From assembly GCF_000472285.1 (NCBI RefSeq), contig NZ_KI421412.1, positions 286,646 to 323,962 of the forward strand: DNA of 37,317 nt, written 5' to 3'. The notes under the pieces were generated by a model. That model made no database searches. It worked only from the letters and a program-made list of their open reading frames with translations, and was not told the DNA's origin. The position numbers and the translations under genes were made by a program. Numbering within the stretch: the first letter of the stretch is position 1; every line of letters begins with the position of its first letter. The DNA comes from Desulfuromonas sp. TF. GTDB taxonomy: Bacteria > Desulfobacterota > Desulfuromonadia > Desulfuromonadales > ATBO01. Shown piece after piece: positions 1-37,317 of this stretch.

Positions 1-371
1 GGGAAAACGTGCACATGCTGGTGGCCGTCGACAAAATCCGGCGGCTCTCCCCAGGCGGACTCGAAACGATCGAGCTGCCGCAGGAATTCCCTCCCGACCG
101 CCTGCCGGTCGATCCGCCCGGCAAGGCTGTCGATCAGCCACGGCGTCAGACCGGAGCCGGCGCAGTCCTCGCCCAGGGTCAGGTTGAAATGCAGTCCGAC
201 CTCGACCTTGTCCCGAAACGGCTTCAACAATACGGCCTCCGCCGGCCAGGCGGCCGCCGTGCTCATGCAGCTCACCGCCGAAAGCCGCCGGGCGGCGATC
301 AGTTCGCGGATCCCCTTGTCGACCGGGCTGCTGACGCCATAGTCATCCGCGCAGACGATAATCTCTTTCAT
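1..371 (-). CDS. ChbG/HpnK (YdjC-like) carbohydrate deacetylase, C-terminus beyond window
   Basis: The N-terminal 123 residues of a YdjC-family deacetylase; the 3' end lies outside the window. Known members remove N-acetyl groups from sugars (ChbG on chito-oligosaccharides, HpnK on hopanoid glucosamine) using one metal ion. Visible signatures are ADDYG at residues 8-12 (catalytic and metal aspartates), HFNLT at 61-65 and DGHQHVH at 115-121, which supplies metal histidines. The ATG at 371 follows GGCAGGAAGCG, a fair ribosome-binding site. The gene starts 46 bp after the GtrB-like glycosyltransferase gene and is probably co-transcribed with it. Its substrate here may be an N-acetyl sugar in the glycan or its lipid carrier; that is inference. 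The family call is secure, the substrate is not. Confidence 0.85.
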   Translation of the reverse strand, partial: MKEIIVCADDYGVSSPVDKGIRELIAARRLSAVSCMSTAAAWPAEAVLLKPFRDKVEVGLHFNLTLGEDCAGSGLTPWLIDSLAGRIDRQAVGREFLRQLDRFESAWGEPPDFVDGHQHVHVF

Positions 372-417
372 CGCTTCCTGCCCACCGGCGCCCCACCTTT
401 GCAGGGAGGCGACCGGC

Positions 418-1533
418 TCATCTCTTTTCGTGCAGCACTTCGTTCCGGGCAGGAGCGTACTTGCGCCCGATGATATAGGAGGGTCTCTGCTTCGCCTCGA
501 AAAAAATACGCGCGATGTACTCGCCCAGGATGCCGATCGACAGCAGCTGAATTCCGCTGAGGAAGCAGATGGCGACCACCAGGGTCGCCCAGCCGGGAAC
601 GTCCACCCCCCCGATCATCGTTTCCAGAACGATATAGAACCCGTAAAGCATGGACAGCAGCGACACCACGGCCCCGAAGGCGGCGCAGAGTCTCAGCGGC
701 AGGCTGGTGAAGGAGGTGATGCCGGTGATGGCCAGTTCGGAGAGGTTGAAGAAATTGAACCTTGAATCACCCGCGCGGCGATTCTCCGCCTGAAAGGGGA
801 TGCCGATGGTTTTGAACCCCACCCAACTGAACAAACCCTTCATGAAACGGTCGTTTTCGGGGAGGTTTTTCAACGCATCGACCACCTTGCGGTCCAGCAG
901 CCGGAAGTCGCCGGCATTGGGCTCCATCTGGCATGCCGTCGACGGGCCCCGGGTCATCAGGGCATAGAACCAGGCGCTGAAATGACGCTTGAGAACGCTT
1001 TCATCGGAACGGTCCGAGCGTATACCGTACACCATGTCGTACCCCTGGCGCCAGTAGGCGATGAATGCGGGCAGGGTGGCGATCGGGTGCTGGAAATCGG
1101 CGTCCATGAGGATCACCACGTCGCCTCCGGCATGATCGAGCCCGGCGGTCAGCGCGCTTTCCTTGCCGAAATTGCGGGACAGCTGCAACAGGCGAACCGG
1201 GTATTTCTTCGCGAGGTCGACGGTGACCGCCGCGGTATCGTCCTCGCTGCCGTCATCCACCACCAGCACTTCGAAGTTCGGCGTCAGCTCGGCCAGCTGC
1301 CCGCACAACTCCGGGATCAGCGCAGGCAAGTTCTCGGCTTCATTGAAGGCCGGCAGGACGCAGTGGATCAGGGGATCGAGCTTGCGCTTGACCGGCAGCA
1401 GCCCTTCGCCGGAGAGCACCACATCCTCCTCTTCGATAGCCTCCAGCGCCTCTTCCATCAGCTCGACGCCCATGGGCTGCTCCCGCGGATGCACGTGGTC
1501 TTCCGATAAGTCATTATTCATGGCCTTTTCCAA
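418..1533 (-). CDS. GtrB/ArnC-like family 2 glycosyltransferase with C-terminal membrane anchor
   Basis: A GT2 enzyme of the polyprenyl-phosphate-sugar synthase type, 371 aa. The GT-A domain starts near residue 55: LPAFNEAENL, the nucleotide-binding VVDDGS and the metal-binding DADFQHP. Two hydrophobic segments lie in the last 90 residues, followed by GILGEYIARI and a basic tail, as in GtrB, ArnC and YfdH. Such enzymes move a hexose from NDP-sugar to undecaprenyl phosphate at the cytoplasmic face, giving donors for GT-C enzymes. The 55-residue acidic N-terminal extension is unusual for the family. The start drawn is a TTG with GGAG nine bases upstream, overlapping the stop of the preceding gene; an ATG at 1521 is an alternative with a poorer site. 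Confidence 0.88.
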   Translation of the reverse strand: MEKAMNNDLSEDHVHPREQPMGVELMEEALEAIEEEDVVLSGEGLLPVKRKLDPLIHCVLPAFNEAENLPALIPELCGQLAELTPNFEVLVVDDGSEDDTAAVTVDLAKKYPVRLLQLSRNFGKESALTAGLDHAGGDVVILMDADFQHPIATLPAFIAYWRQGYDMVYGIRSDRSDESVLKRHFSAWFYALMTRGPSTACQMEPNAGDFRLLDRKVVDALKNLPENDRFMKGLFSWVGFKTIGIPFQAENRRAGDSRFNFFNLSELAITGITSFTSLPLRLCAAFGAVVSLLSMLYGFYIVLETMIGGVDVPGWATLVVAICFLSGIQLLSIGILGEYIARIFFEAKQRPSYIIGRKYAPARNEVLHEKR

Positions 1534-1545
1534 TTCGACGCGCTC

Positions 1546-3075
1546 CTATGGGACGACATTGACTTTCCTCTGCGGTGAGACGATCCCGGCCCGGCGCAGC
1601 ATGGGAACGGTAAAGATCTCGCAGTCTCCACGGTTGAAGGCAATCCCCTCCGCGGGGATCGTGATGGGCGTCCCGGGGGGAAGGGTCCCGTCCAGGCTGC
1701 GAACCCGCTCGAAAACCTTTTTCTGATACTGGTGCACGGCTGCCAGAGGGAAGGTGAAAAAGCCCAGGGCGTTTGTCACCAGGATGTAGAGCAGTAACGG
1801 GGCCAGCCAGTACAGCCTCTTTTCCCTCCAGTAGCCTATCAGTACCGAGAACAGCCAGAGAGAGAGGGTCCAGGTGGCGGGGAAGATGGTGTCACGGCCG
1901 AAATTATAGCCGCCGAAGCGGTACTCCCGGTTCGGCATCCCGATGACGAGGATATAGAGGAGGTTGAGAATCAAGAGCCAGGGGAGGGCCCTGTGCAATG
2001 TCCGCAGATGGGCGGACGATTTATCTTTCATCGCATGGTAGAGATAAATCCCGAGGCAGAATGCAAAGAGAGAAACGATATATTTGGTGTCCGCGCTCGA
2101 TGTGAAGAAACCTGTCAGAGCCCCCAGGTAGGAGCGCAGGCTGAATTCGGCCAGCGAGGTGTGTCCGTGATAGGTGAACACCTCGGCGCCGATGGCGACG
2201 AAGCCCAGAGCGATGATCAGCAACAGGGGGCGGGACCTGCTGTCCCTCAGAAAACCCTGCAGGCGCTTTCCGGCGCCTCCCCCCCCTTCCCGGAAGAAAT
2301 GCCGGAGCAGGAAGCAGCAGCACCCTGCGGCCATGATCATCATCCAGAGGGTCGTTGCCGTTGAAGAGAAGACGGCGGCGATGAGCAGCGTGTAAAAAGG
2401 GATGCGCAGGGAGGCGTTCTCGTAAAAATCGCTCCACTTCCCCGTGCACAGGTATCGCCAGTAAGGGAAAAAAACGCAAAGCGCAAAGATAATCGTCCCG
2501 ACATAGTTGGACGTGACGGCCAGATGTGAAAAACGTACCGTCATCCCGAATGGCTGATTCAGCCAGGCGACAGGGGGAAGGGCCATCGTGAAAAGGGTCA
2601 GCAGGGCGGCGGCGCCCAGGTAGCGCGTGGAGAGAACAGGCGCGGCGCATGAAACGTACGCGGCGGAGATCAGGATCAGGAAGACGAAGATGCTCCCGGA
2701 CATGAAACCCTGCGCCACATAGAGGGAGTCGACCGGGGCATCGAACAATTCACGATAGATCGGCCCGACGATATTGAATGAGGCGTAGGAGAGGATGTGG
2801 CCGGTTATGCGCGAATGATAGTACGAGATGACATGATCCGCCGTGCGCGGCTGGTGCGGATTTTCCGAGAGCAGGCCCTGCGGGAAACGGATGTCCTGCG
2901 TGAGGCTGTAGGCTTCGCCGGCGGTGTCGGAATTGATCCATTGCAGGTAGCCGTCGGCGAAAAAAACCGAGAAGGTCACGGCCAGGACCGCTGCCAGCAG
3001 GGACAGGCGCGGCAGCTTCTGTTTCCGCGACAGGCTCGCTTCCGATTTTTCACTGAGGTTTTCCGAAAAAGACAT
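1546..3075 (-). CDS. Polytopic membrane protein of unknown function
   Basis: A 509-aa integral membrane protein with about ten hydrophobic segments and short charged loops. After the first membrane segment there is a loop containing WINSDTAGEAY and several histidines, the sort of extracytoplasmic loop seen in GT-C glycosyltransferases and O-antigen polymerase-like proteins. I see no decisive motif (no STT3 signature, no clear Wzy/WaaL loop), so function is open; a glycosyltransferase or polymerase role is only suggested by context. The ATG at 3075 has GGAAG six bases upstream. An in-frame ATG at 3102 would add nine residues but has a weaker site. The stop lies 12 bp before the TTG start of the GtrB-like gene. 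A 339-bp gap precedes it. Confidence 0.8.
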   Translation of the reverse strand: MSFSENLSEKSEASLSRKQKLPRLSLLAAVLAVTFSVFFADGYLQWINSDTAGEAYSLTQDIRFPQGLLSENPHQPRTADHVISYYHSRITGHILSYASFNIVGPIYRELFDAPVDSLYVAQGFMSGSIFVFLILISAAYVSCAAPVLSTRYLGAAALLTLFTMALPPVAWLNQPFGMTVRFSHLAVTSNYVGTIIFALCVFFPYWRYLCTGKWSDFYENASLRIPFYTLLIAAVFSSTATTLWMMIMAAGCCCFLLRHFFREGGGGAGKRLQGFLRDSRSRPLLLIIALGFVAIGAEVFTYHGHTSLAEFSLRSYLGALTGFFTSSADTKYIVSLFAFCLGIYLYHAMKDKSSAHLRTLHRALPWLLILNLLYILVIGMPNREYRFGGYNFGRDTIFPATWTLSLWLFSVLIGYWREKRLYWLAPLLLYILVTNALGFFTFPLAAVHQYQKKVFERVRSLDGTLPPGTPITIPAEGIAFNRGDCEIFTVPMLRRAGIVSPQRKVNVVP

Positions 3076-3414
3076 ACCCGTCTTCCATTCCGAAGAGGGC
3101 ATGACACTTCAAGGTATGCTGCGGCCGAAACGACCTGGAAGAAGTGCAATAAGTCTTTAGCGTCTGCCTGCCCGCTTCGGATTCTTGCTTCGACGTTCCC
3201 GGATGGCGATAAACAATCCAGGTCCGACCGGTTATTTTTTTCGAAAAGTAAAAAGCAATTTTCAGGCCATGCTTCCGGCTGCCCTGGCGCTGAAAAGTCA
3301 GAACACGGCTGGCGATATGACGGAAGTACTGGGCATATGGCCTGACGGCAGAACTTTTCGGCCCGGGAATTCCGGGGGCTCGGGGATCGGCCGATGCTGC
3401 GAATCCGGATGTTC
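3076..3414. other. Intergenic region, longest gap in the window
   Basis: This stretch has no convincing gene on either strand. The part near 3225-3260 is clearly richer in A+T than the surroundings. On the minus strand it holds TTGCTT (3253-3258) and AATAAC (3231-3236) 16 bp apart, a weak match to a sigma-70 promoter reading into the orphan membrane protein gene. Close to the preceding gene's stop an imperfect GC-rich inverted repeat around GGAATTCC (about 3360-3378) could be a processing or weak termination site. Neither site is strong enough to call alone. Confidence 0.4.
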
Positions 3415-4362
3415 TCAGGGGCGCCTGTACAGGTCCAGGCGAGACCGGAACAGCTTCCGGACTTTATGCAGGCGGATGTCTCGGAAATCCTCCCGGTGAA
3501 CTCCCTTGTTCAGCCGCAGGTACCTGGCCAGGGTCAACGGCAGTGCCGACAGGAAGAGGGGGAAACGGAGTTTTTTCAGAAAAGGCGGCAGGACGTCAGA
3601 CAGGCGCTGATGACAGCAGACGTAGACGCGGCTCAGCGGCGCTCGGCCGTAATGCCTTCTCACGACCATGAGGGCCTCTTCGTGGTTGGCGAGCGCGCTG
3701 CGCTCCGAGACGGTCTTCGACTCGTCATGCAGGCGGTAGTTTGCGAGGAACTCCTGCAGGTAGCCGAACTCGAACCCTTTCGCCAGGCGGATCCAGAGGT
3801 CGCAATCCATGACGAAGTGCAGGGCGGCATCCAATCCGCCAACCTCCTCGAAGGCATCCTTGGTGAAGAATGTCGAAGGCTGGCAGATGTAGTTGAAGGT
3901 GGCCAGTCTCTGATAATCGAACGGTCCGGTGGGATACCGGCCGATGACCACCCCGGCCGGGTCGGTATAGTGCGTCTGCCCGTAGACCACGGATAATCCG
4001 GGGCGCCGGTCAAACAGGGCGGCGACTTTCCCCAGGGCGCCCGGAAGGTAGCTGTCATCCGAATTCAGCCAGGCCAGCACCTCGCCGTCAGCAAGCCGGA
4101 AACCCTTCATGAGGGCATCGGCCTGTCCGTCATCCTTTTCGCTCAGCCAGCGCAGGGTTACCCCGAGACATCTACACTCCCGGCGCTTTTCCTCCACCAC
4201 TGCGGCGTAATGCCTGATGATGTCGACCGAGCCGTCCGTCGAGCCTCCATCGACGATGATGTAGTCGATGGAAAACTCCCCCTCCTGGCCGATCACGCTT
4301 TCGATGGCCTCGGCCAGATAGTCCGCCTGGTTGTACGAGGGGGTGACAATGGTGAACCGCAT
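3415..4362 (-). CDS. Family 2 glycosyltransferase (WcaA type)
   Basis: A soluble GT-A fold glycosyltransferase, 315 aa, probably adding one sugar to the lipid-linked glycan in the cytoplasm. Signatures are TPSYNQADYL at the N-terminus, IIVDGGSTDGS (nucleotide binding), AWLNSDDSY (the DxD-equivalent metal site) and, later, FVMDCDLWIRLAKG, the acidic motif that carries the likely catalytic base in this family. The C-terminal 80 residues are basic and probably touch the membrane surface. The start follows GACGGAAACC. It lies 16 bp downstream of another GT2 gene. Sugar specificity cannot be read from the sequence. Confidence 0.9.
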   Translation of the reverse strand: MRFTIVTPSYNQADYLAEAIESVIGQEGEFSIDYIIVDGGSTDGSVDIIRHYAAVVEEKRRECRCLGVTLRWLSEKDDGQADALMKGFRLADGEVLAWLNSDDSYLPGALGKVAALFDRRPGLSVVYGQTHYTDPAGVVIGRYPTGPFDYQRLATFNYICQPSTFFTKDAFEEVGGLDAALHFVMDCDLWIRLAKGFEFGYLQEFLANYRLHDESKTVSERSALANHEEALMVVRRHYGRAPLSRVYVCCHQRLSDVLPPFLKKLRFPLFLSALPLTLARYLRLNKGVHREDFRDIRLHKVRKLFRSRLDLYRRP

Positions 4363-4378
4363 GGTTTCCGTCCGGGAG

Positions 4379-5407
4379 CTATCTTGCAGGATGCGCCTGC
4401 CGTGCGCGCCAGTTGCGCAGGGTCGTGAGGAACTCCCGCATGAGGGGAATGACCCCCGCGTACCGGAGGGCGAGCCACTTGACCCTGAGGATTTCCCGCC
4501 CGTAGGACCAGAACCAGCGCCGGTCTTTGCTGAAAGGCATCCTGAAGAGCATCGATGCGCCGAGGGCCAGCAGAAACGCCGCGCTCCTGGCTGCGGCGGC
4601 CCGGTTACCCTGTCGGCAGATCTCCTCGAAGGCCCACATCTTGCCGAACCAGTAGCCGGTGATCAGGTGGCGGTCGCCGTATCCGACGCTCATCGAATCG
4701 GGGTGCGTGGAGAGCTGGCCGACAACGGTCGGAGTCACCAGCGCCGTCTCCTCCTCCTTGAGGATCGCCGAGAGGTAGAGGATGATGTCGGGACCGATGT
4801 TCCGTTCGATCATGTAATAGTGCCGGATCGCCGCCTTTGAGGCATACTCCTGCGTGAACTGGACCCATTTCTTCAGATGCCCGGTAGTGACGATGCAGCA
4901 GATCGGGCTGACCGGCACCACGAAGCGCAGGTCGTCGCGGTCATAGCCGAAATACTCCATCGCCAGGTCATGCTTCGGCCGCAGCTCGAAATCCCGTATC
5001 GGCCGGAAGGGGTAGACTTCATCGACGTTGTGAATGCTCGCATAGCCCATGACGAAATCTTTCCCGCGGGCCAGCATCCCTTCGAACATCTTGTGAAAGT
5101 CGGGGGAGAGGACGTCGTCATCGTACATGAAGGTCGCATAGGGGGTGTCGACCTGCATGGCGCCGTAATAGGCGGTGCGCTGGAAGCCGACCCGCTCGTA
5201 CCGGAGGATTCTCACCCGAGGGTTTCCCGCGTAGCGTTCCCGGAGGAGCTCGTAGCTGCCGTCATCACTCATCCCGTCGATGACGAGGACGCGGGAGCTG
5301 ACCTGTTCCGACTGGCAGGCCAGGCAGGACTCGACCGCCCGGCAGATGTACTGCCGCCGGTTCATGGTGGGCAGGATGAAGGTGATCTCTTCCGGCAGCG
5401 CCATCAT
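4379..5407 (-). CDS. Family 2 glycosyltransferase
   Basis: A 342-aa GT2 enzyme with FILPTMNRRQY at the start, VLVIDGMSDDGSY as the nucleotide-binding loop and TFMYDDDVLSP as the metal-binding acidic cluster. It has no obvious membrane span, so it acts at the cytoplasmic side on a lipid-linked acceptor. It begins with ATGATG, and the first ATG overlaps the TGA of the GMD-like gene by 4 bp, so the two are probably translationally coupled. It may use the nucleotide sugar made by the preceding cassette, which is inference from position. Donor and acceptor are unknown. Confidence 0.88.
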   Translation of the reverse strand: MMALPEEITFILPTMNRRQYICRAVESCLACQSEQVSSRVLVIDGMSDDGSYELLRERYAGNPRVRILRYERVGFQRTAYYGAMQVDTPYATFMYDDDVLSPDFHKMFEGMLARGKDFVMGYASIHNVDEVYPFRPIRDFELRPKHDLAMEYFGYDRDDLRFVVPVSPICCIVTTGHLKKWVQFTQEYASKAAIRHYYMIERNIGPDIILYLSAILKEEETALVTPTVVGQLSTHPDSMSVGYGDRHLITGYWFGKMWAFEEICRQGNRAAAARSAAFLLALGASMLFRMPFSKDRRWFWSYGREILRVKWLALRYAGVIPLMREFLTTLRNWRARQAHPAR

Positions 5408-6366
5408 TCGACGCCCAGGTCTTTCAGGTCGTGCTCGACCATCATCCTGACGAGCTCCCTGAACCGGATTTTCGGGTCAAAGCCGAAGGTCTCCCGCGCC
5501 TTGGTGATGTCCGCCTTGAGGATGGCGTTCTGCATGGGGCGGAAGAACTCCTGGCTCGATTCGACGTAGTCGGAGGGATCCAGTCCGACGCAGGCGAAGG
5601 CGGCATCGACGAACTCCTTGACCGAGTGGACTTCGCCGGTGCCGATGACGAAGGTGTCCGGCTGATCGAGCTGCATGATCCGCCAGGCCGCTTCCATGTA
5701 CTCTCCCGAAAAACCCCAGTCGATCCGTGCGCTCAGGTCCCCCAGGACGAGCTTGTCCTGCATCCCCGCCTTGATCTTGGCCACCGATCGGGTGATCTTG
5801 CGGGTGACGTAGGATTCGGTGCGCCGCGGAGATTCGTGGTTGAAGAAGATCCCCACCGCGACGAACATGCCGTAGCCCCTGCGGTACATGTGGCAGAGGT
5901 TGTAGGCAAAGGTCTTGGCACAGGAATAGGGGTTCATCGGGTTGAACGGGGTGTTTTCATTCTGGGGACACTGGTCGGCCATGCCGAACATGTTCGAAGT
6001 CACCGGCTGAAAAAAGCGGATGGAGGGATCGACAAGGCGAACGATTTCCAGGACGCGGCCGACGGCGGCGCCGGTCACGTCGTAATTGTAGGCCGGGATC
6101 TTGAAGCTGATGCCGGCATGGTCCTGGTCGGCTTCGTTGTAGATCTCCGTCGGCCTGATTTCACTGATGATCTGGTAGAGGCCGATGGGATCGACGAGAT
6201 CGCCGTAATGGAGATGAACCCGATCCAGGATCGCTTCGATATTGCGGGTATTGCCGGTGGCGGTGCGGCGGATGACACCGTGCACTTCATACCCCTTGTC
6301 CAGCAGGAGCTCGGCCAGGTAGGACCCGTCCTGGCCGTTGATTCCGAGGATGAGCGCCTTCTTCAT
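5404..6366 (-). CDS. Divergent GDP-mannose 4,6-dehydratase-like SDR enzyme
   Basis: A 320-aa extended short-chain dehydrogenase/reductase. GINGQDG at residues 8-14 is the NAD(P) glycine motif, and Y147/K151 in NPYSCAK form the YxxxK pair. NHESPRR, TRKITR and GEVHSVKEF are strong GMD-family blocks. True GMDs convert GDP-mannose to GDP-4-keto-6-deoxymannose and carry an acidic residue after Thr-Ser (TSE); here the same place reads T123-S124-N125. The usual NLAAQSHV block is also changed to NEADQDHAG. The enzyme may therefore run a related reaction or use another substrate. The ATG at 6366 has GGAG eight bases upstream and overlaps the Nudix stop by 4 bp; a longer reading to 6435 lies inside the Nudix gene and is unlikely. 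Confidence 0.88.
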   Translation of the reverse strand: MKKALILGINGQDGSYLAELLLDKGYEVHGVIRRTATGNTRNIEAILDRVHLHYGDLVDPIGLYQIISEIRPTEIYNEADQDHAGISFKIPAYNYDVTGAAVGRVLEIVRLVDPSIRFFQPVTSNMFGMADQCPQNENTPFNPMNPYSCAKTFAYNLCHMYRRGYGMFVAVGIFFNHESPRRTESYVTRKITRSVAKIKAGMQDKLVLGDLSARIDWGFSGEYMEAAWRIMQLDQPDTFVIGTGEVHSVKEFVDAAFACVGLDPSDYVESSQEFFRPMQNAILKADITKARETFGFDPKIRFRELVRMMVEHDLKDLGVE

Positions 6367-6800
6367 AAGAAATCTCCTAGACTCAAAGAGGGATATTCCC
6401 GCAATCTTTCCGGCAGTTCCCTGAACCAGCCCCAATCGGAGCTCTGCCGGTCGAGCTGGATCTCGCTCCCCAGGGGTTTCACCAGATAGAGAAAACTGAT
6501 GGCGTGAAAACCGCCGGCGGCATTCTGGGCCGTTTTATCGAAGAACTCCTCGAAAAAACCGAGATTCCTGACGACCCGCACATCGATCCCCAGCTCTTCG
6601 CGCATTTTACGCTGCACCGCGTCATGCAGGCGTTCGTGCTTGAACAGGCGGCCGCCCGGCAACCAGAACTCGTTCTTCAAGGGCTCGTTATTGCGTTTGA
6701 CCAGGAGGAATTCGCCTTGGTCATTCTGCACCAGGCAATCGATGCAGACCACCGGCATCGACTCCATGACTTTTTTGTAGTCGGCCTCGGGCAGGATCAT
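6363..6800 (-). CDS. GDP-mannose mannosyl hydrolase-like Nudix protein
   Basis: A 145-aa Nudix hydrolase. VVCIDCLV, FLLVKRNNEP and FWLPGGRLFKHE resemble the Gmm/WcaH group, which hydrolyses GDP-mannose or GDP-glucose to GDP plus sugar. The Nudix box is atypical: where the consensus has REUxEE the sequence has RKMREE, so the first Glu is Lys. Known Gmm enzymes also have an altered box. It overlaps both neighbours by 4 bp (ATGA at each end), in the middle of a nucleotide-sugar cassette. A likely role is to tune the GDP-sugar pool or remove a side product, which is inference. Confidence 0.87.
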   Translation of the reverse strand: MILPEADYKKVMESMPVVCIDCLVQNDQGEFLLVKRNNEPLKNEFWLPGGRLFKHERLHDAVQRKMREELGIDVRVVRNLGFFEEFFDKTAQNAAGGFHAISFLYLVKPLGSEIQLDRQSSDWGWFRELPERLREYPSLSLGDFL

Positions 6801-8005
6801 CGGCCTTCCCTCTTGATGACCCGGAAATCCGGGAGGGGCACGATGAACTCCCCCCCCCGGTCGAGCCACTCCTTTTCCCGCCTGACGAACTCGTCGATAA
6901 ACCCGTACGGCAGGACCAGAAAGACATCGGCAGCGGCGCGCCCCGCTTCCTCCGAAACGATGGGGATGTCGGTCAGGGTGTACTGTCCCCACTTTTGGGG
7001 ATTCTTGTCGGCGGCGGCGGTGATGAGCGTATCGTCGAGGCCGAAGTACTGCAGGATGACGTTCCCCTTGGTCGAGGCCCCGTAGGCATAGACTTTTTTC
7101 CCGGCGGCGACGCACTCGCGGATATAATCGAGGCAGAGCGCGCGGCGTTCTTCCAGCCGGGTAAGGAATCGCCGCAGGTCTCCGGCGGTGAAATCCTCAG
7201 GGTAATCGATGCTCCCGCTCTTGAAATGGCGCGCGAAGATCCGGTAGCTGCCGCCGTTGATGCTGTTCTCTTCGACCCTGAAAATTTCGAGGCCGTTGTG
7301 TTCGAAGAGGTATTTGAGCGACCTGTACGTATAATACTCCAGGTGCTCGTGGCAGATATTGCCCAGGTCGTTCTGCTCGAGCATGGGCTTGAGGGTCATG
7401 AGCTGGGCGATGAACACGCCGTCCGGGTCGAGAACGCCCGCGGCATCGCGGATGAACTGGCCGGGATCCTCCATGTCGTAGAACATGCCGATCGCCGTGA
7501 TGGCTTTCGCCTTGCCGATGCCGAGCTTTTCATAGGCATCCCGGCTCCAGAAATCGTGAATGACGTAATCGGAGTTCGTGCGCAGCTCCTGAATGAGGTT
7601 GTTGGCCGGCTCGCAGCCGACGCGAACCGCCCGCCCCTTCATGGTGCCCAGCAAGGTGCCGTCATTGGCGCCGATATCGAGAAAGATCTCGCCGGGCTGG
7701 AGACGGGAAATTTCCACCGCGCAGTCGGCAATCCCCTGTAGGTCCTGGCGGATGGTGTCGTTAATGCCGGACTTGTACCAGTAGTGGCGGGCGTACAGGA
7801 GTTCCTGCGGCGCGGTATGGCGCAACTGGAACAAGGAGCAGTCTTCGCAAAGGACGACGTCCAGCGGGCATCGGCCGTTGCGCCCCTTCTCGGAGGGGGA
7901 AGGAGGAAAATCGTTGATGTACTGATCGCCGATACTGATGATGTCCTGCAGATTCGCACTACCGCAGAGGCGACAGGTCGTTCTGGTGATATTTTCCATG
8001 GTCAC
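6797..8005 (-). CDS. NovU/TylCIII-type sugar C-methyltransferase
   Basis: A 402-aa three-part methyltransferase. The N-terminus is a zinc-binding domain with C11/C14 and C53/C56. A SAM-binding Rossmann domain follows, with LDIGANDGTLLG near 109-120 and the ICHEHLEYYT motif typical of sugar C-methyltransferases. The C-terminal domain carries YAYGASTKGN and ADKNPQKWG, as in the Methyltransf_14 family. Relatives add a methyl branch to C-3 of NDP-4-keto-6-deoxy sugars. The start is GTG with GAAGGAG seven bases upstream, overlapping the aminotransferase stop as GTGA; the ATG two codons on is an alternative. With the GMD-like enzyme and aminotransferase it suggests a branched amino sugar. Confidence 0.9.
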   Translation of the reverse strand: MTMENITRTTCRLCGSANLQDIISIGDQYINDFPPSPSEKGRNGRCPLDVVLCEDCSLFQLRHTAPQELLYARHYWYKSGINDTIRQDLQGIADCAVEISRLQPGEIFLDIGANDGTLLGTMKGRAVRVGCEPANNLIQELRTNSDYVIHDFWSRDAYEKLGIGKAKAITAIGMFYDMEDPGQFIRDAAGVLDPDGVFIAQLMTLKPMLEQNDLGNICHEHLEYYTYRSLKYLFEHNGLEIFRVEENSINGGSYRIFARHFKSGSIDYPEDFTAGDLRRFLTRLEERRALCLDYIRECVAAGKKVYAYGASTKGNVILQYFGLDDTLITAAADKNPQKWGQYTLTDIPIVSEEAGRAAADVFLVLPYGFIDEFVRREKEWLDRGGEFIVPLPDFRVIKREGR

Positions 8006-9153
8006 TTTGCAACTCCTTCGTCTTTCATCAGGCGTTTGACCGCTTCTGTTACCTCATCCGCCTGTTCCGCGGACAGAGCCAGCCCGCTCGGCAGGTAGAA
8101 TCCCCGGCGGGCGAGGCGTTCGGAAACCGGGAACGTCTGATTTTTGAACAGCCCCATTCTGCGAAACACCGGCTGCTCGTGCATCGGCCAGAAAAACGGA
8201 CGGCTGCCGATCCCCCTCTCGGCCAGGCGGCTCATTGCCGCTGCGGCATCGAAGGGGACTTCGTCCTTCAGCACGACCCCGTACACCCAGTAGATGTTCT
8301 CGGCATAGGAGGTGCGCTCCGGCATCAGCTCCAGCCCCTCGACCCCCGCCAGTCCCTCGGTGTACCGCCTCCCCATGCGCCGCTTGCGGGCCACGAACGC
8401 TTCAAGCCTCTCCAGTTGCGCGACTCCGACGGCCGCCTGCAGGTTGGACATGCGGAAGTTGTAGCCGAGCTCTTCATGGACAAAGCGCCGGCCCCCCTGG
8501 AAACAGAGATTGCGCAGGGAGCGGCAGCGTTCGGCGAGGGCATCGTCGTCGGTCAGGAGCATCCCTCCCTCGCCGGTCGTAATATGCTTGTTGGGATAAA
8601 AGCTGAAGGTGCTGAGGGCGCCGAAGCTGCCGCAGGGTCGGCCCTTGTAGCTCTGACCGTGCATCTCCGCCGCGTCCTCGATGATCGCCAGGCCGTATCG
8701 GTCGGCCATCTCGAGGATGGGGTCCATATCCGTCGGCAACCCGTAGATGTGGACTGCCATGATGGCTTTTATACGGCGATTGCCGTTTTTTCCGATCTCC
8801 TGCTCCAGCTTTTCGCGGAGTTTTCCCGTATCGACATTCCAGTTCACCGGATCGCTGTCCACCAGAACCGGCACGCATCCGCACCGCACCACCGCCATCG
8901 CGCAGGAGATGATGGCGAAGGCCGGCATGACCACTTCGTCCCCCGGCTGCAGATCCAGCGCCGCCACCGCGGCCTCGAGCGCCGCGGTCCCGTTGCAGAC
9001 GGCGATCCCGTGCCGCCGACCGACAGCCGCGGCCATCTGCTCTTCGAAACGGGTCACGAACGGCCCCTCGGAGGATATCCAGCCCGTGTCGATGCATTCC
9101 GCCAGATACTTTTTCTCGTTCCCCTCGAGAAGCGGCTGGTTGACCGGTATCAT
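8002..9153 (-). CDS. DegT/DnrJ/EryC1 PLP-dependent sugar aminotransferase
   Basis: A 383-aa sugar aminotransferase of the DegT family, converting a keto-sugar nucleotide to an amino sugar with glutamate as the usual donor. NGTAALEAA lies in the cofactor-phosphate region, the IEDAAEMHG block (D160) contacts the PLP ring nitrogen, and FYPNKHITTGEGG contains K189, the Schiff-base lysine. The lysine excludes the ColD-like dehydrase variant, which has His there. GDP-perosamine synthase is a plausible close relative, given the GDP-mannose-type neighbours. It overlaps the cupin gene by 4 bp upstream and the methyltransferase by 4 bp downstream. The exact sugar position aminated is not proven. Confidence 0.92.
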   Translation of the reverse strand: MIPVNQPLLEGNEKKYLAECIDTGWISSEGPFVTRFEEQMAAAVGRRHGIAVCNGTAALEAAVAALDLQPGDEVVMPAFAIISCAMAVVRCGCVPVLVDSDPVNWNVDTGKLREKLEQEIGKNGNRRIKAIMAVHIYGLPTDMDPILEMADRYGLAIIEDAAEMHGQSYKGRPCGSFGALSTFSFYPNKHITTGEGGMLLTDDDALAERCRSLRNLCFQGGRRFVHEELGYNFRMSNLQAAVGVAQLERLEAFVARKRRMGRRYTEGLAGVEGLELMPERTSYAENIYWVYGVVLKDEVPFDAAAAMSRLAERGIGSRPFFWPMHEQPVFRRMGLFKNQTFPVSERLARRGFYLPSGLALSAEQADEVTEAVKRLMKDEGVAK

Positions 9154-9590
9154 CTCTCATCCTTCAGCAGCCGCTTATCGACGGCTTCAAACCGGATCTT
9201 ATCATGCTCTCCGGCGTACGGGCCCTGCTTGACTTCGATCATCTCCACCTCTTCAAGAACCTCGAATCCATGCCCGCCGGAGGCGAGGAGAATGGTATCT
9301 CCTCCTTGCAGTGTCCGGCTCTCAAGATAGTTCCGCCGGTCATCGTAGAAGTCGACCCGCAACACCCCTCTTCGGATAAAAAGCACCTCCTGGGTGTAGT
9401 GGACCTCGCGCGGCACAGGGTTATGGACATGGGGCGCGATTTCCTTCCCGGCAGGATGACACATGTAGGCCACCTGCTGGGAAAGATCGTCAGGAGTGAA
9501 AAAGTGGATCCCCGGTTCACTGAAGCGGCCGGAGATTATGATGGCAAGCAGATCGTTGTCATGGAGAATTCTTTCAACCACTTCGCTCAT
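9150..9590 (-). CDS. Small cupin-domain protein of the sugar cassette
   Basis: A 146-aa single-domain cupin. The first motif is HVHNPVPREVHYTQEVLFIRRG, with HxH (about residues 54-56), a Glu and a Gly in cupin spacing. The second is GDTILLASGGHGFEV with its His, so a metal site is likely. Small cupins next to DegT aminotransferases can be keto-isomerases (FdtA-like) or epimerases, but this protein does not show an FdtA signature I can identify, so the reaction is open. Its stop overlaps the aminotransferase start (ATGA). The AAGGAT before its ATG is very close, so initiation may depend on upstream translation. Confidence 0.8.
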   Translation of the reverse strand: MSEVVERILHDNDLLAIIISGRFSEPGIHFFTPDDLSQQVAYMCHPAGKEIAPHVHNPVPREVHYTQEVLFIRRGVLRVDFYDDRRNYLESRTLQGGDTILLASGGHGFEVLEEVEMIEVKQGPYAGEHDKIRFEAVDKRLLKDER

Positions 9591-9612
9591 ATCCTTGTGT
9601 GAACCTGCGATA

Positions 9613-10947
9613 CTACCAGATTTTCGGCCAGATCAGCGCCCTGGTCAACATGGTACCTGTTCTGAACAGCGGTTTGAATAAAAAACATGAACCGTGGGCG
9701 GCGAACCAGTACGCCACGAGCGACGCGATCACTGCGCCCATGCCGCCGAAGGCCGGGATCAGCAGGTAATTAAGGGAGATATTCAGTGTGCAGCCCAATG
9801 AGACCGTGACAAGATGCAACCGGGTCCAGTTCATGGCGTTCAGGAAGGAGGACCTGGCCATTTCAAGGCTCATGAAGATGTTCGCCCAGATCAGAACAGC
9901 CAGCATGACACCACCGCGGGAATAGGCGTCGCCGAAGAGGGCCGGCACCAGCCATTGCGCCGTCAGCGCCACGGGAACAGCCACCGCATAGGCTGCCAGC
10001 GCCATCAGGTTGTAGAATTTCTGAAGCCTCTCATAAAAGAGGCTTTCACTGGTGTGTTTCGCCTCGATAATGCTGGGGAAAACGGACCAGTAGATGATGG
10101 TGGGAATAAAAAACCACACGTCCGCCAGTCGTACGGCCACCGAATAGATGCCGACCTCTTCGACGCCGGCCATTTCACCGAGCATCACCTGGTCGATACG
10201 CAAATAAATAAGGATGACCATGCTGGACATCATCAGCGGCCAGCTGTCCCGCAGCATGTTCCAGGCGCTTTTGACGCTGCCGCTCCAGTCCCTGAAACGG
10301 TGACCCTTTGACCTGTAAGCAATAATCAGACCCGCTGCGCCGGCCACGACCTCGAACAGGGCAACCCAGGCAAAGGCAATCAGGGGCGCCTCGGCCAGGA
10401 TAAGGACGATCTTGATCAGGGCGCAGAGGATGAACGCCAGGTTTTTGGCCAGGACCGCATACTTGGCCTGGACCTGGGAATGGAACCAGTATTCGACGAT
10501 GTGCAAGGCCTGGAACACCGTCCCGGCCGCGATGATCGCTACCAGCCATTGGCTCAGGTCGTCGTCCGGACGCAGAACGAGAACGGTGCCGGTTGCCGCA
10601 CAGAAGCTGATCGAACCGCCGATCAGCTTTAGAATGAACGCCGTGCCGAGAATCCGGTCCTTGCGGTCCGGATGGCTGACGATATCGCGAACCACGATGT
10701 CGTCGAGACCCAGAGTGGACAGTGTCGAAAAGATGGCCACGAAGGCGAGGGCGTAGCTGAGCAGGCCGAATTGCTCCGGACCCAGGTAGCGGGCGACCCA
10801 TATGCCGATCAGCAGGCCGATCCCCATGCGCAGGACGTTATCCGCGAACTGCCAGCCGGTGTTGCTGACGACATTCTGCAGGTAAGCGCGCCCCGCGAGT
10901 TTCCGGCGCAGGAAGACCGGCAGGAAACGGGTCCAGGCCTGGTTCAT
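9613..10947 (-). CDS. wzx: Wzx-type oligosaccharide flippase (copy 1)
   Basis: A polytopic 444-aa protein of the MATE-like polysaccharide transporter family, expected to flip a polyprenyl-PP-linked oligosaccharide from the cytoplasmic to the periplasmic leaflet. Family traits are NTGWQFADNVLRMGIGLL at the start, VARYLGPEQFG, LRDSWPLM and LRIDQVMLG. It is about half identical by eye to the second flippase at 34300-35634, and from this start both are exactly 444 aa. That supports the ATG at 10947 over one six codons upstream (10965); neither has a good ribosome-binding site. Both flippases lie directly downstream of an oligosaccharyltransferase, suggesting dedicated pairs. Confidence 0.92.
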   Translation of the reverse strand: MNQAWTRFLPVFLRRKLAGRAYLQNVVSNTGWQFADNVLRMGIGLLIGIWVARYLGPEQFGLLSYALAFVAIFSTLSTLGLDDIVVRDIVSHPDRKDRILGTAFILKLIGGSISFCAATGTVLVLRPDDDLSQWLVAIIAAGTVFQALHIVEYWFHSQVQAKYAVLAKNLAFILCALIKIVLILAEAPLIAFAWVALFEVVAGAAGLIIAYRSKGHRFRDWSGSVKSAWNMLRDSWPLMMSSMVILIYLRIDQVMLGEMAGVEEVGIYSVAVRLADVWFFIPTIIYWSVFPSIIEAKHTSESLFYERLQKFYNLMALAAYAVAVPVALTAQWLVPALFGDAYSRGGVMLAVLIWANIFMSLEMARSSFLNAMNWTRLHLVTVSLGCTLNISLNYLLIPAFGGMGAVIASLVAYWFAAHGSCFLFKPLFRTGTMLTRALIWPKIW

Positions 10948-11064
10948 GGAAGCGGAGGTCCCCATGGCCGGCAGACCGGGCCGGGGCTGTCCGGGCCCTT
11001 CATCCCCTGTCGAGAACGTATGTCGACACCCCCTTCAGCGCGGAAGGAACGGTTCGGATCGACT

Positions 11065-11541
11065 TCAGCGGACCGGATCATCGGACTTCGCCTTCCTGAC
11101 CTTCAGGACCCTTGCCACAGGATAGTTGTTGTAGACTTCCTCGAAATAGCGCCGGTCATACCTTCCGAGCAGGAACTGCTGGTTGAAATTGGTCCGGAAC
11201 AGGCGCTCATCCGCCACCAGGATCATGAACGTCCTGTTGTTCTTCATCAGGACCTGCAGGTAATAGCCTTCCCTTGTCCCGTACCTGCGTTCGCTGACCA
11301 CGTAACCGTTGTTTACGAACAGGGCGCCCCGCAGCGGTATGTCGACGGTGCCGTCGTTCATGAACCCCCGATTCAGATCAATTGTGCCGTCCATACATTT
11401 CATGACATTGTCGGCCATGGAGAAGCAGTTCAACTGGACATAGTCCATCGGGCTGCTCTGCTGCCTGTCGAAATCCCATGTTCCCAGGACCGAGATGGAC
11501 GGGAATTTCCAGATCATGTCCTCGAGATAGAGGATATGTAC
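11065..11541 (-). other. C-terminal GT-C/OST module, copy 1
   Basis: This segment encodes the last ~155 residues of OST copy 1. It starts at VHILYLEDM and contains a two-Cys segment (C575, C585), DGTIDLNRG, PLRGALFVNNGYVV, GYYLQVLMKN and NFNQQFLLGRYDRRYF. The same order of blocks is found at the end of the GT-C protein at 15255 and of the second OST at 35631. It is predicted to be a compact extracytoplasmic beta-rich domain; the function is unknown. Confidence 0.75.
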
Positions 11542-13149
11542 GTTTTCACCCCGGAAGTCTCCCGGATAGTCAAAAACCAGCTCCAGCATCTTATCGGCTG
11601 ACAGCTTATCCTGCCAGATCGACTGCGTCAGGGGAACGAAGCCGTTCTCCTCCAGGTAAGCAAGCAGCGAGACCATCTCCTTCTGGTCCGTCGAGGTCAT
11701 CGCCTTGGCGGCCAGGGTGGTGCGAATCCCCCCCTGCGTGCCGCCGTCATGGTAGGTGGCGAATTCCCCGATATTCATCAGGGGATAACCGAACTCCCAG
11801 AAGGGCGTGAACATCGCCGAATGGCGCGGCACGATTCTTTCGATATCCAGCAAAGCCCTGGTCGTCGACGCCTTGAGAATCGGCGCGACATTGAACGAGT
11901 ACCCGGTGTAGGCGCTGGTGGAGAAAAAAAGCGTGAACATCAGGGCGATGCCGACAAGCGGCACGGCAGGCTTGAGAAGGCGGATTCTCCCGCCGGCGTA
12001 TTTCACCAGCACTTCGATCAGCACCCCGGCTCCGACGCCGATCAGCGGCGCCATGTACATGGCAAACCGGGTCGGCCCCACCATCGACCAGGCTCCCAGG
12101 ACCACCAGCGGGGTGATCGGGATCATCTGTCGGAAGCGCCTCACGTAGAGGTAGACCAGCCCGGCAAAGCCCGCCGCGACCATCGGCAGAAAGCCGTGCA
12201 GCATCTCGAGATTGATGGTGATGCCGCGGCTCCTCGCTTCGGCGATGGTGTTCATGACATTCGGCCAGACGATCTGTCCCGTGGCCGGCGGGGAAATATA
12301 GGTCCACAGGAAGGTGCGCAGCGAATCGAATATCTGCAGCGCATACCCCGGCCCGGAAGCCAGGGGGAAGATCAGGAGAATCGGCACCAGATATTTCCAG
12401 TCGACGACCCTACCGACCACGAGATGGACCGCCATGAAGAACAGGAACAGGAGAATGAACATCGGCTGCTGGTACCACCAGTTGAACAGGTACATGGTCA
12501 GACCGGCGCCGAGGGCAAGGCCGAGGTTGGCGAACCGGCTTTTGTCTTTATTCATGGAGAGGATGAAGCACGCCGTGGCGATCGGGAAAAAGGTGTTGAG
12601 CAGATCGGTGTCGACCCGCCCCATCATGGTCCGGTCGTAATAGGCGTGGCTGAACGATCCGACCAGCCCTCCCAATACGGCCGAGGCGCCGAAGCCGAGC
12701 TTGTTGAAATAATAGAACAGGGGGAAAACGAAGAGCCCGGCCAGAATCGGGATGAGCATCAGTCCCGACCGGTAGTAGTTTCCGCTGGTCAGGTTCTTGG
12801 CGAGGCTGATGAATTCCGCCAGCAGGCCGGGCTTGTCTTTTATGGCAAACGGCGCCAGGTCGGGATAGCTCTTGGTGGGATCCGGCTGACCCTTGCCCAG
12901 AGTGCCTTTGTCCAGCTCTTTGGCCATCTCCAACCAATAGTAGGCGTCCAGGGTCGACATCGCGAAGACGTCGTCAACAACGTACTCCTGGCTGTTGGCA
13001 ATCCAGTATGCATAGCCCGAATGCCTCTGGTAAAAAGAAAGGCCGTATACCGCCAGGACGCAGATGAGAACCACAAGAAACGAGCGCCGGTTCTGAAAAT
13101 ATGTCTGAAGCTTGTTCATTTTCCAGGCCTGCAGGAGGTTGTCGACCAT
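11065..13149 (-). CDS. STT3/PglB/AglB-type oligosaccharyltransferase (copy 1)
   Basis: A 694-aa GT-C protein with about 13 membrane segments and a C-terminal soluble region. It transfers a lipid-linked oligosaccharide to protein at the outer face of the membrane. Visible catalytic features are D68 in STLDAYYW (first loop), R173 and D180-T-D182 in DRTMMGRVDTDLLN (the PglB R147/D154xD156 region), and T301-I-A-E304, the TIxE motif of external loop 5. The WWDYG sequon-binding motif appears as F450-W-E-F-G454, followed by the DGG at 468-470. Residues 537-683 form a module shared with 15255-17264. An ATG at 13119 is an alternative start. Its core is about 95% identical to the OST at 35631. Confidence 0.93.
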   Translation of the reverse strand: MVDNLLQAWKMNKLQTYFQNRRSFLVVLICVLAVYGLSFYQRHSGYAYWIANSQEYVVDDVFAMSTLDAYYWLEMAKELDKGTLGKGQPDPTKSYPDLAPFAIKDKPGLLAEFISLAKNLTSGNYYRSGLMLIPILAGLFVFPLFYYFNKLGFGASAVLGGLVGSFSHAYYDRTMMGRVDTDLLNTFFPIATACFILSMNKDKSRFANLGLALGAGLTMYLFNWWYQQPMFILLFLFFMAVHLVVGRVVDWKYLVPILLIFPLASGPGYALQIFDSLRTFLWTYISPPATGQIVWPNVMNTIAEARSRGITINLEMLHGFLPMVAAGFAGLVYLYVRRFRQMIPITPLVVLGAWSMVGPTRFAMYMAPLIGVGAGVLIEVLVKYAGGRIRLLKPAVPLVGIALMFTLFFSTSAYTGYSFNVAPILKASTTRALLDIERIVPRHSAMFTPFWEFGYPLMNIGEFATYHDGGTQGGIRTTLAAKAMTSTDQKEMVSLLAYLEENGFVPLTQSIWQDKLSADKMLELVFDYPGDFRGENVHILYLEDMIWKFPSISVLGTWDFDRQQSSPMDYVQLNCFSMADNVMKCMDGTIDLNRGFMNDGTVDIPLRGALFVNNGYVVSERRYGTREGYYLQVLMKNNRTFMILVADERLFRTNFNQQFLLGRYDRRYFEEVYNNYPVARVLKVRKAKSDDPVR
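11909..12745 (-). repeat. Long direct repeat, OST core copy 1
   Basis: These 837 bp match 36481-37317 at a constant offset of 24,572 bp with no indel that I can see and only scattered substitutions, mostly silent or conservative. The repeat runs to the right edge of the window, so its true length in the second copy is unknown. It covers the membrane core of the oligosaccharyltransferase, including DxD and TIxE. Similarity drops noticeably at the lower-coordinate end. Confidence 0.9.
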
Positions 13150-13201
13150 GGCGGAGGAAAAAACGTGTCATGGAGAACAACCGGGCAAGGTTGCCGATAC
13201 T

Positions 13202-14032
13202 TCAAGGCAGTCTTTGCTCTTGGGGCTCCGGAAAGCCCAGGTAAGGTCCCTTGTCAGCCACTGAGACTTCATGAAAACAGGGATTATCCACTTTTTTAAA
13301 GAGGCTGTTCACATAGTCCATCCGCAGGCCCCGTTTATAGAGGCCATAAGCGAACGCCGCCTTGAGGGTCTGGAAACCGTACTGGACCGACTTGGAAAAG
13401 GAGACCGAGCTGGCTTCGTCGAAATACTTGGTCGGCACCTTGACATTTTCGACCCGGAAGCCGTGCCACAGCACCTGGGCGTTAAACTGGGGGTCGAACT
13501 CGAAGTTTTCCTTGTTCTCCCGGTAGTTGATGGTTCTCAGAACTTCCCTCGATACCGCTTTGTAGCCGGTCGCGTAGTCAAAAAGATCCCGGCCGAAGAT
13601 GCGGTTCTGGACCCAGGTCAGGAATACGTTTCCGGCCTGCTTGTAGACCGGCATCTTGCCCTGGCTCCAGTTGACGCGGCCGCCGAGGACCATGTCGCAG
13701 CGACCTTCGGCAACAGGGTCGACCACGTCGGGGAGCCGCGCCGGATCATATTGATTGTCGCCATGCAGCAGCACGGCGATATCGATATCGCCTCTCTGCA
13801 GCATGACGTCGAAGCCCCGGATCGTATTCGCCCCGGCGCCGCGGTTTCTTTCGTGCGAGAATGTATCGACCCCGAGGGAGAGACCTATTTCACGGGTACG
13901 GTCCGTGCTTCCGTCATCGCAGATCGCCAAGTAGTCGACGACGTCGCGCGGCACGAGACCGACGGTTTCCTCGAGCGTATGTTCGGCGTTATAGGCGATG
14001 ATGATGGCGCCGATCTTTTTCCCTTTGTACAT
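13202..14032 (-). CDS. DPM1/DPG-synthase-like family 2 glycosyltransferase
   Basis: A 276-aa GT2 enzyme of the dolichyl/undecaprenyl-phosphate sugar synthase type without C-terminal membrane spans. Signatures are AIIIAYNAEHTLEETVG, ICDDGSTDRT (nucleotide loop), VLLHGDNQYDPA (metal site) and DYATGYKAVSREVL in the acceptor region. It probably charges polyprenyl phosphate with one sugar, giving a donor for a GT-C enzyme. The neighbouring GT-C gene at 15255-17264 and the OST are natural partners, by position only. The ATG follows CGGAGAGAACCT, a good ribosome-binding site. The C-terminus is short and basic. Confidence 0.88.
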   Translation of the reverse strand: MYKGKKIGAIIIAYNAEHTLEETVGLVPRDVVDYLAICDDGSTDRTREIGLSLGVDTFSHERNRGAGANTIRGFDVMLQRGDIDIAVLLHGDNQYDPARLPDVVDPVAEGRCDMVLGGRVNWSQGKMPVYKQAGNVFLTWVQNRIFGRDLFDYATGYKAVSREVLRTINYRENKENFEFDPQFNAQVLWHGFRVENVKVPTKYFDEASSVSFSKSVQYGFQTLKAAFAYGLYKRGLRMDYVNSLFKKVDNPCFHEVSVADKGPYLGFPEPQEQRLP

Positions 14033-14082
14033 AGGTTCTCTCCGGATTTTCTGTGGAGCAGCCGCCGCGGAAGCCGCTCCGG

Positions 14083-15198
14083 TCAGCGAAAATAGCTGTT
14101 GATCTCAGCCACGATACTCTTTACTCCCGACAAGTGCAAGCTGCTGAACAAGGGGATGCTCAGCATTTCCCGGGCCAGTTGTTCGGTGACCGGCAGCTCG
14201 GTTCCGGCGTGTTCGAAAAACGGCTGCAGATGACAGGGGAAATAACGCAGGCCGGCGTGAATGCCATTCTTCACCAGGTGATTGATCAGCCCCTCCTGTG
14301 CCTCGGCTGCGACCCTGACGACATACATGAAAGGCACGATCGAGTCGTAGTCACGCTCAAATATCCCGACATGAAGGTTGCCGGCGAGAAGCTCGTCATA
14401 ACGTCTGGCCAGTTTTTGGCGGTTCCGGATGAACGTTTTGAACTTCTTCAGTTGCGCTAGGCCGATCGCGGCATTGATATTACTCATGTGGTAGCGGAAG
14501 CCCTCCTGCACCACGCGCCGGTCTTCTACCTTTTTTTGCGAAAAACCGAGCCAGGAACTCCTTACAATGCCGAGCATTTTCTGCGAACTCATGCCTTCAG
14601 CCAGAGCGGCGTCGCGGAGCAGAACCGCACCACCCTCACCGCAGGTCAGGCTCTTTATCGGGTCGAAACTGAAGCAGGTTGCATCTTCTCCATCATGAAT
14701 GCCGACGACTTTACCGTTGACTTTTGAACCGAAGGAATGGCTGGCATCTCTGATAATCCTGATATTCTCGCCGACGATCCCGCGGATTGAACGCACATCA
14801 CTGGGCAGGCCTGCAAAATCCGTAGGCATGACGGCTTTCGTCTGTCGTGTCAGCAACGCCTCTATCTTGTTCGGATCGATATTGAGTGTCTTCGCGTCGA
14901 TATCACAGAAGACCGGCTTGGCTCCGCACATGATGACAGCCTGGGGATCGCTGACAAACGTCATCGAGGGCAGGATAACTTCATCGCCCGGACCGATCCC
15001 CAGGGCATGCAGAGCCAGGTGGAGGGCTGAAGTCCCGGTATTGACGGCAACCACGTGTTCGGCGCCGGTATAGCGGGCAATCTCCTTCTCAAACTCCCCG
15101 GTCCAATGGCCCTCCCCCAGCCAGCCGCTGGCAAACACCTCTTCGACGAGTTTCAACTCCTGCTGGCCCATAGAGGGCTTTGCCATGGGAATGATCAT
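14083..15198 (-). CDS. DegT/DnrJ/EryC1 sugar aminotransferase, second paralogue
   Basis: A 371-aa PLP-dependent sugar aminotransferase, only distantly similar to the one at 8002-9153. VNTGTSALHLALHALG, IRDASHSFGS (D151) and FDPIKSLTCGEGG with K182 are the cofactor sites. Usual DegT partners are 4-keto or 3-keto NDP-sugars. The chosen ATG has GGAG six bases upstream and matches family N-termini (IPMAKPSMG). A longer reading to 15258 would overlap the GT-C stop as ATGA but adds 20 residues with no family resemblance. Two such enzymes in the locus imply two different amino sugars or two steps; no dedicated dehydratase is adjacent to this one. Confidence 0.91.
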   Translation of the reverse strand: MIIPMAKPSMGQQELKLVEEVFASGWLGEGHWTGEFEKEIARYTGAEHVVAVNTGTSALHLALHALGIGPGDEVILPSMTFVSDPQAVIMCGAKPVFCDIDAKTLNIDPNKIEALLTRQTKAVMPTDFAGLPSDVRSIRGIVGENIRIIRDASHSFGSKVNGKVVGIHDGEDATCFSFDPIKSLTCGEGGAVLLRDAALAEGMSSQKMLGIVRSSWLGFSQKKVEDRRVVQEGFRYHMSNINAAIGLAQLKKFKTFIRNRQKLARRYDELLAGNLHVGIFERDYDSIVPFMYVVRVAAEAQEGLINHLVKNGIHAGLRYFPCHLQPFFEHAGTELPVTEQLAREMLSIPLFSSLHLSGVKSIVAEINSYFR

Positions 15199-15254
15199 CT
15201 GGCACTCCTGAGTTTGTCTGAAGCTTTTTATCGACCGGAACCACCGGCATGCTC

Positions 15255-15683
15255 TCATTTAACCTGCAGGATTCTGACCACCGGGGATTCGTTATACGTT
15301 TCCGAAAAAGTGTGCCGGTCATAATTGCCGAGCAGGTACTGCTGGTTGAAATTGGAACGAAACAGCGGCTCATCCGCCACCAGGATCATGTTGACCTTGT
15401 TCTGCTTCATCACGATTTGCAGATAATAGCCGTGTTCGACGGCGAAATCCTTTCTCGCTACTACGTAACCGTCGTTGACAAAAAGGGCTGCACGCAACGG
15501 GATATCGACTGACCCATCGTTCATGACTCCGCGGTTCAGATCGATCGTTCCGTCGCTGCAGGTAATGACGTCGTTGAGACGGGAAAAACAGTTCAGCTCC
15601 ACATACCCCATTGAATCGCCTGTTTCTTGACCGGTCGTGGGGGTAAAGGTCGAGATCATTTCGTCAAGATAAAGGACATAGAC
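15255..15683 (-). other. C-terminal GT-C/OST module, copy 2 (on non-OST protein)
   Basis: Residues 528-669 of the GT-C protein. The order of conserved blocks is VYVLYLDEM, VELNCFS, DGTIDLNRG, DIPLRAALFVNDGYVV, GYYLQIVMK, ILVADEPLFR and NFNQQYLLGNYDR. The DNA is also clearly alignable to 11065-11541, so the two share fairly recent ancestry or exchange. Confidence 0.8.
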
Positions 15684-17264
15684 ATTTTTCACCTGCTGCC
15701 CGTCCATATAGTCCGCGATAAGCTCCGGCATCCTTTCCACCGCATCCCTGCTTTCCATCTCCATCTCAAAGCAGGTTACGCCGAAATAATCGCAGAGGAT
15801 TTCATAGTCGCCCTCGGGAGTCAGGAGGACGGCCGGAGAGTCAAAATCGGTCCTGTCGATCAGCGGAGCAAAACGCTCATAGCTCTCGAGCAGGGGTTGT
15901 CCCTTATAGCCGTAGTGATTGGTATATTCCTCGTCATAGTAGAATGGAACAAAGAGTATGATAGGGATCCCGGCCAGCGGCCAGTATGACGCGAGAAGAT
16001 CCGTCCGCATTGACTGGAGCAGTCGTTGGAGGCCAAGTCCGGTCAGGGCCATCAGGAACGTGGTGTACGGGAACATGTAAGAGGGCCGAGGTCGCTGCGT
16101 TATCATGAGTCCCACGACCAACAAGGCTGCGCTCAACATCAGGAGCCAGGGGAATGCATTCCCCGTCGACCGGCGTTTTATCAGGACGCTCGCCGCAGCG
16201 AACAGACAGAGCCCGAGGACCGCCAGGAATGGAGCCCAGACCAGCGGCGACTGCCTGGCACGGATATAATCGGGATTGGGCCCTCCGGCGTAGTGGCTGA
16301 AGAGGGCCAGCTGCGTCCCGCTCGGGATGAGCTTGATGTTCCACCAGAAGTGTCCCAGCATGGCCCGGGGATTCAGGCGCATCGCCTGCGAAAACGTCAT
16401 CTCGGGTTGCCCGAAATCACGTTCCATCAGGCTTTGGTACTCGGTCCAGTAATTCCCCTGCCAGGGGTCCCCCTGCTGCCTCCTGTTGAACGCATAGACC
16501 TGGCCGACGTTGAGGGTCTGTTTGAATTCGAGGTGCTTTACTATTTCGTCGTACCTGTATATTGATTTCGTATAGATGAAGCCGAGGACAAGGAAGACCA
16601 GCAGCAGGGGCGCTCCATACGCGACGAGCAATGTCCCGGGGGAGTGGCGGCTCTGTTTCTTCAGGTAGGCATAAAATTCATAGGAAGCAAACAGCAACAG
16701 CCAAAGCACGAAAAGCGCTCCGTATTCGAGCCGTACCAGGGCCGCGGACAGCAGCAGCCCTGCCAGTACGATCCCGCGCCCGTAAATACTATCGATCCTT
16801 GCCGCGATGAGAAAGATGGCCAGGGGAAAGAGGGCGGAAAACAGGTGCACGCTGTAAATCGTGTCGAAATTGATCGACAGGACGGCCCACCAGGCAGCAA
16901 CAAGCCAGGCGATGTGATTAGCCAGCAAACGTCTCATCAACGCCAGGGTCAACAGAGAGGCGCTGGTGGCTATCGCGATCTGCGCGAAAATCAGGACCCG
17001 GAAGGGGTCCTCGATGACACGGTGCAGGGCGGCCAAGAAGAGGGTGTAAGCCGGTGACAGGATAATATTGCTTTGCCCCTCGTCCAGCCAGCGAAAGGCG
17101 TTCATATAATAAGAAGGAATATCGCCGGGGACAAGATCACGGTATTCCCATATCCAGAGCATGACCTTGACCTGCAGCAAGGCGATGCTCAGATAGGCAA
17201 ACCAGGCACTTTCGGCAAGGGATTTCAGTCTCCCGGCCAACCCTTTTCGAGTTGAATCTTTCAT
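15255..17264 (-). CDS. GT-C fold membrane glycosyltransferase carrying the OST-type C-terminal module
   Basis: A 669-aa protein. The first ~440 residues are polytopic, with a first extracytoplasmic loop containing VPGDIPSYY and SPAYTLFLAALHRV, as in GT-C enzymes of the ArnT/PMT-like group that use polyprenyl-phosphate sugars. It lacks the OST signatures: no VDTD, no TIxE and no WWDYG-like motif. Residues 528-669 are nevertheless about two-thirds identical by hand count to the C-terminus of the OST at 11065. The protein is thus a mosaic: a non-OST catalytic body with an OST tail. It probably adds a sugar on the periplasmic side, fed by the DPM-like enzymes. GCAGGTTT precedes the ATG. Confidence 0.88.
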   Translation of the reverse strand: MKDSTRKGLAGRLKSLAESAWFAYLSIALLQVKVMLWIWEYRDLVPGDIPSYYMNAFRWLDEGQSNIILSPAYTLFLAALHRVIEDPFRVLIFAQIAIATSASLLTLALMRRLLANHIAWLVAAWWAVLSINFDTIYSVHLFSALFPLAIFLIAARIDSIYGRGIVLAGLLLSAALVRLEYGALFVLWLLLFASYEFYAYLKKQSRHSPGTLLVAYGAPLLLVFLVLGFIYTKSIYRYDEIVKHLEFKQTLNVGQVYAFNRRQQGDPWQGNYWTEYQSLMERDFGQPEMTFSQAMRLNPRAMLGHFWWNIKLIPSGTQLALFSHYAGGPNPDYIRARQSPLVWAPFLAVLGLCLFAAASVLIKRRSTGNAFPWLLMLSAALLVVGLMITQRPRPSYMFPYTTFLMALTGLGLQRLLQSMRTDLLASYWPLAGIPIILFVPFYYDEEYTNHYGYKGQPLLESYERFAPLIDRTDFDSPAVLLTPEGDYEILCDYFGVTCFEMEMESRDAVERMPELIADYMDGQQVKNVYVLYLDEMISTFTPTTGQETGDSMGYVELNCFSRLNDVITCSDGTIDLNRGVMNDGSVDIPLRAALFVNDGYVVARKDFAVEHGYYLQIVMKQNKVNMILVADEPLFRSNFNQQYLLGNYDRHTFSETYNESPVVRILQVK

Positions 17265-17391
17265 AAACCTGCTTCTTGCAGTTGAATTAAAACGGACTTA
17301 TAGCGTTAAAAATGGCGTACGATGCGGTCAAGGAAGATGCATCTGATGCGGCTTTGCATGCGCAAACCACTCTTGTCCCCCTCTCATCACC

Positions 17392-18396
17392 TTATCCCGG
17401 GCGCTTCTCGACGCGAGGAGCGAGCAGGTAGAAAGGGAGGCCGCCGACAAGTCTGGCCAGGGCGGAGAGCGATTGGAACAACAAGCCGATCAGCGCGCCA
17501 TTCTCCATGGCCAGCAGTTGCGTGATGACCAGGTCGAAACCCACCGTCCCGCCGCCAAAGCCGCCGGCAACACCGAAGACGTTGCTGAAGATCGCCAGCG
17601 GGAAGACAACGAACCCTTTCATCGCCTCGACTTTCCCGCCGACCACCCGGATCAGGCAGAGCAGCGAAGCACACCAGAAGACATGGTTGAGGACGGACAA
17701 TGCCAGGGCTGCAAAGAGGTGGCGCGGATGTTCGCGCAGAACGGTGAAGCACGCGACGAGCTGGGTGGCGCGTTGCCCCCATGCGTGTTTCGACAAAGAG
17801 CGATCGACGACCCTGTAGAGGCTCCTCGCCCCCGCCACGCGCAGGAAGAGCAGGGCGCCGAGGCTGGCCAGCCCGGCCACTCCCACCACCATGTTGCGGG
17901 CAGGCAGATCGCGCAGCAGATCCCATCCCATCCCACTGACGATGCAGACCAGCAGGAACAGACCGATCAGCCCGAGGACACGATCAAAGGCAACGGCCAT
18001 CACGGCCTGCGTCCTGCGCCCCACCCCGACATGCCTGGCGACATAGCCGGCCTTGACCAGGTCTCCCCCGCTTGAGCTCGGCATGACGAGATCGAAAAAA
18101 GATCCGATCATGGTCCAGCGGACCGCCTGCATCGAGGAGATGGCTATTTCCTGGCTCTCGAGTATCACCCTGAAGCGAAGCGAGACCACCATGAAGGTCG
18201 GCATCATCAGCAGGAATGCCGCGACAAGCCATGGCCAGGTGTGGACCAGCTCGGCCAGGACCGACGCATCCACCCGGTTGAAATAGATCAGCAGCGCGAC
18301 AACCGCCACAGCGATCCAGACCTTGACCCATGTCGGGGACAAGGAACGCTGTAACGCAACCCCCCTGCTGCTTTTCCTTTCAAACAAATCTTCCAT
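17392..18396 (-). CDS. Flippase-like membrane protein (LPG synthase TM / UPF0104 family)
   Basis: A 334-aa protein with about eight membrane segments. FFDLVMPSSSGGDLVKAGYV is the family hallmark, shared with the membrane part of MprF and with AglD-type proteins, and AFDRVLGLIGLFLL follows. Members are linked to lipid or lipid-linked sugar translocation and are common in GT2/DUF2304 gene sets like this one. The ATG at 18396 has GAG nine bases upstream; a TTG at 18405 is possible. It lies 37 bp after the DUF2304 gene. No catalytic residues of LPG synthesis (the soluble MprF domain) are present, so transport is more likely than synthesis. Confidence 0.88.
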   Translation of the reverse strand: MEDLFERKSSRGVALQRSLSPTWVKVWIAVAVVALLIYFNRVDASVLAELVHTWPWLVAAFLLMMPTFMVVSLRFRVILESQEIAISSMQAVRWTMIGSFFDLVMPSSSGGDLVKAGYVARHVGVGRRTQAVMAVAFDRVLGLIGLFLLVCIVSGMGWDLLRDLPARNMVVGVAGLASLGALLFLRVAGARSLYRVVDRSLSKHAWGQRATQLVACFTVLREHPRHLFAALALSVLNHVFWCASLLCLIRVVGGKVEAMKGFVVFPLAIFSNVFGVAGGFGGGTVGFDLVITQLLAMENGALIGLLFQSLSALARLVGGLPFYLLAPRVEKRPG

Positions 18397-18433
18397 ACCA
18401 ACCAACTCAAACCGGCATCAGGCGAACTGATAT

Positions 18434-18868
18434 TCAGCGGTTCTCCATGTCATCCCGAAAAGTGTTTAACGCTTCATCTCCGGTGCCCGCATCGCAACCC
18501 GCTCCCGGTCCCCCCAGGGCATTCAGTGTCAGGTTTTCAATCTCCATTTTCATGAGCGCATTATCCTGGCTGAGATTCTTCACCTGATCCGTCAACCGGG
18601 AGATCTTCATACAGAACTGAACAGAAAGAAGCATAAGAAAAATGATCGAGCACAGGAACAGGGTCGTGGTCGGCAGCCCGGCACCGATGAGGTTGGTAAG
18701 TGAGACCAACCATTCGTAGCGAAACACCAGAACGAACATGATCACGCTGGTGAACAGCCAAAGGACCGAATACTCCTCGCGTAACCGCCGTTTTCTCACC
18801 ATATCGACAATGACGACAAACACTGCAAGGGAAACAAACAAAGCAAAAATCTGTTGTTGTACGGGCAT
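18434..18868 (-). CDS. DUF2304 small membrane protein
   Basis: A 144-aa protein with three hydrophobic segments, the motif RKRRLREEYSVLWL after the first (a DUF2304 hallmark) and a charged, probably coiled, cytoplasmic tail. DUF2304 genes very often sit next to DPM1-like GT2 genes, as here (12 bp downstream of one). They are thought to anchor or assist the glycosyltransferase; that is family knowledge, not shown here. The ATG at 18868 has GGAG six bases upstream. A TTG at 18880 directly after the glycosyltransferase stop is less likely. Confidence 0.87.
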   Translation of the reverse strand: MPVQQQIFALFVSLAVFVVIVDMVRKRRLREEYSVLWLFTSVIMFVLVFRYEWLVSLTNLIGAGLPTTTLFLCSIIFLMLLSVQFCMKISRLTDQVKNLSQDNALMKMEIENLTLNALGGPGAGCDAGTGDEALNTFRDDMENR

Positions 18869-18880
18869 GATCGTCTCCAA

Positions 18881-19591
18881 TCAGTTCGCAGTCTCTTTTT
18901 CCCTCAGCAAGGTCACAAAAATCGAGAGCAACATCTTGAAGATATAGTAGAGCGGCTTCCAACCGGCATGCATCGATTTTCCCGAGACGTTGGCGCTCAT
19001 CCCGACAGGGACCTCCATGATGCGGAAATTTGCCCGGTGCAGGGTCAGAAGCATATCGGCATCGGGATAATCACAGGGAAACACCTCGGTGGTGAAAAAA
19101 CGGATGACCTTGCTGTTGAATGCCTGATATCCGGAGGTCGAGTCAGTAATTCGTTTGTTGATGAGCACCGAGATGAGCCAACGGAAAAACACCATGCCGA
19201 GTCGCCGCGCCGGAGAGGGCTCATAACTCTTCGCGCCGAGGAAGCGCGAGCCGAGGGCGAAATCCGTGTCTCCGGCTACCACCGGGGCAAGGAGGCGCAG
19301 AATATAGGCCGGATCATGCTGACCGTCCCCGTCCATCTGCACAGCGAAATCGTACCCCTTGGACAGGGCATATTTATAGCCGGTCTGGATCGCGACACCG
19401 TAACCGAGGTTGAATGGGTGTGAAACAACCATCGCGCCGGCGTCACGGGCCGCCGCCGCCGTTTCGTCTCCGGAACCGTCGTTGACGACCAGAACATCGC
19501 AGTCCATCGCCAACTCCAGGACCCGGCGCACTACCTCGCCGATTCGGGTGCTTTCGTTGAAAGCCGGTATGATTATGAGGATCTTGTGCAT
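18881..19591 (-). CDS. DPM1-like family 2 glycosyltransferase
   Basis: A 236-aa polyprenyl-phosphate sugar synthase-like GT2. IIIPAFNESTRIG, VVNDGSGDE, VQMDGDGQHDP and SGYQAFN are classical DPM1/GT2 motifs. The C-terminus has one amphipathic or hydrophobic segment (YIFKMLLSIFVTLL), and the partner DUF2304 protein may supply further membrane contacts. The ATG at 19591 has GGAAAG upstream. An upstream ATG at 19630 would add 13 residues ahead of the conserved start and is unlikely. The product, polyprenyl-P-hexose, would feed GT-C enzymes such as the one at 15255. Confidence 0.9.
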   Translation of the reverse strand: MHKILIIIPAFNESTRIGEVVRRVLELAMDCDVLVVNDGSGDETAAAARDAGAMVVSHPFNLGYGVAIQTGYKYALSKGYDFAVQMDGDGQHDPAYILRLLAPVVAGDTDFALGSRFLGAKSYEPSPARRLGMVFFRWLISVLINKRITDSTSGYQAFNSKVIRFFTTEVFPCDYPDADMLLTLHRANFRIMEVPVGMSANVSGKSMHAGWKPLYYIFKMLLSIFVTLLREKETAN

Positions 19592-19667
19592 CGGATTCTT
19601 TCCAGTAGAACAGGTGCGGGCCGGGATCATGATGGAGATTTGCTTAATCGCGATCCGCCTCCCCTTT

Positions 19668-20468
19668 TCATCTTGGCTTCATCAACCGGTAGAGCAGCCG
19701 CGTGCGCAAGCTGAATAGTCTATGCATAAACAGGACCAGTTTGCCCCTGAAACCCAAATCAGCCGCGTGGGCGCGGGCCGTCGCCAGAGCGCCGGCAAGT
19801 TGTGCCGCGCTCAATCGGCTGCCCTTCGCATCACGGTGGACCCGGAAATCTGCCAATTCTTCATGCAGCACGAGCGGGTCGGCCACCCGCGCGAAACGCA
19901 GCCACAGATCATAATCCATATCGAGATGTTTTTCCATATCCAGCCCGCCGGCCTCCTCCCACATGGCCCGATTCCAGAATACCGACATCTGCGGAATAAA
20001 GTTCTCGGTCAGGAGTTTCTGCCGGGAGAAGGTGCGGCCGCGCCAGTTCTTGTAGCGGACGATGAAGCTGGCATGGGGCTCTCCGCGCTCGTCGATCATC
20101 CCGGCGCGTCCGTAGAGCCATCGGGGCCGGGGTGAATCGAGCCAGGGCAGGACTCTCTCCAGGGTTCCCGGCCTCAACCGATCGTCGGAATTAAGCCAGC
20201 TGAGGATCCGGCCACGGGCCTTCCCGAACCCCCGGTTGATGGCGTCGGATTGCCCCTTGTCGGGTTCAAAGTGCAGGACCAGCCGCTCTCCGTATTCCTC
20301 CTTCAAAGCCATGAGCAATGGCCTTGAACCGTCGGTGGAACCGGGATCCATGACCAGCAGTTCAACCTCTGCGAATTCCTGGTCGAGCACCGAACGCACG
20401 GCTTCTTCAAGGAAGGGGGCCTGCTGGAAGCTGGGGAGGACGACGGAAACCAGGGGCGGTTTGCTCAT
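19668..20468 (-). CDS. Family 2 glycosyltransferase
   Basis: A 266-aa GT2 enzyme related to the one immediately upstream and to the one at 3415. SVVLPSFQQAPFLEEAV, MDPGSTDGS and SWLNSDDRL mark the GT-A core, and HLDMDYDLWLRFA carries the probable catalytic acid/base. No membrane span is evident. The start ATG overlaps the TGA of the preceding glycosyltransferase (ATGA). The open frame extends further upstream to 20810, but that part overlaps the other gene in another frame and has no family similarity. Donor sugar unknown. Confidence 0.88.
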   Translation of the reverse strand: MSKPPLVSVVLPSFQQAPFLEEAVRSVLDQEFAEVELLVMDPGSTDGSRPLLMALKEEYGERLVLHFEPDKGQSDAINRGFGKARGRILSWLNSDDRLRPGTLERVLPWLDSPRPRWLYGRAGMIDERGEPHASFIVRYKNWRGRTFSRQKLLTENFIPQMSVFWNRAMWEEAGGLDMEKHLDMDYDLWLRFARVADPLVLHEELADFRVHRDAKGSRLSAAQLAGALATARAHAADLGFRGKLVLFMHRLFSLRTRLLYRLMKPR

Positions 20469-21655
20469 GGCGATACCAGGCGATGGTCTTCCAGGAGACA
20501 TCCCGCCCTTCGCGACCCTAAGCGCGGATCGAGGGGGATCACCTCGACGGTCTTCGCGCAGGCCAGCTCTGCCCGCACCGGAATGCTTCCCGCGGGAACG
20601 GGAAGCTTGATGCTGAAGGATTCTCCTCTGCCAAGGGTCTCCGTCGAGGCAGACCGGCCGGCGACCCGCAGCCGCACCTGCTGGCCATCGAGGTCGAGAT
20701 TCCTGCCGCGTATCTCGAGGAAGCCGGCCCGTCCGTCGGACGGCAGCCATAATTTGCCGCGTTTTCCGACCAGCCCGTCCTGCCAGACGCCCTGCACGTT
20801 CTGCAGCCATCTCCGCAGAGCGCGCTCGGTTCGCTCAATCAGCGGAGACGCCACCCTGCCGAGTCCGCCGGGGACGCTGGACGTCATGACCTCGGGCGTG
20901 ATCAGCTCCGCGTTGTTGCAGAGCTTTCGTACGACGGTGATGATGCTGTGGGAGATCGCCGCCGGCGACAGGCCCTTCACGCCATGCCGGTGGAGAATCC
21001 GGTAGATCTCCCGCATCCGAAGAAAACCGCCGGTCGCCGTCTTGGTGTCGCCGTAGATGCGGCCTGCCGCCTGGACATGGTCGATATAGCTGAAGGGAAA
21101 GCGTTTTCCCATGCGAATCCACAGCTCCCAGTCAAGCCCCCAGTTCAGCCCTTCGTCGAGCAGACCGCATGCGAACAGGGCTTCGCGGCGGAAAAAGACC
21201 GTCGGCTGCAGAATGTAATCGGAGTGGTTCGCCAGCCGCCAGAGGTCGAACGGCACCGTCTCGGGGAAGCGCCACATCACCTCCCCCGCTTCCGTCACCA
21301 GGTTGCCCTCTCCGTAGACCAGGGCGCTCTCGGGGTGTTTCGACAGGGCCTCGACAGCGCGGGCCACGGCGCCGGGGTAATAGAAGTCATCGGAATTCAG
21401 CCAGGCGACGATCTCGCCGCGGCTCCTGCGGAAGCCTTCGTTGATCGCGTCGCACTGCCCGCCGTCGGGAGCGCTGCGGAACCAGATCCTGTCGCCGTAG
21501 CTCTCCAGGATTTCCCTGGAGCCGTCGGTGCTCCCGCCGTCCAGGACCAGGATCTCCATCGGTTCGTAATTCTGAGCCAGGATGCTGTCTATGGCGACTC
21601 GCAGGAAACGGGCCTGCTGGTAGGACGGGACGATGATGCTGACCAGTGGGTTCAT
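20465..21655 (-). CDS. Family 2 glycosyltransferase with extra C-terminal domain
   Basis: A 396-aa protein. Residues 1-270 are a GT2 catalytic domain: SIIVPSYQQARFL, VLDGGSTDGS, AWLNSDDFYYPG and LNWGLDWELWIRMG. Residues ~300-396 form an additional domain with alternating hydrophobic residues (LEIRGRNLDLDGQQVRLRV and similar), probably a beta-sandwich, which may bind carbohydrate or position the acceptor; I cannot name it. GGGGAG lies nine bases upstream of the ATG. The gene is 16 bp downstream of cysNC and 4 bp overlaps the next GT2, so sulfate activation and glycan assembly are probably co-transcribed. Confidence 0.88.
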   Translation of the reverse strand: MNPLVSIIVPSYQQARFLRVAIDSILAQNYEPMEILVLDGGSTDGSREILESYGDRIWFRSAPDGGQCDAINEGFRRSRGEIVAWLNSDDFYYPGAVARAVEALSKHPESALVYGEGNLVTEAGEVMWRFPETVPFDLWRLANHSDYILQPTVFFRREALFACGLLDEGLNWGLDWELWIRMGKRFPFSYIDHVQAAGRIYGDTKTATGGFLRMREIYRILHRHGVKGLSPAAISHSIITVVRKLCNNAELITPEVMTSSVPGGLGRVASPLIERTERALRRWLQNVQGVWQDGLVGKRGKLWLPSDGRAGFLEIRGRNLDLDGQQVRLRVAGRSASTETLGRGESFSIKLPVPAGSIPVRAELACAKTVEVIPLDPRLGSRRAGCLLEDHRLVSP

Positions 21656-21671
21656 CAGAAACTTCTCCCCC

Positions 21672-23666
21672 CTAGAGCGACCCGTCCGGCGTCTCTCCCC
21701 TGTACTCCTCCCCCAGCAGCTCCTTCACGATCTGCTCCGCCAGATCCTCTGCGGGGAGGCGGTCCGCGGCGACGACGATCTCGGGGCTTTCGGGGATCTC
21801 GTAGGCCGAGTCGATGCCGGTGAAGTTCTTCAGTTCCCCCGCCCTCGCCTTCTTGTACAGCCCCTTGGGGTCGCGCCGCTCGCAGATCTCCAGGGGGGTG
21901 TCGACGTAGACCTCGTAGAACTCCCCTTCATCGAGGAGGTCCCGGGCCAGCAGACGCTCGCTCCGGAAGGGGGAGATGAAGGAGACCAGGACGATGAGGC
22001 CCGCATCGGCGAAGAGCTTCGCCACCTCGGCCACCCGGCGGATGTTCTCCACCCGGTCGACATCGGTGAAGCCGAGGTCGCGGTTGAGGCCGTGGCGGAC
22101 GTTGTCGCCGTCCAGGGTGTAGGTGTGCTTCCCCAGGGAGTGAAGCTTCTTCTCCACCAGGTTGGCGATGGTCGACTTGCCGGCACCGGAGAGGCCCGTG
22201 AACCAGAGCACCGCCGACTTCTGCCCCTTATGCGCCGCCCGGCTCCCCTTGTGGATGTCGAGGGCCTGCCAGTGGATGTTGGAGGCGCGGCGCAGGGCGA
22301 AGTCGATCATCCCGGCACCGACGGTGGCGTTGGTAAAGCGGTCGATGAGGATGAAGGCGCCGGTGGCCCGATTCTCCCGGTAGGGGTCGAAGGAGACGGC
22401 CTTTCCGAGGCTGAGATTGCAGATCCCCACCTCGTTGAGCGAGAGGGTCTTCCCCGGCTCGTTCTGCAGGGTGTTGACGTTGACCTTCTGCTTCAGCGCG
22501 GTGATCTGTGCCTGGACGACGGCGCTTCCGATCTTGAGGAGGTAGCCGCGGCCGGGGAGGAGCGGCTCCTCGTGCATCCAGACCACCTTCGCCTCGAACT
22601 GGTCGGCGTGGGTGGGGCGGTTTTCCGGGTCGGCGAGGACGTCGCCGCGGCTGACGTCGATCTCGTCGGCAAGAGTCAGGGTGACTGCCTGACCGGCGAC
22701 CGCCTCCTCCAGGTCCCCGTCCATGGTGACGATCCGGGCGACGGCACTCTTCTGCCCGGAGGATGGCACCACCACCGGGTCGCCGGGGCGAACGATCCCC
22801 GAGGCGATGGTCCCGGAGAACCCCCGGAAGTCGAGGTCGGGGCGGTTGACCCACTGCACCGGCATGCGGAAGGGCTTCTCCCGCATCTCCTCGGCGACCT
22901 CGACCGTCTCCAGGTACTCCATGAGGGTCGGCCCGTTGTACCAGGGCATGTTTTTTTCAGCTGTAAGCGGTAAGCTGTAAGCTGTAAGATTTTCTTTTGA
23001 CTTACCGCTTACAGCTTCCAGCTTACAGCTTGCATTGATGACGTTGTCGCCGTTGAGGGCGGAGATGGGGATGGCCGTGATCTCGTCGAAGCCGAGGCGG
23101 ACGGCGAAGATCTCGTACTCCCGTCGGATGGCCTCGAACCGCTCGGCGTCGTACCCGACCAGGTCCATCTTGTTCACCGCCACCACCACCTTGCGGATCC
23201 CCACCAGCGAAACGAGGTAGCTGTGCCGGCGGGTCTGGGTGAGGATCCCCTTGCGGGCGTCGACCAGGATCACGGCGACGCTCGCCGTGGAGGCGCCGGT
23301 GACCATGTTGCGAGTGTACTGCTCGTGACCGGGGGTGTCGGCGACGATGAACTTGCGCCGGTCGGTGGAGAAGAAGCGGTAGGCGACATCGATGGTGATT
23401 CCCTGCTCCCGCTCCGCCTGCAGCCCGTCGAGGAGCAGGGCGTAGTCGATCTTTCCCCCCTGGGTGCCGACCCTTTTGCTGTCCGCCTCCAGCGCCGCCA
23501 ACTGGTCCTCGAAGATCATCTTCGAATCCCACAGCAGCCGCCCGATCAGCGTGCTCTTGCCGTCGTCCACGCTGCCGCAGGTGATGAAGCGCAGCATCGA
23601 TTTTTCTTCCTGCTGCTTCAGATAATGGTGGATATCTTCGGCGATTAGATCGGATTGATGGGACAT
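21672..23666 (-). CDS. cysNC: Bifunctional sulfate adenylyltransferase large subunit / APS kinase (CysN-CysC), with in-frame palindromic insert
   Basis: A 664-aa fusion that activates sulfate. The CysN part is a GTPase ([24 protein letters not shown]) that drives ATP sulfurylation with CysD. The CysC part from about residue 480 phosphorylates APS to PAPS (P-loop GLSGAGKST 491-499, LDGDNVR about 518-524). Residues 213-236 are an insertion encoded by a 72-bp inverted repeat, lying between SALNGDNV and MPWYNGPT, where relatives have only a short linker. It keeps frame and adds no stop. GGAG lies nine bases before the ATG. PAPS is the sulfate donor for the sulfotransferase at 27535. The fused kinase suggests sulfation as well as, or instead of, assimilation. 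Confidence 0.95.
22959..23030. repeat. Palindromic heptad element inside cysNC
   Basis: Two 30-bp arms (22959-22988 and 23001-23030) are inverted relative to each other, matching at 27 of 30 positions, around a 12-bp A/T-rich spacer. Each arm is four heptads of the form AGCTGTA (or AGCGGTA/AGCTGGA) plus AG. The element is exactly 72 bp, 24 codons of cysNC. The RNA would form a long hairpin within the message. Confidence 0.92.
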
Positions 23667-23687
23667 TTCGAAAACTCCGTTTTCGTC

Positions 23688-23717
23688 AGCTTTAAGCTTT
23701 AAGCTTTAAGCTTTAAG
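23688..23717. repeat. Heptad array, AGCTTTA x4
   Basis: Four perfect AGCTTTA heptads plus AG, 30 bp, the same length and phase as one arm of the element inside cysNC but with a different unit sequence. It lies in the 104-bp gap between cysNC and the four-helix-bundle gene, just upstream of the cysNC start. Confidence 0.9.
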
Positions 23718-23749
23718 TTAAAAACAAAAAAGTTATAATTCTGGCTCCC

Positions 23750-23762
23750 AGCTTACAGCTTA
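23750..23762. repeat. Short inverted heptad array next to the four-helix gene
   Basis: AGCTTACAGCTTA is the reverse-complement form of the AGCTGTA heptad, about two units, 32 bp after the AGCTTTA array and in inverted orientation to it. It ends 8 bp from the stop codon of the four-helix-bundle gene. Confidence 0.75.
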
Positions 23763-23770
23763 GCATTCGT

Positions 23771-24112
23771 TTAACTTCTTATCTTTTCGATCAACCCGGT
23801 GATCATGGCGCTGATTTCCTTGGTTTCTTTGATCCAGGTCCGGCCGGTTTCCTCAACTATGTAGGCAATCCTCATACCGATGTAGATTTGTGTTCGCAAC
23901 TCGGCGCAGGAGCCGTTAGCGATGTGAAGGAATCGAATTTTGTCCTTGTCGGTTGGCTTGACCATTCCTTCGGCAACATTGCTGGGCACCGACAGAGATG
24001 ACCGTGTAATCTGGTCTTTGAAGCCAAAGTCCTTCAACTCTTTCAGTGTCGTATATACATCAGCGGAGAGTTTACAGCTCCGCTTCCAAACCTCCAGATT
24101 CTCAAAGTTCAT
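23771..24112 (-). CDS. Four-helix-bundle protein (S23 / 23S rRNA intervening-sequence protein family)
   Basis: A 113-aa protein with the family marks FENLEVWKRS at the N-terminus, LKELKDFGFKDQITRSSLSVPSNVAEG in the middle and RFLHIANGSCAELRTQ, all predicted helical. The family was first seen in insertions within 23S rRNA genes and is also scattered in genomes; it is related in fold to Avd of diversity-generating retroelements. Its molecular role is not settled. Here it lies between cysD and cysNC, which are normally adjacent, and is bracketed by heptad arrays on both sides. Its composition is visibly less G+C rich than its neighbours. This suggests a small inserted element, not a sulfate-activation gene. 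Confidence 0.9.
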   Translation of the reverse strand: MNFENLEVWKRSCKLSADVYTTLKELKDFGFKDQITRSSLSVPSNVAEGMVKPTDKDKIRFLHIANGSCAELRTQIYIGMRIAYIVEETGRTWIKETKEISAMITGLIEKIRS

Positions 24113-24128
24113 CTCCCCTCCTGTTTTC

Positions 24129-24152
24129 GCTTACAGCTTACAGCTTACAGCT
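24129..24152. repeat. Inverted heptad array between cysD and four-helix gene
   Basis: Just over three units of GCTTACA, the reverse complement of AGCTGTA. It ends at the first base of the cysD stop codon and starts 16 bp from the four-helix-bundle start codon. With the array at 23688-23717 it forms an inverted pair around the four-helix gene. Confidence 0.88.
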
Positions 24153-25057
24153 CAAAAGTACCCCTCCTGCTTCTTCTTCTCCATCGAACCCGCCTGGTCG
24201 TGATCGATCAGCCGCCCCTGTCGCTCGCTGGTCTTCGTCAACAGCATCTCCTGGATGATCTCCGGGAGGGTGGCGGCGGTCGATTCGACGGCGCCGGTAA
24301 GGGGGTAGCAGCCGAGGGTGCGGAAGCGTACCGACTTCATCTGCACCTCTTCACCAGGCAGGAGCTCGAGGCGGTCGTCATCGACCAGGAGGAGCATTCC
24401 GTCGCGCTCGACCACCGGGCGCACCGCGGAGTAGTAGAGGGGGACGATGGGGATCTCCTCCAGGGTGATGTACTGCCAGATGTCGAGTTCGGTCCAGTTG
24501 GAGAGAGGGAAAGCTCGGATCGACTCGCCGGGTTTGACCCGGGCGTTGTAGAGGGTCCACAGCTCGGGGCGCTGGCTCTTGGGGTCCCACCGGTGGGCGG
24601 CGGTGCGGAAGGAGAAGATCCGCTCCTTGGCCCGGGACTTCTCCTCATCGCGGCGGGCACCGCCGAATGCTGCGTCGAACCCGTACTTGTCGAGGGCCTG
24701 CTTGAGCCCCTCGGTCTTCATCACGTCTGTGTAGAGGGCGCTGCCGTGGGTAAAGGGGTTGATCCCCTGCCGCGCCCCCTCCTCGTTGGTATGGACCAGC
24801 AACTCGAAGCCGTACTCGCGGGCCATCCTGTCGCGAAACTCGATCATCTCGCGGAACTTCCAGGTGGTGTCCACGTGCAGCAGGGGGAAGGGGATCTTCC
24901 CGGGATGGAAGGCCTTCCGCGCCAGATGGAGCATGACAGAGGAGTCCTTGCCGATGGAGTAGAGCATCACCGGGTTCTCGAACTCGGCCGCGACCTCGCG
25001 GATGATGTGGATGCTCTCGGCTTCCAGTTGGCGGAGGTGGGTGAGAGGTATTTTCAT
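24152..25057 (-). CDS. cysD: Sulfate adenylyltransferase small subunit (CysD)
   Basis: A 301-aa ATP sulfurylase catalytic subunit of the PP-loop family. [14 protein letters not shown] (about 32-45) is the pyrophosphate-binding loop; [33 protein letters not shown]-like [11 protein letters not shown] and [14 protein letters not shown] are CysD blocks, and the protein ends in KKQEGYF, typical of the family. With CysN it forms APS from ATP and sulfate. The ATG follows AAAGGATAAGGA. Its stop codon begins at the last base of a heptad array. Normally cysN follows directly; here a four-helix-bundle gene and repeats separate them by 485 bp. Confidence 0.96.
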
Positions 25058-25074
25058 TCCTTATCCTTTAATGC

Positions 25075-25103
25075 AGCTTCAAGCCTCAAGCTTCAAGCCT
25101 TCA
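25075..25103. repeat. Heptad array, AGCTTCA type, upstream of cysD
   Basis: About four units: AGCTTCA, AGCCTCA, AGCTTCA and an 8-bp AGCCTTCA. It lies in the 115-bp gap between the GT4 gene and cysD, 17 bp upstream of the cysD start. It has the same heptad period and orientation as the array at 23688 but a third unit sequence. No inverted partner is seen nearby. Confidence 0.8.
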
Positions 25104-25173
25104 GGGGCCGGAATTCCTTCGGATCCGGCACGTGCTCGACGGTCTGTTCTTCTCCAGGCAGTAGCGACGACAT
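25093..25173 (-). CDS. Possible 26-codon small ORF between GT4 gene and cysD
   Basis: An ATG at 25173 shares one base with the stop of the GT4 gene (TGATG), an arrangement that allows re-initiation. The frame runs 26 codons, rich in Glu, Pro and Lys (LPGEEQTVEHVPDPKEF), and ends with a TGA inside the heptad array. It may be a real small peptide, the remains of a gene cut off by the repeat, or chance. I do not recognise it. Confidence 0.25.
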   Translation of the reverse strand: MSSLLPGEEQTVEHVPDPKEFRPLKA

Positions 25174-26417
25174 CAGCTTTTCCCCAACAACTCGCGGTAT
25201 ATGTTAACATATCGTTCCGAAACCTCGGCAAGGCTAAACTCGGCCGTTATCTTCCGCCGGGCCTCAACGGACAGCCTGGCACGTCGGTCGTCGTCTCCAA
25301 GCACCCACTCGATGCCCCGGGCAAGGTCCCCGGTATCGAAAGGTTGGGCCAGGTATCCGGAAACCTCATGGTCGACAAGGTCCGGGACGCCCCCTTGTCG
25401 GAAGGCGACACAGGGCGTGCCGCAGGCCATGGCCTCCATCACGGTATTTGGCAGATTTTCCTGCATTGACGGAGCGACGAACACGTCCGCCGCCGAATAA
25501 ATTCGAGCCAGCGAATGGTCGTCGTCAATCCGGCCCAGAAACCTGACCGGCATCCCCAGGTCCGGCATCCCGGCAGGAGCGGACGAGCCGAACACGACCG
25601 CGAGCGAACCGTTCGATTCCCTGGCGACCTCCTTCAATGCCCCGGTCAGCAGGTGAAACCCCTTGTTCGGGTCGGACATGCCCCGCACGGCGCCGAACAG
25701 GATGATTTTTTCACCCTGCGGCAATCCCAGCGAATTTCGTGATGAAACCTTGTCCAGGGGCTGGAAGGTTTCGGTTTCCAGGCCGTTGGGAATTACTTCC
25801 ACCCTAACATCGCGAAACAGGGAGCTTGAGCGGGCGCAATCGGCAAGCCAGCGGCTCGGCGTCACCACGGTCAGGTCGAGGTCGCGCCAGGCTTTTGCCT
25901 TCCGGTTCCAGGTCCAGCGGGACAGGTCCTTTTCGGAGGCCGAGCCGAGGACAGGGCAGACTCCGCAGTTCTCACGGTAACGAGTGCAATCGAAAGGAAC
26001 ATGGCAGCCGCCGGTAAACGCCCAGGAATCGTGCAGGGTCCAGATAATCGGCCGATTGAACGTTCGAAGGGTTTCCACCCGCAGGAACCCCGCGCAGATC
26101 CAGTGCAGATGAATGATGTCGGGATCTATGTCGGCAATCTCCCCCGGAACGCGTTCCGGCAGCAACGCGGGCGAAAAGTTGTTTTCCGGGTTTTTAGGGT
26201 AGAGACGCACCGGCAGCGTACCAACAAAGACTTTCAGCCGGCGGGCCAGCTTTCGCAATGGGTTGGGACTGCAGAGGATGTCATCCGAATGGCCGGACTT
26301 AAACTGCACAAGCATATCCGCATGGACGCCCCTGCTCCTTACCCCACTCAACAGGCGGCTTGCGGTCCGCGCCGCGCCGCCCGTGGCATCGAACGTGTTG
26401 AGCATCAGGACCTTCAT
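25173..26417 (-). CDS. GT4 family glycosyltransferase
   Basis: A 414-aa GT-B fold retaining glycosyltransferase. The N-terminal half has MLNTFDATGGAARTASRL, PDIIHLHWI and TLHDSWAFTGGCHVPFDC, common in a WcaC-like GT4 subgroup. The C-terminal half has VIPNGLETETF, ILFGAVRG and the donor-site motif FVAPSMQENLPNTVMEAMACGTP with the conserved E-x7-E. It acts in the cytoplasm on a lipid-linked acceptor; the sugar is unknown. Its start overlaps the deacetylase stop by 4 bp (ATGA). Confidence 0.93.
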   Translation of the reverse strand: MKVLMLNTFDATGGAARTASRLLSGVRSRGVHADMLVQFKSGHSDDILCSPNPLRKLARRLKVFVGTLPVRLYPKNPENNFSPALLPERVPGEIADIDPDIIHLHWICAGFLRVETLRTFNRPIIWTLHDSWAFTGGCHVPFDCTRYRENCGVCPVLGSASEKDLSRWTWNRKAKAWRDLDLTVVTPSRWLADCARSSSLFRDVRVEVIPNGLETETFQPLDKVSSRNSLGLPQGEKIILFGAVRGMSDPNKGFHLLTGALKEVARESNGSLAVVFGSSAPAGMPDLGMPVRFLGRIDDDHSLARIYSAADVFVAPSMQENLPNTVMEAMACGTPCVAFRQGGVPDLVDHEVSGYLAQPFDTGDLARGIEWVLGDDDRRARLSVEARRKITAEFSLAEVSERYVNIYRELLGKS

Positions 26418-27439
26418 CTCGTCCAGAACCCCTTCAGCTCCGCGGCAAAGGTCTCCAGATCCCAGTTGCGTACCAGGTGCCTCGGCAGCTGCAGGGGGTC
26501 GCTCCAGCGGTGCACCTGGCCGGGGAAGTTTGCCGCCACTTTATCGAAACCGGCCTCTCGGCAGAGATGCATCGAGGTGCGATCGTATTCGCACTTCCTT
26601 CCGAAGGGGTAGGAAAAAGTTGTGATTCCCCGGCCGATGATCGTTTCCAGATCCTGCTTGGAGGTGAATATCTCCTGCCGCTGCCGGGCCTCGCTCAGCG
26701 CCGACAGCGCCGAATGGGTCACCGTATGGGCGCCGATCGTCGCCCAGGGGCTCGCGGCAAGTGTCTTCAGTTCATGCCGTGTCATGGCACGGTGTCTCGT
26801 TTCAGTCGGATAGCCGCAACCGGCCCAGTTCTCGATCTGCTCAAACCAGTTTTCACGGCGCTCCACATCGAGCTTGCGCATTAACAGGCAGAGCGCAGCG
26901 TAGGTCTGTTTTCTCTGATCAAAGTTGGCCGTCGCCCAGACTTGGCCAAAGAGGTCGTTTTCCAACCTGAAACACTCGGGGAACTCACCCTCTTTGAGCA
27001 GAAGCGCTTCGAGCCGGTGCCACCAGAAATCCCTGCCGCCGACGACGACTCCGCTGCTGACGAAAAAGGTGGCCGGGACTCCGACCTCTTCGAGGATGGG
27101 CAAGGCTTCGAGGGCGTTGTCGGCATAGCCGTCATCGAAGGTGACGACGACAGACGGCTCCTTGAGGGAGCCCCATTCTTCTTCGAACCGCAATACCTGA
27201 AAATTCGTTTTCAGATATTGCATGTGACGCCGGAAGTTCTCGGGCGTGACGGCGATCATTTCGGGATCGGACGGCAGATCCGTCACCCGGTGATAGATCA
27301 GAATAATCAGCGGCCGGTCGACGAGATTCAAACAGCGGTTTTTCACTGCACGAAATTGTCGATACGCCGCCCTGCCCGACCTGTAGAAGGCTCGGGCAAC
27401 TCCGATCAGCGGCGATTCGTGACTATTCCGGATATCCAT
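26414..27439 (-). CDS. Polysaccharide deacetylase (NodB/CE4 family)
   Basis: A 341-aa protein with the CE4 motifs in order: TFDDGYADN (motif 1, catalytic Asp and metal Asp), HTVTHSALSAL (motif 2, the two metal histidines) and FSYPFGRK (motif 3). IYHRV ahead of motif 1 is typical of the PgaB/IcaB-like branch. It removes N-acetyl groups from a glycan or glycolipid. No clear signal peptide is present, so it may work on a cytoplasmic lipid-linked intermediate. The ATG at 27439 has AGGAAAG just upstream. An ATG at 27487 would add 16 residues but has a badly placed site. Confidence 0.9.
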   Translation of the reverse strand: MDIRNSHESPLIGVARAFYRSGRAAYRQFRAVKNRCLNLVDRPLIILIYHRVTDLPSDPEMIAVTPENFRRHMQYLKTNFQVLRFEEEWGSLKEPSVVVTFDDGYADNALEALPILEEVGVPATFFVSSGVVVGGRDFWWHRLEALLLKEGEFPECFRLENDLFGQVWATANFDQRKQTYAALCLLMRKLDVERRENWFEQIENWAGCGYPTETRHRAMTRHELKTLAASPWATIGAHTVTHSALSALSEARQRQEIFTSKQDLETIIGRGITTFSYPFGRKCEYDRTSMHLCREAGFDKVAANFPGQVHRWSDPLQLPRHLVRNWDLETFAAELKGFWTR

Positions 27440-27534
27440 TGACTTTCCTGCCTTCAATCCTCTCCCCGGAACATCAGTTAAAGACATCCCTTCTGCATGG
27501 CCCGGGTCAGTGGCACGCGATCGGCTGTCGACGT

Positions 27535-29379
27535 TCAGGTGTTTGCCGGACTGTCTTCCAGCCGATAACCGAAGCGCTCGGCGACATCGCTCACCTCATG
27601 CCATATTTCAAGACGGACATCCTCCGTCATGCTTGTCGACCAGGTCCTCCCTTGTCTGACTCGGCCGGCGGCCTCCGATACCCCTTCACGTCCATCGAGT
27701 CCGCAAAAGTCAACCACGCTCTTCAGCGCTTCGGCAGGCTGGGCGCAGAGATCTTCATAGCGCAGTACCAGCAAGCGTTCGGCAACGGGGTCCTTGCGCT
27801 CGGTCAATTCACTGATATATCGATAGACCTCCGCCCACATGATCGCGTATCCGACATGGTCCCGTCCTGAGTTCCAGGCCTCCAGAACCCTTTGGCCGGT
27901 CCCGGACCGAACGTTTATCGGCACCCTTTGCGGGCCGAACTCGTAATGTCCCGCGGCAGCCAGGTAACCCGCAATGCGCTCGTCCGCTTCGGCATACTTC
28001 CGGAACAGTTCGTTTTGTCGAACCAGTGACCAGACGTGTTCCAGCGGATGCCTTACGGGCACGACGAAACAGGCATCGGGGAAGAGTCCGGCGAGGTAGC
28101 GGATTCTCGTCAGGTTGTAGTTGCCCTTGGAGAGGTAGCGGCGACCCTTTCTCAACAGCAGGATCTTGCGGATGTGCCCTGAAAAAAATCGACCAAACTC
28201 CTCTGAACCGTTTTGTCCCTCGATCGTGTGGTTAGCTTGGCTGTCATGGACATGCGGAAAGAAATGCTGCCAGATCGGCTCCTCGAAAGCCTCCGGGCTC
28301 TGTCGTGTGATGACAATGCCGTCTTTGTGGGGACGCTCCAGCGGCGTGTCCCCGCTGCTGAACCTGGAGGTGAAGCCATGCCAGAGCATGGGCGTCATGA
28401 CAAAGGGGAAATCGCGGTACTGGTGGGTCGCGACGGCCGGCAGGGACGCGAGCAGCTCCAGCACCACCGTCGTCCCGGAGCGCGCCAGGCCGCTGACGAA
28501 GATCGGCCGGTCGATAGAAATCTTTGCCAACTCGGCCCTGAAGCAGCCGCTCTCCTTATCCCCGAGCCAGCGAAAAAAACCGGCGCCCGAGGACGCCAGG
28601 CTGGTCATGAGGTCGTCGATAAGTGAAATTTTCGGCAGGGCGTCTTCCGCGCCATCGTTCCTGTCGCCTTTTCTTCGCCTGAGCAGAAACATCGCAGGGA
28701 CGGAGAACAAGCCCATGCTTGCAAAAAGAATCGCCTCCAGGTCGCCGAGATATGGCCAGAGGGGATTGACGTCGCCGGACCAGGGCCGCACGATCACCGG
28801 CCCGGAAACGTCGCCGAACGTCCCGCGGTCGACATAGGCGACATGGAAACCCAGCGACGACAGCACAACGCCGCTGATGCTTCCGTCGGCGCAGACGGCC
28901 TGGTTCGAGCGCGGCCCGGCAAGGGGTACCTCTCCGCCCGGCAGGCGCAGGTGGACACTTCCAGCCGATGCCGGCGCGGCAACGCGGGACCTGCCGTCCC
29001 TGAGCGTCTGCGCGGGCATTCCGTCGACGAGCAGGTATTCCGCCGCCCTTTGCGGATGGACGGAAAGTGAATCGGCTCGGGAATTGTTCCAGGCATGGAA
29101 AGTCGGTCCCAGGGTCACCGATAGCAGAATGATCGGAGACAAGGCGACCAGCAGTCCCAGAAATTGGACGCCGATATGCCGAAAGGATTGTCCGATCAGG
29201 GTCTTGTACAGACTGACGAAATCGGCGTCCGGGTCGGAGAGCATGGTCCGGAAGACCGTGCCGATGCGTTTGTAGAACTTTCGGCTTCCGCCCGCAGACA
29301 CGATTCTGCGCCAGGCGAAACCGAAAAAAAATCCCAGGGCGGCACCGGCAAGGACAGCTATCAGGGAGAGCAGCATCAT
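27535..29379 (-). CDS. Membrane-anchored PAPS-dependent sulfotransferase
   Basis: A 614-aa protein with a sulfotransferase domain at about 290-605. FVSGLARSGTT (294-304) is the 5'-phosphosulfate loop binding PAPS, and VVPVRHPLEHVWS (439-451) gives R443 and S451 of the 3'-phosphate site. Ahead of it are three predicted membrane segments (about 4-24, 70-92, 211-233) and a loop of about 115 residues, probably periplasmic. Basic residues (RRRKGDR) after the third span place the catalytic domain in the cytoplasm, where PAPS is made by CysD/CysNC. I do not recognise the N-terminal region as a named domain. Its likely substrate is the glycan or its lipid carrier. Confidence 0.85.
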   Translation of the reverse strand: MMLLSLIAVLAGAALGFFFGFAWRRIVSAGGSRKFYKRIGTVFRTMLSDPDADFVSLYKTLIGQSFRHIGVQFLGLLVALSPIILLSVTLGPTFHAWNNSRADSLSVHPQRAAEYLLVDGMPAQTLRDGRSRVAAPASAGSVHLRLPGGEVPLAGPRSNQAVCADGSISGVVLSSLGFHVAYVDRGTFGDVSGPVIVRPWSGDVNPLWPYLGDLEAILFASMGLFSVPAMFLLRRRKGDRNDGAEDALPKISLIDDLMTSLASSGAGFFRWLGDKESGCFRAELAKISIDRPIFVSGLARSGTTVVLELLASLPAVATHQYRDFPFVMTPMLWHGFTSRFSSGDTPLERPHKDGIVITRQSPEAFEEPIWQHFFPHVHDSQANHTIEGQNGSEEFGRFFSGHIRKILLLRKGRRYLSKGNYNLTRIRYLAGLFPDACFVVPVRHPLEHVWSLVRQNELFRKYAEADERIAGYLAAAGHYEFGPQRVPINVRSGTGQRVLEAWNSGRDHVGYAIMWAEVYRYISELTERKDPVAERLLVLRYEDLCAQPAEALKSVVDFCGLDGREGVSEAAGRVRQGRTWSTSMTEDVRLEIWHEVSDVAERFGYRLEDSPANT

Positions 29380-29433
29380 CTCGACATCAACAACCGTTCA
29401 AGGCAGAAGACCGCAAGGTCACCATGAAAAAAT

Positions 29434-29700
29434 TCATTCTTCCGCCGCGCCTTCCGACTTCTTCCTTTTGCGCCTCTGCAGGGCCCGGACAGGCCAGATG
29501 ATCAGCCCGGCCATGGCGACCAGGACCACCACAATCAGGGCAATCGCGGAGCCGATCATCGAAAGGCCGGCTCCCGGCCCCACGTAGGCGGAGGCGGTCG
29601 GCACGAGCACAAGCAACCAAATCGGCGCCAGCCCAGCGGTTCGCAGGCACAATGACAGAACAGCCTTGACACTCTTCGGCTGATGACCTCGACAACTCAT
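29434..29700 (-). CDS. Small GPGAG-motif membrane protein
   Basis: An 88-aa protein with a very good ribosome-binding site (GGGAGG, 8 bp spacing). A signal-like segment ends in ASA, followed at once by YVGPGAGLSMIGS, a second membrane span, WPVRALQRRKRKK and an acidic end. Small proteins with a YVGPGAG...GPVR-like layout occur beside sulfotransferase and surface-polysaccharide genes, to my recollection, but no function is known to me. Here it sits exactly between the PAPS sulfotransferase and the arylsulfotransferase-like gene. Confidence 0.8.
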   Translation of the reverse strand: MSCRGHQPKSVKAVLSLCLRTAGLAPIWLLVLVPTASAYVGPGAGLSMIGSAIALIVVVLVAMAGLIIWPVRALQRRKRKKSEGAAEE

Positions 29701-29734
29701 TTTGATTGCCTCCCGATGATCGTCGTCTCAACTA

Positions 29735-31087
29735 TTATTGACAGCCTTCTGCGATGAAGGCCGCGTAACTTGCCGGGTAGCGAATCCCCTCGTGAGTAAT
29801 GACGACTTCGTCATCGTCCCAACGGGTGACAAAACTCCAGACGATTTCCCCGCTCTTATCGACCTCGAAGATCCGCCCGCGCACCGATTCGGTGATCAGC
29901 AGGTTGCCGTTAGGCAGATGCTGCTTGTTGCCCTCGGTTTCCGTGAGGAAGAAGTTCGCCTTGCTGCTGCCGACCACGGTCCGGGATGCGCCGGTAAGCG
30001 GGTCGACTTCGAGAATGCGGCTGCCGTCATCCGCGTTCGGATCGATGGCGGCGCCGAGATTGTCGAAAATCGAGATCTTTCCGTTGGGCAGCAGATCCGG
30101 ATCGTGCTGATTAAAGAACGGCCCCTTCATGCTCCACTTGATCGTCTCGGTGTCCGGATCCATGACCGCCAGCATGTTCTGCGTGCATAACGACATCAAC
30201 AGATCCCCGGGCTTGAATCTCAGGAAATCCTTTGCAAACGCTTCGGTGACAACCTCAACATCGTTGATATGCGTAAAAGTATCGCCGTTGGATGTGAAAT
30301 GGTAGCTCTCGTATTCCGCCATACCCGATGGCATCAGCATGGGCCCCATGCTGCTGTGGAAAAAGGCCTCGACCGGGTCCACGGATCGCAGCAGTTCGCC
30401 TGCCAACGATACTTCACAGATCGCTTCCGGGTCGGTGATCGTCAGGCTGACCGTCCCCAGGCCGTTTTCTTTTCTTCCATAATGCCGATCACCAGCCTCC
30501 TCGCAGGGAACCCAGAGGGTCCCTTGCGGAGTGAAACTGAACAGGTGGTGCGCACGGATGGGCAGCCTCCAGACGACATTGCCGCAACGATCCAGGCGAA
30601 CCATGCCGACCCTGTACAGGTTAAGGATCACGTCACCGTTTTCGAGCAGATGGTAGCCGACGAGCGCCTGGTGCAGATCTTCCGGCTGCGACTTGAGGTG
30701 CTTGCTCCCTTCCGGCCAGATTTTTTTGAAAGAGACATCCCAGTGATGAAGCGGGTTGCCGTCCATGTCGATCAGGTAGAGGCTCAGGTGCTTGCCCTCC
30801 ACTCCGCCATAAAGAGTTACGCCATCGTAGGCGCGCCCTTTTTCGTGGACCAGGACTCCGCTGGCACCGAACTCGTTCTTCCTCAGGAAGGGTGCCTGCG
30901 GACGGATCGTGTAGGTCTGCCAGTTGTTCTTCCAGTCGACAAGCGCATCGGCCCCGCTCTTGAGAAACGTGTAGGGGAACACCTTGAACAGCACCACCCC
31001 GGCACCGATCAGGAAGACGAGACACAGCGCCGACAGGGCAAAATAAAGCTTCAGGAAAAGAGCGGTTACTCTCGAACCATGCTTCAT
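29735..31087 (-). CDS. Arylsulfotransferase (ASST)-like beta-propeller protein
   Basis: A 450-aa protein with one N-terminal membrane anchor (about 10-35) and a large extracytoplasmic beta-propeller. Repeated blades show patterns such as LIDMDGNPLHHWDV, LENGDVILNLYRVG and HLPNGNLLITE. FNQHDPDLLPNGKISIFDN is the block typical of the ASST family, whose members move sulfuryl groups between phenols without PAPS using an active-site His. Whether the catalytic His is retained needs alignment. The ATG at 31087 is preceded by GGAT and fits the membrane anchor; a longer reading to 31162 overlaps the methyltransferase gene. Its place beside a sulfotransferase supports a role in sulfation or sulfate-ester binding. 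Confidence 0.82.
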   Translation of the reverse strand: MKHGSRVTALFLKLYFALSALCLVFLIGAGVVLFKVFPYTFLKSGADALVDWKNNWQTYTIRPQAPFLRKNEFGASGVLVHEKGRAYDGVTLYGGVEGKHLSLYLIDMDGNPLHHWDVSFKKIWPEGSKHLKSQPEDLHQALVGYHLLENGDVILNLYRVGMVRLDRCGNVVWRLPIRAHHLFSFTPQGTLWVPCEEAGDRHYGRKENGLGTVSLTITDPEAICEVSLAGELLRSVDPVEAFFHSSMGPMLMPSGMAEYESYHFTSNGDTFTHINDVEVVTEAFAKDFLRFKPGDLLMSLCTQNMLAVMDPDTETIKWSMKGPFFNQHDPDLLPNGKISIFDNLGAAIDPNADDGSRILEVDPLTGASRTVVGSSKANFFLTETEGNKQHLPNGNLLITESVRGRIFEVDKSGEIVWSFVTRWDDDEVVITHEGIRYPASYAAFIAEGCQ

Positions 31088-31104
31088 AGCGGGTATCCGA
31101 TATT

Positions 31105-31776
31105 CTATTGTGCTTCCAAGGCCTCGTCCCGGGCATCGCCACGGTTCGAATAGACGAAACACTCGTGCTGGAAATGTGCCAACTCCCCTGTTTTGCGAAA
31201 AACCTCACTCGAGTCAAGGAGTTCGTGGCAGTGGGGATTCAGATAAATGATGGTCGCCGGTCGGGGTTCGGCGGCAACCGATCTTTCAATATTCCGTATT
31301 ACGTCTTTCATGACCACACACGGGAACGGATCGAAGAAATAAAAGTAGTTGAAATCGTCGAGATCCTGGAAATCCGCTGCGTCGCAGCAGGAGATCTCCA
31401 CCCTGTCGATCTTGAGCTTGCGAATATTTTTTTTTGCGATTTCGACAAGTTCCGGAGAGATCTCCACCCCGGCAATTTTCGCGAACGGATACTTGGCCAG
31501 GGAGATGAGGATCCCGCCCTTGCCGCAGCCGAAATCGACGATGGCATCCTCGCTGCCGATGGCGAAGTGCGACATGATCCTGTCGAAGGCCAGCCCACCG
31601 GAATCGGCGTAGTAGTGTGTCCGCTCCGAAATCGCCTCGGTGTGGTCATCCTTCAGGTCGATCTGGCCGAGCGTGATTCGCAACCGGACCAGGAATTCCC
31701 GCCATTCTCCGGAACAGAGAAGCAATATGGCGTTTTTCAATCCTCGCAGGCGCGGTATGAGCATCGGTCGAATCAC
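31105..31776 (-). CDS. Class I SAM-dependent methyltransferase
   Basis: A 223-aa protein. DFGCGKGGILISLAK is motif I (SAM binding), followed by GVEISPELVEIAKKN (motif II acidic residue) and DAADF, then FYFFDPFP, a motif IV-like block. The layout resembles small methyltransferases of surface-polysaccharide loci and the DOT1-like fold. The substrate is unknown; a glycan hydroxyl or carboxyl is likely from context. The start is GTG overlapping the YkgJ gene stop (GTGA), and an ATG at 31764 is an alternative. Confidence 0.85.
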   Translation of the reverse strand: MIRPMLIPRLRGLKNAILLLCSGEWREFLVRLRITLGQIDLKDDHTEAISERTHYYADSGGLAFDRIMSHFAIGSEDAIVDFGCGKGGILISLAKYPFAKIAGVEISPELVEIAKKNIRKLKIDRVEISCCDAADFQDLDDFNYFYFFDPFPCVVMKDVIRNIERSVAAEPRPATIIYLNPHCHELLDSSEVFRKTGELAHFQHECFVYSNRGDARDEALEAQ

Positions 31777-32279
31777 AGATCAAACCCCAGCTTCTGGAAA
31801 AGTTTAACGAACAGCACTTCGCACTTGTTCCTGAGTTTGAGCAGGAAGCTGTCCCGGAAGACCTGCACGATGATCTGTTTGTTGCCGTAGACTTTCCGGC
31901 CGAACTCCTCGACGTAGGCCCTGGCCTCTTCTTCCGGAAAATCGAAGGTTTGGTTCTCGACACACACCGGATCGAGATAGAGCATGATTTTCACTTTGTC
32001 TTTTGTCTCAAAGACCGGGAGCATCTGGTGCGGGCAGAGTCGACAGTCGACCGGCCGGTCGGGGTATATACGGCAGCCGTTCTCGCCGAGGTGCGGGCAG
32101 ACCCGCCCCTCTTTCGAAGAGATGACGATCGTGCCGCACTCTTCCCTCACCTCGAGGAAGTCCCCAAAATCCTTGAAATGCCTGTTAAATTCATCCCTGG
32201 AAAGCCTCAGGCCACACCGCCCTTTCAGCGAGCAGCAGGTCGCGGGGCAACCAATGCACGGGTTGGCTCGTTCCTTCAT
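31773..32279 (-). CDS. YkgJ-family cysteine-cluster (Zn/Fe-chelating) protein
   Basis: A 168-aa protein with Cys-rich blocks CIGCPATCCSLKGRC near the N-terminus and VCPHLGENGCRIYPDRPVDC plus RLCPH in the middle. This is the YkgJ pattern, predicted to bind Zn or an Fe-S cluster. YkgJ relatives include FliB-type lysine methylase regions, but the molecular role of stand-alone members is not known. It overlaps the methyltransferase gene by 4 bp, so the two could act together. The C-terminal 50 residues are basic and hydrophobic. Confidence 0.87.
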   Translation of the reverse strand: MKERANPCIGCPATCCSLKGRCGLRLSRDEFNRHFKDFGDFLEVREECGTIVISSKEGRVCPHLGENGCRIYPDRPVDCRLCPHQMLPVFETKDKVKIMLYLDPVCVENQTFDFPEEEARAYVEEFGRKVYGNKQIIVQVFRDSFLLKLRNKCEVLFVKLFQKLGFDL

Positions 32280-32349
32280 GATTTCGTCACACTGAGGTTT
32301 TCGTGATTGAGGAGGCAGGAATCTCGCATCTCATTTCCTGTTTCGCGGA

Positions 32350-33072
32350 TCAGTAAATACCCATTTTCCGCATGAGGCGCAACAAACGATATTCGAATCC
32401 GTGGTAAAAGGTCCATGACCGCGACGCCTTCAGGGGCGGGTGCTCTTGAGGCCGAAGCCGGATGGAGCGTGTCCCGAATTTTTTTTCCAGCCCCGCGATA
32501 AAGTCTTCAAACAGCGCCCGATCGGGATGGCAATACTCCGCTGAGCGGGAGACGAAGATTGCCCGCGGCCGGAAGTCGTATTCGAGAAAAGCGATCGTCA
32601 ACCTGCGGATCAGATCCTCATCGTACTCAGCAAAAGCCAGGCCATCCCAATCGAGACTGAGATACTCTTCCTGCTGAGGTCCGCGCCAATCGTCGAAAGT
32701 CTGTTCCGCGAAGTCAAGCTGCACCCATTTTCGCGAACCCGCCAGAAGAAACGGAAGGGCGGAGAGATCGCTCTCGTATTTCACGCAGTACAGGTCGTCG
32801 TACCCGCGCCCCCCGAATGCGTCATGGACCCAGCGCAGCCTGGTCACGATCCCCTGCATCACCGCGTGGGCCAGGAAGCTGCCCGAGTCGAGGCGGTTCA
32901 TAAAAGGGTCGCACTGCCAGACGTAGCGCGCTCTTTCATGCCGACGGTCGATAAGAAGGCCGCGCATGTCGCAATGAAAATCCAGGTGACATACGGAAAG
33001 GTTTCGATCTCCGCGCTCGACCCAAAGATCATAGAGCTGGCTATGTTCTTCTGCAACAATGAGTTCGGTCAT
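32350..33072 (-). CDS. Uncharacterised protein, possible UPF0489/arginase-fold type
   Basis: A 240-aa soluble protein. CHLDFHCDMRG near residue 30 and LSLDWDGLAF near 145 look like the two acidic metal-binding strands of arginase/UPF0489-like proteins (HxDxHxD and DxD). FVSRSAEYCHPD may be a third site. I place it in this group only tentatively and would treat it as hypothetical. The ATG at 33072 has AGG upstream; a TTG at 33078 is possible. It lies between the GNAT-like and YkgJ genes. Confidence 0.7.
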   Translation of the reverse strand: MTELIVAEEHSQLYDLWVERGDRNLSVCHLDFHCDMRGLLIDRRHERARYVWQCDPFMNRLDSGSFLAHAVMQGIVTRLRWVHDAFGGRGYDDLYCVKYESDLSALPFLLAGSRKWVQLDFAEQTFDDWRGPQQEEYLSLDWDGLAFAEYDEDLIRRLTIAFLEYDFRPRAIFVSRSAEYCHPDRALFEDFIAGLEKKFGTRSIRLRPQEHPPLKASRSWTFYHGFEYRLLRLMRKMGIY

Positions 33073-33108
33073 CTTCAAACCTATTTTATCTGCCGTCCCG
33101 AAACGGGC

Positions 33109-34296
33109 TCAGGATTTCTTCATTCCACGCAGAAGCAGCAGGGTCCGATGGACCAGTTTTTCTGGAAGAACAGGTTTAAGATACCGAACGGCCATGGTAT
33201 AGCCATTCCAAAGGAACCACTCCATGCGCCCCGGGCTTCGGCGCGACCAGACCCTCAGATCGTGACACGGCCGAGGGACGGCCCGCCAGTTTGCCTTGTA
33301 GGGGTCATTTCCGCGCAGCAGGTCGAACCATTTGCAGCCATGCTCGATGGCAAACCGGATTGCCGCCATCATGGTCAGCTTTCCGGGAGAGCATTCATCA
33401 TTGACCGACAGGTCGACTCCCGCCTGGTAGGCATAGACGGTATTGTCGTCAAAAAACTGGTATTCAATCGCGACGGGCTTGTCACCGTATTCCAACCAGG
33501 CCAGTCGAAGTTGATTTCTGGTCAGCATTGTTCTGGCAACCTTTTGGTGGAATCGATGGAACTTGTCGTCGTCAAAAGCTCCGAGCGGTTTTTCTGCGCT
33601 CCCCCATCTGGCGGAATGCAGTTTCAGGAGAATCTCGAACCCTTCATTCAACTCGGCTTCGGTCTCCGCCTGTCGAAGGGTCATTATACCCGAGTCGAAA
33701 AATTGGCGCTGCAATTTGCGGCAGCGTTTGCGCAGCGACTTGGAGAGCGTCTGCAGATACTCATCCCAGGTCGACGGAAGATCAATTCTCCAGCAGCTGT
33801 TGATCTGTCTTCGATGATGAAGCAAACCATTGTCGGCCAGGTGGCGCACTGTTGCATAAACAGCTTCTGCCTCATCGTCGACCGCCTCGAAGAGTAGTCG
33901 CTTCCAGCTTGATTCACAGCCGAGAAGGTAGCGGGCGACTTCCTTTCCGATGCGGTCTTCCCATCCGGGGGCGGCAAGCCAGGTCGCATGATGCGTGACG
34001 TCGTCGGCCACGCCCAGGATTCGATAGGTTGCCTTCCCTTCGGCGTCCTCCAGAAAAAGGGGCGCCAGGCCGACGAGGCTGCCCTCGGACTTATGGAAGA
34101 GCAGAAGAGAAAGCCTGTCTTTCGGCTTGGCATAAACCTCCCACCATGCCAGCAGCCACTCCGGGGAACTCATTGGCGCATCTTCAGCCAATGCACGCCA
34201 GGCAGGAATAAAGGGGGACAGCTCGGGGACCGCATCGATCAACATCGTTTGCAAAGAGTTCACCCGCACTTTCGGGTTACTGACAGAAGAGTGCAA
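33109..34296 (-). CDS. FemAB/CelD-like GNAT acyltransferase
   Basis: A 395-aa protein of the GNAT_6 (BioF2-like/CelD) type found in exopolysaccharide and cell-envelope loci. WLLAWWEVY in the N-terminal part, SKSLRKRCRKLQRQF in the middle and VYAYQAGVD, SPGKLTMMAAIRFA and FDLLRGNDPYKANW in the C-terminal part are characteristic. It probably transfers an acyl or aminoacyl group to a sugar amine, which would suit the amino sugars made in this locus. The start drawn is TTG just 3 bp after the flippase stop; an ATG at 34245 lacks a ribosome-binding site. Confidence 0.87.
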   Translation of the reverse strand: MHSSVSNPKVRVNSLQTMLIDAVPELSPFIPAWRALAEDAPMSSPEWLLAWWEVYAKPKDRLSLLLFHKSEGSLVGLAPLFLEDAEGKATYRILGVADDVTHHATWLAAPGWEDRIGKEVARYLLGCESSWKRLLFEAVDDEAEAVYATVRHLADNGLLHHRRQINSCWRIDLPSTWDEYLQTLSKSLRKRCRKLQRQFFDSGIMTLRQAETEAELNEGFEILLKLHSARWGSAEKPLGAFDDDKFHRFHQKVARTMLTRNQLRLAWLEYGDKPVAIEYQFFDDNTVYAYQAGVDLSVNDECSPGKLTMMAAIRFAIEHGCKWFDLLRGNDPYKANWRAVPRPCHDLRVWSRRSPGRMEWFLWNGYTMAVRYLKPVLPEKLVHRTLLLLRGMKKS

Positions 34297-34299
34297 GGC

Positions 34300-35634
34300 T
34301 CACCAAGCTTTCGGGTAAATCATCGCCCGGGTCATCATCCGGCCGGTGGATCGCAGAGGACGAAAGAAAAAACAGCTCCCGTGCACTGCGAACCAGTAAG
34401 AGACCAGGGTGGAAACAGCAGCGCCCATGGCGCCGTATAAAGGGATCAGCACAAGGTTCATCAGGATGTTCAGGACCCCGCCCGACGCAATGGAGATCAG
34501 GTTCACCCGGGTCCAGTTTTTGGCCAGTATCAAGATATTCCGGGCCGCGCCCAGGCTGGTGAAAACCAGTCCCCAGACCAGCACCGCCGCCAGGGAGCCC
34601 GCCTCGGCATACGCGTAGGAAAACAGGAAATGTATGATCTCCTGGGCAAAAAAGGTAACCAGCAGGGCCACGAGGTAGGCATACAAAGCCATCATATTGT
34701 ACAGCTTCTGCAGGTGCGCATAAAAAAGCGCCTCGTTGTCTCTTTCAATCTCGACAAAAGCCGGAAAAACCGCCGAATAAATAACCATTGGAATGAACAC
34801 CCAGACTTCGGCTAGCTGCACGGCAACGGAATAGTTCCCCAGTTCTGCGCTGCCGATCATGCTGCCTATCATGACCTGATCGATCCGCAGGTAGATCGTG
34901 GTGACCAAAGCGGAGAGGATCAAGGGCCAGCAATCTCTCAGAAGAGTTTGGGCCATGTTCAGTCTGAACCGCCAGGCCTTGAGGGAAAATCCCCGGCCTT
35001 TATAGACGAGATATAATCCCAGCGAACCGAGGGCCGCCTCCGCCAGCCCCGCCCATGCGAAAGCTATGAGCGGCGCGTTCAGGGCAATCAGGACAATTTT
35101 AGAGCAGCTGACCAGCAGGAAAGCAGAGGTCTTGGCGTAAACATTGAATTTCCACTGCATCTGGGATTCAAACCAGAATTCGATGGCCATGAACGCCTCA
35201 ACGATGCAGCCGGCGGCGAGTATGGCGACCAGCCACTGGACCAGCTGCCCCTCCGGCCGCGCCAGGAACACGGCAATCATGGCCAGCAGGAAAGCCGCAA
35301 AGCCCCCCGCCAGCATCATGACAAAGGATGTCCCGAGGATTTCGTCTCTGCTGGAGGGGTCCTTCGCCATGTCCCGTATGGCTATTTCATCCAGACCGAG
35401 CCTGGCAATGGTGGAGACGATCATCACAATGGCGACGGCATAACTGAATTCCCCGTAAAGCTCCGGGCCGAAATGCCGGGCCACAAGGACGCCTACCACA
35501 AGACCGACGACCTTCCGGATGACCTGGTCTCCCATCATCCAGCCGGTGTTGTCCATGGCCGTCAACAGCGTCGTGCGGCCCGCGAGCCTTTCGCGAATAA
35601 AACCCGGCAGGAATCTGTACCAGAGAGGATTCAT
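34300..35634 (-). CDS. wzx: Wzx-type oligosaccharide flippase (copy 2)
   Basis: A polytopic 444-aa flippase with the same length and layout as the copy at 9613-10947 and about half identical by eye. NTGWMMGDQVIRK, VARHFGPELYG, LRDCWPLIL and LRIDQVMIG match the same blocks in copy 1, and both end in PKxW after MTRA. It probably flips a polyprenyl-PP-oligosaccharide for its partner OST, whose stop overlaps its start by 4 bp (ATGA). Two divergent flippases beside two near-identical OST cores suggest two glycan substrates. Confidence 0.92.
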   Translation of the reverse strand: MNPLWYRFLPGFIRERLAGRTTLLTAMDNTGWMMGDQVIRKVVGLVVGVLVARHFGPELYGEFSYAVAIVMIVSTIARLGLDEIAIRDMAKDPSSRDEILGTSFVMMLAGGFAAFLLAMIAVFLARPEGQLVQWLVAILAAGCIVEAFMAIEFWFESQMQWKFNVYAKTSAFLLVSCSKIVLIALNAPLIAFAWAGLAEAALGSLGLYLVYKGRGFSLKAWRFRLNMAQTLLRDCWPLILSALVTTIYLRIDQVMIGSMIGSAELGNYSVAVQLAEVWVFIPMVIYSAVFPAFVEIERDNEALFYAHLQKLYNMMALYAYLVALLVTFFAQEIIHFLFSYAYAEAGSLAAVLVWGLVFTSLGAARNILILAKNWTRVNLISIASGGVLNILMNLVLIPLYGAMGAAVSTLVSYWFAVHGSCFFFRPLRSTGRMMTRAMIYPKAW

Positions 35635-36113
35635 CGAGCGGGCTGTTGCGCAAGGGGCAGCGTGCTTTTGACCTTCAGGACCCTTCCCACGGGAAAGTTG
35701 TTGTAGACCTCTTCAAAATAGCGCCGGTCGTAATTACCGAGCAGATACTGCTGGTTGAAGTTGCTCCAGAACAGAGGGGGCTCGACCATCTGGACATCGA
35801 AGATCCTGCTGTTCTTCATCAGCACCTGCAGATAGTAGCCCTGGCTGGAAGCATAGTCGATCCGGTTGACGACCGTGCCATTATTGATGAAGAGTGCTGC
35901 TACGAGCGGAGCATAGTTAGCTCCATTGCTGACGGTCCCCCTGCCCAGGTCGATCCGGCCTTCGCGGCAGTTCATGACGCCATTGTCCTCGGGCGTGCAG
36001 GTCAGATACAGGTAATCCATGGGATTGTTGGTCTTCCGGTCGAAGTCCCAGGTGCCGGAATAGGCCATTGAACGGAATTTTTCCAGCATTTCCTCGAGAT
36101 AGAGAACATAAAC
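35631..36113 (-). other. C-terminal GT-C/OST module, copy 3
   Basis: Last ~160 residues of the second OST: VYVLYLEEM, IDLGRG, VAALFINNG, GYYLQVLMKN, NFNQQYLLGNYDRRYF. It aligns with the modules at 11065 and 15255. Its first half is the most divergent of the three, despite the near-identical core of this OST and copy 1. Confidence 0.75.
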
Positions 36114-37317
36114 ATGGTCTCCCCGGAAGTCCCCTGTATGGTGGAAAACCCGCTCCAGCATGTCGTCGGCCGACAGGTTTTCCTTCCGGATCGACTGTGC
36201 CAGGCCGACGAAGCCGTTCTCTTCCAGGTAGGCCAGCAGCGACACCATCTCCCCCTGGTCCGTCGAGGTCATCGCCCTGGCCGCCAGGGTGGTGCGGATC
36301 CCCCCCTGAGTGCCGCCGTCATGATACGTGGCGAACTCCCCAATATTCATCAGGGGATAACCGTACTCCCAGAAGGGCGTGAACATCGCCGAGTGAAGCG
36401 GCACGATGCTTTTGATATCCAGCATGGCCCTGACGGTTTTGGGTTTGAGGACCGGGAGGGGCGTTTTGGAGTAGCCGGTATAGGCGCTGGTGGAGAAAAA
36501 GAGCGCGAACATCAGGGCGATGCCGACAAGCGGCACGGCAGGCTTGAGAAGGCGGATCCTCGCTCCGGCGTATTTCACCAGCACTTCGATCAGCACCCCG
36601 GCGCCGACCCCGATCAGCGGCGCCATGTACATGGCGAACCGGGTCGGCCCCACCATCGACCAGACGCCCAAGACCAGCAGTGGGGTAATGGGGATCATCT
36701 GCTTGAAACGCCTGGCGTAGAGGTAGATCAGCCCGGCAAAGCCCGCCGCGACCATCGGCAGAAAGCCGTGCAGCATCTCGAGATTGGCCGCGATGCCGCG
36801 GCTCCGGGCCTCGGCGATGGTGTCCATGACGTTCGGCCAGACGATCTGCCCCGTGGCGGGCGGGGAAATATAGGTCCACAGGAAGGTGCGCAGGGAATCG
36901 AAAATCTGAAGCGCGTAACCGGGACCGGAAGCCAGGGGGAAGATCAGGAGAATCGGCACAAGGTATTTCCAGTCGACGACCCGACCGACCACGAGATGGA
37001 TCGCCATGAAGAACAGGAACAAAAGAATGAACATCGGCTGCTGGTACCACCAGTTGAACAGGTACATGGTCAGTCCGGCGCCGAGGGCAAGGCCGAGGTT
37101 GGCGAACCGGCTTTTGTCTTTATGCATGGAGAGGATGAAGCTCGCCGTGGCGATCGGGAAAAAGGTGTTGAGAAGATCGGTGTCGACCCGCCCCATCATG
37201 GTCCGGTCGTAATAGGCGTGGCTGAACGACCCGACCAGTCCTCCCAATACGGCCGAGGCGCCGAAGCCGAGCTTGTTGAAATAATAGAACAGGGGGAAAA
37301 CGAAGAGCCCGGCCAGA
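35631..37317 (-). CDS. STT3/PglB/AglB-type oligosaccharyltransferase (copy 2), N-terminus beyond window
   Basis: The open frame runs through the right edge; about 130 N-terminal residues by comparison with copy 1 are missing. Visible motifs are YYDRTMMGRVDTDLLNTFF (catalytic Arg and DxD), DTIAEARSRG (TIxE motif of loop 5) and FWEYGYPLMN, the WWDYG equivalent, followed by the DGG. The membrane core differs from copy 1 by roughly 13 in 258 residues by hand count, whereas the C-terminal module is much less alike. Its gene overlaps the second flippase by 4 bp. Transfer of a lipid-linked oligosaccharide to Asn is the family reaction; the acceptor sequon is not shown. Confidence 0.93.
   Translation of the reverse strand, partial: LAGLFVFPLFYYFNKLGFGASAVLGGLVGSFSHAYYDRTMMGRVDTDLLNTFFPIATASFILSMHKDKSRFANLGLALGAGLTMYLFNWWYQQPMFILLFLFFMAIHLVVGRVVDWKYLVPILLIFPLASGPGYALQIFDSLRTFLWTYISPPATGQIVWPNVMDTIAEARSRGIAANLEMLHGFLPMVAAGFAGLIYLYARRFKQMIPITPLLVLGVWSMVGPTRFAMYMAPLIGVGAGVLIEVLVKYAGARIRLLKPAVPLVGIALMFALFFSTSAYTGYSKTPLPVLKPKTVRAMLDIKSIVPLHSAMFTPFWEYGYPLMNIGEFATYHDGGTQGGIRTTLAARAMTSTDQGEMVSLLAYLEENGFVGLAQSIRKENLSADDMLERVFHHTGDFRGDHVYVLYLEEMLEKFRSMAYSGTWDFDRKTNNPMDYLYLTCTPEDNGVMNCREGRIDLGRGTVSNGANYAPLVAALFINNGTVVNRIDYASSQGYYLQVLMKNSRIFDVQMVEPPLFWSNFNQQYLLGNYDRRYFEEVYNNFPVGRVLKVKSTLPLAQQPAR
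36481..37317 (-). repeat. Long direct repeat, OST core copy 2
   Basis: Matches 11909-12745 base for base with few substitutions and a constant offset of 24,572 bp. It continues beyond the window. Both copies are in the same orientation. Confidence 0.9.

Follow-up and report, generated by a model that had tools for sequence, protein, structure and literature searches.

A palindromic heptad element in frame within cysNC of Desulfuromonas sp. TF, and arrays of seven-letter words beside S23p genes

The cysNC gene of Desulfuromonas sp. TF contains, in frame, a 72-bp palindrome built of seven-letter words, and arrays of seven-letter words often border S23p genes in many bacteria, among them the S23p gene that lies 740 bp from this palindrome in the same cys operon. 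We consider it probable, at roughly 0.6 for the full explanation including the way in which the element would spread, that the cysN palindrome is a copy, lacking S23p, of a dispersed class of inverted-heptad elements that borders S23p genes. The features of the cys region are given in Table 1 in the coordinates of the window, by which we mean the whole stretch of 37,317 nucleotides that was analyzed; other genomes, contigs, and loci are cited by handle (G, C, and L numbers) only where they need to be told apart.

Table 1. Features of the cys region and its heptad arrays (window coordinates)
Feature	Position	Strand	Remarks
cysNC, encoding a fusion of the GTPase CysN with the APS kinase CysC, 664 aa	21672..23666	-	Contains the GTPase and APS-kinase motifs for which it was checked
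72-bp palindromic heptad element	22959..23030	.	In frame in cysNC, codons 213-236
Left arm of palindrome, AGCTGTA AGCGGTA AGCTGTA AGCTGTA AG	22959..22988	+	
12-nt loop of palindrome	22989..23000	.	
Right arm of palindrome	23001..23030	-	cysN-sense forward arm on minus strand; variant heptad AGCTGGA replaces in-frame stop
(AGCTTTA)4 heptad array in the gap from S23p gene to cysNC	23688..23715	.	Reverse arm in cys sense
Short forward heptad arm directly past S23p stop codon	23743..23762	-	
Gene for S23p (23S_rRNA_IVP) four-helix-bundle protein, 113 aa	23771..24112	-	Shine-Dalgarno-like AGGAGGGG before it
Forward heptad arm (AGCTGTA)3 in the gap from cysD stop codon to S23p start	24127..24152	-	
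cysD, sulfate adenylyltransferase subunit 2	24152..25057	-	Named by PAPS_reduct domain and position before cysNC
Degenerate heptad array (AGCTTCAAGCCTCAAGC...) upstream of cysD	25075..25100	+	

The palindrome and the CysN linker

Read on the minus strand from 23030 to 22959, the element supplies codons 213-236 of the 664-aa CysNC without a stop. Its two 30-nt arms, made of TGTAAGC-type heptads, are complementary at 27 of 30 positions across the loop; the first-pass annotation had described the coordinates, arms, 12-nt loop, 72-bp total, frame, residues, and absence of stops exactly. As RNA, the palindrome is predicted to fold into one hairpin of -42.1 kcal/mol (z -8.1), a stability equaled by 0 of 200 dinucleotide shuffles, and the DNA fold reaches -27.2 (z -8.2). 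A forward arm of pure consensus, read in the cysN sense, produces a stop in every frame; in cysN, the sole would-be in-frame TAA codon is GAA, by way of the variant heptad AGCTGGA. Since this variant was also found in an intergenic copy (L053), it may pre-date the cysN insertion, and selection for it after insertion is possible. Of the two marks of a MITE, terminal inverted repeats and a target-site duplication, the element has inverted arms, while inspection by eye of the filled site alone revealed no duplication. An Rfam scan of positions 21600-25300 gave no match above gathering score; five matches at E <= 1, to four miRNA families and an intron family, all fell below their gathering scores and were taken as chance hairpin matches.

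Pfam places the GTPase domain N-terminal of the insert, with domain 2, the C-terminal domain, and the APS kinase after it. In a search of 136 genomes of the order, 59 contained CysNC at E <= 1e-120, and the linker, measured from GDN[V/I] to PW (or equivalent), was compared in 29 genomes other than that of the window. If every relative had a linker of the same length, the insertion reading of the first-pass annotation would be wrong. Instead, the window's CysN has a linker of 31 residues, i.e., 7 plus 24, and the linker is 7 residues long in 26 of the 29 relatives (the exceptions being 13 in G053, 8 in G038, and 14 in G030) and in the second CysNC of the same genome. When the window's CysN is aligned with the solved P. 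syringae CysN (1zun_B), the alignment breaks off at residue 213 and restarts at 239. We read the 24 extra codons, which are missing from the 26 relatives, the paralogue, and the P. syringae chain, as an insertion, and on this comparison of sequences we regard the in-frame insertion as real. The first-pass claim that a dispersed repeat entered a tolerant interdomain linker as a multiple of three is likewise supported.

Heptads were also found in one of the longer linkers. That of G053 holds TTCCAGC TTAGAGC TTACAGC TT in frame, for a net gain of 6 residues, and three tandem TTNNAGC units occur in the CysNC loci (125,157 bases) of 2 of the 29 relatives, namely, G053, at the CysN linker only, and G023, on both sides of its S23p gene. 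The longer linkers of G038 and G030 contain no clear heptads, and we do not claim them as heptad insertions. In a CysNC tree from which the linker was left out, G053 pairs with G084 (99/94), whose linker has 7 residues, inside a clade with G038 and G030 (99/95), while the window's sequence sits apart from that clade, beside G021, with weak support (84/79). We therefore set aside an insert shared by ancestry with G053; given the placement in the tree and the normal linker of G084, the two linker insertions are separate events, unless losses are assumed.

The second cysD-cysNC pair of the genome lies at L041:1682-4571 (G000:C1:128181-131070). In a motif check, the cysNC of this pair proved to be without the P-loop of the APS kinase and two further kinase motifs; the gap between the two genes carries a heptad palindrome, with no S23p match there.

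Dispersed heptad arrays in the genome

The heptads are not a product of chance, because the 4.40-Mb genome contains 145 matches to the pattern AGCTNNAAGCTNNAAGC and 1 to its reversed control. Across the order, the pattern matches in 39 of 136 genomes. A search of the genome for other copies, which the first-pass annotation had proposed, places the cysN element in a dispersed heptad family. Its closest other copy, on contig C9, is intergenic, lying between two ORFs, and is 84% identical over its length (63 of 75 positions, covering both arms and part of the loop); another near-full-length copy, at C1:54934, is 80% identical.

We surveyed tandem arrays in 214,649 bases, made up of the window and 20 stretches that were chosen for AGCTNNA arrays or S23p genes and so are not a random sample. 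Period 7 yielded 70 arrays, including a few that are runs of N, compared with 5 to 11 for periods 4, 5, 6, 8, 9, 10, 11, and 13. The period-7 arrays carry many different words at many places in the sampled stretches, and their lengths vary widely, from 2 to over 20 units. In the array listing of the sampled stretches of this genome, oppositely directed AGCTNNA arrays that lie less than 150 bp apart without overlap have the forward arm first in 7 of 7 cases. Of 59 period-7 arrays that were 24 bases or longer, four were internal to an ORF (one of at least 100 aa with third-position GC above 0.68, the array lying 150 bases or more into it): the two cysN arms, an in-frame CAAAACT array in gmd, encoding GDP-mannose dehydratase (L052:6438-6471), and an in-frame AATCACG-type array in a gene for an MBL-fold ribonuclease (L052:8942-8970). 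At the array, the gmd product has about 10 extra residues relative to the solved structure 1db3, and the ribonuclease about 11 relative to 2dkf. Further arrays overlap gene ends.

These are dispersed tandem 7-mers, mainly intergenic, as in the STRR-like class of repeats; the cyanobacterial STRRs are heptamer repeats. The cysN word, TGTAAGC with its variants, is not the TAACTGA, GGGAATC, or GGGACCG of described families. TAACTGA is found, as CAGTTAT, at other sites of this genome (L043:1660-1687 and L051:12819-12886), as are CCAGCCC (L049:9928-9965), GGACAGA (L053:4602-4679), and GTCCTCT (L045:15019-15079), and the presence of these four words as arrays in one genome indicates that several heptad families coexist in it. 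Within the window, positions 11097-12196 and 35669-36768, about 24.6 kb apart, are related stretches that are up to 92% identical in parts.

The heptamer TAACTGA has been reported from Beggiatoaceae, Cyanobacteria, and Bacteroidetes; its forward orientation is noted to produce stops in all frames, and 11 ORFs are listed with repeats in the reverse orientation (PMC4679880). The paper on GGGAATC of Xanthomonas, which also covers heptamer repeats of Nostoc, counts 70 convergent inverted pairs in one genome and 75 in another (PMC4692102). Geobacter metallireducens has GGGACCG and class-3 sites within and between genes (PMC2700814). The cysN family resembles these in consisting of dispersed tandem 7-mers that are mostly intergenic and in some cases intragenic, and it differs from them in its words. 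In the portions of these publications drawn on here, neither a link to S23p nor a forward-plus-reverse palindrome translated in the domain linker of a conserved enzyme is described.

Rickettsia palindromic elements are palindromic repeats that have been found in frame within ORFs (PMC3767692), and the cysN element, a palindrome in frame inside a gene, is like them in this respect. However, those elements measure 100 to 150 bp and belong to Rickettsia and Wolbachia (PMC3767692), whereas the cysN element measures 72 bp, and the parts of that paper used here describe for them neither tandem heptads with inverted arms nor a tie to S23p. Of the interpretation offered in the first-pass annotation, the dispersed in-frame repeat in a tolerant linker stands, and the Rickettsia parallel stays an analogy. 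PARCEL repeats are palindromic coding repeats of another kind (PMC2996958).

S23p genes and their flanking arrays

The S23p gene between cysD and cysNC, on which the first-pass annotation is silent, belongs to PF05635 (23S_rRNA_IVP) and is related to the solved structure 2gsc. TGTAAGC heptads stand before it, and after it a short TGTAAGC arm is followed by an inverted TTTAAGC array. The same plan (cysD, arm, S23p, inverted arm, cysNC) is repeated in G053 and G023, and complementary arms were seen by eye beside the S23p genes of the window and G023. S23p adjoins cysD and/or cysNC matches in 20 locus records, some of which duplicate a place (L074/L149 and L093/L126); the records include five Pseudomonas loci, Halopseudomonas, Modicisalibacter, and Amphritea, which suggests that the association of S23p with cysD and cysN(C) is old. 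In these genera (L158, L162, L167, L169, L171, L172, L179, and L187), S23p lies between cysD and cysN(C), except in L162. AGCTTNN-type arrays follow S23p in P. neustonica (L179) and Halopseudomonas (L171). Four Pseudomonas loci (L158, L167, L169, and L187) have S23p by cysD and cysN(C) with no arrays detected within 250 bp, so in some lineages S23p may be kept for a cell function of its own. Broken S23p genes were observed at L052:2679-2849, where a partial match with a stop has period-7 arrays on both sides, and at L052:6816-7113, where the match is in two pieces.

Across phyla, we took the best 80 S23p loci in named genomes among the matches listed, a sample biased toward relatives of the window's S23p, and used 77, since 3 had short flanks. 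A period-7 array lies within 150 bp upstream in 25 of the 77, within 180 bp downstream in 38, on both sides in 19, and on either side in 44; 33 have no array within these distances, and 58 are bare on at least one side. Control windows 700 to 2,700 bp away contained a period-7 array in 16 of 699 cases, and every other period from 4 to 12 was found beside S23p in 0 to 4 of 77 loci per side. With intergenic gaps of 40 to 1,000 bp delimited by a simple ORF rule, arrays occupy 50 of 128 gaps adjacent to S23p versus 22 of 141 other gaps of the same loci (p 1.6e-5). Within the order, an array lies within 200 bp of 25 of 34 S23p loci, 10 of them with arrays on both sides, versus 0 of 23 Y1-transposase loci (p 6.5e-9), a control that is not genome matched, only 6 of its 30 genomes having given S23p loci. 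The S23p set of the order comprised 36 loci (the 29 best-scoring and 7 of this genome), 2 of which were dropped for short flanks, and 7 of 30 transposase loci were dropped as incomplete. Period-7 arrays thus do not flank these 23 Y1_Tnp loci within 200 bp, in the way that REP/BIME repeats flank the genes for the Y1 transposases (RAYT) that mobilize them.

In 22 loci, S23p is flanked by arrays up to 250 bp away on either side. The arms are inverted copies at 12 or more of 14 bases in 14 of these loci and fall below this value in 8, while 3 of the 22 have direct repeats; inverted matches between loci amount to 4.1%. Most two-sided loci therefore have one word in both arms, and the words differ among loci. 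Among the 113 loci used for a comparison of words with proteins, which left out L032, L035, and L037-L039 of this genome, 69 have arrays, and their word similarity climbs with S23p identity (r 0.22, reached in 0 of 2,000 permutations, same-genus pairs included). Pairs whose words match at 12 or more of 14 bases make up 4 to 5% below 50% S23p identity, 10% at 50 to 60%, and 35% at 60 to 70%. Read in the S23p sense, the words show a weak consensus, NNN[CAG]AG[TGC], of 3.84 bits compared with a mean of 3.15 and a maximum of 3.24 for random strands, although the observed value is the best of 30 starts and the controls the best of 8, which somewhat favors the former. In the same sense, G exceeds C in 50 of the 69 loci, is below C in 7, and equals it in 12.

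Origin and significance of the element

A close precedent for S23p beside heptamers is the intervening sequence (IVS) of the Coxiella 23S rRNA, in which an S23p ORF lies in the loop of a long inverted repeat, with tandem GACAGAT heptamers just before the ORF (PMC4990558). The Coxiella IVS is in 23S rRNA and is excised by RNase III, whereas the window's S23p lies between protein genes. The cysN element shares with such IVSs a long stem formed by complementary ends; its 12-nt loop contains no S23p ORF, the neighboring element holds an S23p gene, and both sit outside 23S rRNA, inside cysNC and between cysD and cysNC, respectively. Among the literature matches listed, mostly open papers, no general link between heptamer repeats and S23p was found beyond the Coxiella remark in PMC4990558. 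Avd of diversity-generating retroelements has been reported to share sequence and structural homology with PF05635 (PMC10053308).

In the explanation that we favor, an element would begin with heptads in forward array (here TGTAAGC), continue with a loop, and end with the inverted array, and would spread as a hairpin of RNA or single-stranded DNA. Copying as a unit is supported by the C9 copy. S23p, judging from the architecture and from its reported homology to Avd, would recognize the hairpin that its own word forms, and nonautonomous copies would be those that lack the gene, the cysN insert among them. The cysN hairpin would be translated through as a 24-residue surface loop that the enzyme presumably tolerates, the insert having survived because its length is a multiple of three, the linker is tolerant, and the one in-frame stop is absent. 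Against simple spread driven by S23p speaks the finding that, in the genomes of the order, the abundance of AGCTNNA does not clearly follow the presence of S23p: of 16 genomes with at least 5 AGCTNNA matches, S23p exceeds the cut-off in 9 but not in the other 7, compared with 59 of 136 overall, and G005 has 74 matches with no S23p over the cut-off.

That same independence would be expected if no mobile element were involved and arrays simply grew by polymerase slippage and became inverted by snap-back copying, with S23p merely residing in array-rich gaps. The wide range of array lengths also fits such growth, and an account of this kind is cited for heptamers in PMC4692102. However, the cysN copy matches an intergenic copy across both arms and part of the loop, and local growth alone is therefore not enough; S23p flanks are richer in arrays than either other gaps of the same loci or transposase flanks, and 14 of the 22 two-sided loci have, in both arms, one word that is rarely common to other loci. 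We thus think it rather improbable that slippage accounts for these observations. The very stable predicted hairpin of nearly 30 bp, the heptad elements in several cys-operon gaps here and in G053, and the cutting of 23S rRNA IVS hairpins by RNase III (PMC4990558) might instead point to a site at which the cys transcript is regulated or processed, e.g., by RNase III, and which would owe its persistence to selection and not to selfish spread. Yet a cut within cysN would break an intact open frame, most relatives do without the extra codons, and the sampled stretches contain arrays of many further words at many sites besides this one, so we judge such a site unlikely.

The insert would be meaningless if cysNC were decaying or the palindrome were an assembly artifact, and the second cysD-cysNC pair could indeed make the window's copy redundant. 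However, the window's cysNC retains its GTPase and APS-kinase motifs in an open frame with a third-position GC of 0.90, it is the paralogue and not this copy that is missing the kinase P-loop, the palindrome lies in the interior of a 528-kb contig (in an assembly of 17 contigs listed as 100% complete), and G053 has a heptad insertion at the same linker. We regard decay or artifact as very improbable. An S23p-less copy of a dispersed inverted-heptad element remains our preferred reading of the cysN palindrome. We offer only tentatively, as a possibility short of even odds, its extension to a single mobile-element class in many phyla, in which inverted heptad arrays and S23p would belong together, S23p would recognize the hairpin of its own word and help copy it, the heptamers of cyanobacteria, Beggiatoaceae, Xanthomonas, and Geobacter would be nonautonomous copies, and in cysN one such copy would have turned into protein.

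A repeat within a gene has precedents, and it is the S23p gene and the inverted heptad surroundings that make the cysN case more interesting. Neither for heptamer repeats nor for S23p/IVS elements do the published descriptions establish a function or a mode of spread (PMC4679880, PMC4990558). The period-7 architecture beside S23p in distant phyla, mostly inverted where it is two-sided, may tie these two puzzles together, and it offers a concrete protein and a concrete hairpin to examine. Altogether, the insertions in cysN, gmd, the MBL-fold ribonuclease gene, and the G053 linker suggest that such repeats feed new peptide loops into conserved enzymes.
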